Shown one piece after another: positions 1 through 64,000 of a DNA stretch of 64,000 nt. The position numbers and the translations under genes were made by a program. The notes under the pieces were generated by a model, which was not told the origin of the DNA, did not search any database, and worked only from the letters and a program-made list of their open reading frames with translations. Location of the stretch: contig NZ_CP039268.1 in the NCBI RefSeq assembly GCF_009664085.1, forward strand, positions 2,523,001 through 2,587,000, read 5' to 3'. Position 1 is the first letter of the stretch; each line of letters begins with the position of its first letter. This DNA is from Thermochromatium tepidum ATCC 43061 (lineage in GTDB: Bacteria; Pseudomonadota; Gammaproteobacteria; Chromatiales; Chromatiaceae).

Positions 1-1868
1 GCGGTCGACTCGGGCTCCGATGGTAAGGCGATACCCTGACGTGCAAGCCATTCCGCGCGCCCGATGGCGACGGCACGCCCCGCGACCCGCCCGGCGATGC
101 CCAGGCCCGGCTCGACCTCGACCGCCTCCACCCTCAACCCACCGGGGTCGATCCCGGCTTGCTCGCACAGCCTCAACACCGCCCTGGCCGCCGGATGCTC
201 CGACAGCCGCTCCAGTGCGCCGATCAACCGCAAATCGGCACGCTGGTCCTCGCTCAGGACCGGCGAATCGGGGTCGAGCCTGCGCCACTCGGCCTCGGCC
301 CCGGCGATCGCCACCACCACCGGGCGCCCCTCGGTCAGGGTGCCGGTCTTGTCGAAGACCAGATGCCGGATGCTCGACAATCGCTCCAGCACGGCCCCAT
401 TCTTGATCAGGATGCCGCGCGCCGCGCCCAGGCCCGAGGCGACCGCGACCGCCATGGGCGTGGCCAGACCGAAGGCACAGGGACAGGTGATGATGAGCAC
501 GGCAGTGGCCGCGGTCAGGGCGCGCTCCAGATCGACCTGGACCCAGAGCACGAAGGTCAGGGCCGCCAACCCCAGGGTCGCGGCGACGAACCAGGGTACG
601 CTGCGGTCGGCCAGACGTTGGATGGGCGCACGGCTGGCCTGTGCCTCCTCGACCAGCCGGATGATGCGTCCGAGCCTGGTCGCGGCAAGCAGCCCCGTGA
701 TCCGGACGCAGAGCACCCCTGCCCCATTGATGGTGCCGGCCGAGACCCGATCGCCAAGGGTCTTGGGCACCGGACGCGACTCGCCGGTCAGCATGGACTC
801 ATCGACGCTGCTCTGTCCATCCAGGATCTCGCCATCGACCGGGATGCGCTCGCCGGGGCGCACCAGCACCCAGTCACCGATGGCGAGTGCGCGGATCGGC
901 ACCAGCTCCTCACCGCCGTCGTCCTGGAGTCGGGTGGCGACCCTGGGTTGGAGATCGAACAACCGCTGGGTCGCGGCCACCGCGCGCCGGCGCGAACCGG
1001 CCTCCAGATAGCGCCCGACCAGGATCACGAACAGAAAATTGACCACTGTGTCCCAGTAGACCGCGCCGCGCTCGGGGCCACCGAGCGTCACATAGAGCGA
1101 ATAGCCATAGGTGACACTGACCCCGATGGCGATCGGCAGATCCATGCTCAGATGACCCGAGCGCAGACCCGACCAGGCGCCACGGTAGAAGGGCGCGCCC
1201 GAATAGAGGATGGTTGGCGTGGCGAGCAGGAAGCCGAGCCAGTGGAAGAGCGCGCGGAACTCACCCTGATCCGCCCCGCTGTAGAGCGCGATCGAGACCC
1301 ACAGCAGGTTCATCATGGCGAATCCGGCCCAGGCGAGCCGGAACAGCAGGGCGCGATTCTCGCGCGCGAGGGCGCCCTCGGCAGCGTCCGGGTCGAAGGG
1401 TGTAGCGGCATAGCCCAGATCCGCGAGCCGGCGCAGGATGCGCGAGAGCGGCAGCCGGCCATTGTCCCAACGCACCCGCAACCGGCGTCCGGTGAGATTG
1501 ACCCGCGCCTCCGCGACGCCCGGGAGCGACTGGAGTCCGCGCTCGATCAGCCAGACACAGGCCGCACAGTGGATGCCCTCGACCAGCAGGTTGATCTCGC
1601 GGTCCTCGCCAGCAACGTCGGTGAATTCCTCCTGCACCGCGTCCAGATCGAAGAGGCTGAGATCCTTGGGCGGCTCGGGCGGTGGGGCGAGCAAGAGGCC
1701 TTCAGGGGTGCGGCGGTAGAAGCCCTCCAGCCCGGCGGCATGGATGGCCAGACAGACCGACTTGCAGCCGGTGCAGCAGAAGGCGCGCTCGGCGCCGGCG
1801 ACCTCAGCCGTCTCGCGCGCGCCGGCGGCGATCGGCAGACCGCAGTGGAAACAGGACCCCTCATCCAC
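1..1868 (-). CDS. ccoI: Copper-transporting P1B-type ATPase CcoI/FixI (3' end off the window)
   Basis: This is a membrane copper-exporting ATPase that supplies copper for cbb3 oxidase assembly. The minus-strand translation shows an N-terminal Cys-rich segment (CFHC at residues 6-9, then FCCTGC), a heavy-metal domain with HCAAC at about 100-104, the intramembrane CPC at about 462-464 and the phosphorylation motif DKTGT at about 506-510 (bases 339-353). The C-terminal part lies beyond base 1. The chosen start is GTG at 1868, the first in-frame start after the ccoH stop that precedes CFHC; a TTG two codons upstream is possible. It is the last visible gene of ccoNOQPGHI. A 20-bp tandem duplication covers the start region, so the start is less certain than the identity. 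Confidence 0.93.
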
Positions 1869-1889
1869 CAACAGGACCCCTCATCCACC
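1850..1889. repeat. 20-bp perfect tandem duplication at the ccoH/ccoI junction
   Basis: Bases 1850-1869 and 1870-1889 are identical copies (on the minus strand each begins GGTGGATGAGG). Each copy carries a GTG followed by GAT GAG GGG TCC TGT. Because 20 is not a multiple of three, the two GTG codons lie in different frames, and only the one at 1868 leads into the CcoI frame. Confidence 0.95.
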
Positions 1890-1891
1890 GT

Positions 1892-2419
1892 CTAGGGGGC
1901 CCCGACCCTGAGGCGTTCACTGATGCTGAACTCGTCTGCGCCCAGACGCGCGACGATCAGGGTGTCCCAGACGCCGATCAGCGGAAAGGCGGTCTCGACC
2001 CCATAGCGCCCGCGCCCCTCGCGGTTCATGGTCAGGCTGAAGTCGCGCGCGGCATCCGAAGGCCGGTAGGCATGGAAGGTGACGGCCTCGGGATCGACCG
2101 GCTGACCGGCGCGATCGACGAAGAAGACACGGATGGACGCGGTCTGACCGACCTGCAGCGACGCCGGGATGTCGGCCCGGATCAGCCAGCCTGGATCGCG
2201 TGCCTGACGGGTCAGGACGGTTCGCTCATAGTTTCGCCCACGCTCGTAGTAGTCGGCATTGACCAGACCCGGATTGGTCGCAAAGGCCAGATAGACCATG
2301 ACCAGATTGACACCCAGCACTAGGGCGACGAGCCCGATCCAGCCGAGCACCCACGGATTGCGCAGGGCCGCGTTGGGCTGGAGATGGACCCGGAGACGGG
2401 TTTGGATGGGGGTCATCAT
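1892..2419 (-). CDS. ccoH: cbb3 oxidase accessory protein CcoH/FixH
   Basis: This 175-aa protein has a cytoplasmic N-terminus, one membrane segment (about residues 27-48, WIGLVALVLGVNLVMVYLAF) and a periplasmic beta-rich domain, as in FixH/CcoH proteins needed for stable cbb3 oxidase assembly. The NADYYERGRNYE stretch just after the membrane segment is typical of the family. It lies between ccoG and ccoI in the standard order, 37 bases after ccoG, and its TAG stop is just upstream of the duplicated ccoI start region. The second of the two initial Met codons could also serve as start. Confidence 0.9.
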   Translation of the reverse strand: MMTPIQTRLRVHLQPNAALRNPWVLGWIGLVALVLGVNLVMVYLAFATNPGLVNADYYERGRNYERTVLTRQARDPGWLIRADIPASLQVGQTASIRVFFVDRAGQPVDPEAVTFHAYRPSDAARDFSLTMNREGRGRYGVETAFPLIGVWDTLIVARLGADEFSISERLRVGAP

Positions 2420-2456
2420 CGACGCTAGACCTCGTGTTGCTGTGCGTTTCTGCCCC

Positions 2457-3905
2457 TCAGTCAGAGCGCGGTTCAGGGCCGACGAAGACGCTCTCGCGCT
2501 CGGTCACGGCCAGCTCACCCGTAGCACGTTCGGCCTCGATCCGGAAGACGATCGGCTGCTGCTCGGCTTCGAGCGCCTCACGCGGGATCCGCACGAACAC
2601 GGTCGCCGGCGTCACGCCGCCCGGCCTCGCCTCGATCGGCGGCTCGGCACCGACGAGCCTCAAGTCGTCATGCCCCTTGGCGCGAATCCTCACTGCCAGC
2701 GGCTCATGGGTCTTGTTGAGGATCTTGAGGGTGTATTTGTTCTGGATCGAACCATCGCTCTGGAGCACGAACAGCGGCGCACGCTCATGCAACACCCGCA
2801 GTTCGAGCGGGTCGAGCGCGGTCAGGCCATGGAGGATGCCGAACAGCGACAGCCCCAGGATGAGGACATAGACCCAGATCCTTGGGCGCAGCCACAACCC
2901 CCGGGTCGAGCGACCCTCCAGCTCGTCGAGCGAGGCATAGCGGATGAGTCCGCGCGGACGACCGATCTTGTCCATGACCTGATCACAGGCATCGATGCAA
3001 AGCGCACAGGTGATGCAGCCCTCCTGCTGACCGCGCCGGATATCGACCCCGGTCGGACAGACGGCCACGCACTGATTGCAATCGATGCAATCGCCTGTGG
3101 TGCGCGTCCCCTCGTCCGTCCGCCTGAGCCGAGCGCGCGGTTCGCCACGCCGCCCATCATAGGTCGGCACGATGGTCGAGCGGTCGAGCATCACGCCCTG
3201 GATGCGCGCATAGGGACAGAGCCAGAAACAGGTCTGCTCGCGTAGGAATCCAGCCAGGACATAGGTCCCGACCGTGAAGAGCGCGACCGTGACATAGGCC
3301 GCGCCATTGGCCTGACCGGTGAAGAAGGTCCGCCACAGCGTCGGCGCATCGGTGAACCAGGCCACGAAGCTAAATCCGGTCAGAACGCCGATCAGGAGCC
3401 AGAGACCATGCTTGATCGTGCGAACTTTGAGCTTCTCCAGGGACATCGGCGCCGCGTCGAGCTTACGCCGTGCCGCCGGCGGACCCTCCAGCCGCTCCTC
3501 GATCCAGGTGAAGACATCGGTCCAGACCGTCTGGAAACAGAAGAACCCGCACCAGACCCGCCCGGCGAGCGCCGTCATCACCGCCAGCAGGATGGCGAAG
3601 AACAGCAGCAGCAGCGACAGCATCCAGAAGTCCTGCGGCAGCACCGTGACCGAGAACAGGTGGTATTGACGGTTGGGGATGTCAAACAGCACCGCCTGCC
3701 GACCGTCCCAACGCAGATAGGGGCCGAGCAGATAGATCAGCCACACCGAGGCCAGGGCCCACTTGATGGTCCGCCAGCGCCCCGGGATGCGTTTGGCATG
3801 GATGGTCTGGCCGCCGGCATTGACGTGCCAGTCGTCGGCCTCGGCGTAGAGCGCGTCGACTGAGACCGGCGCGGTCGATTCAGGAGGGGTGTTCAATTGG
3901 ACCAC
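2457..3905 (-). CDS. ccoG: cbb3 oxidase maturation protein CcoG (RdxA/FixG-type ferredoxin)
   Basis: This 482-aa membrane protein carries two bacterial-type 4Fe-4S motifs, with Cys at 273, 276, 279, 283 and at 297, 300, 303, 307. Several membrane segments precede them, and an immunoglobulin-like C-terminal domain follows a further membrane helix. Family members are proposed to reduce copper for cbb3 assembly. A Cys pair in FLREQTCFWLCPYAR (about 236 and 240) is also conserved in the family. It starts 9 bases after the ccoP stop, so the two are very probably co-transcribed. Confidence 0.95.
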   Translation of the reverse strand: MVQLNTPPESTAPVSVDALYAEADDWHVNAGGQTIHAKRIPGRWRTIKWALASVWLIYLLGPYLRWDGRQAVLFDIPNRQYHLFSVTVLPQDFWMLSLLLLFFAILLAVMTALAGRVWCGFFCFQTVWTDVFTWIEERLEGPPAARRKLDAAPMSLEKLKVRTIKHGLWLLIGVLTGFSFVAWFTDAPTLWRTFFTGQANGAAYVTVALFTVGTYVLAGFLREQTCFWLCPYARIQGVMLDRSTIVPTYDGRRGEPRARLRRTDEGTRTTGDCIDCNQCVAVCPTGVDIRRGQQEGCITCALCIDACDQVMDKIGRPRGLIRYASLDELEGRSTRGLWLRPRIWVYVLILGLSLFGILHGLTALDPLELRVLHERAPLFVLQSDGSIQNKYTLKILNKTHEPLAVRIRAKGHDDLRLVGAEPPIEARPGGVTPATVFVRIPREALEAEQQPIVFRIEAERATGELAVTERESVFVGPEPRSD

Positions 3906-3914
3906 ACCCGGACG

Positions 3915-4814
3915 TCACCTCCCGCCGCCGAGCGAGTGGACATAGACGACCAGCTTCTTGATGTCCTGTGCACTGAGCTTGCCGGCAGGTTGGGCAAAGG
4001 CGGGCATCACGGCGCTACGGCTCTCGGGGACGTCCTTCTGGTTGACGCCATAGAGGATGGTGTGACGCGCACTCTCGAAACCGCCTGGCTCGAAGCGCCA
4101 GATGCCGTCGCGCAGATTGGCCGCACCCACGCCGATGAAGTCGCCATTGGGCAGATCGACCACATGCCCATTGGCGGTCTGACCATGACAGGCCACGCAG
4201 CCCTTGGAGCGGAATAGGTTCCAGCCGGCCTCGCTCCCACCCTCGCCGCCGGTCTCGGCCATCGCCACCACCCAGTGGGCGAGCGTATCGACCTCGGCCT
4301 CGGTGAGCATGGTCTGGTGCGCCGGCATCAACGACTGACGCCCGCCCGTGATGGTCTCGGTGAGCTTGGCGGTGGTACCACCATAGAGCCAGTCGTCGTC
4401 GGCAAGCACCGGATAGCCCGGATTGCCCTGCCCGCCGCTGCCGTGACAGGCGGCGCAGTTGTCGCCGAACAGCACCTTGGCCGAGGCCAGGGTGTATTGC
4501 TTCAACCCAGGATCGGCCAGGATCTGATCGGCGCTGAGGTCGCGAATCCGATCCTCGAACTCGGCGCGCTTGGCCTCGATGCGTGCGAGGCCCTGCTCGT
4601 ACTCCTTGATCTGGGTCCAGCCGAGCAGTCCGCGATTGGGCCCCTCGCCGAGCGGCCAGGTCGGATAGAGGATCGAGTAACCGATGACCCAGAGGATCGA
4701 CAGCCAGAACCCCTGCATCCACCAGCGCGGCGGTGGATTCTTCAGCTCGCGGATGTTGTCGTCCCAGACATGCCCGGTGTTGTTCTCGCCTGGAAAGGGG
4801 TTAGGATCGGCCAT
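3915..4814 (-). CDS. ccoP: cbb3-type cytochrome c oxidase subunit III, dihaem cytochrome c
   Basis: This 299-aa membrane-anchored subunit passes electrons to CcoO/CcoN. The N-terminal half has one membrane helix (about 35-52), and two CxxCH haem sites follow: CAACH at 120-124 and CVACH at 206-210. The domain between them contains GGRQSLMPAH, with a Met that fits the distal haem ligand. Its start overlaps the end of ccoQ by 14 bases, as expected for a coupled operon. Confidence 0.97.
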   Translation of the reverse strand: MADPNPFPGENNTGHVWDDNIRELKNPPPRWWMQGFWLSILWVIGYSILYPTWPLGEGPNRGLLGWTQIKEYEQGLARIEAKRAEFEDRIRDLSADQILADPGLKQYTLASAKVLFGDNCAACHGSGGQGNPGYPVLADDDWLYGGTTAKLTETITGGRQSLMPAHQTMLTEAEVDTLAHWVVAMAETGGEGGSEAGWNLFRSKGCVACHGQTANGHVVDLPNGDFIGVGAANLRDGIWRFEPGGFESARHTILYGVNQKDVPESRSAVMPAFAQPAGKLSAQDIKKLVVYVHSLGGGR

Positions 4815-4971
4815 CGCGCTCTCCGGAGGGCGGATCGTCCTCGAATGGGATGTGCTTCCTGGATTCGAGCGACTCCCGGTTCTTGGGACGAAAGACCTGA
4901 AAATAGGCCAGGATCATCAGCAAGAAGATGACGACGGTCAGGAGGGTGCCGATCCAGTCATTGACCGTCAT
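4801..4971 (-). CDS. ccoQ: cbb3 oxidase small subunit CcoQ
   Basis: This is a 56-aa single-membrane-span protein: MTVNDWIGTLLTVVIFLLMI, then a charged cytoplasmic tail. Its size and position between ccoO and ccoP are those of CcoQ, which stabilises the oxidase. The ATG at 4971 gives the usual family length. An in-frame GTG at 5013 overlaps the ccoO stop by 8 bases and would add 14 residues ([14 protein letters not shown]), so the start is not settled. Confidence 0.85.
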   Translation of the reverse strand: MTVNDWIGTLLTVVIFLLMILAYFQVFRPKNRESLESRKHIPFEDDPPSGERDGRS

Positions 4972-5005
4972 CGCCTCCCAATCGGTCGCGAAATACTCGG
5001 CGAGT

Positions 5006-5806
5006 CTATTCACGATAGGCCTTGGCGTCATCGAGCTTGACCATGGTACCGAGCACCTGGAGATAGGCGACCAGGGCATCCATCTCGGTCTTGCCCTCGA
5101 GCAGGAACTCGGCCGCCGCGATGTCGGCGTCGGTGTAGGGCACGCCGATGCGCCGCAGGCCTTCCATGTGGCGCTGCATCCGCGAGCCGGTACCTGCCGG
5201 CCAGAGCGTGAAGCCGAACACCCGCAGCGACATGTCCGGATCAGCCGCCGTCTCGTCGAGCCAGGGATAGCTGGGCATGACCGACTCGGGTACAAGCGAG
5301 CGCGGATCACGTAGATGCCGGCGCTGCCAGTCGTCTGAATACTTGCCACCGACCCGCGCCAGATCCGGGCCGGTGCGCTTCGAGCCCCATTGGAAGGGGT
5401 GATCGAACATGGACTCGGAGGCGAGCGAATAGTGACCGTAGCGCTCTTTCTCGTCGCGGAAGGGCCGGATCATCTGCGAATGGCAGAGATAGCAGCCCTC
5501 GCGTTGATAGATGTCGCGTCCGGCCAGCTCCAGCGCTGTATAGGGCCGGACCCCATCGCCTGGCCTCCAGTTCCACTGGACCTTGCCGGTCTCATCCCGG
5601 GTGACGATGGGTTCCTGGCCCGCCTTGTCCCAGACGATCTCGGGGAAGGCATGGTGCTCCATCGTGCCCTTCAGATAGAAGAGCGGCACGATCTCGACCA
5701 GCCCACCGACCGAGAGCACCAGGGCGGTGACGATCAGCAGGCCCCAGATGTTGACCTCCAGCCATTCCTGGACGCCCTTGACGCAAACCCTGGCCCTGTC
5801 GCTCAT
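5006..5806 (-). CDS. ccoO: cbb3-type cytochrome c oxidase subunit II, monohaem cytochrome c
   Basis: This 266-aa subunit has an N-terminal membrane anchor (about residues 20-45) and a single c-haem motif CYLCH at 105-109 within the conserved [21 protein letters not shown] region. A conserved Met-containing loop ([14 protein letters not shown]) follows. It lies directly downstream of ccoN in the standard operon. In this complex CcoO relays electrons from CcoP to the haem-copper subunit. Confidence 0.97.
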
Positions 5807-5821
5807 GCTTGGTCCCTCGCT

Positions 5822-7255
5822 TCAGGCCAGGGCCGGGAGGGCGCGCGCCTGTTGCAGACGACCCTCGACGATGGATTTGCGCACGGTCATGAGCACATTG
5901 AACAGCATCACCGCCGCACCGAACAGGAACAACCCGCCACCGAGGGCGCGCATGGCGTAGTAGGGATGCATGGCATCGACCGACTCGACGAAGGTATAGG
6001 CCAGGGTGCCGTACTCGTCATAGGCGCGCCACATCAGACCCTGCATGATCCCCGACACCCACATGGCGACGATGTAGATCGCGGTGCCGATGGTTGCGGT
6101 CCAGAAATGCAGATTGATCAGGCGCTCAGAGAACATCTCGGTGTGATAGAGCCGCGTCATCAGATGGTAGATGGCCCCGATCGAGATCCCGGCCACCCAG
6201 CCGAGTGCACCCGAGTGCACATGGCCGATGGTCCAGTCGGTGTAATGCGAGAGGGCGTTGACGCTCTTGAGCGCCATGACCGGCCCCTCGAAGGTCGACA
6301 TGGCATAGAAGGCGAGCGCCATGATCAGGAAGCGCAGCACATAGTCCGTGCGCAGCCGATCCCAGGCACCCGAGAGCGTCATCATGCCATTCACAGCCCC
6401 ACCCCAGGACGGGATGATCATGGCGAGCGAGATCGCCGCCCCCAGCGAGCCGGTCCAGTCCGGCAGCGCCGTGTATTGCAGATGATGCGCACCGAGCCAG
6501 ACATAGCCGAACATCAGGGCCCAGAAGTGGATCACCGACAGTCGGTAGGAATAGACCGGGCGCCCGGCCTGCTTGGGGACGAAGTAGTACATGATGCCGA
6601 GGAAGCCGGCGGTCAGATAGAAGCCGACCGCGTTGTGCCCCCACCACCACTGGATCATGGCGTCCTGCACCCCAGAGAAGATCGAGTAGGACTTAAAGAG
6701 CCCGACCGGGATCGCCAGGCTGTTTACGACATGCAGATAGGTGATCATGATCATCATGCCGAGGAAGAACCAGTTCGACACATAGATGTGCGAGGACTTG
6801 CGGTTGGCGATGGTCATGATGAAGTTGATCGTGAAGGAGAGCCAGACGACGGCGATCAGGATATCGATCGGCCACTCCAGCTCGGCGTATTCTTTCGATT
6901 GGGTCAGACCCAGGGGCAGCGTCAACACCGCGAGCAGGATGACCGCGTTCCAGCCCCAGAAGGTAAAGCGCGCCAGCGTGTCGCTCCAGAGTCGCACCCC
7001 ACAAGTGCGCTGGACCGAGTAGAAGGCGGTGGCCATCAGGGTACAGCCGCCGAAGGCAAAGATGACGGTGTTGGTGTGCAGCGGACGCAGTCGTCCGAAG
7101 GAGAGATAGGGGCTGTCGAAGTTCAGGGCCGGCCAGGCCAGTTCCGCGGCGATATAGACACCGAAGGCCGCGCCCAGCACCAGATAGACCACGGCCATGA
7201 TCGTGAACCAGCGCACGATCTCGAAGTTGTACTTCTGCTCCAGACTGGTCTGCAT
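5822..7255 (-). CDS. ccoN: cbb3-type cytochrome c oxidase catalytic subunit I
   Basis: This is the haem b / haem b3-CuB catalytic subunit, about 477 aa with roughly 12 membrane helices. The CuB and haem ligands are visible in [27 protein letters not shown] and [13 protein letters not shown]. The ATG at 7255 is preferred because GGAGGG lies just upstream on the minus strand; an in-frame ATG six codons earlier (7273) is possible. It is the first gene of ccoNOQPGHI. No FNR palindrome (TTGAT-N4-ATCAA) was seen in the 140 bases between it and rpoS. Confidence 0.96.
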
Positions 7256-7395
7256 GGACCCTCCAGAAACCATTGGATACAGCCTTGAGGCAAGGAGGCC
7301 ATCCGGCCTGGAATCGGCGCGTATCGAACCGGCGGCACCGATCGGTGAATCTCAATGGATCGCGCGCAGAAAGTCAACCCGCGAATCATCAAGGT

Positions 7396-8409
7396 CTATT
7401 TGAAGAACGACTCGACCGAAAACCCTTCGCTTTTGAGGATATCGCGCAGTCGGCGCAGCGCATCCATCTGGATCTGACGCACCCGCTCACGGGTGACGCC
7501 CAGCTCACGCGCCACGCTTTCGAGCGTCGAGTTCTCGTAGCCGTGCAGACCGAAGCGCCGCTCGATCACCTCGCGCTGCTTGTCGTTGAGCAGACCGAGC
7601 CAATGCTCGATGTTGACCTGGATGTCCTCGTCCTGGATGCGCTCGGTGGGGTCGCTTGACCCATCGTCCTGGAGCATGTCGAGCAACGGCTTGTCGGCGT
7701 CCTTGCTATAGGGCGTATCGACCGAGGTGATGCGCTCGTTGAGGCCCAGTATGCGCTTGACCTCGTTGATCGGACGGTCGAGCAACTGGGCGATGTCCTC
7801 GGAGGTCGGATCGTGGTCCAGGCTCTGCGCGAGCTGGCGCGCGGCCTTGAGATAGAGGTTGATCTCCTTGACCACATGGATCGGCAGACGCACGGTGCGC
7901 GTCTGGTTCATGATGGCGCGCTCGATGGTCTGACGGATCCACCAGGTCGCATAGGTCGAGAAACGAAAGCCACGCTCGGGGTCGAACTTCTCGACCGCTC
8001 GGATCAACCCAAGATTGCCCTCCTCGATCAGGTCCAACAACGGTAGGCCGCGATTGAGATAACGGCGTGCGATCTTGACTACCAGCCGCAGGTTACTCAC
8101 GATCATGCGTTGCCGCGCCGCGTTGTCGCCGGCCTGGGCGCGGCGGGCGAGCTGGATCTCTTCCTCGGCGGTCAGGAGCCTGGACTCGCCGATCTCATTG
8201 AGATAGATCCGGGTCGCATCGAAATCGGCCTCGGCCGCGTCGATGGGGTGTTCTCCGGAAAGGCTCGACAAGTCGCCGTCGAGCCCATTGAGATCATCGT
8301 CCGAACCATCGGGCAGGATGGAACCCAAATCCTCGTCCAGCGACGACAAGGACTCGCTGTCGATCTCGGGTAGATTATCGGGGATCTCGCGGTCTTTGGC
8401 GCTCGACAT
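7396..8409 (-). CDS. rpoS: RNA polymerase sigma factor RpoS (stationary phase/general stress)
   Basis: This 337-aa sigma-70-family protein has region 1.2 ([21 protein letters not shown]), region 2 ([18 protein letters not shown], then [14 protein letters not shown]), region 3 ([21 protein letters not shown]) and a region 4 helix-turn-helix ([19 protein letters not shown]). The pattern and size match RpoS rather than RpoD or RpoH. The ATG at 8409 is chosen because GGAGG lies 6 bases upstream; ATGs at 8415 and 8424 are less likely. It follows surE-pcm as in other gammaproteobacteria, but the usual nlpD between pcm and rpoS is absent. Confidence 0.95.
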
Positions 8410-8485
8410 CCACATCCTCCGCAACGGGACGAAGCTAGACGATGATACGGTTTTTACTCAGGCGAGGCGTCCAGGGGCAAGCTTC

Positions 8486-9163
8486 TCAAGCGACCCCGGC
8501 CAGCAGGGGGACGAAGCTGGCCGGTTCCAGGATCTCGTGACCAAAACCGCCGCGCGCCAGCCGCACCAACCGTACCAGGTGTTGGCGCGGCCCCTCACCG
8601 ATCGGCAGCACCATGAGGCCGCCAGGCGCAAGCTGTTCGGCGAGTGCGCGCGGGATGCCGCGCGGGGCGGCCGTCAAGATGATGGCCTGATAGGGCGCGT
8701 ACTCGGGCCAACCCTGAGCACCGTCGCCGTGGCGATAGCGCACATTGCGTATCTTCAGCGCATCGAGCCGTTCCTGGGCGCGTTCAAACAGATCGCCGAC
8801 GCGCTCGACGGTATAGACACGCCGCACCAGTGAGGCAAGCACGGCGGTCTGGAATCCCGAGCCGGTGCCGATCTCAAGCACGGTATCGGGTGTACCATGC
8901 TCCAGCAATGCCTGAGTCATGCGCGCCACGGTATAGGGCTGAGAGAGGGTCTGGCCATGTCCGATCGGCAACGCCAAATCCTCGTAGGCACGACTGGCGA
9001 GCGCCTCGTCGACGAACAGATGACGCGGCAGCGTGCGCATCACGCGCAACACCTCGGACGAGTCGATCCCAGCATCGATCAAACGCTGGATCAGACGCTC
9101 GCGGGCGCGTCTGGAGGTCATACCGATGCCCGGATCGAGCGTGGTCAGGGTCATCAAAGACAC
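8486..9163 (-). CDS. pcm: Protein-L-isoaspartate O-methyltransferase
   Basis: This 225-aa enzyme uses SAM to methylate isoaspartyl residues of damaged proteins, starting their repair. Visible motifs are the SAM-binding [27 protein letters not shown] and [16 protein letters not shown], plus the substrate-side [16 protein letters not shown] of the PCMT family. It overlaps the surE end by 10 bases, so the two are translationally coupled, and it is followed by rpoS. Confidence 0.95.
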
Positions 9164-9903
9164 CCGGTCAGCCAGGAACCAAGCGACTCCAGAACAGAAT
9201 GACGGGTTAGATCGATCTGAAGCGGGGTGATCGAAACGAACCCTGAGCGCACGGCGTCGAAATCCGTGCCCGGACCCGCGTCCTGCTCGGGACCGGCCGG
9301 ACCGATCCAGTAGATGGTCTGGCCGCGCGGATCGCGCGCCTCGACCACGGACTCGGCCTTGTGCCGATGTCCCAGCCGCGTGGCCTTGAACCCCTGGAGC
9401 TCGGCATAGGGCCGATCCGGGACATTGACGTTAAGGATGATGCTGGATTCGAGCGGATCGCAACACAGACGCTCGACCAATCGAACCGCCACGCGCGCGG
9501 CGGTGTCGAGGTGCCGGGGCGCGCTCGTGGTCATAGAGATTGCAATCGAGGGCAGTCCCAAGAACCGCCCCTCGGTGGCGGCGGCCACTGTCCCGGAGTA
9601 AAGCACGTCGTCGCCCAAATTCGGCCCATGATTGATGCCGGAGACCACGATGTCTGGGTCGATCGCTGGTAATCCGGTGAGCGCCAGGTGCACACAGTCG
9701 GTCGGCGTGCCGTCAACCTGGATGAAGCCGTTGGGCATGCGCCGAGCGCGCAGGGGTCGGTCGAGCGTAAGTGAGTTGCTCGCTCCGCTGCGGTCGCGAT
9801 CCGGGGCCACGACCACCACCTCGCCTAAGGCCGTCAGGGCCCCGGCCAACACGATCAAACCGGGTGACTGATAGCCGTCATCATTGCTGACAAGGATTTG
9901 CAT
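9154..9903 (-). CDS. surE: 5'/3'-nucleotidase SurE
   Basis: This 249-aa metal-dependent nucleotidase is linked to stationary-phase survival. The N-terminal [16 protein letters not shown] carries the metal-binding Asp pair, followed by [15 protein letters not shown] and the [22 protein letters not shown] signature. It is first in surE-pcm-rpoS and is divergent from the smr-family gene across about 137 bases. Confidence 0.96.
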
Positions 9904-10040
9904 TGTTTCTTTGAGCGACTCTTGATGGCCCTAGGGATCATACTCTAAGGACTTCGATCGGACATCCCGACAGTGTCGACCGACCTGGGGACGGCTATAC
10001 TCGCGTTCCAAGCCTGCCCAGACAGCCCCGGATCCAGCTC

Positions 10041-10601
10041 ATGAAAACCAGACTCCAGGACGCCGACCGCCAGCTCTTCCGTAAACAGGTCGAGGATGCC
10101 GAGCCGTTGTCGTTCGAGAGTTCCGAACCCTTTCGCCGTCGTCCACCGCCGGTACCGCGTCCACGCCCGATCGAAGCGCCGGTGGGTGACGAGCGCATCG
10201 CGCTCGCCGAATCCGAGGTCGAGACCCACGACTATCTGTTCTTCGCACGTCCAGGCGTCCAGAACAGGGTACTCGCCGATCTTCAGCGCGGGGCCTTTCC
10301 GATCGGATTGGAGGTCGACCTGCACGGACTCCAGGTCGAGCACGCGCGCCAGATCCTGGCCGAATTCCTCAGCGAATGTCTGCATCGGCGGGTGCGTTGC
10401 GCGCGCATCATCCATGGCAAGGGCCTTGGCTCCAGCGGACGCGCCCCCGTGCTCAAACGCAAGGTCAACTATTGGCTCAGGCTTTATGATCAGGTGTTGG
10501 CCTTCTGCTCGGCGACCAGCCGCGACGGCGGAACCGGGGCGGTCTATGTGCTGCTGCGTAACCCCAACAAGAACAAAGCATCCAGGGCACGCCTGGACTG
10601 A
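10041..10601 (+). CDS. Smr/MutS2-type domain protein
   Basis: This 186-aa protein ends in a Smr domain with the motifs LEVDLHGLQVEHARQILAEF (LDLHG type) and CARIIHGKGLGS. The N-terminal half is rich in Pro and Arg and carries the FRRRPPPVPRP stretch common to the SmrA/YdaL-like group. Standalone Smr proteins are nucleases that act on RNA or DNA; SmrB-type proteins cleave mRNA on collided ribosomes. The sequence does not decide the substrate here. Confidence 0.88.
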   Translation: MKTRLQDADRQLFRKQVEDAEPLSFESSEPFRRRPPPVPRPRPIEAPVGDERIALAESEVETHDYLFFARPGVQNRVLADLQRGAFPIGLEVDLHGLQVEHARQILAEFLSECLHRRVRCARIIHGKGLGSSGRAPVLKRKVNYWLRLYDQVLAFCSATSRDGGTGAVYVLLRNPNKNKASRARLD

Positions 10602-10727
10602 GCGGAGACGCTGACCCTGCCTGTGGCCTCGACGTATCGATGAGGCCGCTGACCCTAAGCTGCCGGACCTCGACTTCGCCGCCCTGGTCCGCTTCTTTGC
10701 CACCACGCCGTGATATCATCCGCGACC

Positions 10728-11555
10728 ATGCTGACCTATCCCGACATCGACCCCATCGCCCTTACCCTTGGCCCGCTCAGGGTCCATTGGTATGGGCTCA
10801 TGTATCTGATCGGCTTCATACTGGCCTGGTGGCTCGGGCGCTGGCGCGCGCACCGCCCCGAATCCGGCTGGACGGCGGAGATGGTCGATGACCTCATCTT
10901 CTATGGTGTCCTCGGCGTCATCGTCGGCGGGCGGCTCGGCTATATGCTGTTCTATGGCTTCGATCGCATCCTGGACAACCCGCTGAATCTGTTCAAGGTC
11001 TGGGAGGGCGGTATGTCCTTCCACGGCGGACTGATCGGCGTCATAGTGACGATTTGGTTGTTTGCCCGCCGTCATGATCGCCACTTCTTCCAGGTCTCGG
11101 ATTTTCTCGCGCCCCTAGTGCCGCCCGGGCTACTGGCCGGAAGGATCGGCAATTTCATCAATGGTGAGCTCTGGGGGCATCGCACCGAGCTGCCCTGGGG
11201 CGTCCGGCTCCCCTGCGAGCGTTTTCCGCGTCAGTGTCTCGATCAGCCGCCCGACAGCCTGCTGAGTCCGGCCGTGCATGCCTCTCAGCTCTACGAGGCC
11301 GCGCTCGAAGGGCTAGCGCTGTTCGTCATCCTCTGGATCTTCTCCAGCCGTCCACGTCCGACGATGGCGGTTTCGGGTCTCTTCCTGCTCGGCTACGGCG
11401 TGTTCCGCTTCCTGGTCGAGTTCGTGCGCGAACCCGATGCGCATATCGGCTATCTGGCCTTCGGATGGCTGACCATGGGACAGCTCCTGTCGCTGCCGAT
11501 GGTGGTGGGGGGCGGGCTGCTGCTCGTCCTGGCCTATCGTCCACGAGCCACCTGA
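10728..11555 (+). CDS. lgt: Prolipoprotein diacylglyceryl transferase
   Basis: This 275-aa inner-membrane enzyme transfers diacylglycerol to the lipobox Cys of prolipoproteins. It has about seven membrane segments and the family signatures [24 protein letters not shown] and [13 protein letters not shown]. The ATG at 10728 (MLTYPDIDP) matches usual Lgt N-termini; an in-frame GTG at 10710 would add six residues. A perfect hairpin terminator follows. Confidence 0.96.
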
Positions 11556-11574
11556 ATGGCTCGACGACCGAGCA

Positions 11575-11611
11575 GACACAAAAAACCGGCCTCAAGCCGG
11601 TTTTTTGTGTC
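11575..11611. terminator. Bidirectional rho-independent terminator between lgt and rpsT
   Basis: Two perfect 16-base arms (GACACAAAAAACCGGC and its complement) flank a 5-base loop CTCAA. The A6/T6 tracts inside the arms let it work on both strands. It separates the converging lgt (plus) and rpsT (minus) transcripts. Confidence 0.93.
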
Positions 11612-11618
11612 TTCACGA

Positions 11619-11882
11619 TCAGGGCATGGCCTTGATGTGGGCGTTCAGACGGCTCTTGTGGCGTGCGGCCTTGTTGGCATGGATCAGGCCCTTGCGTGCG
11701 GCGCGGTCGATGCGCGGCACGGCCTCTTTGAACGCCTGAACGGCCGCTTCCTTGTCCTCGGCATGGATCGCCTTGATCACCTTCTTGATGAAGGTGCGAA
11801 GGGCGCTGCGCTGAGCCATGTTACGCTGACGACGGGCTTCCGCCTGACGGGCGCGCTTGCGCGCTTGAGGTGAGTTAGCCAA
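11619..11882 (-). CDS. rpsT: 30S ribosomal protein S20, TTG start
   Basis: This 87-aa basic protein binds the 5' domain of 16S rRNA. The N-terminus (M)[20 protein letters not shown] and the C-terminal [19 protein letters not shown] are standard S20. Homology places the start at the TTG at 11882 rather than the upstream in-frame ATG at 11963. AGGAGA lies 5 bases upstream of the TTG. E. coli rpsT also starts with UUG, which takes part in S20 autoregulation, so the same control is plausible here. Confidence 0.95.
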
Positions 11883-12082
11883 CTGAGTCTCCTGAGAAAT
11901 TCGATGTCTGACGCGGTCGATTGTATCTAAAACCAGGAAACCGCGTTGAGGGCCGGACGCCAATTATTAAGCGGGCCATACCGAACGCAGTCTTTGAAGA
12001 GTTGAAGTATTTCTGAGCGGATCGCGATTGTCAATTACAATTGGCGTTTTTCTTAATCTTTAAGTCGCCTTATTTAAGATCC

Positions 12083-13618
12083 ATGGCCTCGCTGATCGCC
12101 TCGTTTGCCAAGGTGGGGGGCGGAACACTGTCGTCGCGTATGCTGGGATTCGTGCGGGATCTGACCATTGCGCGTGTGTTCGGTGCCGATGCCGCGAGCG
12201 ATGCCTTCTTCGTCGCCTTCAAGATCCCCAACTTCGCCCGCCGGTTGTTTGCCGAGGGCGCACTGTCGATGGCACTGGTGCCAGTGCTCAACGAGCATCG
12301 CCAGCGACAGGGGCTGCCGGCGCTCAAGTCCTTCGTCGATGACCTAACGGGTACACTGGCCGCTGCACTGCTGCTGATCACCGGACTCGGGATTCTGGCC
12401 GCACCGCTGCTGATCCTGGTCTTTGCGCCTGGCTTTGGCGCAGACACCGATCAGCTCGCGCTGGCCACGACGCTGCTGCGGCTCACCCTGCCCTATGTGT
12501 TCTTCGTCACGCTCACTGCGCTGGCTGCTGCCGTACTCAATACTTACGAGCGTTTTGGGGTGCCGGCCTTCACGCCGGCGCTGCTCAACATCGTCCTGAT
12601 CAGTTGTGCGCTGTGGTTGGCACCCTTGCTGGAGATGCCAATCCTGGCGCTGGCCTGGGGCGTGCTCGTGGCCGGACTGGTGCAACTGGTGTTTCAGCTG
12701 CCCTTTTTGGCGCAAATCGGGTTGTTACCGCGACCGCGCTTCAAACCACGCGACCCAGGTGTGATCCTCGTCTTCCGACGTCTGGGGCCAGGGGTACTGG
12801 GCGTGTCCGTGGGCCAGATCAGCCTACTGCTCGATACCCTGCTCGCCTCGGTGCTTGTGACCGGCAGTATCTCCTGGCTCTATTACTCAGATCGGCTCAT
12901 GGAACTGCCGCTCGGCCTACTGGGCGTGGCCTTGGGCACGGTGATCCTGCCGCGTCTATCGCAACGTGAGGCGGCGCAGGATCCCGAACGCTTCTCAGAG
13001 ACGCTGGACTGGGCCTTGCGGTGGGCACTGCTGCTCGGCCTGCCGGCGGCAGTCGGACTGCTGGTGCTGGCCGAGCCGGTGATGGCGACGCTGTTTTTAT
13101 CGTCCGAATTCGGCGCGGAGGATGTCACCCGGGCGGCGCACTCGCTCATGGCCTATGCGCTCGGTATCCCCGCCTTTCTGGCGATCAAGGTGCTGGTGCC
13201 CGGCTATTACGCCCGACAGGACGTGCGCACGCCGGTGCGACTGGCGCTGATCGCGCTCGGTGTCGGGCTGGTGGTGCATCTGTTGGTCATGGTGCCGATG
13301 GGACATGCCGGGCTGGCGCTTGCAACGGCCTTGACGGCGGCGCTCAATGCCGTCCTGCTGCTGCGTGGACTGAAGCGCTCGGGCATCTATCGGCGCCACC
13401 CAGGCTGGGCACGCCTGCTCGGTCAGACATCGCTCGCCAGTCTGAGTATGGGCCTGATACTCCATTGGGGTGTTGGAGCAAGGTCTGATTGGCTTCAGAC
13501 GAACACCTGGACGCAGGTTCTGGATCTGACAGGCTGGATTCTAGCGGGTGGATTGGTTTATTTGATGCTTTTGCTCATCACCGGACTAAGACCAGGTGAT
13601 CTGAGCGAGTGTGTCTGA
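12083..13618 (+). CDS. murJ: Lipid II flippase MurJ (MviN)
   Basis: This 511-aa inner-membrane protein with about 14 membrane segments moves lipid II to the periplasmic face for peptidoglycan synthesis. It begins MASLIASFAKVGGGTLSSRMLGFVRD and has GADAASDAFFVAFKIPNFARRLFAEGALS, the hallmark first-loop region of MurJ. It is divergent from rpsT, as in many gammaproteobacteria, but ribF does not follow. An 8-bp stem (13611-13629) spans its stop codon. Confidence 0.96.
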   Translation: MASLIASFAKVGGGTLSSRMLGFVRDLTIARVFGADAASDAFFVAFKIPNFARRLFAEGALSMALVPVLNEHRQRQGLPALKSFVDDLTGTLAAALLLITGLGILAAPLLILVFAPGFGADTDQLALATTLLRLTLPYVFFVTLTALAAAVLNTYERFGVPAFTPALLNIVLISCALWLAPLLEMPILALAWGVLVAGLVQLVFQLPFLAQIGLLPRPRFKPRDPGVILVFRRLGPGVLGVSVGQISLLLDTLLASVLVTGSISWLYYSDRLMELPLGLLGVALGTVILPRLSQREAAQDPERFSETLDWALRWALLLGLPAAVGLLVLAEPVMATLFLSSEFGAEDVTRAAHSLMAYALGIPAFLAIKVLVPGYYARQDVRTPVRLALIALGVGLVVHLLVMVPMGHAGLALATALTAALNAVLLLRGLKRSGIYRRHPGWARLLGQTSLASLSMGLILHWGVGARSDWLQTNTWTQVLDLTGWILAGGLVYLMLLLITGLRPGDLSECV

Positions 13619-13629
13619 TGGTCAGACAC
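13611..13629. terminator. Hairpin over the murJ stop, between murJ and parE ends
   Basis: The arms GTGTCTGA and TCAGACAC are separated by TGG. The murJ TGA is inside the left arm. No T-run follows, so an intrinsic terminator role is only suggested. Confidence 0.4.
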
Positions 13630-13670
13630 CCTGTCCATTCCACGAGGCCTCTCCATCGAATCGCACCGGG

Positions 13671-15581
<1,911 letters not shown>

Positions 15582-15696
15582 TTATGCAAGAGACGGGATG
15601 GGTTGAATCCAACTGGGGTTGCCGGAGCGCTCGCCCCGGTTTGACCGTTCAGGCGGGCTAAGGTACCGTACCTGTAAACCCGGATTCAAACCCCCG

Positions 15697-15939
15697 ATGA
15701 AACAACCCAAGACCCCGCCCCAACCCTCGTTCGAGCAGTCACTGACCGAGCTGGAAGCCATCGTCGATGCCCTGGAGCAGGGCGAGATGACGCTTGAGGA
15801 CTCGCTTGCGGCCTTCGAACGCGGCATCGGTCTGACTCGCCTCTGTCAACAGGCGCTGGAGGCCGCCGAACAACGGGTGCGGATCCTCACCGACCCCCGG
15901 CCAGACGCCGAGCCAGAGCCATTCGACGCCCATGACTGA
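15697..15939 (+). CDS. xseB: Exodeoxyribonuclease VII small subunit
   Basis: This 80-aa helical protein has the XseB pattern [20 protein letters not shown] followed by [15 protein letters not shown] and a charged tail. It joins XseA (not in this window) in the single-strand exonuclease VII. The ATG at 15697 fits the family; an upstream in-frame ATG at 15619 would add an unconserved stretch. Its stop overlaps ispA by 8 bases, the usual xseB-ispA arrangement. Confidence 0.94.
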
Positions 15940-16825
15940 TCACACCCTGGATGAATTTCGCACGCGCTGCACCGCGCGCGTCGAGAGCGCGCTCGACCAG
16001 ATCCTTCCGCCTGTGAGCGTGCAGCCGTCGCGCCTGCACGAGGCCATGCGCTATACGGTGCTGGCGGGGGGCAAGCGGATCCGCCCGCTGCTCGCCTATG
16101 CCGCCGGCGAGGCGCTCGGACTCAAGACCGCCCTGCTCGACTCCCCGGCCTGCGCCCTCGAGATGATCCATGCCTATTCGCTGATCCACGACGATCTGCC
16201 GGCCATGGACGACGACGACCTGCGTCGTGGTCGTCCGACCTGTCATCGCGCCTTCGACGAGGCCACGGCGATCCTGGCCGGCGATGCCCTCCAGACCCTG
16301 GCCTTCCAAACCCTGGCCGAGGCACCTGGGCTGAGCGCCGAGGCGCGCGTCGCCATGGTCGGGGCACTCGCCCGTGCCAGCGGGGCACGCGGCATGGTCG
16401 GCGGTCAAGCGATGGACCTCGAGGCCGAGGGCAGACCGCTCGATCTGGTGCAGTTGGAGAATATCCATATCCACAAGACCGGGGCACTGATTCGCGCCTC
16501 GGTGCAGATGGGCGTGTTGGCGTATGGCGGACTCGACGCCGACCGGGCCGATCGCTTGGATCATTACGCCAAGTGTCTAGGGCTGGCGTTCCAGATCCAG
16601 GATGACGTACTCGATGTCGAGGGTGACACCGCCCAGATTGGCAAGACCGCCGGGCGCGACCAGGCGCTCAACAAGGCCACCTATCCGGCCCTGGTCGGTC
16701 TGGCCGAGGCCAAGGCCATGGCCCATCAGCTCATCACCGAGGCCATCGAGTCGGTCGCCATCTTCGGCGAACGTGCCCAGCCGTTGACCTGGATCGCCAA
16801 GGCACTCCTGGGGCGTAAGAATTGA
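15932..16825 (+). CDS. ispA: Farnesyl (geranyl) diphosphate synthase
   Basis: This 297-aa prenyl transferase condenses DMAPP/GPP with IPP to make FPP, feeding quinones and, in a phototroph, bacteriochlorophyll and carotenoid tails. The two Asp-rich motifs are visible: [17 protein letters not shown] and [22 protein letters not shown] near the N-terminus is also family typical. It follows xseB with overlap; dxs, often next in gammaproteobacteria, is not present here. Confidence 0.95.
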
Positions 16826-16916
16826 CCACTCGAACACCCTGCAGGGTCCGACTTGTCCAAGCCACTTGCTGCCCCTACCTAGCGGCCATCCGTATCACGA
16901 CGATGACACAACCCTC

Positions 16917-17768
16917 ATGGACTCACTGATCAACTCGCTTGCTTCGACCATCAAAGGCCGCGAGATCGCAGACGTCCAGCGTAGCCTGGATACCCGTCAC
17001 ATCGCCATCGACAAGGTTGGAATCAAGGATATCCGCCATCCGGTGCGGGTGCTCGACCGCAGCGGTACCGAACAACATACGGTGGCGACCTTCAACATGT
17101 ACGTCTATCTCCCACATGACTTCAAGGGTACGCACATGTCGCGCTTCGTGGAGATCCTCAATCGCCACGAGCGCGAGATCAGCGTCTCGACCTTCAAGGT
17201 CATGCTCAGCGAGATGACCGAGCGTCTGGAGTCCGAGGCCGGCCACATCGAGATGCGCTTTCCCTTCTTTATCAACAAGAAGGCGCCGGTCTCGGGTGTC
17301 GAGAGCCTGCTCGACTATGAGGTCACTTTCATCGGCGAGATCCGCCATGGTCAGCCGCACATGGAGCTTAGGGTCACTGTGCCCGTCACCAGCCTCTGTC
17401 CCTGCTCCAAGGAGATCTCGGACTTCGGCGCCCACAATCAGCGCTCGCACGTCACGGTCCAGGTGCGCATGGAGCGCTTCATGTGGCTCGAAGAGCTGAT
17501 CGAGCTGATCGAGCGCGAGGCCTCCTGTGAACTCTATGGCCTACTCAAGCGCCCGGATGAGAAGTTCGTCACCGAGCGCGCCTACAACAACCCCAAGTTT
17601 GTCGAGGACATCGTGCGCGACGTGGCCAAGCGGCTGAACGCAGACGATCGCATCCTCGCCTATCGGGTCGAGGCCGAGAACTTCGAATCGATCCACAACC
17701 ATTCGGCCTATGCCATGATCGAGCGCGACAAGGCCACCGAGCTCAGCCCCTTGGGTACCGCGCCCTGA
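16917..17768 (+). CDS. folE2: GTP cyclohydrolase FolE2
   Basis: This 283-aa type IB enzyme makes 7,8-dihydroneopterin triphosphate from GTP, the first step to folate and also the pterin precursor used in queuosine synthesis. The COG1469/FolE2 signatures are [32 protein letters not shown] and [22 protein letters not shown]; the Cys pair lies in the metal/active site. The ATG at 16917 ([11 protein letters not shown]) is preferred over one at 16866. Its stop forms CTGA with the presumed CTG start of menH. Confidence 0.94.
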
Positions 17769-18532
17769 GTCCGGACGAACCCCGTTGTCTGCTGCTGCAC
17801 GGCTTTACCGGCGGCGGGGCCGACTGGTCGAGCGTCTTTCCTGAGGATCCGGAGCGGCTGGCGGTCGATCTGCCGGGGCATCTGACGTGTCCGGGTCCAA
17901 CCGGCGAGTATCTCGATGTGATCCGGGCACTGCTCGACAGGCTGCCGACGAGCATCGACCGGGTCATCGGCTACTCGCTCGGCGGACGGATCGCGCTCAG
18001 CCTGATCCAGCTCGCGCCCGAGCGTTTTCGTTTGGCCGCAATCATCTCGGCCCATCCCGGATTGCTTGACCCAGACCTGCGCAAACAGCGGCGCTCGGAC
18101 GATCAGGTCTGGATCCGGCTGCTGCGCGACCAGGGCATCGAAGCCTTCGTTGCGGCCTGGGAGCACCAGCCGCTGTTTAAGACCCAGGCGCGGCTTGCGC
18201 CCGAGATCCTGGCACGCCAGCGCGCGCGGCGTCTGAGTCACAGCCCCGAAGGACTGGCCAGTGCGCTCGAGCGGCTCGGACTGGGCGAGATGCCCGCCAC
18301 CTGGGAGGCGCTTGCGCGCTATCAAGGTCGGCTCGACTGGATCGTCGGCGGCGAGGATCGGCGCTTCCAGACAATCGCGCACGCGGTCGTGGCACATCGT
18401 CCCGCCACCCGACTCCATGTCCTGAAGGGTGTCGGCCACAATCCGCTGCTAGAGGCCCCCGAACGGCTGCGCGCCTGTCTGGAACGCTCGCTCCAACCGA
18501 CGCCAGACGCGCACAGGATCTCGATCGCTTAG
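17765..18532 (+). CDS. menH: MenH-like SHCHC synthase (alpha/beta hydrolase), apparent CTG start
   Basis: This protein of about 255 aa resembles MenH of menaquinone synthesis: [13 protein letters not shown] (oxyanion region), [12 protein letters not shown] (nucleophile Ser), an HPGLLD loop with [10 protein letters not shown] and WEHQPLF, IVGGED (Asp) and GVGHNP (His). No ATG, GTG or TTG lies in frame between the folE2 end and HGFTG. The best start is the CTG at 17765, which overlaps the folE2 TGA as CTGA. A GTG at 17918 would delete the HGFTG motif. Re-initiation coupled to folE2 is inferred. Confidence 0.82.
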
Positions 18533-18614
18533 AATCACCAAACTCCTTTGCGCCCTGCGCATCGTCGCAGTTCAAATCCCCCAACCAACGCCTAACCTGT
18601 TTGCACTAAATCCT

Positions 18615-19811
18615 ATGTCCAACCATCCCATCGCCGGGGTCGGTTATCTCTTGCAGGGCCTGAGCCTCATCGCCCGCCCCGGCATCAAGCGTTTCGTCCT
18701 CGTCCCGTTGCTACTGAATCTGCTGATCTTCTCGGCGGCCATCTATGTCGGCATCGGTCAATTCGAGGGACTGATGCAGCTCATGGAATCCAGACTGCCC
18801 ACCTGGCTGGGATGGCTTGACTGGATCATCTGGCCGCTGTTCATCCTGCTGTTGTTCATCATCGTCTTCTATACCTTCGGTCTGGTCGCCAATCTGATCG
18901 CTGCGCCCTTCAATGGGCTGCTGGCCGAGAAGGTCGAGTTGCTGCTCACCGGGCGCCCCATCGCCCAGGAAGGCGATTACGCCCGCCTCCTGGCCGAGCT
19001 GGGTCCGACCCTGCTCGATGAGCTACGCAAGCTCGCCTATGCCCTGCTGTGGGCGATCCCCTTTCTACTGCTGCTGCTGATACCCTTGGTCGGGCCTGTA
19101 CTCTGGTTCCTCTATACGGCCTGGATGCTGGCAGTCGAGTACAGCGACTATCCGATGGGCAATCACGGTCTCAGGTTCGCCGAGATGCGCCGGCGGCTAA
19201 GCGAGCGGCGCTGGCTGAGCCTGGGCTTCGGCGCGGCAGTGGCTGGGATGTCGATGGTGCCGGTGCTCAATTTTCTGCTGATGCCGGTCGCGGTGGCGGG
19301 TGCCACGGCCATGTGGGTGCGTGAATTCCGCTCGCCCAATGGGTATCAGGGGCCGCATCAGTCGCGGGTGGCCACACACTACATCCTGCTGACCATCGAC
19401 CATCTCTCAGGATACATGGACGGCGAGATCCGCGCCGGGCCGCTTGCCGGGCGCACGCTCGCGGCAACCGAGACCAGCGAACTGCTCGGTCTGCTCGATC
19501 TCTGCTATCGCACCGACGCCGAGTCGGCCGAGGCCCTGGAGGTCTATCTGACCCACGAGCGCGGTCAGCGCATTCAGGGGCCGAGGCCACACCCGGGGCA
19601 CGCAGGCGCGCCGCCGCCATCCGATCGACCTGGTATGGACGAAAACGAGGCGCGCGCCATCCTGGGGCTTGCGCCCGAGGCGGGTGCAGACGAGATCCAG
19701 GCCGCCCATCGGCGCCTGATCCAACGTCTCCACCCGGATCGCGGCGGCTCGGACTATCTGGCCGCCAAGGTCAACGAGGCCAAGCGGGTGCTCATGGCGT
19801 CGCGTCTCTGA
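18615..19811 (+). CDS. CysZ-like membrane domain fused to a C-terminal J-domain
   Basis: This 398-aa protein is one uninterrupted frame. Residues 1 to about 245 match CysZ/EI24 sulfate-permease-like proteins, with several membrane segments and YSDYPMGNHGLRFAEMRRRL. Residues of about 250-330 match the middle region of membrane DnaJ-like proteins (QSRVATHYILLTIDHLSGYMDGE). The end is a J-domain with the HPD tripeptide at about 373-375 (RLHPDRGGSDYLAAKVNEAK). Normally these are two separate proteins. A J-domain implies DnaK recruitment at the membrane face. The 3' end overlaps the opposing methyltransferase gene by 20 bases. Confidence 0.85.
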   Translation: MSNHPIAGVGYLLQGLSLIARPGIKRFVLVPLLLNLLIFSAAIYVGIGQFEGLMQLMESRLPTWLGWLDWIIWPLFILLLFIIVFYTFGLVANLIAAPFNGLLAEKVELLLTGRPIAQEGDYARLLAELGPTLLDELRKLAYALLWAIPFLLLLLIPLVGPVLWFLYTAWMLAVEYSDYPMGNHGLRFAEMRRRLSERRWLSLGFGAAVAGMSMVPVLNFLLMPVAVAGATAMWVREFRSPNGYQGPHQSRVATHYILLTIDHLSGYMDGEIRAGPLAGRTLAATETSELLGLLDLCYRTDAESAEALEVYLTHERGQRIQGPRPHPGHAGAPPPSDRPGMDENEARAILGLAPEAGADEIQAAHRRLIQRLHPDRGGSDYLAAKVNEAKRVLMASRL

Positions 19812-20538
19812 CGCGCAGCAGATCGACGCGATGCGGCTTGAGGAACCGCGCGCCCTCTGGGGTCAGGTGACCCTCGAAGGCGGCGCGGACCTCGGCCAGA
19901 CGCGCCGCATCGAGATCGTGCTCGGTGTGGGTGACCTGGATGAAGCGCTCGGCGAAGGCCTCCCAGCTCGGATAGACGCCCTCCGATTGGTAGAATACCT
20001 GATGCTCCCAGCGGAACTGCCCCCGGGCGACCGCGCGCTCGATCGCGGCATAGGCCGCGGCGCGCACCAGGCGCTCATCATGGATGAGGCGCATGACGGC
20101 ATTGAACGCCCCCCAATACACGGGTTCCGAGATATAGACATAGCCACCCGGCACCAGCACCCGCCGGATTTCAGCGAGGGCCTGATCCATGAGCGCGACC
20201 GGGACATGGTGCAGCGACTTGAACAAAAACACGCCGTCATAGGTCGCATCCGGGTCGGCGATCGACTCGGCGCCGCCGAACCGAAACTCGACATTGGGCA
20301 GGTCGCGAATGGCGAGATTCTTCTGATGCTGGATGCGATCGACCTCGGTCGCCGTCACCTGGCGTGCACCCAGCCGGGTCGCGAGCAGCCGCGTCATCCA
20401 GGCGGCGCCACAGCCCAGTTCCAGCACTCGGCGTCCCTTGACCTCGACCAGCTCCTCGACCACCTGGATCTCGTCGCAGGTGCGATAGGCACTGGGGTCG
20501 GTCTCGATCATCTGTCTCGACATGATGGCCTCGTCCAA
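19792..20538 (-). CDS. Class I SAM-dependent methyltransferase, substrate unknown
   Basis: This 248-aa protein has the Rossmann methyltransferase motifs I (VLELGCGAAWMTRLLA), II (VTATEVD) and post-I (YDGVFLFKSLHHVP), then EIRRVLVPGGYVYISEP. The C-terminal half (FYQSEGVYPSWEAFAERFIQVTHTEHDLD) is not a family I recognise, so no substrate is assigned. It converges with the CysZ/J-domain gene and overlaps its end by 20 bases. Confidence 0.8.
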   Translation of the reverse strand: MDEAIMSRQMIETDPSAYRTCDEIQVVEELVEVKGRRVLELGCGAAWMTRLLATRLGARQVTATEVDRIQHQKNLAIRDLPNVEFRFGGAESIADPDATYDGVFLFKSLHHVPVALMDQALAEIRRVLVPGGYVYISEPVYWGAFNAVMRLIHDERLVRAAAYAAIERAVARGQFRWEHQVFYQSEGVYPSWEAFAERFIQVTHTEHDLDAARLAEVRAAFEGHLTPEGARFLKPHRVDLLRVRDATP

Positions 20539-20615
20539 TTCTGAATTTCAGGGATACGACACCTTATTCGATGCTTATCGCACTGATCCATCCCTTATCT
20601 CTAGGAACCCAAGCC

Positions 20616-21053
20616 ATGCATACACCGGATTCGCCTGATTCGCGTTTGGACAGAGGACTCTCGGCCCTTTTTATCTATATCGAAAAGCTGGTACTGGTCA
20701 TCGTCGGTGGGCTTGCACTGATCGGGATCGGTCAGTCGATATGGGGGATCTTTCAGCTCCGCGAGATTCGGCTGGCGGATTTGCTGATGATCTTCATCTT
20801 CATCGAGATCATGGCGATGGCCAATGTCTATTTCCTCCGGCGCAGCGTCCCCTTCACCTACCCGATGTTCATCGCCGTCACCGCGCTCTCGCGTCTGATC
20901 GTGCTCCAGGGCAAGGGGAGCTCCCAGGGGCTGCTCTATGAAAGCTCGGCGATCCTGATCATCAGCCTCGCCATCCTCATCATCCGCTTCAGTCAGCAGT
21001 TCAGCACCGATACCCTGCAACGGCGCGAGGCTCAGGAGGATCATCACGAATGA
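20616..21053 (+). CDS. PsiE-family phosphate-starvation-type membrane protein
   Basis: This 145-aa protein has four membrane segments after an N-terminal cytoplasmic stretch (LVLVIVGGLALIGIG, LLMIFIFIEIMAMANVYFL, YPMFIAVTALSRLIVL, SAILIISLAILIIRF) and matches the PsiE/DUF2755-like layout. The ATG at 20616 with upstream AGGAA is preferred over one at 20571. The family's molecular role is unknown. It lies 31 bases before the TauE-like gene on the same strand. Confidence 0.75.
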   Translation: MHTPDSPDSRLDRGLSALFIYIEKLVLVIVGGLALIGIGQSIWGIFQLREIRLADLLMIFIFIEIMAMANVYFLRRSVPFTYPMFIAVTALSRLIVLQGKGSSQGLLYESSAILIISLAILIIRFSQQFSTDTLQRREAQEDHHE

Positions 21054-21084
21054 TCGCCATCCTGGTCCATGAAGGCGGCCCGGG

Positions 21085-21885
21085 GTGACCGTGATCGAAC
21101 TCAGCGCCTATCTGGCAGTGGGCGCGGTCTCCGGCGTGCTGGCCGGGCTCTTCGGCATCGGCGGCGGGGCCGTCATGGTCCCGGCCCTGATCCTGCTCTT
21201 TGGCGCGTTCGGTCATGGCGGCGACTGGCTGGCCCATCTGGCGGTCGGGACCTCGCTGGCGACCATCCTCGGCACCGGCGCGGCCTCCATGCTCGCGCAC
21301 CAGCGACGCGGCGGGGTGCGCTGGGACCTGGTCCGACCCCTGGCCCCTGGCATCGTCCTCGGTGCCCTGGCCGGGGCGGGTCTGGCCGGATGGCTCTCTG
21401 GTCCCTGGCTGCAACGGGTCTTTGCGCTCTTTCTCGCCACGGTCGGGGTGCGTCTGCTGCGGGGGGCGGCGACCGCCAGCCACGGCTCGCGCCCACTGCC
21501 AGGGCCACTGGGACTGGCGGGCGTGGGTGGGGTGATCGGACTGCTGTCGTCGCTGGTCGGCATCGGCGGCGGGACACTCACGGTCCCCTTCTTGACCAGC
21601 CGCGGCCTCGAGATGCGTCAGGCGGTTGGCACCTCGGCGGCGTGTGGACTGCCGATCGCTGCGGCGGGCGCGCTGGGTTTTGCCCTGGTCGGCTGGGGGC
21701 GAAGCGGGCTGCCGGACCTAAGCAGCGGTTTCGTCTACTGGCCCGCGGTACTGGCCATGCTGCTTGCCAGCCTTCCGTCCGCCCCGCTTGGCGCCCAGCT
21801 CGCACACCGCCTTCCGGTGCCCCACCTCAAGCGGCTGTTTGGCCTGCTTGTGCTCCTGATCGCGGGGCGTTTGGGCTTCTCCTGA
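21085..21885 (+). CDS. TauE/SafE (TSUP) family anion exporter
   Basis: This 266-aa protein with about eight membrane segments has the TauE pattern duplicated in its two halves: VSGVLAGLFGIGGGAVMVPAL and VIGLLSSLVGIGGGTLTVPFL, each followed by AVGTS. The family exports sulfite, sulfoacetate or related organosulfur anions, so export of a sulfur oxidation product is plausible in a sulfur oxidiser, but the substrate cannot be read from sequence. It begins with GTG. Confidence 0.85.
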   Translation: MTVIELSAYLAVGAVSGVLAGLFGIGGGAVMVPALILLFGAFGHGGDWLAHLAVGTSLATILGTGAASMLAHQRRGGVRWDLVRPLAPGIVLGALAGAGLAGWLSGPWLQRVFALFLATVGVRLLRGAATASHGSRPLPGPLGLAGVGGVIGLLSSLVGIGGGTLTVPFLTSRGLEMRQAVGTSAACGLPIAAAGALGFALVGWGRSGLPDLSSGFVYWPAVLAMLLASLPSAPLGAQLAHRLPVPHLKRLFGLLVLLIAGRLGFS

Positions 21886-21897
21886 GACGCTCGCCGG

Positions 21898-22452
21898 CTA
21901 GCGAGCCGTGCTCGGATTCAGGACCAGACGGCGATAGAGGTAGAGCTGGCCATTGCGGTCGCGCAGGGCCAATCGCCCCTGATCCAGGGCAAACTCGAAG
22001 GTTTGGGTAAAGTTCTCGGCGCGGTTACTCAGCTCGACCCGATCGCTCCAGACCCGGATCTCGCCCTCGATATAGCCCCGACAGGCCGCATAGAGACGAT
22101 AAAACCCACCCTGGACGATCAGGAGTCCACCCTGATTGTCCTCCCAGACCCCCTCCAACACCGAGCCCGCCCAGGGGCTGGTCGCCGCGGCACCAGGCAT
22201 CTGGCCCAGCATCCCCCAGGACGGCATCCCCATCGGGGCGGGCGGCGCGACCGGCGCTGGACTGCGCGGCTCGACCTGACCCGTAAACCCCATGCTCTCC
22301 ATCATGCGCGCGATGGCGTGCGCCATGGCCTCAGCCGCCGTCTGCTGAGCAGTGGCCGGTTGGAATAAAAGTCTGCCTAGGAGCAGACTCAGGACCAAGA
22401 TCGGGCGCAGGCGGAAATGGCGAATAGATGATCGGACGCGAATGGCTGACAT
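21898..22452 (-). CDS. Unknown secreted protein, Pro/Met-rich
   Basis: This 184-aa protein is not one I recognise. An N-terminal signal peptide is seen (basic MSAIRVRSSIRHFRLR, then a Leu-rich core and a PATAQQ cleavage-like site near residue 35). A Pro/Met-rich linker follows, then a C-terminal beta-rich domain with LEGVWEDNQGGLLIVQGGFYRLY and LALRDRNGQLYLYRRL, resembling small domains that start LxGxW. It probably acts in the periplasm or at the outer membrane. It converges with the TauE-like gene. Confidence 0.6.
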   Translation of the reverse strand: MSAIRVRSSIRHFRLRPILVLSLLLGRLLFQPATAQQTAAEAMAHAIARMMESMGFTGQVEPRSPAPVAPPAPMGMPSWGMLGQMPGAAATSPWAGSVLEGVWEDNQGGLLIVQGGFYRLYAACRGYIEGEIRVWSDRVELSNRAENFTQTFEFALDQGRLALRDRNGQLYLYRRLVLNPSTAR

Positions 22453-22831
22453 GAGGTGCTGCCGGGCACACGACCCAGGGTCGTGCCTTTGGGTGAGGAC
22501 TGGACACAGTGTCCCACGAACAACGCAGTTTAACAGAGCCGGGAATCCAGACTTAAAATCCTGCCAGGCTTATTGCGTCCTTCGAGGACGATATGGGTTT
22601 CCTGGCCAAGTACGATGAGCGCTATCGGTCGGCGTGGGGCCGGGTCGAACCAGGACCATCCAGTCCCTTGATCCTACGTCTGCAGGGTATTATTAAGGCT
22701 GCCTATAAAGACCATCGGGCCAAAAGGCTGCACCACGCCTCGAGCAGTCTTCCTGGAAGGCGTGAACGCTAGAACGCTTTCAAGCCCTGGCCCTGTCAAG
22801 GTAGATCTCGGAGGAGCGGGTCGGGTGATTT
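22453..22831. other. Gap without a supported gene
   Basis: No frame here has recognisable coding character. The left part is the promoter side of the secreted-protein gene. The stretch around 22690-22750 is locally AT-richer (GGGTATTATTAAGG). Apart from the repeat element that follows, nothing defined is seen. Confidence 0.5.
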
Positions 22832-22976
22832 GTTAGGGGCGCCGTAAGGCGCGATTCATGCGTCTCTCCCGCCTCAACCGCCAAGATCGCGGCCAAAGCC
22901 GCATCCTACCGGATGCGTTGGCGGGGGAGGTCTTCAGGAGCGATCCGCGTCTTTTTGGTGGACGGGTTAATAAAAC
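22832..22976. repeat. REP/BIME-like intergenic repeat, copy A
   Basis: Two partly inverted REP-like modules occur: GTTAGGGGCGCCGTAAGGCG at 22832 and, on the opposite strand, a unit ending GCCGCATCCTACC at 22910. They are followed by a tail with a T-run and GGGTTAATAAAA at 22964-22975. Copy B at 25879-26038 has the same order: inverted units, a linker, a CTTTTT run and GGGTTAATAA. It sits just upstream of moeA. Confidence 0.65.
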
Positions 22977-23040
22977 CCCAACTGGACATCCGCACCCGGC
23001 CTTGCAATTTCGCTCAACTCATCCCGCGTTTATTGGAACG

Positions 23041-24297
23041 ATGATGGATCGACCCAACGACTGTGCACCGGTTGCAACTGGCGGCAAGACCCTGACCAAG
23101 GACCAGGCGGTCGCCATTCTGACGGCGCGTGTCTCACCCATCGCCGGCACCGAGACCCTGCCGCTCGAAGCGGCGCTTGGTCGGGTGCTGGCCGAACCCG
23201 TGGTGAGCACCCTGGATGTGCCCGGCTGGGACAACAGCGCCATGGACGGCTATGCCATCCGGCACGCCGATCTGAGCGCGCACGACGGTTGTCTTGCGGT
23301 CGCTCAGCGCATCCCGGCCGGCGCGGTCGGCAAACCGCTGGCCCCCGGCACGGCGGCACGGATCTTCACCGGTGCGCCTGTGCCTGAGGGCGCGGATACC
23401 GTGGTCGAACAGGAGGTGTGCGAGGCGTCCGACGGACAGGTGCGGATTCCGCTCGAGATCAAGGCCGGCGCCAATATCCGCCGCGCGGGCGAGGACATCC
23501 GGGCTGGCGCCGAGGTCATCGCATCCGGCACGCGGTTGACGCCGGCGCATCTAGGTCTGGCGGCTTCGGTCGGCGTGGCGAGGCTCGTCGTTCATCGGCG
23601 GCTGCGGGTGGCGCTGCTCTCCAGCGGCGACGAGCTGGCGTTGCCCGGCGAACCGCTGAAGCCCGGCCAGATCTATAACTCCAACCGTTTCGTCCTCATG
23701 GGGCTATTGCAGACCTGGGGCTGTGAGGTGGTGGATCTCGGCATCGTCGCCGACGATCTCGAATCGACCGTTGCGGCCATGGCCCGCGGCGCACGCGAGG
23801 CCGATCTGATCATCGCCAGCGGCGGGGTCTCGGTCGGCGAGGAGGATCACCTCAAGCCCGCCGTCGAGCGACTCGGTCGGATCGAGTTCCATCAGGTGAA
23901 GATCCGCCCCGGCAAGCCGCTCGTCTTTGGCGAGGTCCAGGGCAGGCCGCTGCTCGGCTGTCCTGGCAATCCGGTCTCGCTCTTTGTCACCGCCGTGCTG
24001 TTTGCGCGCCCCTTGATCCTCCGGATGCAGGGCGTGGCGGGCGAGCTAGAGGTGCGACCGCTTCGGATCCGCGCCGGTTTCGACTGGCCGCGCCCAGACC
24101 GGCGGCTCGAATTCCAGCGTGCGCGTCTGGAACGCGGGGCCGATGGCGAGCTGGAGGTCGCGGTCTATCCCAGCCGCTCCTCGGCGGTGCTGTCCTCGGT
24201 CGCCTGGGCCGATGGCCTGGTCCAGCTCCAGCCGGGACAGGTCATCGCGCGCGGTGACCCGGTCGAGTTCCTGCCCTTTGCCGAGCTGTTCTATTGA
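23041..24297 (+). CDS. moeA: Molybdopterin molybdenumtransferase MoeA
   Basis: This 418-aa enzyme inserts molybdate into adenylated molybdopterin to make Moco. Signatures are VPGWDNSAMDGYAIR, APVPEGADTVVEQE, the MoCF domain with SSGDELALPGEPLKPGQIYNSN and ASGGVSVGEEDHLK, and LVFGEVQGRPLLGCPGNPVS. The start at the ATG of 23041 (second ATG at 23044) fits the family; the frame is open upstream to 22858 but through repeat DNA. moaD follows 26 bases later, as a Moco operon. Confidence 0.95.
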   Translation: MMDRPNDCAPVATGGKTLTKDQAVAILTARVSPIAGTETLPLEAALGRVLAEPVVSTLDVPGWDNSAMDGYAIRHADLSAHDGCLAVAQRIPAGAVGKPLAPGTAARIFTGAPVPEGADTVVEQEVCEASDGQVRIPLEIKAGANIRRAGEDIRAGAEVIASGTRLTPAHLGLAASVGVARLVVHRRLRVALLSSGDELALPGEPLKPGQIYNSNRFVLMGLLQTWGCEVVDLGIVADDLESTVAAMARGAREADLIIASGGVSVGEEDHLKPAVERLGRIEFHQVKIRPGKPLVFGEVQGRPLLGCPGNPVSLFVTAVLFARPLILRMQGVAGELEVRPLRIRAGFDWPRPDRRLEFQRARLERGADGELEVAVYPSRSSAVLSSVAWADGLVQLQPGQVIARGDPVEFLPFAELFY

Positions 24298-24323
24298 TCG
24301 CACCAAGCTTCAAAGAGGACACC

Positions 24324-24578
24324 ATGATTCGGATCCGCTATTTTGCCCGGCTGCGTGAACGGCTCGCGACCAGCGAAGAACAGCTCGACTGGTCGGCGCA
24401 GACCGCGACCGTCGCCGCACTGCGCCGGCAGCTGTGTGCGCGGGGTGGCGTCTGGGCGGAGATGCTCGGCGCCGATGCGATCGTTCTTGCCGCCGTGGAA
24501 CAGGATCTGGCCCACCCCGAGACGCCGATCCTGGACGGACAGGAGGTCGCCTTCTTCCCGCCGGTCACCGGTGGCTGA
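24324..24578 (+). CDS. moaD: Molybdopterin synthase sulfur-carrier subunit MoaD
   Basis: This 84-aa ubiquitin-fold protein ends in Gly-Gly (FFPPVTGG), the site that carries the thiocarboxylate used by MoaE. It begins MIRIRYFARLRERL and contains LDGQEVAFFPPV. AGAGGA lies upstream of the ATG. MoaE is encoded elsewhere in this window at 57620-58069. Confidence 0.94.
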   Translation: MIRIRYFARLRERLATSEEQLDWSAQTATVAALRRQLCARGGVWAEMLGADAIVLAAVEQDLAHPETPILDGQEVAFFPPVTGG

Positions 24579-24633
24579 GACCATTGGGCTGACTCACACC
24601 TACGACGATCCACAACCCTAGGGTCCTTGGCTT

Positions 24634-24906
24634 ATGGAGATTCCCGACGACCTTCGCCCTGGTGTTCGCGCCCCCCTGTCTCCGCCTGTCGCGGCGACGA
24701 CGGCACGAACACCAACCGCGCGCCATGCCAAGCAGATCGTGACCGAACTGCTGCGCCAATTGCCCGACGACTGCACCCTGGAAGACATCCAGTATCACCT
24801 CTATCGGCTGGAGAAGGCCGAACGTGGACGTGAGGACATCGCCCAGGGGCGCGGTTATCTCAACGACGAAGCCAGGCAGCGGCTGGATCGATGGCTGGAG
24901 AGCTGA
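24634..24906 (+). CDS. Antitoxin of a ParE/RelE-type module
   Basis: This 90-aa protein has a variable N-terminus and a conserved part AKQIVTELLRQLPDDCTLEDIQYHLYRLEKAERG, followed by GRGYLNDEARQRLDRWL. The pattern is that of short antitoxins encoded before ParE-like toxins. The gene overlaps the toxin gene by 16 bases, which supports coupled expression. The DNA-binding or neutralising region is not resolved by reading. Confidence 0.75.
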   Translation: MEIPDDLRPGVRAPLSPPVAATTARTPTARHAKQIVTELLRQLPDDCTLEDIQYHLYRLEKAERGREDIAQGRGYLNDEARQRLDRWLES

Positions 24907-25196
24907 TCTGGTCGCGCGCCGCGCTCGACGACCTCGAGGCCATCGCCGCCTTCGTCGCCCGGGATTCGGCCATCCAGGCCCGGCGGCTGGTCGAGCAGGT
25001 CTTTCAGGGGGCTGAGCGGTTGCTGGTCCGGCCCAGGCTGGATCAGCCGCGCGCGCTGGGCCAAAGGGACGAGACCCGCGACTACAGCGTCCAGGGTCTG
25101 CGCGTGCTCTATGAGCGACAGGGCGATGACGTGCATCTCCTTGGCATCATGATCGGGGCACACGCGACCGAGGCGAAATCCATGCTTGCCCCCTGA
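24891..25196 (+). CDS. ParE/RelE-superfamily toxin
   Basis: This 101-aa protein starts LIWSRAALDDLEAIAAFVARDS, the usual ParE first helices, continues with AERLLVRPRLDQPRALGQRDETRDYSVQGLRVLYE and then a beta strand. The C-terminus (LLGIMIGAHATEAKSMLAP) departs from the common R-x-W or R-D-L ending, so toxicity is not assured. ParE toxins act on gyrase, RelE toxins on ribosomal mRNA. It is the last gene before the CRISPR-containing gap. Confidence 0.75.
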   Translation: MAGELIWSRAALDDLEAIAAFVARDSAIQARRLVEQVFQGAERLLVRPRLDQPRALGQRDETRDYSVQGLRVLYERQGDDVHLLGIMIGAHATEAKSMLAP

Positions 25197-25230
25197 GCGC
25201 AAGAAAGGGAACTCGAACACCGCGATCCTT

Positions 25231-25250
25231 CCTCGGCCTGAAGGCCGAGG
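25231..25250. repeat. Perfect palindrome of IS200/IS605-end type
   Basis: CCTCGGCCTGAAGGCCGAGG forms a 9-bp stem with a 2-base loop. Such GGCCTGAAGGCC hairpins are common at ends of IS200/IS605-family elements. No transposase gene is next to it; the following 150 bases may be relic DNA but show no clear family. Confidence 0.5.
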
Positions 25251-25489
25251 CTTGTTGCGCAACGGGTCATAAAAATTGTCCAGCGTCTTGCTGCCGATGG
25301 AACGGGCAGCGCTGCGGGAACCGAGTGCAACCCCGCCTAGCAAGACTTCCTGCCGACGGCACAAAACGGAATTTACGGAAAGAACGATACCCAACTAGGG
25401 GCTTTGGGATGTGAGCGTTAAAAGACTTGATTCAAGCCCTAAGTTCGATATTATCGAGCGCGGCTGACACGGCCACTCTGACCCCGAAA
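25251..25489. other. Gap without a supported gene between hairpin and CRISPR leader
   Basis: No credible coding frame was found on the plus strand. A minus-strand frame across 25394-25197 lacks recognisable features and runs on through the toxin gene. The DNA becomes AT-richer toward the CRISPR array. Confidence 0.4.
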
Positions 25490-25597
25490 TCTGTTGTATT
25501 TTTGGTCAAAACTTGACCTAACTTTTTTGCCGACTCTCTGTGTATGCTTGAGCTTGTCTATCAGATTGATTTTTCAAGCAAAAGTTATCCACAAGGG
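25490..25597 (+). promoter_or_regulatory. Probable CRISPR leader
   Basis: This stretch of about 108 bases is AT-rich in a GC-rich chromosome (T-runs, CAAAACTTGACC, CAAGCAAAAGTTATCC) and directly precedes the first repeat. Its composition and position fit a leader carrying the array promoter and integration site. The call rests on position and base composition only. Confidence 0.55.
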
Positions 25598-25843
25598 GTT
25601 CGCATCGAGACCCGCTTTTGAGGGGATTAAGACAAGTCTAAGCCCATGTGACGGTGTTTTTCTAAAGTTCGCATCGAGACCCGCTTTTGAGGGGATTAAG
25701 ACTTCGGCAGCGTGGTCGCATTCGCCGCTGTTTCCGGTTCGCATCGAGACCCGCTTTTGAGGGGATTAAGACTGGATGCCATAAATTAGATCCAGAGCCA
25801 CGCTTGAGTTCGCATCGAGACCCGCTTTTGAGGGGATTAAGAC
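25598..25843 (+). CRISPR. Small CRISPR array: four identical 36-bp repeats, three spacers
   Basis: Repeats lie at 25598-25633, 25667-25702, 25737-25772 and 25808-25843. Each begins GTTCGCATCGAGACC and ends GGGGATTAAGAC, with no mismatches. The spacers are 33, 34 and 35 bp (25634-25666, 25703-25736, 25773-25807). A 34-base unique stretch after the last repeat (25844-25877) may be a fourth spacer that lost its closing repeat. No cas gene is present in the window. The type cannot be fixed without cas genes; the GATTAAGAC end is seen in several type I and III systems. Confidence 0.96.
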
Positions 25844-25878
25844 TCGAGCGTCGTGCGCTGACTGGCCGAAATCACAGC

Positions 25879-26038
25879 GGTAGGAGCGGCTTCAGGCGCG
25901 ATAACAACGCCCGCCGCCGGTTTGACCGCCCCAATCGCGGCTAAAGCCACTCCTACCGCCGCCCCTCTGGTAACGCGCCATGGCGGCAAGAGTGCCTTTG
26001 AGCGCGATGCACATCTTTTTTTAGGACCGGGTTAATAA
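25879..26038. repeat. REP/BIME element, copy B, abutting the CRISPR array
   Basis: The left unit GGTAGGAGCGGCTTCAGGCG begins at 25879. Its inverted partner ends GCTAAAGCCACTCCTACC at 25957. A linker, a T-run (ATCTTTTTTTAGG) and GGGTTAATAA at 26029-26038 follow. Order and sequence parallel copy A near 22.9 kb. REP sequences of the GTAGGAGCGGCTT type are scattered widely in gammaproteobacteria and can be moved by RAYT transposases. Confidence 0.75.
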
Positions 26039-26088
26039 TCTTGGTAGCTGAACCTGTGACCAATTTGCGTCAGGTGTGAGCGTCTTTG

Positions 26089-26424
26089 ATGGCCAATCTG
26101 GAACAACTCATCACTGACCTGGTCGCGGCGACGGATCAGATGAAGCTTGCCGCTCAGGGCGAGGACTGGGACATGGTCGAGCGCCTGCAAAAGCGCCGCC
26201 GCGTCCTGATCGAGTCGCTCGTCGAGCGCGCCGAGCAGGAACCCATCACCGCAGCCGATGCCGAGCGTCTGCGCGCCGTGCGCCGGCAGGAGGCGCACGT
26301 GGCCGCCCTTGCCGGGGCACAGCGGCAGGCGTTGAGCACGGCACTCGCCGAACTCCAGGGTGAGGGCCCTATCGACAGGCTCAGCCGGATGCAGCGCGCC
26401 TATCGCGACAGCGGGCATTCCTGA
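26089..26424 (+). CDS. Small helical protein, FliT-like
   Basis: This 111-aa, largely alpha-helical protein (MANLEQLITDLVAATDQMKLAAQGEDWDMVERLQKRRRVLIESL) resembles the FliT-like flagellar chaperone group, where a helix with a conserved W and E-x2-R pattern is usual. No flagellar gene is adjacent, so the assignment is tentative. A TTG at 26086 could extend it by one residue. It converges with the CinA-like gene. Confidence 0.5.
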   Translation: MANLEQLITDLVAATDQMKLAAQGEDWDMVERLQKRRRVLIESLVERAEQEPITAADAERLRAVRRQEAHVAALAGAQRQALSTALAELQGEGPIDRLSRMQRAYRDSGHS

Positions 26425-26451
26425 GCCGCGCCCCGAGGGTGGGGCCGAGGT

Positions 26452-27291
26452 TCAGTCCCCCGAGGTTCCATCGATCGGCGCCTCGACATACTCGATCGCG
26501 GCTGCGTCGAGTGCCTGACGCAGCTCGCCTATGGCCGCGTCCAGTCCATCGCGCCCGCGAAAGCCGAGCCGGATGTGTGGATCCTCGCCCATGTGCGGCA
26601 GACTGAAGTGCTTGAGTTCGGGATATTCCAGGGTCAGACGGCGCATCAGCGGGATCAACTGGCTCTCGGGCACGCCACGCACCAGTAGCGCCGCCTCGCG
26701 CACTTGGGCACAGCGCCCGAAGTGCCGATCCAGCACCCATTCGGCCATCGGCCAGGCCATCTTCGGGAATCCGGGCAGGAACCAGTGCCGAGCCAGACTG
26801 AACCCCGGCATCCGGTTGATCGGATTGGGCACCAGATCTGCCCCCGCCGGCAGATCGGCCATGAGGATGCGATACGGATAGGCCGACGCGCCAAAGACAC
26901 CTTCGATCAGCTGGACCGCCTCGGGATGGCGCACCAGTTCGACATGGGCCGCCGCCGCTGCACACGCACGGGTGTGGTCGTCCGGGGTCGCACCGATGCC
27001 GCCGCAGACGAACACAGGCTCGGGCCGCCCCATCGAGACGCGCAGATGGGCCGTTAGCACGTCCGGATCGTCGGGGAGCATCCAGTAGCGGGCCAGGGTA
27101 TGGCCGCGCTCGCCGATCAGGCGCTTGAAGGCGGGCAGATGCGCGTCGACGCGCGCGCCATTGAGCACTTCGTCACCGATGACGATCAGACCGAAGGCGA
27201 CCGGCTCGCGGGCTTCGGTCTCGGTTTTCACCTCGTCTAGCGGCTCAGGTTTGGCGTCGGGCGTATATCCGTCAATGACCGATGTAGTCAT
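26452..27291 (-). CDS. Molybdopterin-binding/CinA-like protein
   Basis: This 279-aa protein has a MoCF (MoaB/Mog/CinA N-terminal) fold: FGLIVIGDEVLNGARVDAHLPAF, then FVCGGIGATPDDHTRACAAAA with the GGxGxTxDD loop. The C-terminal part (LADLPAGADLVPNPINRMPGF, HWFLPGFPKMAWPM) is as in CinA-like proteins. It lacks the nicotinamide-nucleotide deamidase domain of full CinA. It overlaps the thioesterase gene by 20 bases. A role in Moco or nucleotide metabolism is possible, not shown. Confidence 0.8.
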   Translation of the reverse strand: MTTSVIDGYTPDAKPEPLDEVKTETEAREPVAFGLIVIGDEVLNGARVDAHLPAFKRLIGERGHTLARYWMLPDDPDVLTAHLRVSMGRPEPVFVCGGIGATPDDHTRACAAAAAHVELVRHPEAVQLIEGVFGASAYPYRILMADLPAGADLVPNPINRMPGFSLARHWFLPGFPKMAWPMAEWVLDRHFGRCAQVREAALLVRGVPESQLIPLMRRLTLEYPELKHFSLPHMGEDPHIRLGFRGRDGLDAAIGELRQALDAAAIEYVEAPIDGTSGD

Positions 27292-27688
27292 CGAGCGTCT
27301 CCTGTTTGCGATAGACGGTCCCCTGCATCAGTGCTACCACTTGACTGGCCTCGTCACTGACCCGGATGACATAGGTCGCGAGCTTGGGATTGATCGACAC
27401 CTCCTCGGCCTCGGCGATCAGCGGCCCGCGCCGAACCGCCCTCAGGAAGGACACCGAAACATTCACGCCGAGCGCGACCGTGCCATGCGAGTTGGAGGCA
27501 ACCGCGAACACCAGGTCGGCCAGACTGAAGATGGCCGCCCCGTGCGCCACGCCGACGGCGTTCAGATGCCGGTCGTCGATCATCAACCGGGCGCGCGCCC
27601 GCCCCGGCCCGACCTCCAACAGTTCGATGCCGACATGGGCGGCGAAACGATCGTTACGGAAAAAGTCCTGGATCTGGCTTGGGTTCAT
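27272..27688 (-). CDS. PaaI-family hotdog thioesterase
   Basis: This 138-aa protein has the hotdog thioesterase pattern: a VGIELLEVGPGRARARLMI strand, LNAVGVAHGAAIFSLADLVFAVASNS (catalytic region with the conserved HGG-like AHGA) and NVSVSFLRAVRRGPLIAEAEEV. Such enzymes hydrolyse acyl-CoA thioesters; the substrate is not indicated. It overlaps the downstream CinA-like gene by 20 bases. Confidence 0.85.
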   Translation of the reverse strand: MNPSQIQDFFRNDRFAAHVGIELLEVGPGRARARLMIDDRHLNAVGVAHGAAIFSLADLVFAVASNSHGTVALGVNVSVSFLRAVRRGPLIAEAEEVSINPKLATYVIRVSDEASQVVALMQGTVYRKQETLDDYIGH

Positions 27689-27961
27689 GGGATGGTCAGA
27701 TCACTCTCATATACGCCAAAAGCGATAGACGAGGGCGCCTATCATTTTTCAACTGAGTCCGCTCAGGGTCGGTATTGGCTTGATGCAGACCAATGGATGT
27801 TGATCGCCCAGTACAGTACAAAAAAATAGCCTCCCCTGCCTCACCTAGGACAGCGCGCAATGGCCACCCTGGCGCCGCCCGGGCCGGTCCCGGCGGCCAA
27901 GGTCGGCGAACTCAAGGGCGCTTGGGCCGGATCTGCTCTTTCTCGACGTGAACCTCAGGCA

Positions 27962-30340
27962 TCAGCGCGATGCATCCTCTGGCCTGGCTTCGATCCCGAG
28001 TGCGCGAGCGCGTTCGGGAAGGGGCTGCGGGCGATGCGTCCACAGCCGCTCGGCCCGGCTGCGCCAACCGTGCGGCGCTTCGATCCAACCCGCTGGTCCC
28101 AGTTTGAAGCGGATGGCGCCGTCGATCGCCGTGTTCAGGGTGCGGATCCCGCGCGCCGCGACGCGGTCGCGTACCCTGGGCGCCGGATGACCGAACGGAT
28201 TGGCGTATCCGGAGGAAAACAGCACCCATTCGGGTCGCACCTGATCCAGCAGTCGCTCCGAGGTGGAGGTCGCGCTCCCGTGATGACCGGCGACCAGGAC
28301 CGCGACCCGCCACCCGGCACCCAAACGCTCGACCAGTCGTTCTTCCGTCCGACTCCCCACATCCCCGGTCAGCAGGATGGATCGCTCACCGGTGCGGATC
28401 TCCAGGACACAGGACGCCTCGTTGTCTGCAAGACCGGACTCGAGTTCAGCGGCGCTCGGGTGCAGCAGCCGAAAGTCCACACCGGACCAGGTCCATCCTT
28501 CACCGGCTAGACAGGGTTGGGCACCGGCCAGCCCCAATCGCCCCGGTTCGCCGCTGAGCAGGGTCAAAGCGGGCAGACGTGCCAAGAGACCCGCGGCGCC
28601 TCCGGCATGATCTCGATCGCTATGGCTGAGGATGAACCGGTCGATGCGCTCGATGCCACGCGACTGGAGAAAGGGCGCAACGACCATGGCCCCGGTGTCG
28701 AACCCTCCTCGATAGCTCGGCCCTGCGTCATAGACCAGGACGCCGCCCTGGGTCTCGACCACGGCGGCCTGTCCCTGTCCTACATCGAGCAGACTGAACC
28801 AGACCTCCCCCCAACCCGGTGACTCGGGGCGCGCGGCCAGCAGCGGCAGCATCAGGACCAGACCCTGTCTGCGCCCCGGCAGACCGGGTGGTGCCAGGAG
28901 CAGCACCGCACCCAACAGGGCCGAGGCCCAGACCCAGGTCGGGCGCGCGGGGAGGTGAATCACAGACCAAGGCTGGGCAGCGGCCCAGCTCAGCCCCTTG
29001 AGACACCAATCGAGTCCGACGGCGATCAGGCGCAACGGGAGCTCGGATCCGGGGACCGGGATCAGGCTCAGCAGACCCGTGAACAACACCGACGGCAGGA
29101 TCAGCACGCTGAACAGGGGGACAGCTACGAGATTGACCAGGGGGGCGATCAGCGACGCCCGACCGAAAAATACAAACAGCAGCGGAAACAGCCCCAGGCC
29201 GACCGCCCATTGTGCCCGTCCCCACCGGGTCCAGAGAGTACGGCTCGGCAGACGCTGACCAAGATGGAGCAGCAGCACGGCGACGGCAGCAAACGACAAC
29301 CAGAAACCATAGGACAGCACGGCCCCGGGATCCCAGACCAGTACACCGAACAGCGCCAGCATCAGGGCCTGAGAAGGCCGCAGCGTACGCTGCCAGAACA
29401 CCGCACCTAACACCACCGCGAGCATGATGAGCGCGCGCTGGGTCGAGACCGCGAATCCGGCCAGTGCCGCATAACAGAAGGCGGCGAACAGGCCGGCGAT
29501 GGCCGCCGCGCGTGGCGCGGCCAGAAACAGGGTCAGACGCGCGCTCAGCGACCAGATCCAGCGCGCCAGCCAGAAGCCCCCACCGGCGACCAACCCCACA
29601 TGCAGCCCCGAGATGGCCACCAGATGATTGGTGCCGGTCCGGGTAAAGGTCTCCCAGGTCGCGCGCTCCAGTGCACCGCGCTCGCCAAGGGTCAGGGCTT
29701 GGACCAGACCGAGTTGCGGTGAACCCTCCAGGACCCGGGCCAGATGGTCGGCCAGCCGCTGGCGCAGACGGGTCAGCCAATAGGCCCCAGGCCCCGCGTC
29801 CAGACGTTCGAACGCCTCGCGACCGCGCGGAGAGCCGGTCGCTGCGATGCCCTGCGTAAACAGCCAGCGCTCATTGTCGAAACCGCCCGGATTCAGCAGA
29901 CCGTGACGCGGCTTGAGTCGGACCTGGATCCGCCAGCGCTCGCCGGCCTCAAGCCGAGGACAATCCCGATAACAGGTGAGCAAGACCCGATTGCTGAAAT
30001 CCAGTTCGATCCCGCGCTCATCCCAGGTGCGCTCGACCTGGAACAAAAAACGAGTGCGTCTCTCCTCGATGCTCGGAATCGAGGTCACCCAACCCTCGAT
30101 CACCAGCGGGAGACGTGCCAAGGTGTCCGGGAAGGACGCCTCTAGCCGTTGGTCGGCCTGGAGCCAGGCCCAGGAGAAACCGAGGCCGCCGAACAAGACC
30201 CAGCGCAGAGCCGGTCTAAGCCAGGCCAGGACGGCAGAGGCGAACAGGACCAGCACCAAGACCCAGGCCGGCGGCAGCATGGGCAGCAGATACAGCCCAC
30301 CGACACCCAGCGCGAAGCCTAATCCGACTTCAAGCCACAT
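27962..30340 (-). CDS. comEC: ComEC/Rec2 DNA-uptake channel
   Basis: This 792-aa protein has an N-terminal soluble domain (DUF4131), a central multi-helix Competence domain (LVQALTLGERGALERATWETFTRTGTNHLVAISGLHVGLVAGGGF) and a C-terminal metallo-beta-lactamase-like domain (LLDVGQGQAAVVET, LSHSDRDHAGGAAGLL, VLVAGHHGSATSTSERLLD). In the family the channel passes one DNA strand into the cytoplasm. It is divergent from the DUF2062 gene and near lolDC, a common gammaproteobacterial grouping. Confidence 0.94.
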   Translation of the reverse strand: MWLEVGLGFALGVGGLYLLPMLPPAWVLVLVLFASAVLAWLRPALRWVLFGGLGFSWAWLQADQRLEASFPDTLARLPLVIEGWVTSIPSIEERRTRFLFQVERTWDERGIELDFSNRVLLTCYRDCPRLEAGERWRIQVRLKPRHGLLNPGGFDNERWLFTQGIAATGSPRGREAFERLDAGPGAYWLTRLRQRLADHLARVLEGSPQLGLVQALTLGERGALERATWETFTRTGTNHLVAISGLHVGLVAGGGFWLARWIWSLSARLTLFLAAPRAAAIAGLFAAFCYAALAGFAVSTQRALIMLAVVLGAVFWQRTLRPSQALMLALFGVLVWDPGAVLSYGFWLSFAAVAVLLLHLGQRLPSRTLWTRWGRAQWAVGLGLFPLLFVFFGRASLIAPLVNLVAVPLFSVLILPSVLFTGLLSLIPVPGSELPLRLIAVGLDWCLKGLSWAAAQPWSVIHLPARPTWVWASALLGAVLLLAPPGLPGRRQGLVLMLPLLAARPESPGWGEVWFSLLDVGQGQAAVVETQGGVLVYDAGPSYRGGFDTGAMVVAPFLQSRGIERIDRFILSHSDRDHAGGAAGLLARLPALTLLSGEPGRLGLAGAQPCLAGEGWTWSGVDFRLLHPSAAELESGLADNEASCVLEIRTGERSILLTGDVGSRTEERLVERLGAGWRVAVLVAGHHGSATSTSERLLDQVRPEWVLFSSGYANPFGHPAPRVRDRVAARGIRTLNTAIDGAIRFKLGPAGWIEAPHGWRSRAERLWTHRPQPLPERARALGIEARPEDASR

Positions 30341-30402
30341 CCCTTAAGACTCGCCCTCGGACGTATACTCGTGACTATCCCCTGACCGTGAGGCTGTGAC
30401 AT

Positions 30403-30957
30403 GTGAGAAATTGGTTGAAACGCTATACCCCGACCCAAACAGAGATCCAAGGCCATCGCTGGCTGAGACTCTTCGGTACCCTTTTGCACGATCCCAATCT
30501 CTGGCATCTGAACCGGCGCTCGGTCTCAGGCGGGGTGGCGATCGGTCTGTTCGTGATGTATCTGCCGCCACTCGGACAGATGTTCATCGCCGCTGCCCTC
30601 GCCATCTGGTTGAGGGTCAATCTACCGATCGCGGTCGCCCTGGTCTGGATCACCAATCCGGTGACCATTCCACCGATGTACTATTTCGCCTATATGATCG
30701 GGTGCTGGGTACTCGGTCTCCCGCCCCGTGGTTTCGATCCAGCCTTCTGGCTGGATTGGCATCATTGGCTCGAGATCCTCGAACCCATGCTGATCGGCTG
30801 TCTGATCTGTGCGAGCGTCTGCGCACTCGTCGGCTACACGACGGTCCGGATCCTCTGGCGCTGGCGCGTGGCGCGCCAAGTCAAGCAGCGCCAGGCGCGC
30901 TATCGTGCGCTGTTTGAGGCGTTGGACAAGACCCCGTCGTCAAGTCGCCAGACCTGA
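30403..30957 (+). CDS. DUF2062 membrane protein
   Basis: This 184-aa protein with GTG start has the DUF2062 core: [72 protein letters not shown], with three or four membrane segments. The function of the family is unknown. Its 3' end overlaps the opposing lolD gene by 58 bases. Confidence 0.85.
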
Positions 30958-31601
30958 TCCATGCGTCTGGCGAGTTCGGGATCATGAGTGACGATCATCA
31001 GACTGGTGCCGATCTCGCGGTTGAGTTCGAGCATGAGCTCATAGACCGCGGCCGCCGTGTGCCGATCGAGGTTTCCGGTCGGCTCGTCGGCGAGCAGACA
31101 GGCCGGGCGCGTCACCAGGGCGCGGGCAACCGCTGCACGCTGGCGCTCCCCCCCTGAGAGTTCGCCCGGCTTGTGCGAACCTCGATGCCCCAGACCGACA
31201 CGCTCCAGCAACTGCGCGGCGCGCGCCCGGGCCTCGGCGGGTCTGGCAGCACCGATCAGCAATGGCATGGCGACGTTTTCTAGCGCCGTAAACTCAGGCA
31301 GTAGATGGTGAAACTGATAGACGAAGCCTAAGTGACGGTTGCGCAACCGACTGAGCCTCGACTCATCGAGTCGCCCGATGTCCTCGCCGCCCCAGTAGAT
31401 GGTCCCGGACGTCGGACGCTCCAGTCCGCCGATGGCATGGAGCAGCGTACTCTTACCCGAGCCGGAGACGCCGACGATGGCGATGCGCTCGCCGGCCTGG
31501 ACCCGGAAGCTCACACCCTTGAGCACCTCCACCTCCTGCGGTCCTTGCCGGAAGGTCTGGAACAGATCTTTGGCCTCCAGTACCGGCGTCGGCTCATTCA
31601 T
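30900..31601 (-). CDS. lolD: Lipoprotein-releasing ABC transporter ATPase LolD
   Basis: This 233-aa ATPase powers release of outer-membrane lipoproteins to LolA. Walker [12 protein letters not shown], the LolD-typical [26 protein letters not shown], the signature [15 protein letters not shown], Walker [13 protein letters not shown] and the H-loop VTHD are all visible. It overlaps the lolC stop by 8 bases and converges with the DUF2062 gene. Confidence 0.96.
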
Positions 31602-32844
31602 AGCGCAGCGCCTCTGCCGGTTGGGTCTTGGCCGCGCGCCAGGCCGGATAGAGGGTCGCCAGGACCGACATCAGAAAGGCCCCACCACCGATGCCGATCA
31701 CATCGCCCGGATGGACGTCGGACGGCAACGCGCTGATATAGTAGATGTCGGGATCGAGGAAATGGATACCGAACAAGGCTTCGATCCCGGTCACCACGGG
31801 TTCGACGTTGAACGCCAGGAGCACGCCTGCGACCATGCCGACGAGGGTGCCGATCAGGCCGATGGCCGTACCCTGGACCATGAAGATCCCCATCACCTCT
31901 AGAGGTGACATCCCGAGCGTGCGCATCACCGCGATGTCGGATTGTTTGTCTGTGACGACCATCACCAGGGTCGAGACGATGTTGAACGCCGCGACCGCCA
32001 CGATCAGAAACAGGATGATCCCCATCATCCGTTTCTCCATCGCCAAGGCGCTGAAGAAATTGCTGTGGACCTGGGTCCAGTCGACTAGACGATAGACGCC
32101 GCCGAGCTCATAGGCAATCTCGCGCGCCAGACGCGGCGCCTGCCACAGGTCGTCGAGCTTGAGCCGCACCCCGCCGATGGCCTCGCCTAGGCCCATCAGG
32201 CGGGCGCCATCGGCCAGATGGATGAAGGCGGCGTTGCGGTCATAGTCAGCCATGCCGACGGCAAAGAGCCCGCTGATCGTGAAGCGCTTGAGACGCGGCA
32301 TGATCCCAATCGGTGTCGAGCTGACCTGGGGCGTGACCAGGGTCACCTGGTCGCCCGGCCCCACCCCGAGATAGTTGGCCAGATCCTGACCTAGGATGAT
32401 GTTGAATTCGCCATCGATCAGGTCATCGACCGAGCCGCTGATCATGTGTTGACGCAGATCCGCGACCTCATCCTCCTCGACCGGCTCGATGGCGCGTACC
32501 ACGGCCCCACTCACCCGAGCGCCGCTGGCTAGCATCCCCTGGATCTCGACGAAGGGTGCAGCACCGACCACATGGGGGTTGGCGCGTACCTGCTCCAAGA
32601 CCGCACGCCAGTCGGCGATGCCGCCACCATAGGGATCAGACAGTGTGGCATGCGAGGCCATGGCCAGGATGCGCCCCTGGATCTCCTTATGGAACCCGTT
32701 CATCACCGACAACACGACGATGAGGGCGACAATACCCAAGGCGATCCCGACCATCGAGGTGCCCGAGATGAAGGAGATGAAGTGATTGCGACGCTTGGTA
32801 CGGGTGTAGCGAAGGCCGATGTAGAGAGGCAATGGATGGAACAT
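31594..32844 (-). CDS. lolC: Lipoprotein-releasing permease LolC/LolE
   Basis: This 416-aa permease has one N-terminal membrane helix, a large periplasmic domain and three C-terminal helices. It begins [27 protein letters not shown] and ends with [30 protein letters not shown], both standard LolC/E. The ATG at 32844 is chosen by homology over one at 32883. Only one permease gene is next to lolD, so it may pair with itself or with a second copy elsewhere. Confidence 0.94.
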
Positions 32845-32892
32845 AGAGGCGGCATTAAACCACAGGCGGAGGGTGGCCTGCATACGATCAAG

Positions 32893-32928
32893 AAAAAGGG
32901 TCGATCACGTACCAACATGACCGACCCT
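32893..32928 (-). terminator. Rho-independent terminator after the OmpA-like gene
   Basis: On the minus strand a 14-bp stem (AGGGTCGGTCATGT with its partner, two G-T pairs) and the loop TGGT are followed by TTTTTC. It lies about 160 bases after the OmpA-like stop and 49 bases before lolC, so it separates the two minus-strand units. Confidence 0.85.
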
Positions 32929-33085
32929 ACCCTAAGCCCCAGTCGGGGGGATGAGGCTCAGTGAACCTGAAAGATTAGATGAGTAGGGCCTGGATCATAG
33001 CGATCCCTGCACACTGCCCTGGCTGAGTGACTGCCGGGCACACCGTCTGGCCCGACGATATGCCCGATCGAGGATTGAAGTACCG

Positions 33086-33670
33086 TCAGTATTCGGCCTT
33101 GATTCGAACGCGACGCTGCTGGACGGAGTAGATGTCAACGCCAGGCAGCATCTCGGACTTGCCACGACTCTCGACCGAGACGATGTCCTGAGGCGAGATC
33201 CCGCGGCTGATCATATAGTCTTGAACGGCCTGGGCGCGACGCAGACCGAGCTGGTAGTTGTAGGCCTCGGAACCCTTGGCATCGGTGTGACCTGTCAGCG
33301 AGATTCGCTCGCGCACGTCGGATTTCTTGACCTGCTCGATGTAGTCGTCGAGACGGCGCAGTTCGCTATCGTTAACGACGTTCTCGATCCGGTACTTATC
33401 GAACTCGAAATTCAGACGAACCGTGAACTCCTTGGGGGCCGGTGCCGCTTTAGGGGCGGCGACACAGGGCTCCAGATCGCCCGGACCATGCAGGCTCTGC
33501 CAGCACTCGCCGGAGCCGCTCACCCAGGCCGTGCCCTTGGGCTGGGCCGACCAGAAGTGCTCCATGTTGTAGTCCTTGGCGCACACCGTCGCCGGACTGG
33601 ATAAAACCGCAGCCACCGCCAGTGGGGCAGCCAGTGCGGTCAGGCGTTTGAACAGAGATTGTTTGCGCAT
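33086..33670 (-). CDS. OmpA-family peptidoglycan-binding protein
   Basis: This 194-aa secreted protein has a signal peptide (MRKQSLFKRLTALAAPLAVAAVLSSPATVCA), a short linker domain with two Cys (CWQSLHGPGDLEPC) and a C-terminal OmpA-like domain: FEFDKYRIENVVNDSELRRL, ISLTGHTDAKGSEAYNYQLGLRRA and VSVESRGKSEMLPGVD. The start at 33670 has AGGAAG upstream; an ATG at 33730 is unlikely. It lacks a beta barrel, so it is probably periplasmic and anchors to peptidoglycan. Confidence 0.88.
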   Translation of the reverse strand: MRKQSLFKRLTALAAPLAVAAVLSSPATVCAKDYNMEHFWSAQPKGTAWVSGSGECWQSLHGPGDLEPCVAAPKAAPAPKEFTVRLNFEFDKYRIENVVNDSELRRLDDYIEQVKKSDVRERISLTGHTDAKGSEAYNYQLGLRRAQAVQDYMISRGISPQDIVSVESRGKSEMLPGVDIYSVQQRRVRIKAEY

Positions 33671-34105
33671 CTTTTTGCTTCCTGTTGAGGTGTGGAGATG
33701 ATCGAATTGGGGAACCCATGGTCTAGCCAAACTGGGTCAGTTGCAAAGATCGCTCATGAACCCTAATGCTAAACCATCTTTCCGCCTCGGGAATCTCGCT
33801 AGCGAAATGAGCGTCGCGCGAGCGCGACTCACCCGAACCGCGCGCCTTGACACAGACATTTTAGCCCACAAAAGGAGCAAAAGTGCAACTTTTTTATGAA
33901 CTCGCGACATATTTACAACGCCAGGAATAAGAACGCAACACTATTTGCCACTAGACTAAGCCGTGATTGTATGAGATGGGTTTTCATCACATCCCCTTCG
34001 TTGCATATCTGCGACAAACAGACTCGTCGCGATTGCGCACTGTCCATTTCCGGCGCTCGATCTGTATGTATCCGGCATCACTCCTGATCCTAAGGCGCAC
34101 CAAAC
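33671..34105. other. Gap without a supported gene; divergent promoter region
   Basis: No coding frame is supported. The middle part is AT-richer than its surroundings. On the minus strand TAAAAT at 33863-33858 is a good -10 candidate for the OmpA-like gene, with TTGCAC at 33888-33883 but a long 19-base spacer. A short inverted repeat GTCGCGC-GA-GCGCGAC lies near 33812-33827. Confidence 0.45.
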
Positions 34106-34633
34106 ATGACTATGTCTGGAGACATCGACCGTCGGATGTTTAGGCTCGGCCAAGATGCGGGACGCCGGACGCTCGCGCGTAGTCCAGAGATCGCCGCCAT
34201 CAGCGCAGACATGGCTGCCCAGGCCCGACGCGAGCTGCTGATCCATGACCCCAGGCTCGAAGCCGCGCTCTATGATCAGATCCCCTTCCTGGAGGCCGTG
34301 CGGCGTTTGGCGCTGGCGCGTCCAGGATTCTGTGTGCGCGTTCTGTTGTTTGACCCGCGTGCCGCAACTCAGGTCGGCCATCGGCTCATCGAGCTGGCGC
34401 GCCGCCTGACCTCGCGCGTCACCATCCGGCGCGTCGCCGACGAGGATCAGGAGCGTCTCGATGCCTTCCTCATCGTCGACGAGACCGGCTATGTCCATCG
34501 CCCTTTGGCCGAGCGCATGGAGGCGATCGCCGACTATGCCAACCCGCGGGACGCGCGTCGGATGCGGCAGGACTTCGAGCGGCTCTGGGAGCGCGGAAGC
34601 GTCGACGCCGAACTGCGTCAACTGTTCATCTGA
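34106..34633 (+). CDS. DUF7931-like protein
   Basis: This 175-aa protein matches my recollection of the DUF7931 domain: AQARRELLIHDPRLEAALYDQIPFLEAVRRLAL, VLLFDPRAATQVGHRLIELARRLTSRVTIRRV, DETGYVHRPLA, ADYANPRDARRMRQDFERLWERG. The layout resembles a phospholipase-D-like fold without the HKD catalytic motif. The function is unknown. It is divergent from the OmpA-like gene. Confidence 0.7.
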   Translation: MTMSGDIDRRMFRLGQDAGRRTLARSPEIAAISADMAAQARRELLIHDPRLEAALYDQIPFLEAVRRLALARPGFCVRVLLFDPRAATQVGHRLIELARRLTSRVTIRRVADEDQERLDAFLIVDETGYVHRPLAERMEAIADYANPRDARRMRQDFERLWERGSVDAELRQLFI

Positions 34634-34862
34634 ACACAGTCGCTAGCGTCGGATTGAAACGCCGTTGGGATGGGGCAGCCAGGGCTCATCCAGCGAGAGA
34701 GGCCGGAGTTCAGGGACGGGAAAGTCTGGGTATGGATGTATCGAGACTCGGCCAGTCGGCGAGTTTAGGAGGTTGCGGCCTAGATCGTCCGATGGTCGGG
34801 ATGGATAATGGCAACGGGCGCGCGGGTCGCGCGTCTCGAAACGCACGACCCGTAAAATGGGC

Positions 34863-35657
34863 CTACTTCGGCGAGGGCAGCGGTGCCATATGCAGCATCC
34901 AGGGGGGCATCGGACGTTTGATGGGGGCCGGTTCAGCCACAGGCGCGGCCTCTTCGACCGCCGGGACCGCCTCAGCGACCGGTGCAGTCTCTTCGACCGC
35001 CGGGGCCACCTCAGCGACCGGCGCGGCCTCTTCGACCGCCGGGGCCACCTCAGCGACCGGTGCAGTCTCTTCGACCGCCGGGGCCACCTCAGCGACCGGT
35101 GCAGTCTCTTCGACCGCCGGGGCCACCTCAGCGACCGGTGCAGTCTCTTCGACCGCCGGGGCCACCTCAGCGACCGGTGCAGTCTCTTCGACCGCCGGGG
35201 CCACCTCAGCGACCGGTGCAGTCTCTTCGACCGCCGGGGCCACCTCAGCGACCGGCGCGGCCTCTTCGACCGCCGGGACCGCCTCAGCGACCGGTGCAGT
35301 CTCTTCGACCGCCGGGGCCACCTCAGCGACCGGCGCGGCCTCTTCGACCGCCGGGGCCTCTTCAGCGACCGGAACGCTCGACTCGACGACAGGTGCTGTC
35401 TCAGCCGTTGGTTCATTCACGGCTGCGGCTGGCGGAGCAGGCGGTTTAGCCAGTGTTACTGTCCCGATCGGGGCGACATTGGCGGCGACCTGACTCGGTG
35501 GCAGCGGCGGTACATCACCATAGAGCGCCTCGGTGGAGACCACATAGAAGGCTCCCACCGCGACGATGATCGACATGCCCCGCACGATGAGTTGGCTGTT
35601 GTCGCTAACTCCCAGCATGGCCCGCAGCGACGCAAGGCCTGGCAACTCTTCACTCAT
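34863..35657 (-). CDS. Membrane-anchored Ala/Val/Glu/Pro-repeat protein
   Basis: This 264-aa protein is of unknown function. The N-terminus is cytoplasmic ([20 protein letters not shown]), then one membrane helix (about 24-44, [21 protein letters not shown]) and a periplasmic Pro-rich region. Eleven repeats of 13 residues ([13 protein letters not shown] type) follow, with a short tail [15 protein letters not shown]. The architecture recalls TonB-like extended periplasmic spacers, but no TonB C-terminal domain is present. GAGGAGGAT lies upstream of the ATG. It is divergent from ppsA. Confidence 0.75.
34942..35370. repeat. Eleven tandem 39-bp units
   Basis: The units begin GGTGCAGTCTCTTCGACC or GGCGCGGCCTCTTCGACC on the plus strand and are exactly 39 bases each, starting at 34942 and ending at 35370. 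Units 4-8 are nearly or fully identical. Because 39 is divisible by three, every frame stays open, which creates long spurious frames on both strands. Confidence 0.95.
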
Positions 35658-36051
35658 TGGGATCCTCCTCTCGGTTCAAGTATCGACTGGATCGGTTTGG
35701 ATACGGCTAGGCACGTCTAGGCTGCCTGAACAGACCCGTTGGTTCAAGACAAGAGTTCGGTGGCAAGATCGGGATCACACCCAGGGCGCGAACGGTGTCC
35801 ACCGATTCAGCCTGGCTCAATGCTCAGGATTGATGGACTCTCGGGACGAGCATCATCCGGCTGGGGTATATTTTCTAGATTATGACGTGGTCATTGCAAC
35901 CAATGATCACCCGCTCAGGGCGACTCGGCTCAATCTCCAACCCTGGCTCATACCAGCTCGCCCGCACGGATGGTTCCAGCCCCCCAGACCGCACCGCCCG
36001 GATACCCTGAATGAAACCCAGACCTTATCCACAGACCGGAGTAGCACAACG
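35658..36051. other. Divergent promoter region between the repeat protein and ppsA
   Basis: No gene is supported. An AT-rich patch (GGTATATTTTCTAGATTATG, 35866-35885) could hold a -10 element for ppsA. It is followed by a 10-base inverted repeat (GTGGTCATTG-CAAC-CAATGATCAC, one mismatch) at 35887-35910. Confidence 0.5.
35887..35910. promoter_or_regulatory. Candidate operator upstream of ppsA
   Basis: This is an inverted repeat with 10-base arms, 9 of 10 paired, and a CAAC centre. It lies next to an AT-rich patch and about 140 bases before the ppsA ATG. The binding protein is unknown. Confidence 0.4.
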
Positions 36052-38427
36052 ATGACCGACTACGTCCGCTGGCTCAGTGACCTCGGGATGGACGATGTCC
36101 CCGTCGTCGGAGGCAAGAACGCCTCTCTCGGCGAGATGATCCAGAACCTGACCCATCTCGGCGTGAACGTTCCGGGCGGCTTCGCCACCACGTCCGACGC
36201 CTATCGCGAGTTCTTGGCTCAGGATGGGCTCGATGAGCGTATCCAGGACGTGCTCGATGGATTGGACGTGGACGATGTCGCCGCGCTGGCCGAGGCCGGG
36301 GCCCGGATCCGCGGTTGGGTGATGCAGCAATCCTTCCCGGCAGGACTGGATGCTGCCATCGACGAGGCCTATGCCAAGCTGACCGCCGAGGCCGGGACCG
36401 ATGATGTCTCCTGGGCTGTGCGTTCCTCGGCAACGGCCGAGGATCTACCTGACGCCTCTTTTGCTGGTCAGCAGGAGACCTTCCTCAACGTCCATGGGCT
36501 CGACACCATCAAGCACCGGGTCAAGGAGGTCTTTGCCTCGCTGTTCAACGACCGCGCCATCGCCTATCGCGTGCACCAAGGGTTCGAACATCGGCATGTT
36601 GCCCTATCGGCCGGCATCCAGCGCATGGTGCGCAGCGATCTGGCGGCCTCGGGCGTCATGTTCACGCTCGACACTGAATCGGGCTTTCGCGACGCGGTCT
36701 TCATCACCGCGAGCTATGGTCTGGGCGAGCTGGTGGTCCAGGGCGCCGTCAACCCGGACGAGTTCTATGTCCACAAACCGACCCTTCTGGCCGGACGTCC
36801 GGCGATCCTGCGCCGCACCCTCGGCGACAAGGCCAGCCGTCTCGTCTATAGCGATCCGGGTGAGGCAACGCCGGTCAAGACCGAACCCGTTCCAGAGGAG
36901 CTGCGCCAGCGCTTCTGTCTCACCGACGCCGAGGTCCAGGCGTTGGCCAAACAGGCGCTCCTGATCGAGCAGCACTATGGCCGGCCGATGGACATCGAGT
37001 GGGCCAAGGACGGGATCGACGGCAAGCTCTATATCGTCCAGGCGCGTCCCGAGACGGTCCAGAGCCGCATCGGCACCGTCATCGAGCGCTACATCCTCAA
37101 GGGCAGGGGGCCGGTGCTCACCAGCGGACGCAGTATCGGCAACCGTATCGGCGCGGGTGTCGCGCGCATCGTCACGGGCATCGCCGACATGAGCAAGGTC
37201 CAGCCGGGCGACGTGCTCGTCACCGACATGACCGATCCCGATTGGGAGCCGATCATGAAGCGCGCGGCGGCGATCGTCACCAACCGCGGGGGTAGGACAT
37301 GCCATGCGGCCATCATCGCCCGCGAGCTGGGCGTTCCCGCTGTCGTCGGCTGTAACGATGCCACCGCCAAGATCGTCGACGGCCAGCCCGTCACCGTGAG
37401 CTGTGCCGAGGGCGACACCGGCTTCATCTACGACGGCCGGCTCGAGTTCGAGTACAAGACCATCGAACTCTCGGCCATGCCCGAGATCCCGGTCAAGATC
37501 ATGATGAATGTCGCTAACCCAGACCGCGCCTTTGCCTTCGCGAGCCTCCCCAATGCCGGCATCGGTCTGGCGCGGCTGGAATTCATCATCAACACCATGA
37601 TCGGGATCCATCCCAAGGCACTGCTCGAGTTCGACCAGTTGCCGGCAGACCTCAAGGCCGAGATCGCCCCGCGCATCGCCGCCTATGCCAACCCGCGCGA
37701 GTTCTATATCGCCAAGCTCGCCGAGGGCATCGCCACGCTCGCCGCCGCCTTCGCGCCCAAGCCGGTCATCGTGCGCCTGTCGGATTTTAAGTCCAACGAA
37801 TACGCCAACCTGATCGGCGGGCCGCGCTATGAGCCGGAGGAAGAAAACCCGATGATCGGCTTCCGCGGTGCCGGACGCTATGTGGCCGAGAATTTCCGCG
37901 ACTGCTTCGAGCTGGAGTGCGAGGCACTCAAGCGCGTGCGCAACGACATGGGCCTGACCAATGTCGAGATCATGATCCCCTTCGTGCGCACCCTGGGTCA
38001 GGCCAAGGCCGTGACCGAGGCGCTGGCCGCGCAGGGCTTAGCGCGAGGCAAGGATGGGCTGCGTCTGATCATGATGTGCGAACTGCCGTCCAACGCGGTA
38101 CTGGCCGAGGAGTTCCTGGAATATTTCGACGGCTTCTCGATCGGCTCCAACGACATGACCCAGCTCACGCTCGGTCTGGACCGCGATTCGGGCCTGGTGG
38201 CCGAGTATTTCGACGAGCGCGACCCGGCGGTCAAGAAGATGCTGTCGATGGCGATCGCCGCCTGCCGCGCCCAGGGCAAGTATGTCGGTATCTGCGGCCA
38301 GGGACCCTCGGACCACAAGGACCTCGCCGACTGGCTCGTCAAACAGGGCATCAGCAGCCTCTCGCTCAATCCTGACACCGTGATCGACACCTGGCTCTAT
38401 CTGGCCGAGCAGGCCAACACGCTCTGA
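36052..38427 (+). CDS. ppsA: Phosphoenolpyruvate synthase
   Basis: This 791-aa enzyme converts pyruvate, ATP and water to PEP, AMP and phosphate for gluconeogenesis. The N-terminal ATP-binding domain ([36 protein letters not shown]), the phospho-His domain ([17 protein letters not shown], His at about residue 418) and the C-terminal PEP domain ([30 protein letters not shown]) are in order. The ATG at 36052 gives the standard [26 protein letters not shown] strong terminator follows. Confidence 0.97.
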
Positions 38428-38453
38428 TCCAAGACTGGCTTCCGTAAAAGACC

Positions 38454-38479
38454 AAAATCCCCCGTCTGGGGGATTTTTT
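38454..38479 (+). terminator. Rho-independent terminator of ppsA
   Basis: The stem AAAATCCCCC / GGGGGATTTT has a GTCT loop and is followed by further T residues. It lies 27 bases after the ppsA stop. Confidence 0.93.
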
Positions 38480-38721
38480 ATGGGCTCATCTTTAACAGAG
38501 CTTCAGGCGTCGAAGGAGGACAGGACGCGATACCACCAGCACGGTTGCATCGCGAGCCGTGCGAGCCCAGCAGAGGGCAAAACGTCCCAGGGGCGCCTGG
38601 GACGCGCGTTGCGCGCAGGCGCGAGTCAGTCTGACGGACTGACGATCGCTCGTCTTGTTTCCATAAGGTGCGCGGCGACGGGATCCAGTCAGTTTTCTGC
38701 TGCGCTCCAGCGCAAGCCCAA
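38480..38721. other. Non-coding region with stacked hairpins
   Basis: No gene is supported between the ppsA terminator and the pucA terminator. A perfect 9-bp stem with a GGCG loop (38583-38604) and a 7-bp stem with a TGACG loop (38625-38643) lie close together. Read on the minus strand the first stem is followed by TTTT, so it could be a back-up terminator for pucBA; a small structured RNA is the other option. Confidence 0.5.
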
Positions 38722-38762
38722 ACAAAAACGGCACCGATCGCCAAGCGATCGATGCCGTTTGA
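38722..38762 (-). terminator. Terminator downstream of pucA
   Basis: On the minus strand AACGGCATCGATCGC pairs with GCGATCGGTGCCGTT (one mismatch) around a 3-base loop, then TTTGTTT follows. It lies about 40 bases after the pucA stop. Confidence 0.8.
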
Positions 38763-38800
38763 TTTTCGGCGCGCTGGGATCTTACTCCTAGATCCGAGTC

Positions 38801-38959
38801 TTACTTCCAGCCGAGGCCGACCGAGAAGACAACCGCGTGGACGGCGATGGCCAGGACCAGCAGGGCATAGAAGATGGGCATCAACCAGGTAGCCGGGTTC
38901 ACGACCAGCCAGATCTTCCAATCGTCTTCGGGGTTACGCGGCTTTGCGACGTTGCTCAT
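38801..38959 (-). CDS. pucA: Light-harvesting LH2 alpha polypeptide
   Basis: This is a 52-residue single-helix antenna protein. The start is ATG at 38959 (MSNVAKPRNPEDDWKIWLVV) and the sequence runs NPATWLMPIFYALLVLAIAVHAVVFSVGLGWK to the TAA at 38801. The helix His in AVHAVVFS binds bacteriochlorophyll a. The NPATWLMP entry and the short C-terminus are those of peripheral LH2 rather than LH1 alpha. It follows pucB on the same transcript. Confidence 0.95.
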   Translation of the reverse strand: MSNVAKPRNPEDDWKIWLVVNPATWLMPIFYALLVLAIAVHAVVFSVGLGWK

Positions 38960-38995
38960 TGCCTTGACTCTGTATAAGTGAGGTTTAAAACCGCT

Positions 38996-39208
38996 TTACC
39001 ACCAAGGATTGGCGGCGATGACGAGCAGGTGAGCCAGGGCGGCCAGGCCGACGAACGCGGTGTAGGTCACCTTGAACTGCTCATGGAATTCTTTGGCTTG
39101 CTGATCGGTAAGGCCGGAAAGACTTGCCATGGACTTGGTCTCCATTGTGGGTTTAGCGCTGCTGCCCTTGGTTTGGGCAGCGGCAGCTGGTTTCTTTGGT
39201 TCAGCCAC
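38996..39208 (-). CDS. pucB: Light-harvesting LH2 beta polypeptide, possibly N-terminally extended
   Basis: The core SLSGLTDQQAKEFHEQFKVTYTAFVGLAALAHLLVIAANPWW is a canonical LH2 beta, with its two bacteriochlorophyll-linked His residues in EFHEQF and LAHLLVI. Three starts are possible: GTG at 39208 (70 aa, GGAG 6 bases upstream), ATG at 39145 (49 aa) and ATG at 39130 (44 aa, GGAG 9 bases upstream). The longest adds an Ala/Lys/Pro-rich arm (VAEPKKPAAAAQTKGSSAKPT). I list it because of its better ribosome-binding site; usual beta chains are 45-50 aa. Confidence 0.9.
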   Translation of the reverse strand: MAEPKKPAAAAQTKGSSAKPTMETKSMASLSGLTDQQAKEFHEQFKVTYTAFVGLAALAHLLVIAANPWW

Positions 39209-39343
39209 TGATGACTCCGAAGGAAATCGAGTACTACCGCCTTCGTGACGCGCGGATGGGGCGCGAATACTACATCGACACCGCCTCGGCTTCACTCGAA
39301 CGGCTGGTGCTTGGTTCGAAGGGGTCTTCTGCTGCTCGGGCGA

Positions 39344-39375
39344 TGTCATCTTAGCTTGACACCAGATAATGTCAA
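39344..39375 (-). promoter_or_regulatory. pucBA promoter with PpsR/CrtJ-type operator
   Basis: On the minus strand TTGACA (39375-39370) and TAAGAT (39353-39348) are spaced by 16 bases. TGTCATCTTAGCTTGACA at 39344-39361 matches the PpsR/CrtJ consensus TGT-N12-ACA and covers the -10 element, so aerobic repression is expected. A second inverted repeat, TTGACA-N8-TGTCAA (39356-39375), includes the -35. Confidence 0.8.
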
Positions 39376-39393
39376 CAGGGATTTACAAAAAAC

Positions 39394-40035
39394 TTAGGGG
39401 ATACCCAGCCATTTGTGGGTCTGGACGCTCAGACGCCAGTGCGGATGGGCCTTGCAGTAAGCCACGGCCAGGCGCGTGTTATGGGCGCGCTGCGGTCCAT
39501 CCAGGGGTTGTAGAAAGAAATACCGAAAGTCCAGACCAAAGAAACGCTCCGGGTCAAGTCCAGGCTGCGGGTAGACCAGTTTGAGTTCATCACCTCGGGT
39601 CAGTCGCAGTGGGGCATCGACCTTGGGGCTGACACAGACCCAGTCGAGACCCGGGGGAGCGGGACGGGTGCCATTGGTCTCGACTGCGACCTCGAAGCCT
39701 TGCCGATGTAGGGCGTCGATCAGCGGCACGTCGAGTTGCAGCAGGGGCTCACCCCCGGTACAGACGACATAGGGACGCCCGCTCGCGTCCGCCGCACGCG
39801 ACCAGAGGGCGCGGAGGTGGTTGGCCAAGGCCTCTGGTGTGGGATAGCGTCCGCCACCCTCGCCATCCGTGCCGCGAAAATCGGTGTCGCAAAAGCGACA
39901 GCGGGCCCACGCACGATCCTGCTCGCGCCCCGACCAGAGGTTACAACCGGCAAAGCGGCAGAATACGGCCGCACGTCCGGTTTGGGCGCCTTCCCCTTGT
40001 AGACTGTAAAAGCTCTCCTTGACGAGATACCCCAT
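39394..40035 (-). CDS. queE: 7-carboxy-7-deazaguanine synthase QueE
   Basis: This 213-aa radical-SAM enzyme converts 6-carboxytetrahydropterin to 7-carboxy-7-deazaguanine in queuosine synthesis. It starts MGYLVKESFYSLQGEGAQTGR and has the radical-SAM cluster Cys set within FAGCNLWSG...CRFCDTDF, which contains the long insertion (SGREQDRAWARC) seen in proteobacterial QueE. VCTGGEPLLQLD, VETNGTRP and KVDAPL follow. The ATG at 40035 is set by homology. It lies 4 bases after queD. Confidence 0.94.
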   Translation of the reverse strand: MGYLVKESFYSLQGEGAQTGRAAVFCRFAGCNLWSGREQDRAWARCRFCDTDFRGTDGEGGGRYPTPEALANHLRALWSRAADASGRPYVVCTGGEPLLQLDVPLIDALHRQGFEVAVETNGTRPAPPGLDWVCVSPKVDAPLRLTRGDELKLVYPQPGLDPERFFGLDFRYFFLQPLDGPQRAHNTRLAVAYCKAHPHWRLSVQTHKWLGIP

Positions 40036-40039
40036 GCGT

Positions 40040-41125
40040 TCAGACCGGCAGTGCCGGACCCAGCTTACCCCAACACAGCGAAACACCATGATCTGGCGTC
40101 GGGTATAGATCGATACGATCCAGCTCGGGCAGATCCGTTTGGATGTGCTCGCGGATCCAACGGGCCAGACCCCCAGGGTCGGCGGACTCCACACCATCGA
40201 GCAGATCGAGCCGGTGATGATCGAGCCGGACATAGAGCGGTTGGAACAGGCGCTTGACCTCGCCATAGTCGAGCGTCCAGCCGAGCACCTGGTCCAGCGG
40301 CGCGGTCAGATGCAGTCGCAGCAGATAGCTGTGTCCATGCAGACGCCGCCGTGCGTCGCCGGCGGGGGCGTGTCTCAGACAGAGCGCGGCCTCGAAGCGC
40401 TGCTCCTTCCAGATCCGGTAGTGGAGTCCATCGAAGTGACAGCCGGCGGTCGCGGTCTCCTGGACCGTAACCCAGGACAGCCCCGGCAGCTCGGAGGCAA
40501 GCCGCACCCAGATCCAGCGTGCCAAGAGTTCGCTGGTCGGATTCTCCAGGCCAGGGATGTCGTTGAGACAGGTCTGATGCAGCTCGGCATGCAGCGGCGC
40601 CCAGAGCGCGGCGAGCTGGTCGCCGTCGACGCCCCTGTCGTCTCGATCCTGATCGGCGTGGAGGATGACCTCGAAACCATGGCCGTGCATTCGCCCGCAA
40701 GGGTGACCTGGGGGGACATTCGGCAGCCGATGGGCCGACTCAAAGCGAAACCGACGCCAGAGATGGGCATGACCTACCCCATCAAGATCCACCCCCTGGT
40801 CGTGTCTGCTCTGGATCCCGACGCAGGCGCGGCCGGGCAACGCGAGCCGGTCGCGTACCCAGCGCGCCAGGTTCTCGTCGCTCGGGGTCGGCAGGAGGGT
40901 ATTGAGATCGCGATGGTCGAGCGGCTCGATACAGTGCGCGAGCGCGGCCTTGAGCGCATCCTCCTCCACCCCAGGGCTGGCCCAGCCAGCAGGCAGCTCG
41001 GCACGTAACCGGACCAGGAAGCCGTGACCATGGAGACGCCGTGCAGGATGTCCCTCGGGCAGGTTCGGGAGCCGTCGCGCCGCCTCGAAGTGGGCCAGGG
41101 CGAGATGAAAGACTCTGGCGGTCAT
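40040..41125 (-). CDS. queD: Three-domain QueD-like 6-carboxytetrahydropterin synthase
   Basis: This 361-aa protein holds three QueD/PTPS-like domains in tandem; QueD is normally about 120 aa. Domain 2 (about 124-240) has the Zn His set (H132, H147, H149), the catalytic Cys143 in [11 protein letters not shown] and the VQETATAGC pterin-binding Glu, but its LDHH motif has become LHQT. Domains 1 and 3 keep HGH (H32/H34, H263/H265) and LDHR or LDHH, yet have lost the catalytic Cys (A28, R259) and the first Zn His (R17, L248). It overlaps queC as ATGA. In E. coli QueD turns dihydroneopterin triphosphate into 6-carboxytetrahydropterin. Confidence 0.9.
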
Positions 41126-41820
41126 AAGTCGCCCCCGAAGCGGGCCAGGAGCGGATCGGCGACCCCGGCCTCGGCAAACCCCTTGGCGCGCAATCGACAG
41201 GAATCACAGAGCCCGCAGGGCCGACCGTCGGGGCCAGGGTCATAGCAACTACTGGTCAGGCTGTAATCGACCCCGAGCGCAAGCCCGGTCCGGATGATCT
41301 CGGCCTTGGTCATCTCGATCAATGGGGCATGGATACGATAACACTGGCGTCCCTCGACACCGGCGGCTGTGGCTAGATTCGCCAAGCGCTCGAAGGCGGC
41401 GATGTATTCAGGTCTACAGTCCGGATAGCCGGAATAATCGAGCGCATTGACCCCGATGAAGATGTCGCCCGAGCCCAATGACTCAGCCCAGGCGAGTGCA
41501 CAGGAGAGAAAGATGGTATTGCGTGCGGGGACATACGTCAGGGGGATCCCTAGGCCCATCTCGGCTGGATCGCGCCCCTTGGGGACCGGTAGATCCGAGG
41601 TCAAGGCCGAACCGCCGAACCGACGTAGATCGATCTCGGCGATCACATGCTCGACCACACCCTGAGAGTGAGCGATGCGCGAGGCAGACTCCAGCTCGAT
41701 CGCATGGCGCTGACCATAGCGGATGGATAGGGCATGGGGCGCGAAGCCCTGGGCGCGGGCGATGGCGAGCGCCGTGGCCGAATCCAGTCCGCCGCTTAAG
41801 AGCACGATGGCGGGTTTCAT
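41122..41820 (-). CDS. queC: 7-cyano-7-deazaguanine (preQ0) synthase QueC
   Basis: This 232-aa ATP-dependent enzyme makes preQ0. It begins [19 protein letters not shown] (PP-loop SGGLDS), then [33 protein letters not shown] and a C-terminal Zn site [22 protein letters not shown]. The ATG at 41820 fits the family; an in-frame ATG at 41925 is upstream of the recognisable domain. It is the first gene of queC-queD-queE. Confidence 0.95.
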
Positions 41821-41912
41821 CGCCCGACCCCGCGCACCGAAACGCGCCCCGACTTGGCGGCGCTCGATGGATTGAGCGACACTTGCAGCCCCATCCTCTC
41901 TTTGGTCACTGA

Positions 41913-42614
41913 ATGATGCAGGCACATCGAATCAAACTCTGGGATCTTCCGACCCGTCTCTTTCACTGGTTGCTGGTCTTGCTGGTGGCGCTGGCCTTCG
42001 CGACTGGTCTGACGGGCGGCAGTTGGATCGGCTGGCATGGCTGGATCGGGCTGGCGATCCTTGGATTGATCGTCTTCCGGATCGTCTGGGGCTTCATCGG
42101 TTCGACCTATGTCCGTTTCAGTCAGTTCATACCTGGTCCTCACACCATCCTCAGCTATCTGCGCGGACGCTGGCACGGCATGGGGCACAATCCATTGGGT
42201 GGGATCTCGGTGCTGGTCCTGCTGACCTTGCTGCTGGTCCAGGGTCTGACCGGACTCTTTGCCAACGATGATATCGCCTTCTCAGGACCGCTCAGGTCGC
42301 TGGTCTCTAGCGAGACGAGCCGCTGGCTCAGCGGTCTGCACCGTCAGTCGATCTGGATCATCGGTGGTTTTGTCGCCTTGCATATCGCCGCGATACTGTT
42401 TCACACCTGGGTGCGCGGCGACAACCTGATTTGGCCCATGATCACCGGCTACAAGATGACACAGGAGCCGCTCGCCCACTCGGCCCGCGGCGGTGGACCC
42501 TTGGCCCTGGTCCTGGCGTTGGCGATCACAGCCGGCGCGGTCTGGATCGCCGCTGGCGGGCTGCTGCCACCACAGCCTCCCCCACCGCCAGCAGGCAGTG
42601 TACTGGATTGGTGA
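41913..42614 (+). CDS. Cytochrome b561-type membrane cytochrome b
   Basis: This 233-aa protein has four main helices with candidate haem b His residues in [27 protein letters not shown] and [12 protein letters not shown]. It ends in a fifth hydrophobic segment and a Pro-rich tail ([10 protein letters not shown]). This is the prokaryotic b561/hydrogenase-b family, which passes electrons between quinol and periplasmic c-type partners. It converges with the cytochrome c' gene, from which a terminator separates it; a functional pairing is possible. Confidence 0.85.
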
Positions 42615-42621
42615 GAACCAC

Positions 42622-42656
42622 GACAGGCCGCCCAGTTCCTAGGGCGGCTGTCTTTT
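42622..42656. terminator. Bidirectional-type terminator between cytochrome b561 and cytochrome c'
   Basis: GACAGGCCGCCC pairs with GGGCGGCTGTC around AGTTCCTA, followed by TTTT on the plus strand. It lies between two converging genes. Confidence 0.85.
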
Positions 42657-42673
42657 AGGCCCTCGACGAGGGA

Positions 42674-43138
42674 TCAGTCGGCCCGGTACTTTTGATGGCA
42701 CGCCTTGCAGGCGGCGCCGACGTCGGCGAAGGCGGATTTGACGGCATTGGCCTCGCCGGTGGCAGCGGCCGCGGCGAGCGCATTGGCCGCGGTGCCCAAG
42801 TCACGCGCGAGCTTGCCAACGTCTTCCAGGTTCTGGAACAGCTCGGGCTTCGCGCGGGTCTTGACCGCTCCGACGTTCTTGTCGGTTCCCGGACCATAGA
42901 GCGCACCCATACCCGAGTTGGCGATGGCAGCAACGACATTGGCAGCGGCCCTGACCTGGTCGGCGTTATATTCGCCTTCCAGGTTGGCCTTGATCTTGCC
43001 CATATTCCAGGCCATGAACGCATAGCCGGCCTGGCGAGTCTCGATCTGCTCCTCTGGGCTGAGATCGGCAGCGAGGGCAAGGCTGGCGAGGCCGAGGGCC
43101 ATGAGACCGGCGGCGGTGCTGGCGTACAGGTGTTTCAT
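42674..43138 (-). CDS. cycP: Cytochrome c'
   Basis: This 154-aa precursor has a signal peptide (MKHLYASTAAGLMALGLASLALA) and a mature part starting ADLSPEEQIETRQAGYAFMAWNMGKIKANLEG, typical of Chromatiaceae cytochrome c'. The haem site CKACH is at 144-148 near the C-terminus. Cytochromes c' are periplasmic four-helix proteins that bind NO and CO. GGAGAATG lies upstream of the ATG at 43138. Confidence 0.96.
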   Translation of the reverse strand: MKHLYASTAAGLMALGLASLALAADLSPEEQIETRQAGYAFMAWNMGKIKANLEGEYNADQVRAAANVVAAIANSGMGALYGPGTDKNVGAVKTRAKPELFQNLEDVGKLARDLGTAANALAAAAATGEANAVKSAFADVGAACKACHQKYRAD

Positions 43139-43494
43139 CAGACATTCTCCATTGGTTGATGGATCGGATAGGGTTGGAAAGGCTTGAATCCGACGCCCTG
43201 TTTTTCCGGAGTGCGCAGGTCGGGGCGACACCGGGCCGATTCAAGTCGAAAACCGGCAAGGGCGTCGGCCATGTGGCACGGCTGGCGCACAAAAGTTCCA
43301 GCTCGACTACCCTGACTGGAGGCTCGGGACAGCCCCAACACGCCAAGTAAGGATGGTTAAGCCGATCGATCACGCGACACGATTTCTGGCCAGGATCAAA
43401 AACCGGATCCTGGTGTGGTGTTTGACGGTGAGGCGTTGGCACCCAGGCGACATCGGTCTAGACTGCCCGCAACCAGGATGATTGCGAACAAAAC
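43139..43494. other. Intergenic region with hypA promoter signals
   Basis: No gene is supported. An inverted repeat CCAGGATC / GATCCTGG (43390-43413) lies upstream of a sigma-70-like promoter for hypA. The left part is upstream of the divergent cytochrome c' gene. Confidence 0.5.
43436..43464 (+). promoter_or_regulatory. Sigma-70-like promoter of hypA
   Basis: TTGGCA at 43436-43441 and TAGACT at 43459-43464 are separated by 17 bases, 30 bases before the hypA ATG. The -35 matches 5 of 6 consensus bases; the -10 is weaker. Confidence 0.5.
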
Positions 43495-43845
43495 ATGCAC
43501 GAACTCTCACTCTGTCAGGCGCTCATCGATCAGGTGACCGACATCGCCCGTGAGCACGGGGCGAGTCGTGTCGATCGCATCCGGCTCAAGGTCGGTCCGC
43601 TGTCGGGCGTCGAGCCGCTGCTGCTCCAGCAGGCCTATCCGCTGGTCGCCGCCGGTACCCTGGCTGAGGGTGCCGAACTCGTCATCGAGCCGTCCGAGAT
43701 CCGGGTGCGCTGCAACCTCTGTGGCGCAGAGACCCAGGCGCTTCCGAACCGGTTGCTGTGCAAGGCCTGCGGCGCCTTCCAGACCCGACTGGTCAGCGGC
43801 GACGAACTGCTGCTCGAAAACCTCGAACTCAGGATCCCCGATTGA
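43495..43845 (+). CDS. hypA: Hydrogenase nickel-insertion protein HypA
   Basis: This 116-aa metallochaperone delivers nickel to [NiFe]-hydrogenase precursors. It has the N-terminal MHE nickel site (His2) and the four-Cys Zn site (C73, C76, C89, C92 in VRCNLCGAE and LLCKACGAF). No other hyp or hydrogenase gene is in the window, so this is an isolated copy. A thioredoxin gene follows after 36 bases. Confidence 0.95.
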   Translation: MHELSLCQALIDQVTDIAREHGASRVDRIRLKVGPLSGVEPLLLQQAYPLVAAGTLAEGAELVIEPSEIRVRCNLCGAETQALPNRLLCKACGAFQTRLVSGDELLLENLELRIPD

Positions 43846-43881
43846 TTTCAGGCTTTTTGCATACTCAAGGGTAACAGCCTC

Positions 43882-44244
43882 ATGTCGTCGTCCGCGCCGC
43901 CCCATCCGCCCATCTTCGAGGTCCACTACGAGGACTTTCAAACCCAGGTCATTGCGGCCTCGTCCGAGCAGCCGATCCTGGTCGATTTCTGGGCCGACTG
44001 GTGCGGTCCCTGTCACGCGCTCACGCCGCATCTGAAGCGCGTCGTCGAGGAACACGCCGGGCGTCTGCGACTGGCCAAGGTCGAGGTCGACGCGGGCGAA
44101 AACATGCGTCTGGCCGGACACTATCGGGTGCGCGGCTTCCCGACCGTGATCCTGTTCCAACACGGCGAGGAACGCGGCCGGTTCAGTGGCGCGCGTTCGC
44201 GTATCCAGATCAACAACTGGCTCCAGGAGCATCTGCCAGAATGA
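43882..44244 (+). CDS. Thioredoxin-family protein
   Basis: This 120-aa protein has the active site WCGPC (Cys 41 and 44) in VDFWADWCGPCHALTPHLKRV and the conserved cis-Pro region VRGFPTVILFQHGEE. No signal peptide is seen, so it is cytoplasmic. The stop overlaps the next gene as ATGA, which suggests coupling with a secreted partner. Confidence 0.9.
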   Translation: MSSSAPPHPPIFEVHYEDFQTQVIAASSEQPILVDFWADWCGPCHALTPHLKRVVEEHAGRLRLAKVEVDAGENMRLAGHYRVRGFPTVILFQHGEERGRFSGARSRIQINNWLQEHLPE

Positions 44245-44756
44245 GCATCAAACCCCGTGTCTCGCGTCGACTCGCGTCCATCTTCGCCGCCCTCTGTATC
44301 GGCGTCACCGGTTCGGCCCAAGCCCTTTCGCTCGTCGTCGAGGACGGCGAGATCGCGGGCGTGTCCGGGCTGGACATCCAGGGCCGACTGTACGATGTGA
44401 CCTTCAGGGATGGTGCCTTCAATGCCATCTATCCGTCCGAACTCAGTGGATACGGACCGCTGGCGCGCGCCCTCGCCCAGGCGCTGCTCGCCACTAAACT
44501 GCCCATCCAGGCTGTGCCCGGCCGGCGGACCGATCTGCGACCACGCGGCTGCCAGTCGACCGATTCCTGCACGATTTTGATCCCGGAGCATTCCGACGGC
44601 ACGGCCCCGAATGCACGCATGACGCACACGGTCGAAGTCATCTATACCAAGGATCGGTTCAGTAAGGTTCCCGAACCGCTCTGGCCGTTCGATGCCGACA
44701 CCGACACCCAGTCCATGCCGGATATGCTGTATGCCGTCATCACCCCAGCACACTAG
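44241..44756 (+). CDS. Unknown secreted protein coupled to thioredoxin
   Basis: This 171-aa protein is not one I recognise. A signal peptide is seen (MSIKPRVSRRLASIFAALCIGVTGSAQA). The mature part begins LSLVVEDGEIAGVSGLDIQGRLYDVTFRDGAFNAIYPSE and has two Cys (RPRGCQSTDSCTILIP). It overlaps the thioredoxin stop by 4 bases. The frame is open further upstream, but the ATG at 44241 begins at a clean signal peptide. Confidence 0.65.
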   Translation: MSIKPRVSRRLASIFAALCIGVTGSAQALSLVVEDGEIAGVSGLDIQGRLYDVTFRDGAFNAIYPSELSGYGPLARALAQALLATKLPIQAVPGRRTDLRPRGCQSTDSCTILIPEHSDGTAPNARMTHTVEVIYTKDRFSKVPEPLWPFDADTDTQSMPDMLYAVITPAH

Positions 44757-44771
44757 CCGCGCTCGGGCGAC

Positions 44772-44785
44772 TTGATCCGGGTCAA
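44772..44785. promoter_or_regulatory. FNR-type box upstream of the 67-aa/HPP genes
   Basis: TTGATCCGGGTCAA matches the FNR/ANR consensus TTGAT-N4-ATCAA in 9 of 10 fixed positions. It lies 65 bases before the ATG at 44850, a usual distance for activation. Confidence 0.65.
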
Positions 44786-44849
44786 GGTCCGAAGTGGCCT
44801 CGGTACCCTAGTCTCCAACCTGGATATAACCCGCACTAGGAGTGCCACC

Positions 44850-45053
44850 ATGAACCCGGATGACGAAACGCCGTCCGCTTTGGACGAACTCGAACTCTCC
44901 GACGCCGATATCCTAGAGGCAATGCGCGAGATCCCCGGCTATCTCGATATCAGCACGGACGACTTCCGCGCCATCTATCACCTGGCCTATCGCCGGGCCC
45001 GCGAACGGCTCTTGAGTGGATCGGGTAAGACGCCGGGAGAGGGCCCCCGATGA
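44850..45053 (+). CDS. Small acidic protein upstream of HPP protein
   Basis: This 67-aa protein contains LELSDADILEAMREIPGYLDISTDDFRAIYHLAYRRARERLLSG. I recall this module as the N-terminal part of some CBS-domain and HPP-associated proteins; here it is free-standing. GGAG lies 7 bases upstream of the ATG at 44850. Its stop overlaps the HPP gene as ATGA, so the two are coupled. The function is unknown. Confidence 0.7.
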   Translation: MNPDDETPSALDELELSDADILEAMREIPGYLDISTDDFRAIYHLAYRRARERLLSGSGKTPGEGPR

Positions 45054-45607
45054 ACCTTGGCGCGCCTGGACATTATTTCGGCAAGATGCGCGGCATCACC
45101 CGCGGTAGCCCGCCGCGGGTGAACGGAGCCGAGATCCTCTGGTCCTGGGTCGGTGCCTTCCTGGGGATCGCCGCTGTGGCCTGCATCCATCGCTGGTTCC
45201 TCGCCGACACGGATCTGAGGCTGCTCATTGGCTCGCTCGGCGCCTCAGCGGTGCTGGTCTATGGTGCAGCGCGCAGTCCGTTGGCCCAGCCGCGCAATCT
45301 GATCGGCGGGCATGTGCTCTCGGCGCTGGTCGGCGTGACCTGTTGGCAGTGGCTCGGCTTCGTACCCTGGCTGGCGGCGGCGGCCGCAGTGGCCACGGCC
45401 ATCGCGCTCATGCATCTGAGCCGAACCCTCCATCCGCCCGGCGGCGCGACGGCCTTGATCGCCGTCATCGGTTCGGACCAGGTGCACGCCATGGGCTATC
45501 TGTTCGTGGTCGTGCCGGCGCTGATCGGGCCGCTGGTGCTGTTGCTGGTGGCGCTCATCGTCAACAACATCCCCTCTGACCGGCGCTATCCCGAGTTCTG
45601 GTTCTGA
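45050..45607 (+). CDS. HPP-family membrane protein
   Basis: This 185-aa protein has four membrane segments with the HPP motif visible as LHPPGGATALIAVIGSDQVHAMGYLFVVVP, after GSLGASAVLVYGAARSPLAQPRNLIGGHVLSALVG. HPP proteins of cyanobacteria and plastids carry nitrite, so nitrite transport is one hypothesis here. It is translationally coupled to the 67-aa gene and lies downstream of an FNR-type box. Confidence 0.88.
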   Translation: MNLGAPGHYFGKMRGITRGSPPRVNGAEILWSWVGAFLGIAAVACIHRWFLADTDLRLLIGSLGASAVLVYGAARSPLAQPRNLIGGHVLSALVGVTCWQWLGFVPWLAAAAAVATAIALMHLSRTLHPPGGATALIAVIGSDQVHAMGYLFVVVPALIGPLVLLLVALIVNNIPSDRRYPEFWF

Positions 45608-45662
45608 CGTCTCAGGCGAGCGTCCCGATGGCGTATGATGGCGTCTCATTCCAAGCGCCGCC

Positions 45663-46361
45663 ATGCCGCTGTCTATGATCGCCGATCCCGATCGACGCCT
45701 CCGGATCCTGAAAGGCTTCGACTTTCTGCGCGCCGCCTCGTCCGAGTTCCAGCGCGAGTTCTTCGCCCGGGTCATGCACGTGCGTCTGCCCGCCGGGCAG
45801 GCCATCTGCCAGGCAGGCGCCTACTGCGCGCATTTGCCGCTGGTGCTCGCAGGCAGGGCACGGGTCTATCAGCTCGGTGAAAACGGGCGCGAGATTACCC
45901 TATACCGCGTGCATTCGGGCGAGGGCTGTGTGCTCACCGCCTCCTGTCTGCTCAGCGCGCGTCCCTTTCCGGCGTTTGCGGTCTGCGAGACCGAGGTCGA
46001 GGCCGTGGTCGTGCAGCCAGCGAGCGTGCGCCTCTGGCTGGGGAACTGCGAGCCCTGGCGCGAATATCTGTTCGGTCTCATCGCCAGCCGGCTGGTCGAG
46101 GTCTTCGGTGTGCTCGATGCCGTGCTGTTCCAGCGGCTCGACCAGCGTCTGATCGAGCATCTGCTGCGCCAGGCCGAGCACCTGGGCTCGGATGCGATCC
46201 AGGCGACCCATCAGATGCTGGCCGCCGAGCTGGGATCCTCGCGCGAAGTGATCAGCCGGTTGCTCAAGGGGTTGGAGGAACAGGGTCTGCTGCGGGCGCG
46301 GCGCGGCTGGATCGAGCTGCTCGATCGGGATGCGCTGCGACGCCGCGCACTGGACGAGTGA
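45663..46361 (+). CDS. Crp/Fnr-family transcription regulator
   Basis: This 232-aa protein has a cyclic-nucleotide-binding-type domain (LPAGQAICQAGAYCAHLPLVLAGRARVYQ, REITLYRVHSGEGCVLTASCLLS) and a C-terminal helix-turn-helix (MLAAELGSSREVISRLLKGLEEQGLL). The N-terminal Fe-S Cys cluster of FNR is absent, but several Cys lie in the sensor domain (GCVLTASC, FAVCETE). The recognition helix E-x2-SR is FNR/CRP-like. Its target may be the GTGAC-N3-GTCAC site just downstream, before the DUF2892 gene. Confidence 0.88.
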   Translation: MPLSMIADPDRRLRILKGFDFLRAASSEFQREFFARVMHVRLPAGQAICQAGAYCAHLPLVLAGRARVYQLGENGREITLYRVHSGEGCVLTASCLLSARPFPAFAVCETEVEAVVVQPASVRLWLGNCEPWREYLFGLIASRLVEVFGVLDAVLFQRLDQRLIEHLLRQAEHLGSDAIQATHQMLAAELGSSREVISRLLKGLEEQGLLRARRGWIELLDRDALRRRALDE

Positions 46362-46384
46362 CGCCGGAAACGACGCCGGCGTCA
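46359..46384 (+). terminator. Stem-loop over the Crp-family gene stop
   Basis: TGACGCCGG pairs with CCGGCGTCA across AAACGACG. The stop TGA is in the left arm. No T-run follows, so it may be a pause or a partial attenuator. Confidence 0.4.
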
Positions 46385-46386
46385 GT

Positions 46387-46399
46387 GTGACAAAGTCAC
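46387..46399. promoter_or_regulatory. Palindrome GTGAC-AAA-GTCAC upstream of the DUF2892 gene
   Basis: A perfect 5-bp inverted repeat with 3-base spacing lies about 90 bases before the DUF2892 gene. It is a plausible operator for the neighbouring Crp-family protein. Confidence 0.45.
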
Positions 46400-46489
46400 C
46401 GACAGGGTCGGCGCCGACCCGTAGAGTGCGTTTCACAGTCAACGTCCAAGCGGCCTCCCGCCGCCCGCACTCGAACGGAGATCCTTAGT

Positions 46490-46675
46490 ATGACCCAGAA
46501 CCTCGGTACACTCGATCGCACCATCCGTGTCCTCATCGGCCTGGCCCTGGCCTTCTGGGCACTGAACACCCAGAACTGGCTGCTCGGCGCCCTGGCCCTG
46601 ATCCCACTCGGCACCGCCCTGATCGGCTGGTGTCCGCTCTACCTGCCCCTGAAGCTCTCGACCAAGCGGGCCTAA
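46490..46675 (+). CDS. DUF2892 inner-membrane protein
   Basis: This 61-aa protein has the DUF2892 pattern NLGTLDRTIRVLIGLALAFWAL, then LLGALALIPLGTALIGWCPLYLPL, giving two membrane helices with a conserved Cys in GWCPLY. Related segments occur attached to rhodanese domains. GGAG-type bases precede the ATG. Its neighbour is the Crp-family regulator. Confidence 0.85.
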   Translation: MTQNLGTLDRTIRVLIGLALAFWALNTQNWLLGALALIPLGTALIGWCPLYLPLKLSTKRA

Positions 46676-46683
46676 TTTATTCG

Positions 46684-46711
46684 TACACCCGCCCCACCCG
46701 GGACGGGTGTA
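46684..46711 (+). terminator. Stem-loop between DUF2892 and SLAC1-type genes
   Basis: TACACCCG and CGGGTGTA form an 8-bp stem with a 12-base loop, 8 bases after the DUF2892 stop and 14 bases before the next ATG. No T-run is present; partial attenuation between the genes is possible. Confidence 0.4.
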
Positions 46712-46724
46712 ATTCGGAGTCATC

Positions 46725-47837
46725 ATGGAGAACATGTCTCACACTGAAACTCGGCTCGCCAATTTCCCCATCTCCTTCTTTTCGATGATCATGGGGCTGT
46801 CGGGTCTGACCATCGGCTGGGAGAAGGTCCAGGTGCTCCTTGGCCTGGATCTTGGACTCACGCCCTGGCTGCTGGGCACGACGGCCAGTCTCTTCGCTCT
46901 GCTCGTACTCATCTATCTGCTCAAGCTGTTACTGCATCGTGCATCTGTGGTGCGCGAGCTGCGCCATCCGGTCAAGATCAATTTCTTCCCGACCCTCTCG
47001 ATGAGCCTGCTGTTGCTGGCCATCGCCTTTCTCCCAGTCTCGGCATCCGTCAGCGCCCCGCTATGGATGATCGGCAGCGGGCTGCATCTGCTGTTTACGC
47101 TCTATATCGTCAGCGTCTGGATCCATCACGAGCACTTCCAGATCCACCATATGAATCCGGCCTGGTTCATCCCAGCGGTCGGCAATGTCTTGGTACCCAT
47201 CGCCGGTGTGCCCTTGGGCTATGGCGATCTGTCCTGGTTCTTCTTCAGCATCGGCATCCTGTTCTGGCTGATCCTGCTGGTGATCGTCTTCAACCGGGTA
47301 CTCTTCCATCATCCGCTCGAAGCGCACCTGATGCCGACCCTCTTCATCCTGATCGCCCCGCCGGCCGTCGGCTTCATCGCCTATCTGAAGCTGGTCGGCG
47401 AGATCGACAGCTTCGGGCGCATCCTCTATTTCGCCGGACTCTTTTTGACGCTCCTGCTCTTTACCCAGATCCCGCGCTTCTTGGGGCTGCGTTTCTTTCT
47501 GTCTTGGTGGGCCTATTCCTTCCCCCTCGCCGCGATCGGGATCGCGAGCCTGACCCTGTTCGACAAGACCAAGCAGGCGTTCTATCTCCAACTCGGGACC
47601 GGATTGGTCGCGCTGCTGAGCGGGGTCGTGGTGGTTCTGTTGGTGCAGACAGCCATAGCGATCTGGCGCCGGGCGATCTGTGTCGCCGACCACGGACCGG
47701 CGCCGGCGGCACAACCGACGCATCCACCGCGCCTCTTCATCCCCTGGCTGATCGTCTTCGCCTTGCTGCTCGCCTTCGCCGCCGGGGTATGGTTGGCGAT
47801 GTCTTTCGCACCGCCCTTGACATCCTCATTGGACTGA
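46725..47837 (+). CDS. SLAC1/TDT-family anion channel
   Basis: This 370-aa protein with about ten membrane segments begins TRLANFPISFFSMIMGLSGLTIGWEKV and contains VKINFFPTLSMSLLLLAIAFLP and MNPAWFIPAVGNVLVPIAGV, the layout of bacterial TehA/SLAC1 homologues that conduct nitrate or chloride. GGAG lies 6 bases before the ATG. The last residues (LTSSLD) and the stop are encoded by the tail of an IS200/IS605-like remnant, so the original C-terminus may have been replaced. Confidence 0.88.
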   Translation: MENMSHTETRLANFPISFFSMIMGLSGLTIGWEKVQVLLGLDLGLTPWLLGTTASLFALLVLIYLLKLLLHRASVVRELRHPVKINFFPTLSMSLLLLAIAFLPVSASVSAPLWMIGSGLHLLFTLYIVSVWIHHEHFQIHHMNPAWFIPAVGNVLVPIAGVPLGYGDLSWFFFSIGILFWLILLVIVFNRVLFHHPLEAHLMPTLFILIAPPAVGFIAYLKLVGEIDSFGRILYFAGLFLTLLLFTQIPRFLGLRFFLSWWAYSFPLAAIGIASLTLFDKTKQAFYLQLGTGLVALLSGVVVVLLVQTAIAIWRRAICVADHGPAPAAQPTHPPRLFIPWLIVFALLLAFAAGVWLAMSFAPPLTSSLD

Positions 47838-48037
47838 AGACCGGGGATTCCTAAGGCGCTCAGGGGTGGCTTAATACCGCCCCTGAGTCGATTCGGTGGG
47901 TTTTGGGGCCGAGCACTCCATGACAGTGCGTCTCTCCACAGGTGTGACTTCCAGCCTGCCCCGCCGTCGGCCGCCTTGGGTCTCGGCGGCAGAGACATTG
48001 CGCCCCAAACGACAAGGCGTGTCGCGCACAGGGTCAA
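47817..48037. mobile_element. Degenerate IS200/IS605-type tnpB 3' end, copy C
   Basis: The stretch begins TTGACATCCTC, has a hairpin-like segment GACTGAAGACCGGGGATTCC and reads TCTCCACAGGTGTGA before ending AGGGTCAA. The same blocks, in order, occur at 58074-58257. On the minus strand it encodes a fragment with VTPVERRTVMECSA, like the C-terminal tail of TnpB proteins. No full transposase is present. The TTGACATCCTC-GGATTCCTAAG end is familiar from IS605-family elements. Confidence 0.6.
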
Positions 48038-48055
48038 GTCGATGTAAGACAGAGT

Positions 48056-48403
48056 TCACTCCGTACCCTTGTGTCGCAAGAGCCTGGGCACGGGTCGCCA
48101 GGTGTCGATCAGATGCCACAGGCTCAGGATCGGATGGGGTAAGATCATCCGCGGTCCGGCATAACGCATCACGGCCCGCACCCGCTCGCGCTGGATCGCC
48201 GAGTAGCAGTGCACCTCGCAACGGTTGCAGGCCGGTTTTTTCTCCTGGAAGGGACAGCGATCCAGCCGGCGCCGGGCGTAGTCGAGCAGTCTGGCGCAGT
48301 CCTCGCACAACTCCCGTCGTCCGCCGTGATGGTCTCGACAATAGATCGCCAGCATGGCGGCGATGGTCTTCTGCTCGCGTTCGAGTCGTTGTCCGGATGG
48401 CAT
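48056..48403 (-). CDS. YgbA-family (nitrous-oxide-stimulated-promoter) protein
   Basis: This 115-aa Cys-rich protein contains REQKTIAAMLAIYCRDHHG, LCEDCARLLDYARRRLDRCPFQEKKPACNRCEVHCYS and RERVRAVMRYAGPRMILPHPILSLWHLID. The pattern is that of YgbA, a member of the NsrR/nitric-oxide regulon in E. coli. The ATG at 48403 has GAGGAA 8 bases upstream; 48433 is less likely. An FNR-type box lies 75 bases upstream. Confidence 0.88.
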   Translation of the reverse strand: MPSGQRLEREQKTIAAMLAIYCRDHHGGRRELCEDCARLLDYARRRLDRCPFQEKKPACNRCEVHCYSAIQRERVRAVMRYAGPRMILPHPILSLWHLIDTWRPVPRLLRHKGTE

Positions 48404-48477
48404 CGAGATTCCTCGTATTGTGTCTTTGGCCACCGATGATCAAAGAACGAGTCTTGGTTGATTCACGACGACCAGCC

Positions 48478-48491
48478 TTGATCGAGGTCAA
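48478..48491. promoter_or_regulatory. FNR-type box between the YgbA-type gene and feoA
   Basis: TTGATCGAGGTCAA matches the FNR consensus in 9 of 10 fixed positions. It lies 75 bases before the YgbA-type start and 147 bases before feoA, so it could act on either divergent unit. Confidence 0.6.
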
Positions 48492-48599
48492 GCCACGCAC
48501 GTTGCTTCAGCACTCATGCTCATCTCCCCGACCTTGTCGCACATACCCGATCTCGATGGCAAATGAGAAGTCATTGCATTCATGAGGGAGCTCACCTAG

Positions 48600-48618
48600 A
48601 ATAAGAATTATTCTTGTT
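48600..48618. promoter_or_regulatory. Fur box of the feo operon
   Basis: AATAAGAATTATTCTTGTT is a 19-base near-palindrome that matches the Fur box form AATGAGAATNATTCTCATT at most positions. It ends 19 bases before the first feoA ATG, so Fe2+-Fur repression is expected. Confidence 0.75.
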
Positions 48619-48637
48619 ATTTCTTGAGGCATTGAAC

Positions 48638-48964
48638 ATGGATCTTGCGCCCTCACTGCATCCGGGCGATCTCAGCGATCCCCTCGACCCGGCAACTCGG
48701 GTTGATCATCGCGAGAACCAACCAGCCGTAACCAACAGCTTCCCGCTGGTGCTGGCCAGAGAGGGCCAGCGGGTGCGCATCCGGACCCTGCACGGCGGCA
48801 AGGGTCTGGCCAGGCGTCTGACCGAACTGGGCCTGAATCCGGGCACCGAGGTGCGCGTCGTAGCGCGTCAGGGCGGCGCTCTAGTCCTCGCGCGCGGTGA
48901 GACCCGCCTGGCGCTCGGGGGTGGGATGGCGGTCAAGATCCTGGTGGAGGCAGTCGAGGCATGA
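48638..48964 (+). CDS. feoA: FeoA-type protein, copy 1
   Basis: This 108-aa protein has an unconserved N-terminal stretch of about 40 residues and then an SH3-like FeoA domain (LAREGQRVRIRTLHGGKGLARRLTELGLNPGTEVRVVARQGGALVLARGETRLALGGGMAVKILV). FeoA assists FeoB in ferrous iron uptake. The stop overlaps the next feoA as ATGA. The Fur box lies just upstream. Confidence 0.92.
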   Translation: MDLAPSLHPGDLSDPLDPATRVDHRENQPAVTNSFPLVLAREGQRVRIRTLHGGKGLARRLTELGLNPGTEVRVVARQGGALVLARGETRLALGGGMAVKILVEAVEA

Positions 48965-49194
48965 ACGCGACCCTCAAGGACTTCAAGGCCGGTGACCAGG
49001 GGCGCGTACTCGGGTTTCGTGCCGCCGGCGGAGCCTATCGACACAAGCTCTTGGCGATGGGATTGACGCCTGGTGTCGCCCTGGAGGTGATCCGGGTCGC
49101 CCCCTTGGGTGATCCGGTCGAGATCCGGGTGCGTGGCACCGCGGTCAGTCTGCGCCGCGATGAGGCGGCGGTGCTCGAAGTGGAGCGCATCTGA
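48961..49194 (+). CDS. feoA: FeoA-type protein, copy 2
   Basis: This 77-aa protein is a single FeoA domain (KAGDQGRVLGFRAAGGAYRHKLLAMGLTPGVALEVIRVAPLGDPVEIRVRGTAVSLRRDEAAVLEVE). It overlaps copy 1 by 4 bases and the feoB start by one base. It differs clearly from copy 1, so this is an old duplication with two distinct FeoA types. Confidence 0.94.
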   Translation: MNATLKDFKAGDQGRVLGFRAAGGAYRHKLLAMGLTPGVALEVIRVAPLGDPVEIRVRGTAVSLRRDEAAVLEVERI

Positions 49195-51554
49195 TGACTC
49201 AGCCCCTCTCAAAACCGCACTACTGCATCGGTGTCGTCGGCAACCCCAACTGCGGCAAGACCACGCTTTTCAATGCCCTGACCGGCGCGCGCCAGCAGGT
49301 CGGCAACTGGCCGGGGGTCACGGTCGAGCGCAAGACTGGAGGCTATCGCTTCGGCGCGGCCGAGTTCAGCCTGGTCGATCTACCCGGCACCTATTCGCTC
49401 GACGTCTCCGACCCCGCGGTCGCGCTCGACGAGCGCATCGCGCGCGACTTCGTCTATGCCCGCGAGGCCGATGTCATCCTCAACATACTCGATGCCTCCA
49501 GCCTGGAGCGCCATCTCTATCTGACCACCCAGCTGATCGAGATGGGCCGCCCGCTGGTGCTGGCGCTCAACATGATGGACATGGCCGAGTCACGCGGGCT
49601 CCGGATCGATGTCGCCGCGCTCTCCAAACGGCTCGGCTGTCCGGTAGTACCCCTGGTGGCGTCTAAAGGCCAGGGGGTGGCACAACTCAAACAGGTCCTG
49701 CTCGAACAGGCCCAGCATGCCAGCGTGCCCTCGGTCCAGATCCCGTTCGGGCCCAGGCTAGAGGCGGCGATCAGCGCGCTCGAACCGCGTCTGCGTCCGA
49801 TCGCCGAGGCACAGGGTGATTCCGTGCGCTGGCTGGCGGCACGGTTGCTGGAAGGCGACGATCTGGCGCTCCGGCTGGCCGGCCCGGTGGTGGGCCGGGA
49901 CGAGGTCCGCGCCCTACTCGGCGATCTGGCCGACGACGTCGATATCCTGTTCGCCGACGCGCGCTATGGCTTTGCGCACGCCCTCACCCAGGCGACGGTG
50001 AAGACATCCGGCCAAGCGTCGCGCTCGCTCTCCGACCGGGTCGACCGGATTGTGCTCAATCGAGTGTTTGGCATCCCGATCTTTCTTGCCGTGATGTATC
50101 TGATGTTCATGTTCACCATCAACATCGGCGGGGCCTTCATCGATTTCTTTGATCTCGCTGCCAGGGCCCTCTTTGTCGAGGGTGCGTCCGAGCTTTTGGG
50201 TCGGATCGGTACGCCCGAGTGGCTAATCATCGTCATCGCCAAGGGGCTCGGGGGCGGGGTGCAGGTGGTTTCGACCTTCATCCCCATCATTGCCTTTCTG
50301 TATCTGTTCATGTCGGTGCTGGAGGACTCGGGCTATATGGCGCGCGCGGCCTTTGTCATGGATCGCTTCATGCGGGCGATTGGGCTGCCGGGCAAGTCGT
50401 TTGTGCCCCTCTTGGTGGGTTTTGGCTGCAATGTGCCGGCGATCATGGCGAGTCGTACCCTGGAGAATCCACGTGATCGGGTCTTGACGGTGCTGATGAC
50501 GCCCTTCATGTCGTGCGGGGCGCGGCTGCCGGTCTATGCACTCTTCGCGGCGGCCTTCTTCAGCGCCGGCGGTCAAGACGTGGTGTTTGCGCTCTATCTG
50601 ATCGGCCTCCTCGCGGCGGTGCTGACCGGCTTCATCCTCAAGCACACCCTGCTCAAGGGTCAGGTCATGCCCTTCGTGATGGAACTGCCGCCTTATCATC
50701 TGCCCACCCTCAAGGGCGTGCTGCAGCGCACCCGGGACCGCACCAAGGGTTTCGTCGTGCGCGCGGGGGCCGTGATCGTGCCCATGGTGCTGGTGCTCAA
50801 CCTGCTCAATACCACGGGCACCGACGGCAGCTTCGGCAACGAGGACACTGAGCAGTCGGTGCTCGCCGCCATCGGGCGCACCCTCGCCCCGGCCTTTACG
50901 CCCATGGGTCTGGACGCCGAGAACTGGCCGGCGACGGTTGGCATCTTCACTGGCCTCCTGGCCAAGGAGGCCGTAGTCGGTACGCTGGATGCGACCTATT
51001 CGCGTCTGGCCGCCGCCGAGTCCGGTGAGGGGCCCAGCGCCGAAGAGGAGGGGCCCTACAGCCTGAGTGCCGGCTTGAGCGAGGCCGTGGCGACCATCCC
51101 GGTCAATCTAGCCGATGCCTTGGGCCACTGGGCCGATCCACTGGGTCTGGGCGACGTTGCTGAGACCGCTGATCCCGAGGCCGCGGCGGAGAGACTAGAG
51201 GTCGGCAGCGGCACCTTCGGAGCCATGGCCGCGCGCTTCGATGGGCAGGCCGGGGCCTTTGCCTATCTCCTGTTCATCCTGCTCTATTCGCCCTGTGTCG
51301 CCGCGATCGGCGCCATCCAGCGCGAGATTGGCACCGGCTGGGCGGCCTTTGCGGTGCTCTGGACCACAGGACTGGGCTATGGCACAGCGACTGTGTTCTA
51401 TCAGGCCGCGATCTTCAACCGTGATCCAGTCAACGCCTCGATCTGGATCGGCGTGATGTCCGGGCTGCTACTTGCCGTCGTCATCGGGATGCGTCTCTGG
51501 GCGCGGCGCGAGTCGGTGCCCGTCAAGCTGGCGACTGAGAGGGGGCTGTCATGA
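49194..51554 (+). CDS. feoB: Ferrous iron transporter FeoB
   Basis: This 786-aa protein has an N-terminal G domain (GNPNCGKTTLFN at about 16-27, VDLPGTYSL, NMMD) and a C-terminal membrane domain with the two Gate regions (PLLVGFGCNVPAIMASRTLENPRDR, MSCGARLPVYALFAAAFF and KEAVVGTLDATYSRL). It carries Fe2+ across the inner membrane. Genes upstream and downstream overlap it by 1-4 bases, so feoA-feoA-feoB-feoC is one unit. Confidence 0.97.
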   Translation: MTQPLSKPHYCIGVVGNPNCGKTTLFNALTGARQQVGNWPGVTVERKTGGYRFGAAEFSLVDLPGTYSLDVSDPAVALDERIARDFVYAREADVILNILDASSLERHLYLTTQLIEMGRPLVLALNMMDMAESRGLRIDVAALSKRLGCPVVPLVASKGQGVAQLKQVLLEQAQHASVPSVQIPFGPRLEAAISALEPRLRPIAEAQGDSVRWLAARLLEGDDLALRLAGPVVGRDEVRALLGDLADDVDILFADARYGFAHALTQATVKTSGQASRSLSDRVDRIVLNRVFGIPIFLAVMYLMFMFTINIGGAFIDFFDLAARALFVEGASELLGRIGTPEWLIIVIAKGLGGGVQVVSTFIPIIAFLYLFMSVLEDSGYMARAAFVMDRFMRAIGLPGKSFVPLLVGFGCNVPAIMASRTLENPRDRVLTVLMTPFMSCGARLPVYALFAAAFFSAGGQDVVFALYLIGLLAAVLTGFILKHTLLKGQVMPFVMELPPYHLPTLKGVLQRTRDRTKGFVVRAGAVIVPMVLVLNLLNTTGTDGSFGNEDTEQSVLAAIGRTLAPAFTPMGLDAENWPATVGIFTGLLAKEAVVGTLDATYSRLAAAESGEGPSAEEEGPYSLSAGLSEAVATIPVNLADALGHWADPLGLGDVAETADPEAAAERLEVGSGTFGAMAARFDGQAGAFAYLLFILLYSPCVAAIGAIQREIGTGWAAFAVLWTTGLGYGTATVFYQAAIFNRDPVNASIWIGVMSGLLLAVVIGMRLWARRESVPVKLATERGLS

Positions 51555-51778
51555 TCCTCAGTGAACTCTCGCGCTATCTGCGCGACCACCGCCGCGCCGC
51601 CGTGCGCGATCTGGCCTATCACTTCGATGCCGAGCCGGACGCGCTGCGTGGGATGCTGGAAACACTGGAGCGCAAGGGTCAGGTGCGGAGGCTCCCGGCC
51701 AATACGCCCTGCACCGGCTGTCGTCAGTGCGATCCGACGACGATCGCGATCTATGAGTGGGTGGAGTCGCTGGACTAA
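51551..51778 (+). CDS. feoC: FeoC-type winged-helix Fe-S protein
   Basis: This 75-aa protein has a winged-helix N-terminus (MILSELSRYLRDHRRAAVRDLAYHFDAEPDALRGMLETLERKGQVRRL) and a Cys set CTGCRQC (Cys 54, 57, 60) that can hold an Fe-S cluster. FeoC proteins regulate FeoB. It overlaps the feoB stop by 4 bases. Confidence 0.92.
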   Translation: MILSELSRYLRDHRRAAVRDLAYHFDAEPDALRGMLETLERKGQVRRLPANTPCTGCRQCDPTTIAIYEWVESLD

Positions 51779-51852
51779 GCAAGACCCTCTCGGGGCGCGA
51801 CCCCTGGATTCGACTTGCCATCGCGCCGTTCCGCTGGCAGAGTCGCGAGATT

Positions 51853-54651
51853 ATGAATCTATCGCTCGTCGTACTCCTGCCCTTCGTCGGTGCGGTTCTA
51901 GCTGGCTGGGTGTCACACCTTGGCCGCATGAAGTCTGCCTGGACGGCCGGGGCTGTGACCCTTCTGGCGCTGCTCTGTCTGGCACCCTTGGCCCCGCTGC
52001 CCTTCAGCGGTCAGACCCTGGTGTGGCGCCTGGGGTGGATCCACCAGATCGGGCTCGATCTGGTGTTCCGGCTCGATGGCCTGGGACTGCTGTTTGCGTC
52101 CATGATCCTGGGCATCGGGCTTTTGGTCATCCTCTATGCCCGCTACTACCTGCCCGAGCGCGATGGACTCGGGCGATTCTATGCCTATCTGTTGTTCTTT
52201 ATGGGTGCGATGCTCGGCATCGTGCTGTCGGAGAACCTGATCCTGATGCTGATCTTCTGGGAGCTGACGAGTCTGTCGTCCTTCCTGCTGATCAGCTATT
52301 CCTACCGCAAGCCGGAGAGCCGGCGCGGGGCGCGCCTGGCGCTCGCGGTCACCGGTCTGGGTGGACTGGCGCTGCTCGGTGGCCTGTTGCTGCTCGGCAA
52401 GCTGGCCGGCAGCTACGACCTCTCGGTGATCCTGACCCAGGGCGAGGCGGTGCGCGCCGACCCGCTCTATCCCCCGATGCTGGTGCTGATCCTGATTGGG
52501 GCCTTCACCAAGTCGGCCCAGTTTCCCTTCCATTTCTGGCTTCCGCACGCCATGGCCGCACCGACCCCGGTCTCGGCCTATCTGCATTCGGCAACCATGG
52601 TCAAGGCCGGGGTCTTTCTCCTGGCCAGATTGTTCCCGGTGCTCGCCGGCACGCCGGAATGGACCTGGCTGGTGATCGGCGCCGGTCTGGCGACCCTCTT
52701 GATCGGGGCCGGGATCGCGCTCTTTAAGCATGACCTCAAGGGGCTCCTGGCCTATTCGACCGTCAGCCATCTGGGACTGATCACGCTCCTGTTCGGACTC
52801 GGCACCCCGCTGGCGGCGGTCGCGGGCGTCTTTCACATCTTCAATCACGCCACCTTCAAGGCGTCGCTGTTCATGGCCGCCGGGATCATCGACCACGAAT
52901 GCGGCACGCGCGACATGCGCCGTATCAACGGACTCTGGAGGTTCATGCCCTATACCGCAACCCTGGCCATGGTCGCGGCGGCCTCGATGGCGGGTGTACC
53001 GCTGTTCAATGGCTTTTTGTCCAAGGAGATGTTCTTTGCCGAGACCGCGGATTTTGCGACCGGCTTCGAATACGGCTGGCTGTTGCCGGCCTTGGTGGTG
53101 CTCGCGGGGGTGATGGCGGTGGCCTATTCGTTGCGCTTCATCCACGATGTCTTCTTCAATGGTGAGCCGATCGATCTGCCGCGCACCCCGCACGAGCCGC
53201 CGTTCTGGATGAAGGCGCCGGTGGCGGTATTGGTGGCCATCTGTCTCTTGGTCGGCATCCTCCCGGCGCTTACGGTCGATCCGATTCTGCGCACGACCGT
53301 GACCAGCGTCCTCCAGGCCCCGGCGCCTGAGTTCGATCTGGCCATCTGGCACGGGTTTGGGCTGCCGGTGGTCATGAGTCTGACGGCCTTGGTCGGGGGC
53401 GTTTTGGTCTATGGGGCGCGTCGACCGCTGTTTCGGCTCGCGACGCGCCTGGAGGGGCGGCTCGAGGCGCGGGCCCTGTATGACGGGCTGCTGGCCGAGC
53501 TCACCCTGTTTGCAGCCTGGCTCACCCGGCGGCTGGATCCCGGCTCGCTGCCGTGGCGGGTGCTGGTGCTGCTGCTGACGGTGTTGGTGTTCGGCGTGCT
53601 CGGATCCATCGGTTCCGGCTCGCCGCTAACCGGGACGCGCGCCCTGTTGCCGGTCGATGGCGTCAGCCTGACCCTGACCGCCGGGCTGATCCTGGTGACC
53701 CTGGTGACGGTCGCGCTGCATCGACGCCGGTTCACGGCGCTGGTCGTGGTCGGGGCGCTCGGGTTGCTGGTGGCGCTGATCTTCGTCAAGTTCTCGGCAC
53801 CCGATCTGGCACTGACCCAGCTCTCAGTGGAGATCGTGACCATCGTGCTGCTGCTGCTTGCACTCTATTTCCTGCCCCAACGCGGGCCGGATGAGTCGAG
53901 TACCGCGCGGCGTTGGCATGATGGTATGGTCGCGGGTCTGGCCGGACTCGGCGCCGGTGTCCTGACCTGGGCTATCCTCACCCGCCCGTTGGAGTCGATC
54001 TCGGACTACTTCATCGCCAACAGTCTGCCAGGTGGAGGTGGGGCGAACGTGGTCAACGTCATCCTGGTCGATTTTCGTGGCTTCGACACCCTGGGCGAGA
54101 TCACGGTGCTGGCGCTCGCCGGACTCGGCATCCATGCCATGCTCTATGGCCTGCGGCTACCTGGGATGACCCAGGATGCCGATGGTCGTCGCTGGAACTG
54201 GGACGTCCATCCGGCAATCATGGCGGCGCTGGCGCGACTGCTGCTGCCGTTGGCGCTCTTGGTGTCGGTCTTCATCTTCCTGCGCGGACACAACGCGCCG
54301 GGCGGCGGTTTCATCGCCGGGCTGATCACGGCGGTGGCGCTCATCATGCAGTATCTGGCCAATGGCGTGGCCTGGACCCATCGGCGGTTGTCAAACAACA
54401 TGTTGCCTTTGATCGGCGCGGGTCTGCTGATCGCGACCCTGACCGGGCTGGGGAGCCTGGTGTTCGGCTATCCCTTCCTGACCTCAAGCTTCACTCATCT
54501 CAACTGGCCGATCATTGGCGACCTCGAGCTGGCCACAGCCATGTTGTTCGACCTGGGTGTCTATCTGGTGGTGGTCAGTACAACGCTCCTGATCCTGATT
54601 CATCTAGGTCTGATGCATCGCGCCACCCATCCCGGCGAGGAATCGGCCTGA
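51853..54651 (+). CDS. mrpA: Na+/H+ antiporter subunit MrpA with fused MrpB-like region
   Basis: This 932-aa membrane protein has complex-I NuoL-like helices (LIFWELTSLSSFLLISYSYRKPESRRGARLAL, KSAQFPFHFWLPHAMAAPTPVSAYLHSATMVKAGVFLLAR, HIFNHATFKASLFMAAGIIDHE). Its C-terminal part has KFSAPDLALTQLSVEIVTIVLLLLALYFLP, then an MnhB-like segment LRGHNAPGGGFIAGLITAVALIMQYLANG. A separate mrpB is absent, so the fused form is present. It drives Na+/H+ exchange with MrpC-G. The ATG at 51853 starts directly at a membrane helix. Confidence 0.95.
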   Translation: MNLSLVVLLPFVGAVLAGWVSHLGRMKSAWTAGAVTLLALLCLAPLAPLPFSGQTLVWRLGWIHQIGLDLVFRLDGLGLLFASMILGIGLLVILYARYYLPERDGLGRFYAYLLFFMGAMLGIVLSENLILMLIFWELTSLSSFLLISYSYRKPESRRGARLALAVTGLGGLALLGGLLLLGKLAGSYDLSVILTQGEAVRADPLYPPMLVLILIGAFTKSAQFPFHFWLPHAMAAPTPVSAYLHSATMVKAGVFLLARLFPVLAGTPEWTWLVIGAGLATLLIGAGIALFKHDLKGLLAYSTVSHLGLITLLFGLGTPLAAVAGVFHIFNHATFKASLFMAAGIIDHECGTRDMRRINGLWRFMPYTATLAMVAAASMAGVPLFNGFLSKEMFFAETADFATGFEYGWLLPALVVLAGVMAVAYSLRFIHDVFFNGEPIDLPRTPHEPPFWMKAPVAVLVAICLLVGILPALTVDPILRTTVTSVLQAPAPEFDLAIWHGFGLPVVMSLTALVGGVLVYGARRPLFRLATRLEGRLEARALYDGLLAELTLFAAWLTRRLDPGSLPWRVLVLLLTVLVFGVLGSIGSGSPLTGTRALLPVDGVSLTLTAGLILVTLVTVALHRRRFTALVVVGALGLLVALIFVKFSAPDLALTQLSVEIVTIVLLLLALYFLPQRGPDESSTARRWHDGMVAGLAGLGAGVLTWAILTRPLESISDYFIANSLPGGGGANVVNVILVDFRGFDTLGEITVLALAGLGIHAMLYGLRLPGMTQDADGRRWNWDVHPAIMAALARLLLPLALLVSVFIFLRGHNAPGGGFIAGLITAVALIMQYLANGVAWTHRRLSNNMLPLIGAGLLIATLTGLGSLVFGYPFLTSSFTHLNWPIIGDLELATAMLFDLGVYLVVVSTTLLILIHLGLMHRATHPGEESA

Positions 54652-54652
54652 C

Positions 54653-55012
54653 ATGGAGGCCCTGATGAGTCTGATCATTGGTGTGCTAACCGCCGGTGGC
54701 GTCTATCTGCTGCTGCGCGCGCGCACCTTCTCGGTGGTCCTGGGGCTGGCCCTGCTGACCTATGCGGTCAATCTGTTCCTGTTTGCCAGCGGTCGCCTGA
54801 CGATCGGCGCGCCACCGATCCTCGCCCCTGGGGTGAGTCGCTCTACCGATCCCCTGCCCCAGGCGCTGGTGCTCACGGCCATCGTCATCAGCTTCGCCAT
54901 GACCGCCTTCGTCATCATGCTCGCGCTCAGAGCGCGAGCCGAGCTGGGCAATGATCATGTCGACGGTCGCGATCCTGATGATGTCAGGAACCGCGAGGGA
55001 TCGGAGGCATGA
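54653..55012 (+). CDS. mrpC: Na+/H+ antiporter subunit MrpC
   Basis: This 119-aa NuoK-like protein has three membrane segments: LIIGVLTAGGVYLLLRARTFSVVLGLALLTYAVNLFLFASG and PLPQALVLTAIVISFAMTAFVIMLAL. It starts one base after the mrpA stop and ends overlapping mrpD by 4 bases. Confidence 0.95.
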   Translation: MEALMSLIIGVLTAGGVYLLLRARTFSVVLGLALLTYAVNLFLFASGRLTIGAPPILAPGVSRSTDPLPQALVLTAIVISFAMTAFVIMLALRARAELGNDHVDGRDPDDVRNREGSEA

Positions 55013-56526
55013 ATCACCTCGTGATCGCCCCCTTACTCCTGCCGCTGCTGGTCGGGACCCTGTTGCTGGTGTCGCGCCGGACGCTGTCGCTCGCCGCGCG
55101 CCGTAGCCTGAGTCTGGCCGCGATCTTTGGCCAGATCCTGTTTGCGATCGAGCTGGGGTTCTTGGTCGGGGACGGCACCATCCTCACCTATCACCTCGGC
55201 CACTGGCCTGCGCCCTGGGGCATCGTGCTGGTGGCCGACCGGCTGGCGGTATGGATGCTGTTGGTCACCTCACTGCTGGCCGGCTGCGCCCTGCTGCACG
55301 CCATGCACGGCACCGACCAATGCAGCCGCCATTTCCATCCGCTGTTCCAGCTCCAGTTGTTCGGTCTCAACGGCGCCTTCCTGACCGGGGATCTGTTCAA
55401 CCTATTCGTCTTCTTCGAGATCCTGCTGCTGGCCTCCTATGGCCTGCTGGTGCATGGTGGCGGGGCGGCGCGGGTACGCGCTGGGCTCCAGTTCGTCGTC
55501 ATCAATCTGGTCGGCTCGACGCTGTTTCTGTTCGCGGCCGGGGCCTTCTATGGTCTGGTCGGCACGCTCAATCTGGCCGATCTGGCGCTCAAGGTCGCGC
55601 GACTACCGCCCGAGGCTCTGGGACCGGCGCAGGTGGCGGCACTGCTGTTGCTGATGGTGTTCGCGCTCAAGGCGGCCCTGGTGCCGCTACATCTGTGGCT
55701 GCCCTCGGCCTATGCCGCGACCTCGGCGCCGGTGGCGGCGCTGTTTGCGATCATGACCAAGGTCGGTGCCTATGCCCTGCTGCGGGTCGAGACCTTGATG
55801 TTCGGCAAGCAAGCGGGTATCCTGGCCGGTCTCTATACCACCTGGCTCCTACCGCTGGGCCTGCTGACCCTGGTGCTCGGCGCCTTGGGGGCATTGGCGG
55901 CAACCGAGCTGCGCCTGCAGGTCGCCTATCTGGTGGTGGTCTCGGTTGGACTGCTGATTTCGGCCTTCGGGCTCGGGACGGCGGATGGGATCGCGGCCGG
56001 ACTCTATTATCTGGTCCATACCACCTTCGCGACGGCGGCCTTCTTTCTGGTCGCCGATCTCATCCTGCGCACGCGCGGCTGGGCCGCCGATCGACTGGTG
56101 CCCGGACCGGCGCTGCCCAATGCAGGGCTGCTCGGCGGGCTGTTCTTCGTCACGGCGCTGCTGGTGGCGGGTCTGCCGCCGCTCTCGGGCTTTGTCGGCA
56201 AGGTCCTCATCCTGCGCGCGGCACTTGAGCAGCCGGTCTGGCCCTGGATCCTGGGGGTGGTGCTGATCGGCGGTCTGCTCGGGCTCATCGCCTTGGCGCG
56301 CTCGGGCAGCCTGCTCTTTTTCAATGTCCGGGGCGGGGGCGCCAGCGCCCATCTTGAGGCGGGCGCAACCCTGCCGACCCTTGGGCTGCTTTCGCTCTGT
56401 CTTGCGCTCCTGATCGGCTCGGGTCCGGTGTTCGATCTGGCCCGGGCGACGGCCGACCAGCTGCTCGATCCCTCGGATTATATTCATGCCGTGCTCAGGC
56501 CGATTGGAACCGGGTTTGAACCATGA
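55009..56526 (+). CDS. mrpD: Na+/H+ antiporter subunit MrpD
   Basis: This 505-aa NuoN/NuoM-like protein has about 14 membrane helices; LFNLFVFFEILLLASYGLLVHGGG and LLMVFALKAALVPLHLWLPSAYAATSAPVAALFAIMTKVGAYALLR carry the conserved Glu and Lys residues of the proton path. It overlaps mrpE by 4 bases. Confidence 0.96.
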   Translation: MNHLVIAPLLLPLLVGTLLLVSRRTLSLAARRSLSLAAIFGQILFAIELGFLVGDGTILTYHLGHWPAPWGIVLVADRLAVWMLLVTSLLAGCALLHAMHGTDQCSRHFHPLFQLQLFGLNGAFLTGDLFNLFVFFEILLLASYGLLVHGGGAARVRAGLQFVVINLVGSTLFLFAAGAFYGLVGTLNLADLALKVARLPPEALGPAQVAALLLLMVFALKAALVPLHLWLPSAYAATSAPVAALFAIMTKVGAYALLRVETLMFGKQAGILAGLYTTWLLPLGLLTLVLGALGALAATELRLQVAYLVVVSVGLLISAFGLGTADGIAAGLYYLVHTTFATAAFFLVADLILRTRGWAADRLVPGPALPNAGLLGGLFFVTALLVAGLPPLSGFVGKVLILRAALEQPVWPWILGVVLIGGLLGLIALARSGSLLFFNVRGGGASAHLEAGATLPTLGLLSLCLALLIGSGPVFDLARATADQLLDPSDYIHAVLRPIGTGFEP

Positions 56527-57014
56527 AACGCTGGCTGCCGCATCCGCTCCTCACCCTGCTGCTCGCCCTGATCTGGATGGTGCTGACCAACAGCCTCACG
56601 CCCGGCTCACTCCTGCTCGGGCTGGGGCTCGGTTGGCTCATCCCCATCTTCACCCGGCCCTTCTGGCCGGATCCGCTGCCCGTGCGTCGTCCGCTGACCC
56701 TGATGCGCTTTCTGATCCTGGTGGGCTATGACATCCTGGTTGCCAACCTCGCTGTGGCCTGGCTGATCCTGCGCGGACCCCGTCACATCCGCCCGGCGTT
56801 CGTGATGGTGCCGCTCGAGCTGCGCTCAGAGCTCGCCATCAGTCTGCTCGCCAACATGGTCTCGTTGACACCGGGGACAGTGTCATCCTGGCTGAGTCCG
56901 GACCGGCGCATCCTGGTGGTCCAGGGGTTGAATGTGGCCGATCCCGAGGCCCTGGTCGACACCATCAAGCGCCGTTACGAGGCACCGATCCGCGAGGTCT
57001 TCGAGCCATGCTGA
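56523..57014 (+). CDS. mrpE: Na+/H+ antiporter subunit MrpE
   Basis: This 163-aa protein has N-terminal membrane segments (LLTLLLALIWMVLTNSLTPGSLLLGLGLGWLIPIF) and then a conserved soluble part with LLANMVSLTPGTVSSWLSPDRRILVVQGLNVADPEALVDTIKRRYE. It overlaps mrpF by 7 bases. Confidence 0.95.
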   Translation: MKRWLPHPLLTLLLALIWMVLTNSLTPGSLLLGLGLGWLIPIFTRPFWPDPLPVRRPLTLMRFLILVGYDILVANLAVAWLILRGPRHIRPAFVMVPLELRSELAISLLANMVSLTPGTVSSWLSPDRRILVVQGLNVADPEALVDTIKRRYEAPIREVFEPC

Positions 57015-57277
57015 ACATCGCGCTCTCTATCGCCTTTGCCCTGGTCACGGGCGCCCTCGGCCTGACCTTCTGGCGTCTGTTGACCGGACCAGACGATCCA
57101 GACCGCATCCTGGCCCTCGACACCCTCTATGTGAACACGATCGCACTCCTGGTGCTCCTGGGGATCCATCTGGACTCGGCGCTCTATTTCGAGGCCGCGA
57201 TCCTGATCGCCATGATGGGGTTCATTGGCACCGTCGCCCTGTGTAAATATCTGCTGCGCGGCGACATCATCGAATAG
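57008..57277 (+). CDS. mrpF: Na+/H+ antiporter subunit MrpF
   Basis: This 89-aa three-helix protein has the MrpF pattern RLLTGPDDPDRILALDTLYVNTIALLVLLGIHLDSALYFEAAILIAMMGFIGTVALCKYLLRGDIIE, including the conserved Asp of the DP-DRILALD motif. It is eight bases from mrpG. Confidence 0.95.
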   Translation: MLNIALSIAFALVTGALGLTFWRLLTGPDDPDRILALDTLYVNTIALLVLLGIHLDSALYFEAAILIAMMGFIGTVALCKYLLRGDIIE

Positions 57278-57285
57278 GTGGCACC

Positions 57286-57687
57286 ATGCTGGAGATCGCG
57301 CTTGCCCTCCTGGTCCTGATCGGGGCCGGTTTCACCTTCATCGGCTCGCTGGGTCTGGTGAGGATGCCGGACTTCTTCACCCGCCTGCATGGCCCGACCA
57401 AGGCCACGACCCTCGGCGTCGGGAGCCTTTTGATTGCCTCCATGCTCCATTTCAGCGCCCAGGGCCAGGGGCTGAGCCTGCACGAGGTGCTGGTGACCCT
57501 GTTTCTCTTCATCACCGCACCGGTGAGCGCGCACCTGCTGTCCAAGGCGGCGCTGCATCTGCGCACCCGATCGCTGGCCGAGCCGCCGCCGCTGATCGAT
57601 TCAGCCGATCAGGTCGCACTCACCAGCGACGCGCCGCTTCCTCATCCGTCGCCCGCGCCTCGACCCAGCGCTCACCCGCCTCCGTGA
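57286..57687 (+). CDS. mrpG: Na+/H+ antiporter subunit MrpG
   Basis: This 133-aa three-helix protein has the MrpG signature FTFIGSLGLVRMPDFFTRLHGPTKATTLGVGSLLIASMLHF and LLSKAALHLRT. The C-terminal 25 residues (from about LIDSADQ) are Pro-rich and unconserved, and their DNA overlaps the opposing moaE 3' end by 68 bases. This is the last gene of mrpACDEFG. Confidence 0.93.
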   Translation: MLEIALALLVLIGAGFTFIGSLGLVRMPDFFTRLHGPTKATTLGVGSLLIASMLHFSAQGQGLSLHEVLVTLFLFITAPVSAHLLSKAALHLRTRSLAEPPPLIDSADQVALTSDAPLPHPSPAPRPSAHPPP

Positions 57688-58069
57688 CCTCCTTCTTCCA
57701 GAAGGGGGCACGGGTCTTGAGGGAGTCGATCAGGAACTCACAGGCGCGAAAGGCCTCACCCCGGTGTCGGCTCGCGACCCCAACGAAGACGATGGGGTCG
57801 AGTGGTTCCAGCGTCCCGACCCGATGCACGAGGCGCACGCCCTCCAGCGTCCAGCGTTCACTGGCCTCCGCCACGAGCGCGCCGAGTGCCTTCTCGGTCA
57901 TACCCGGATAGTGCTCCAGGGTCATCCGCACGACACCCATTCCGGCGTTGAGATCGCGCATCAGCCCGACGAAGGTGACGAGCGCGCCGACCCTGGGGTT
58001 GTCTCGGCACAGCGCCTCCTGCTCGGCGTGGATATCGAAAGGCTCGGTTTGAACTCGGACTAGACGCAT
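57620..58069 (-). CDS. moaE: Molybdopterin synthase catalytic subunit MoaE
   Basis: This 149-aa protein joins MoaD to make molybdopterin. It has FDIHAEQEALCRDNPRVGALVTFVGLMRDLN, LEHYPGMTEKALGALV and VGVASRHRGEAFRACEFLIDSLKTRAPFWKKE, including the catalytic Lys region. The ATG at 58069 is 5 bases from the TTGACATCC end of an IS-like remnant, which also supplies the upstream GGGGAGGA. Its 3' end lies over that of mrpG. Confidence 0.94.
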   Translation of the reverse strand: MRLVRVQTEPFDIHAEQEALCRDNPRVGALVTFVGLMRDLNAGMGVVRMTLEHYPGMTEKALGALVAEASERWTLEGVRLVHRVGTLEPLDPIVFVGVASRHRGEAFRACEFLIDSLKTRAPFWKKEVTEAGERWVEARATDEEAARRW

Positions 58070-58073
58070 GGCA

Positions 58074-58257
58074 TTGACATCCTCCCCGGCCTTCCGGACG
58101 GAGATTCTTAAGGCGCCTTGAGGCATTGATCCACCCCTTAAGTCGCTTGCGGTGGGTTCCTGGACCGAAGGCCTCACGGCAGCTCCTCTCCACAGGCGTG
58201 ATTCCCGGCGCGCCCGATCCCGCCCCAAACGGCAAGGCTTGGCGCGCCCAGGGTCAA
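58074..58257. mobile_element. Degenerate IS200/IS605-type tnpB 3' end, copy D
   Basis: It shares with copy C (47817-48037) the start TTGACATCCTC, the GATTC-TAAGGCGC block, CGGTGGGTT, CTCTCCACAGGCGTGA and the closing AGGGTCAA. The minus-strand fragment encodes ITPVERSCREAFGP, parallel to the TPVER tail of copy C. Copy D is 184 bp and separates moaE from the NnrU-type gene. No transposase remains. Confidence 0.6.
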
Positions 58258-58826
58258 CCGATCGGCGCCACACCTAGCATGGCGCGATGCAGCCAGAACA
58301 TGAACAGCAGATAGAACCCCAGTCCACCGACAATAGCGATGGCATCGTTGATCGGACCCGGCGGTGCGCCCTGGACCGGCGGCGCGGTGCGATACCTGAG
58401 CGAGATCCGATCCGCCACTGCCCAGACGAGAAAGGCGCCAAACAGCAGCACGTCCGCCAGCATCCCGTTGGCGAGCAGATGGGCAAAGGCCCAGATCTTG
58501 ACGGCGCCGAGCATCGGATGCTTGACGGCGTCCTGGATACGCCCCGGCAGATAGGCAGCGAACAGCAGCGGAAAGACAGGGAGCATCAAGAGCAGCGTGA
58601 TGTGTCTGAGCCAGGTCGGCGGCTCGTAGAGCACGACCGGCGCGAGTCGAGCCTGACCATAGCCCTGGAGGATCAGAACGAAGCCGATCAGCGAGATCAG
58701 AGCATAGACGGCCTGCCAGGGCACGACTCCGAAGCGGGCAACGACCGTGGCGCGCAGGTTGGGCTTGAAGATCGAGATCGAGTGTGTCCCGAGAAAGAGG
58801 AGAAGTCCAAGGATGAGGACGACCAT
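58254..58826 (-). CDS. NnrU-family membrane protein
   Basis: This 190-aa protein with about six membrane helices has the NnrU features: LLLFLGTHSISIFKPNLRATVVARFG, YALISLIGFVLILQGYGQAR, KHPMLGAVKIWAFAHLLANGMLADVLLFGAFLVWAVADRISLRYR. NnrU was first noted near nitrite/NO reductase genes; related proteins also serve isoprenoid metabolism. Its stop overlaps the AGGGTCAA end of the repeat element. Confidence 0.87.
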   Translation of the reverse strand: MVVLILGLLLFLGTHSISIFKPNLRATVVARFGVVPWQAVYALISLIGFVLILQGYGQARLAPVVLYEPPTWLRHITLLLMLPVFPLLFAAYLPGRIQDAVKHPMLGAVKIWAFAHLLANGMLADVLLFGAFLVWAVADRISLRYRTAPPVQGAPPGPINDAIAIVGGLGFYLLFMFWLHRAMLGVAPIG

Positions 58827-58895
58827 TGGGTGGATCCTTGAGTGGAAACGAAGACCGGGATTGTAGGTATCCAGGCGGACGTTTCAACGTGGATT

Positions 58896-59399
58896 TCAAC
58901 GTGGACGGGTGATCGAGATCAGGTGCGCACTGCCCGGATCAAGTCGGCTCCAGTCATCTGGCATCTCCAGACGCGCGACCGTGGCCGTGGGTAGGAGCTT
59001 GCCGTCGGCGGATCGCTCGATCTCTTCGCCGACCAGATACAGCAGCAGCTCTTCTAGTCCTGGATTGTGCCCGACCAACAGCACGATCGCGGCCTCGTTC
59101 GGACAGCGGGCGAGTACATCGAGCAGGTTCGTAACGCCGGCCTCATAGATCTCGGCGTCCCAGACAATGCGTCTCTTCTTGAAATCCAGACGTTTGCAGA
59201 CCTTGATCGCGGTTTGACGCGCGCGCGTCGCCGGGGAACTCACCACATGGTCGGGCACCAGCCCCTCGCGATAGAGCCAGGAACCGACCTTAGGCGCGTC
59301 GTTTTTGCCGCGCTTGGCCAACGGACGCTCAAAATCACTCGCCACGTCTGAATCCCAGTCCGATTTGGCATGACGCAGTAACAACAGCTCGCGTGGCAT
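58896..59399 (-). CDS. SixA-like phosphohistidine phosphatase
   Basis: This 167-aa protein has the RHAK catalytic motif (LLLLRHAKSDWDSD), PATRARQTAIKV and LLVGHNPGLEELLLYL, the two His of the histidine-phosphatase fold. Its short length fits SixA, which dephosphorylates phosphohistidine in HPt domains. The ATG at 59399 precedes PRELLLLRHAK; one at 59426 is possible. Confidence 0.87.
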   Translation of the reverse strand: MPRELLLLRHAKSDWDSDVASDFERPLAKRGKNDAPKVGSWLYREGLVPDHVVSSPATRARQTAIKVCKRLDFKKRRIVWDAEIYEAGVTNLLDVLARCPNEAAIVLLVGHNPGLEELLLYLVGEEIERSADGKLLPTATVARLEMPDDWSRLDPGSAHLISITRPR

Positions 59400-59529
59400 G
59401 TGAAAAAATGGATCGGTGTATCTCAAGGGAGGGATGTAAACGCCGGGTCTCGCGCCGGCAATGGGTCGCGAGATTGGACATCATTCGGATGAAGCGCGTT
59501 TTTAACACATTTGTAATCTTTGCGTCACC

Positions 59530-60405
59530 TCAAGCTGTCTCGGCGAGCAACCGTTCGATCATGGATTGCGACTGTTGGAGATAACCGCCACCAAAGAGAT
59601 TCAGATGATTGAGGACGTGATAGAGGTTATAGAGGATGCGGCGCACGGCATAGGCGGGATCGAGCGGCCAGGTCTCGCGATAGGCGGCCTGGAAGCGGGC
59701 GTCAAAGCCACCAAAGAGTTCGGTCATGGCCAGATCGGCCTCGCGGTCGCCATGATAGACAGCTGGATCGAAGATGACCGGCTCACCTTCAGGTGTCGCG
59801 CCGATGTTGCCGCCCCAGAGGTCGCCGTGCAGAAGCGATGGGGGCGGGTGATGGCCGATGAGTGTCTCGAGCCTGGACAGGAGGCGCTCACCGTCCGACT
59901 GGAGGCGCCCGCGATAGCCATTGGCGGCGGCGAGTTTGAGCTGCGGGCCCAATCGACACTCGCGCCAAAAGCTGACCCAATCGTCATGGGGCGTGTTGAG
60001 CTGGTGGGTGGAGCCGATGGTGTTGTCACGATGCCAGCCGAAGCGTTCGGCGGTGGCGCGATGTAGCTGGGCCAATTGACGCCCGGCGCGTTCGCTGTCG
60101 AGCCGTCCGCTCAGATCCAGACGCTCCATGGCTAGGAAGCTCGTGTCGCCGGCGAGCCCGACACAGATCGGCTCGGGCACCCGGATGGCCCGCGCCGCAG
60201 CCAATGCCGCGAGTCCCTCGGACTCGGCCTCGAACATGTCGAGCCGCTCTGGGGTATTGAGTTTGACGAAGTAGGCGCGTTGATCGTCCTCAACGACAAC
60301 GGCGCGATTGATACAGCCGCCACCAACCGGACGCTGTCGCTGGATCTTGAAAGGCTTGCCTGTCGCCGCGCTGATGCGCTCGGCGATGAGATCCCAGCGC
60401 GTCAT
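59530..60405 (-). CDS. Fructosamine kinase family protein
   Basis: This 291-aa protein follows the FN3K/YniA pattern: GGCINRAVVVEDDQRAYFVKLN, LAAARAIRVPEP, FGWHRDNTIGSTHQLNT, LLHGDLWGGNIGATPEGEPVIFDPAVYHGDREADLAMTELFGGF. The catalytic HGDLW and DP motifs are present. Such kinases phosphorylate glycated proteins or ribulosamines. The start overlaps the HNH gene stop by 4 bases. Confidence 0.92.
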   Translation of the reverse strand: MTRWDLIAERISAATGKPFKIQRQRPVGGGCINRAVVVEDDQRAYFVKLNTPERLDMFEAESEGLAALAAARAIRVPEPICVGLAGDTSFLAMERLDLSGRLDSERAGRQLAQLHRATAERFGWHRDNTIGSTHQLNTPHDDWVSFWRECRLGPQLKLAAANGYRGRLQSDGERLLSRLETLIGHHPPPSLLHGDLWGGNIGATPEGEPVIFDPAVYHGDREADLAMTELFGGFDARFQAAYRETWPLDPAYAVRRILYNLYHVLNHLNLFGGGYLQQSQSMIERLLAETA

Positions 60406-61007
60406 GCACGCCCTCCCTCTACGAGACGCCGCAGCAGGGGACTGGAACGTGGGAAGTGCGCGCGCAGGAACTCCATCTGGTCGGCCAGGACATGGCGTCC
60501 CATCAGATAGACATACTCGGCATGGGTCGGAGTGAAGGGCACGGCGAGCAGTTCCATCCCGGCATCCTCGGGCGTGCGGCCAGCCTTGTAATTATTGCAA
60601 CGCACGCAAGCCGTGACGACGTTGCTCCAGACATCCGCCCCACCCTGGCTGATGGGGCGGACATGGTCGCGCGAGAGCTGGCGCCCCGGGAAGCGCTGAC
60701 CGCAGTAAAGACACATGTGGTCGTCGCGCTGAAAGAGTGTGCGGTTGGAGAGCGGGGGTGAGTAGTCGGCGCGCCGCTGTTCGAGCGCGTGATGCAGGCC
60801 GTGAGTGGCGATGATGGAGTGGATCCGAAGTTGGCTCTGACGGCGCGTGCCGGCGTTGATGCCGCCGCGCAGCAAGAAGAGCGGATCGCCACAGGAATAG
60901 GCCACCTGACCGAGGACATGGAGTCGCGCGGCGTCGCGATAGTCGATCCACTCCAGCGGCATACCCGCTAGATCCGTTCGCAGTACCTGTTGAGTCAGTG
61001 CAGACAT
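60402..61007 (-). CDS. HNH endonuclease-family protein
   Basis: This 201-aa protein contains an HNH domain: CLYCGQRFPGRQLSRDHVRPISQGGADVWSNVVTACVRCNNYKAGRTPE, with CxxC pairs that bind Zn and the catalytic His in the DH motif. The surrounding sequence (SQLRIHSIIATHG, NRTLFQRDDH) is conserved in a widespread proteobacterial HNH group. The biological substrate is unknown. Confidence 0.9.
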   Translation of the reverse strand: MSALTQQVLRTDLAGMPLEWIDYRDAARLHVLGQVAYSCGDPLFLLRGGINAGTRRQSQLRIHSIIATHGLHHALEQRRADYSPPLSNRTLFQRDDHMCLYCGQRFPGRQLSRDHVRPISQGGADVWSNVVTACVRCNNYKAGRTPEDAGMELLAVPFTPTHAEYVYLMGRHVLADQMEFLRAHFPRSSPLLRRLVEGGRA

Positions 61008-61081
61008 AGTGGTGGATACGGCTCGGAATATCTGGCCATCATACAGGCTCGCCCGGGTCGTGCAACCGCCCTCGACCAGGC

Positions 61082-61849
61082 TCAGCTGTCGAATGTCTCG
61101 ACGCCAACGAGCGCACAGAGGGCCAGCGCCAGGGTCTCGGTCAGCTCGACCAGGGCGCCAGCGGTATCACCGGTGAAGCCAGAGATCCGCGCGAGCATGG
61201 CGCGCCGCGCGAACCAGTAAAGCGTCAGCACCGCCAGGATCAGCGCAGCCCCGATCCAGCCAGCGACGACCAGGGTAGCGAGCCCGGACAAGACCAGGCT
61301 CAACCAGGCCATCCGCCGGGGTAGATGATGGAACTGATCACTGGCCATCCCCTGGGTGCGGGCATAGTGGGTGGTCAGGAGCAAGAGTGGTAGCTGCGCC
61401 CGCGCCAGCAGGGGTACGATCAGCAGGGGCCAGAGCACCCCGGTCGCGACCAGGGTCTTGAGCGCCGACCATTTGAGAAGTAGCGTCAAGACGATGGCCG
61501 TCACCGCCGCTGGACCGCTGCGCGGATCCTTCATGATCTCCAGGGTCCGTTCGCGGCTGCCGAGCCCGCCGATCCAGGCGTCCGCACTGTCGGCCAATCC
61601 ATCCAGATGCAGCCCACCGCTCGACCAGACCCAGAGGATCAGCACCAGGGCCGCGGCAAGGTCGGACGGGGTGTCTGCAAGCAGGAGCGCGGCCAGGGCG
61701 GCAGGCAGGCCCATCAGGAGCCCGACCAGCGGATACCAGGGCACGGAGCGCCCGACCTCGGTCGGGGCGGTGGGCCCTGGGTCGGGGAAGGGCAGCCGGG
61801 ACAGGAAGCGTCCGGCGATCCAGAACGGGCGCAGTCGCGTCATGGGCAC
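61082..61849 (-). CDS. cobS: Adenosylcobinamide-GDP ribazoletransferase (cobalamin synthase)
   Basis: This 255-aa membrane enzyme joins adenosylcobinamide-GDP and alpha-ribazole, the final cobalamin assembly step. It has FLSRLPFPDPG, GGLHLDGLADSADAWIGG, RTLEIMKDPRSGPAAVTAIVLTLLLKWSAL and ARIGFTGDT-like ARISGFTGDTAGALVELTE. It overlaps the cobC gene by 10 bases. Confidence 0.95.
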   Translation of the reverse strand: MPMTRLRPFWIAGRFLSRLPFPDPGPTAPTEVGRSVPWYPLVGLLMGLPAALAALLLADTPSDLAAALVLILWVWSSGGLHLDGLADSADAWIGGLGSRERTLEIMKDPRSGPAAVTAIVLTLLLKWSALKTLVATGVLWPLLIVPLLARAQLPLLLLTTHYARTQGMASDQFHHLPRRMAWLSLVLSGLATLVVAGWIGAALILAVLTLYWFARRAMLARISGFTGDTAGALVELTETLALALCALVGVETFDS

Positions 61850-62427
61850 AAAGAGCCGTGCGCCACCAGACTCGGACGACCTGGTGGCGGATGGATGCGC
61901 ACTCGGGTACGGCAGGCATAAGGGACCTCCAAGAGCAACAGACCGGCATCGGTCATACCCAGCACCTCGGCGACCAGGACGCGGATCACCCCGCCATGGG
62001 TGATCAGGAGCGTCTGGGGCGCACGGCCATCGAGCAGGCCTCGCCAGGCCTCCAACACGCGCGCACGAAATGCGCTGAAGGGTTCGGCACCCGGGGGCGT
62101 ATAGCCGACCGGGTCGGACCAGAAACGCTGTAGCTCGACCAGCGGGATCTCAGCGCAGGTCAAGCCCTCCCAGGTGCCGAAGGCACGCTCGCGAAGGCCG
62201 TCCATCAGGGTCAGGGTGAGTCCCTGCCGCTGCGCCAATTCGCGCGCAAACTCAGCGCAGCGGCGTGCCGGGGAGCTGACGACCTGCGCCCAGCCTGGGC
62301 AAACAGAGGTCGCGCGCTGCATCTGTTCCCAGCCGAGCGCGCTCAGAGGATCATCGCGCTCGCCGCGAAAGCGCGCCCCCCCCTCCACCTCGCCGTGACG
62401 CAACAGATCGACGAAGGACTCGGACAT
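61840..62427 (-). CDS. cobC: Alpha-ribazole phosphatase-like histidine phosphatase
   Basis: This 195-aa protein has DLLRHGEVEGGARFRG (RHGE), SPARRCAEFA, FGTWEGLTCAEIP and LLITHGGVIRVLVAEVLG. Its position between cobT and cobS supports alpha-ribazole-5'-phosphate phosphatase. The ATG at 62427 precedes the RHGE strand; an upstream ATG at 62454 would abut cobT. Confidence 0.9.
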   Translation of the reverse strand: MSESFVDLLRHGEVEGGARFRGERDDPLSALGWEQMQRATSVCPGWAQVVSSPARRCAEFARELAQRQGLTLTLMDGLRERAFGTWEGLTCAEIPLVELQRFWSDPVGYTPPGAEPFSAFRARVLEAWRGLLDGRAPQTLLITHGGVIRVLVAEVLGMTDAGLLLLEVPYACRTRVRIHPPPGRPSLVAHGSLCP

Positions 62428-62457
62428 GAAGCCCCCGGGGCCGGTCGGACCCATCGG

Positions 62458-63519
62458 TCACGCCAGGGCCTCGCTCACCCCCGCCTCATCGAAGGTCGCC
62501 ATCTCCTGGTGGATGACACAGGCCAGGCGCAACAGGGGCACCAAGGCCGCGCCGCCCGTGGCCTCGCCGAGGCGCATCCTGAGGTCGAGATAGGGGTTGG
62601 CAGCGAGCGCCTCCAGCATGGATCCATGCCCAGGCTCGGCCGAGCCGTGGGCGAACAGCATCCAGTCGCGCACGCCGGGATTGATGCGGGTGGCGACCAG
62701 GGCAGCCGAGCTGATGATGAAACCATCGACCAGGATCGGCAACCCGAGCTGGGCGGCGCGGATGAAGGCCCCGGTACTGGCGGCGATGTCGAATCCACCG
62801 AGACGGCGCAACAGCTCGAGCGGTCCGTGTTCGGGTCGGGCGTGGAGTTCCAGGGCCGTCGCGATGACTTGGGCCTTGTGCGCGACCCCCTGGACATCGA
62901 GCCCAGTCCCGGGTCCGGTCAGGCGTGCCGGTGCGAGATCGAGCAGGGCGCAGGCGAGTGCGGTCGCCGGGGTGGTGTTGCCGATCCCCATCTCGCCGCA
63001 GATCAGGAGCCGTGCGCCCTCCTCGACCGCGCGTTCGACCGCCGTACGCCCGATGGCGAGCGCGCGCTCGAGCTGATCCTCGGTCATGGCCGGTTCGCGG
63101 GCGATATTGCCCGTGCCTGGACCGATCCGTTCAGAACGCACGCCGGGCACCGGGCCTGGATCGGTGGCGACCCCGAGGTCGAAGATCTCCATCACGGCGC
63201 CGATCGCCTTGGCCATCACCGAGACGGCCGCGCCACCGCGCGCGATGTTATAGAGCATCTGAAGGGTCACCTCGCGCGGAAAGAGCGAGACGCCCTCGAC
63301 GGCCACGCCGTGGTCCGAGATGAATTGCAGGATCCGCACCGGATCTGGTGTAGGCCGGTCCGTGCCCTGCATCCCGGCGAGCTGGATCGCCATCTCTTCC
63401 AGACGTCCAAGCGAGCCGCGGGGTTTGGTGAGCCGATCCTGACGGGCCTGGGCCGCGGCAGCGGCCTGTTGGTCGATTGGACGACAAGGGGCTTGGAGCC
63501 AAGCGAGTGTCGGGTTCAT
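62458..63519 (-). CDS. cobT: Nicotinate-nucleotide-dimethylbenzimidazole phosphoribosyltransferase
   Basis: This 353-aa enzyme makes alpha-ribazole phosphate for the lower ligand of cobalamin. It has KPRGSLGRLEEMAIQLAGMQ, FISDHGVAVEGVSLFPREVTLQMLYNIARGGAAV, CGEMGIGNTTPATALACAL, PGTGLDVQGVAHKAQVI and STGAFIRAAQLGLPILVDGFI. It lies between the TonB-dependent receptor gene and cobC, in one minus-strand cobalamin unit. Confidence 0.95.
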   Translation of the reverse strand: MNPTLAWLQAPCRPIDQQAAAAAQARQDRLTKPRGSLGRLEEMAIQLAGMQGTDRPTPDPVRILQFISDHGVAVEGVSLFPREVTLQMLYNIARGGAAVSVMAKAIGAVMEIFDLGVATDPGPVPGVRSERIGPGTGNIAREPAMTEDQLERALAIGRTAVERAVEEGARLLICGEMGIGNTTPATALACALLDLAPARLTGPGTGLDVQGVAHKAQVIATALELHARPEHGPLELLRRLGGFDIAASTGAFIRAAQLGLPILVDGFIISSAALVATRINPGVRDWMLFAHGSAEPGHGSMLEALAANPYLDLRMRLGEATGGAALVPLLRLACVIHQEMATFDEAGVSEALA

Positions 63520-63528
63520 TAAGTGACC

Positions 63529-64000
63529 TCAGGGTTGGTAGTGAAACGTCAGATAGACTGAACGTCCGAGCTGATTGTAGAGATAGGCGGTCTCGTACTC
63601 TGTATCGAGCGCGTTTTCGAGGCTGACCTGCAGGCGCAGTTTGGGGTCGAGGCGGTACTCGGCGCGCAGATCGAGCAGCACATAGCCGTCGAGCCGGTTG
63701 CGATTGGCAAGGTCATCGTAACGGCGTCCGGCGACGAACACCCTCCCACCCAGCGACCAGCGCCCGAGGTCTCGCTCCAGGTCGAGCGCCAGGCTCTGCT
63801 CGGGACGCCGCGGCAACAGGTTGCCTTGATTGGCGCCAGGCGAGCGGTTCTCGGGATCGAGCAGGGTCAGGCTGGTCTCGATGCGCCAGTCGCGCCAGGT
63901 GGCGCTCGTCGTCGCCTCGAGCCCGCAGATGCGCGCGCGCCGGACGTTGGCGACGGACGCGCTCGCTGCATCATAGGCGATGAGATCATCGATCGCGGTG
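63529..64000 (-). CDS. TonB-dependent receptor, BtuB-like (5' end off the window)
   Basis: This is the C-terminal portion of an outer-membrane beta barrel. The frame read from 64000 gives IDDLIAYDAASASVANVRRARICGLE, then LTLLDPENRSPGANQGNLLPRRPEQSLALDLER, DGYVLLDLRAEYRLDPKLRLQVSLENALDTEYETAYLYNQLGRSVYLTFHYQP. The pattern fits BtuB-type vitamin B12 receptors, supported by the following cobT. The signal peptide, TonB box and plug lie beyond the window, as would any cobalamin riboswitch. Confidence 0.88.
   Translation of the reverse strand, partial: TAIDDLIAYDAASASVANVRRARICGLEATTSATWRDWRIETSLTLLDPENRSPGANQGNLLPRRPEQSLALDLERDLGRWSLGGRVFVAGRRYDDLANRNRLDGYVLLDLRAEYRLDPKLRLQVSLENALDTEYETAYLYNQLGRSVYLTFHYQP

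Follow-up and report, generated by a model that had tools for sequence, protein, structure and literature searches.

A conserved three-domain QueD with catalytic residues divided among its tandem domains in Thermochromatium tepidum and related bacteria

Introduction

QueD is an enzyme of the synthesis of queuosine, a tRNA modification, and is normally composed of identical small subunits. In a 64,000-nucleotide stretch of the Thermochromatium tepidum ATCC 43061 genome (the window denotes this whole stretch), a single open reading frame (ORF) of 361 aa encodes three QueD-like domains in tandem, among which the residues expected of the active site are divided. Is such a chain a genuine QueD and, if so, which of its domains would contribute to a working site? 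We consider, with a probability of roughly 0.78, that the protein is the QueD of this organism in a fused form, in which the Zn/Cys/Glu residues of domain 2 and the Asp-His pair of domain 3 make up one site per chain. It would thus represent a natural experiment in which a symmetric homo-oligomer became a single chain and shed its redundant active sites.

Results and discussion

Locus and domain composition

The Pfam PTPS profile matched the ORF in three stretches (175.1 bits) and so did the TIGR03367 QueD model, whose cut-off of 89.25 bits was exceeded by the summed score of 135.9; the whole protein falls within the QueD family and the NCBIfam model would name it QueD. The tandem of three QueD-like domains, proposed earlier from the letters of the DNA (the sequence-only reading), was thereby confirmed. 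Single domains encoded in the genome of the window scored 56.9 bits at best, none reaching the cut-off among the matches listed, and only one of 170 genomes of the order yielded any TIGR03367 match over the cut-off, also among the matches listed. For annotation this is of consequence: the family model calls the protein QueD, and a check of residues restricted to its first domain would class it as inactive.

The gene is placed between queC and queE, the genome context expected of queD (Table 1). The three-domain form was encoded by one ORF in all 99 homologous loci compared, one of which (L112) is cut inside domain 3 by the contig end. The queE gene was located downstream in 87 loci and queC in the fetched flank in 73 (upstream in 72), with both neighbours in 68 loci and neither in 7; these counts are lower bounds, since some of the loci are short contigs.

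Table 1. Features of the three-domain QueD and of related genes in the window.
Feature	Position in window	Strand	Remarks
Three-domain QueD ORF, 361 aa	40040..41125	-	ATG start; open reading frame, Pfam PTPS and TIGR03367
Domain 1, residues 1-117	40775..41125	-	Degenerate: without first Zn His, Cys and Glu110 equivalent; boundary from AlphaFold2 secondary structure
Domain 2, residues 118-234	40424..40774	-	Retains Zn triad H132/H147/H149, C143, T197-S198-E199, E223
Domain 3, residues 235-361	40043..40423	-	Retains D302-H303, G282, W283, D286
Cys143 codon	40697..40699	-	Catalytic Cys of domain 2, from alignment
H183-Q184	40574..40579	-	Decayed Asp-His position of domain 2; Asp-His intact in 28/107
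D302-H303	40217..40222	-	Sole consistently conserved Asp-His dyad, from alignment of 107
His71 of domain 1	40913..40915	-	Tyr in 103/107 proteins
Cys186 of domain 2	40568-40570	-	In 107/107 proteins
queC	41122..41820	-	PF06508, E 1.8e-69; stop overlaps queD start (ATGA)
queE (radical SAM)	39394..40035	-	PF04055; begins 4 bases past queD stop
FolE2 (GTP cyclohydrolase IB)	16866..17768	+	PF02649 at genome 2539968-2540714 (window 16968-17714); ORF start provisional

Distribution and reality of the fusion

Searching the 195 genomes of the order with the window protein, we found matches at E <= 0.001 in 99, and in 79 of these the match was the three-domain form, including one with an in-frame TGA and one with an insertion between domains. 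The other 20 matches were short and weak, to other PTPS proteins. In a named collection, 303 stretches encode relatives, of which 80 matching most or all of the query were kept; these 80 loci, which overlap with the set of 79 carriers, include Allochromatium, Thiocapsa, Thiorhodococcus, Marichromatium, Thiothrix, Competibacteraceae, Methylococcaceae, Zeimonas, a Magnetococcales MAG and others. Among 370 genomes of the class, 68 had a match at E <= 1e-8, distributed between 21 three-domain and 47 single-domain or partial forms, with no genome found by this search to encode both, and no two-domain intermediate was found among the matches listed for these genomes.

That an assembly or sequencing error joined tandem queD copies, a caveat raised in the sequence-only reading, has a vanishingly small probability: no point in its support was found, and we reject it because the same fusion is present in 79 of the 195 genomes of the order, besides its recurrence in the 80 named loci. 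The fused gene is no artefact but an architecture conserved among purple sulphur bacteria and related organisms.

Two variants were observed: the triple QueD at G129:C240:6994-8013, which comes from a draft genome, has a single in-frame TGA, and in a triple QueD ORF (L140) a linker of repeated DATRT units joins domains 1 and 2.

Division of the active-site residues

To the window protein we aligned 106 of its homologues, 38.6-79.2% identical to it (median 65%), giving 107 distinct proteins; the alignment held 88 at first, and the 19 added were divergent proteins from other families and genera. Twenty-two single-domain QueDs were aligned for comparison, and for 37 of the 79 triple carriers of the order the individual residues were inspected (30 loci and 7 regions).

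In the window protein, the positions of the first Zn His, the catalytic Cys and the two further Zn His are occupied by R17/A28/H32/H34 in domain 1, H132/C143/H147/H149 in domain 2 and L248/R259/H263/H265 in domain 3, the Asp-His positions by D70-H71, H183-Q184 (LHQT) and D302-H303 (LDHH), and the position equivalent to Glu110 by S106, E223 and P342, respectively. The Zn triad, Cys and LHQT reported earlier for domain 2 were found as described, as was the loss of the Cys and one Zn His from domains 1 and 3 next to LDHR or LDHH. The Glu of VQET, earlier taken for the pterin ligand, is present as E223; the pterin-anchoring Glu of rat PTPS presumably corresponds instead to E199 of the helix-2 motif, which is likewise invariant in domain 2. 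With three domains and a residue set divided among them, in place of a single-domain subunit holding every residue, the window protein is filed as a fused variant and not as an ordinary QueD.

Domain 2 retains H16, C27, H31, H33, T84, S85, E86 and E110 (E. coli QueD numbering) in 107/107 proteins, and this full eight-residue set was found in none of the 107 in domain 1 or in domain 3; the Zn His triad with the CxxxHGH signature likewise occurs in domain 2 only, in all 107. The equivalent of Asp70-His71 is intact in domain 3 of 106 proteins (the remaining one has an unread letter, X, at D302), in domain 2 of 28 and in domain 1 of a single protein. The catalytic Asp-His of a QueD is thus present in domain 3 and absent from domain 2 of the window protein. 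H303, G282, W283 and D286 of domain 3 are invariant; the last three, equivalent to G50, W51 and D54 of E. coli QueD, are found in domain 1 in 44, 74 and 1 of 107 proteins, respectively, and D54 in domain 2 in 87, the G50/W51 positions of domain 2 not aligning in the window protein. Across the 107 proteins, the tandem T-folds have therefore lost catalytic residues in a complementary manner.

The sequence-only reading had placed the Asp-His donor in domain 1 or 3, and only the latter half of this proposal held. Domain 1 was ruled out as donor, the dyad being intact in the window protein alone, and its LDHR is a local oddity. The absence of the dyad from domain 2 applies to the window and to most of the proteins; in the 28 that keep it the division is incomplete. 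On the tree of 106 triples, the intact domain 2 dyad undergoes 9 changes, of which at least 8 are forced by well-supported branches, the exact number being uncertain because the tree has many long branches, and the dyad of domain 3 was never seen broken. Since domain 2 keeps its Zn/Cys/Glu set throughout and domain 3 its Asp-His pair in all but the one unread case, the live site would most likely combine Zn, Cys143 and Glu of domain 2 with Asp302-His303 of domain 3.

Alternatively, domain 2 could be self-sufficient, with substitutes near the lost dyad (H183 and the invariant C186) doing its work and domains 1 and 3 serving as scaffolds. C186 indeed occurs in every triple protein at a position held by Tyr in 19 of the 22 single-domain QueDs, and His is the commonest residue at position 183 (64/107), but positions 183-184 take 17 residue combinations and the Asp-His of domain 3 was never seen changed. 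The latter counts against a domain 3 that is a scaffold only, as a mere scaffold would not need the dyad, and we regard self-sufficiency of domain 2 as improbable. Placed beside the decayed dyad, C186 is reminiscent of the second Cys of QueF, which is protective (PMC5372742), and may have a similar role.

It counts against the favoured reading that the two dead pockets do not seem to be simply drifting, because the second and third Zn His are near-invariant in them (the two HGH histidines in 107/107 each in domain 1, in 103 and 107 of 107 in domain 3) and domain 1 has fixed residues of its own where His, Ser and Glu would be canonical, namely Y71 (103/107), D83 (107/107) and S106 (104/107). 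Domain 1 also retains the anchoring-Glu position E84 in 94/107 proteins. On these features of domain 1 rests a rather unlikely extension, an allosteric QueD, in which domain 2 would catalyse, domain 3 would lend its Asp-His across a dimer and domain 1 would hold a non-catalytic, regulatory pterin pocket.

Queuosine pathway and other PTPS-family genes

The genome of the window (one contig, 2.96 Mb, 99.97% complete) contains QueF, Tgt and QueA besides FolE2, which lies in the same window and would supply the first step of the pathway; a profile search for FolE-IA (PF01227) found none in this genome. Nor was another canonical QueD found there; a separate single-domain QueD doing the work was among the findings that, according to the sequence-only reading, would refute its proposal. 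The sole other PTPS-family protein of the genome (L003, genome 2007661-2008020) has 189 aa and, by eye, an ExxHGH motif with no Cys, and was thereby ruled out as the canonical QueD; ExxHGH is given as the PTPS-III, folate-type signature in PMC5041015. By eye, its gene adjoins an apparent short-chain dehydrogenase and folD.

Could the fused protein have ceased to make 6-carboxytetrahydropterin and now act in a different reaction on pterins, or as a scaffold? Two of its three pockets are dead, as such a change would allow, but queC or queE lies close by in 92 of the 99 loci, domain 2 has an intact CxxxHGH, the QueD signature according to PMC5041015, and no other canonical QueD was found in the genome. 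A changed function is thus very improbable, and the fused protein as the QueD of the organism is the reading we retain.

Of 170 genomes of the order, 32 encode a canonical single-domain QueD that belongs to a different lineage (g4-type, E <= 1e-20), and none of the 32 is among the 79 triple carriers. Against a clean replacement of the single-domain QueD counts the triple carrier G158, where a 7-kb contig encodes an extra single-domain QueD-like protein with CEKPHGH (CExxHGH) that scores over the QueD cut-off. Among the matches listed, additional PTPS relatives also occur in other triple carriers, including one of 210 aa in G143. In addition, ORFs of 415-538 aa (L115, L116, L117, L122 and L124) join an uncharacterised N-terminal part to a C-terminal PTPS domain with CxxxHGG (Gly for the third Zn His) and with Asp-His and Glu retained; they were found in two genomes with a triple QueD (G145, G151) and in three without (G003, G046, G060).

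Predicted structure and assembly of the site

AlphaFold2, supplied with 41 sequences (the window protein and 40 of the 80 named loci), gave a model of the 361-aa chain with pLDDT 90.4 and pTM 0.88, residues 281-284 falling below pLDDT 50. The chain is confidently predicted as three T-folds: three beta-beta-alpha-alpha-beta-beta repeats, with short turns leading from the last strand of a domain to the first strand of the next. The best solved matches were, in order, QueD chains for domain 2 (E. coli QueD, Z 11.7, rmsd 1.4 over 117 residues), uricases for domains 2-3 (Z 11.6, rmsd 4.0, 211 residues) and GTP cyclohydrolase IB for domains 1-2 (Z 10.0, rmsd 5.6, 199 residues). The sequence-only reading, which envisaged a built-in trimer with one composite site as possible, is thus supported in part: in the division of the residues, with one complete set per chain in 107 proteins, and in the predicted three-domain arrangement.

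PTPS is a dimer of trimers joined head to head, in which each Zn site lies where three neighbouring monomers meet (PMC7546909); the title of Burgisser 1995, as cited, names an intersubunit catalytic triad for the enzyme. An ordinary QueD/PTPS site draws the Zn triad, the Cys and the Glu from a single subunit and the Cys-activating Asp-His from a second one. In rat PTPS, Cys A42 reportedly acts together with Asp B88 and His B89, the site being formed by subunits A, A' and B close to the trimer-trimer interface, from which we deduce that B belongs to the opposite trimer. With the site between monomers and the Asp-His on a subunit so placed, the site of the fused QueD may form between two chains.

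We envisage that QueD copies were joined, apparently once, into one chain with as many T-folds as the usual trimer, three, and that the two halves of the site would then have been free to be lost separately. Domain 2 would have retained the Zn/Cys/Glu half and domain 3 the Asp-His half; domain 1, retaining neither, would be mainly structural. Two fused chains would pair head to head and bring domain 2 of either chain against domain 3 of its partner, which makes two live and four dead sites. The outcome would be one complete site per chain, or two per head-to-head dimer in place of six. Both the enzymatic activity and the dimerisation of the fused QueD are what we infer here.

The same conservation fits equally well a composite site within one chain, the built-in trimer of the sequence-only reading, in which domains 2 and 3 meet inside one pseudo-trimer and the monomer is a complete enzyme, and the choice of the chain supplying the Asp-His is to be read in this light. 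A within-chain site would also agree with the confident single-chain arrangement of the AlphaFold2 model and with bimodular QueF, a single chain whose two T-fold domains hold the site between them (PMC5372742). Against it, the strand order of the predicted model roughly suggests that the domain 3 loop lies across the ring from the Zn site of domain 2. The residues of rat PTPS, reportedly contributed by A and B near the trimer-trimer interface, speak against it as well. We hold the within-chain site to be possible though doubtful, and Asp-His donation by the partner chain to be probable. Whichever chain donates it, the fused form allows either half of the PTPS/QueD site to be mutated by changing a single domain, unlike in homomers, and the intersubunit triad thus becomes directly testable.

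Origin of the three domains

For the domain tree, 20 diverse triples were cut into their domains and combined with the 22 single-domain QueDs, the resulting tree having few columns and many open forks. The four groups require 3 changes together, the minimum possible. Domain 1 and domain 3 each form one side of a branch at 100/100, and 2 changes are required for domain 2 and likewise for the single-domain set; domain 3 joins the single-domain QueDs, and not domain 2, on a long branch (99/100). The sequences fit a single origin of the fused form and would be compatible with one triplication as well as with stepwise joining.

Comparison with known systems

Among the titles and abstract starts of the matches listed from the open-access PMC literature, none dealt with a three-domain QueD. 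With E. coli QueD (6-carboxytetrahydropterin synthase, PDB 4ntk/4ntm; TIGR03367, COG0720 PTPS-I) the window protein shares the T-fold, the Zn triad, CxxxHGH, both Glu and the Asp-His; it differs in having three domains and a divided set, whereas the single-domain subunits of the E. coli enzyme each hold every residue. The 6-pyruvoyl tetrahydropterin synthases (rat, human, Plasmodium) share the Zn triad, the intersubunit triad (from the cited title) and the head-to-head dimer of trimers (PMC7546909), but are single-domain, and PTPS-II has CxxxxxHGH in place of CxxxHGH, according to PMC5041015. Uricase and GTP cyclohydrolase IB also carry tandem T-folds, two per chain, and match the predicted structure across two domains; they belong to other families with other chemistry, at <=11% identity in the structure alignments. 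Tandem T-folds that divide one active site are already known, and the closest precedent, bimodular QueF of V. cholerae and E. coli, acts in the same pathway: according to PMC5372742, its tandem T-folds arose by duplication and its catalytic elements are divided between two domains, which make up the site together, as the domains of the window protein would do judging from its residues. QueF differs in having two domains, another reaction and no central tunnel, whereas the fused QueD has three domains, one of them silent.
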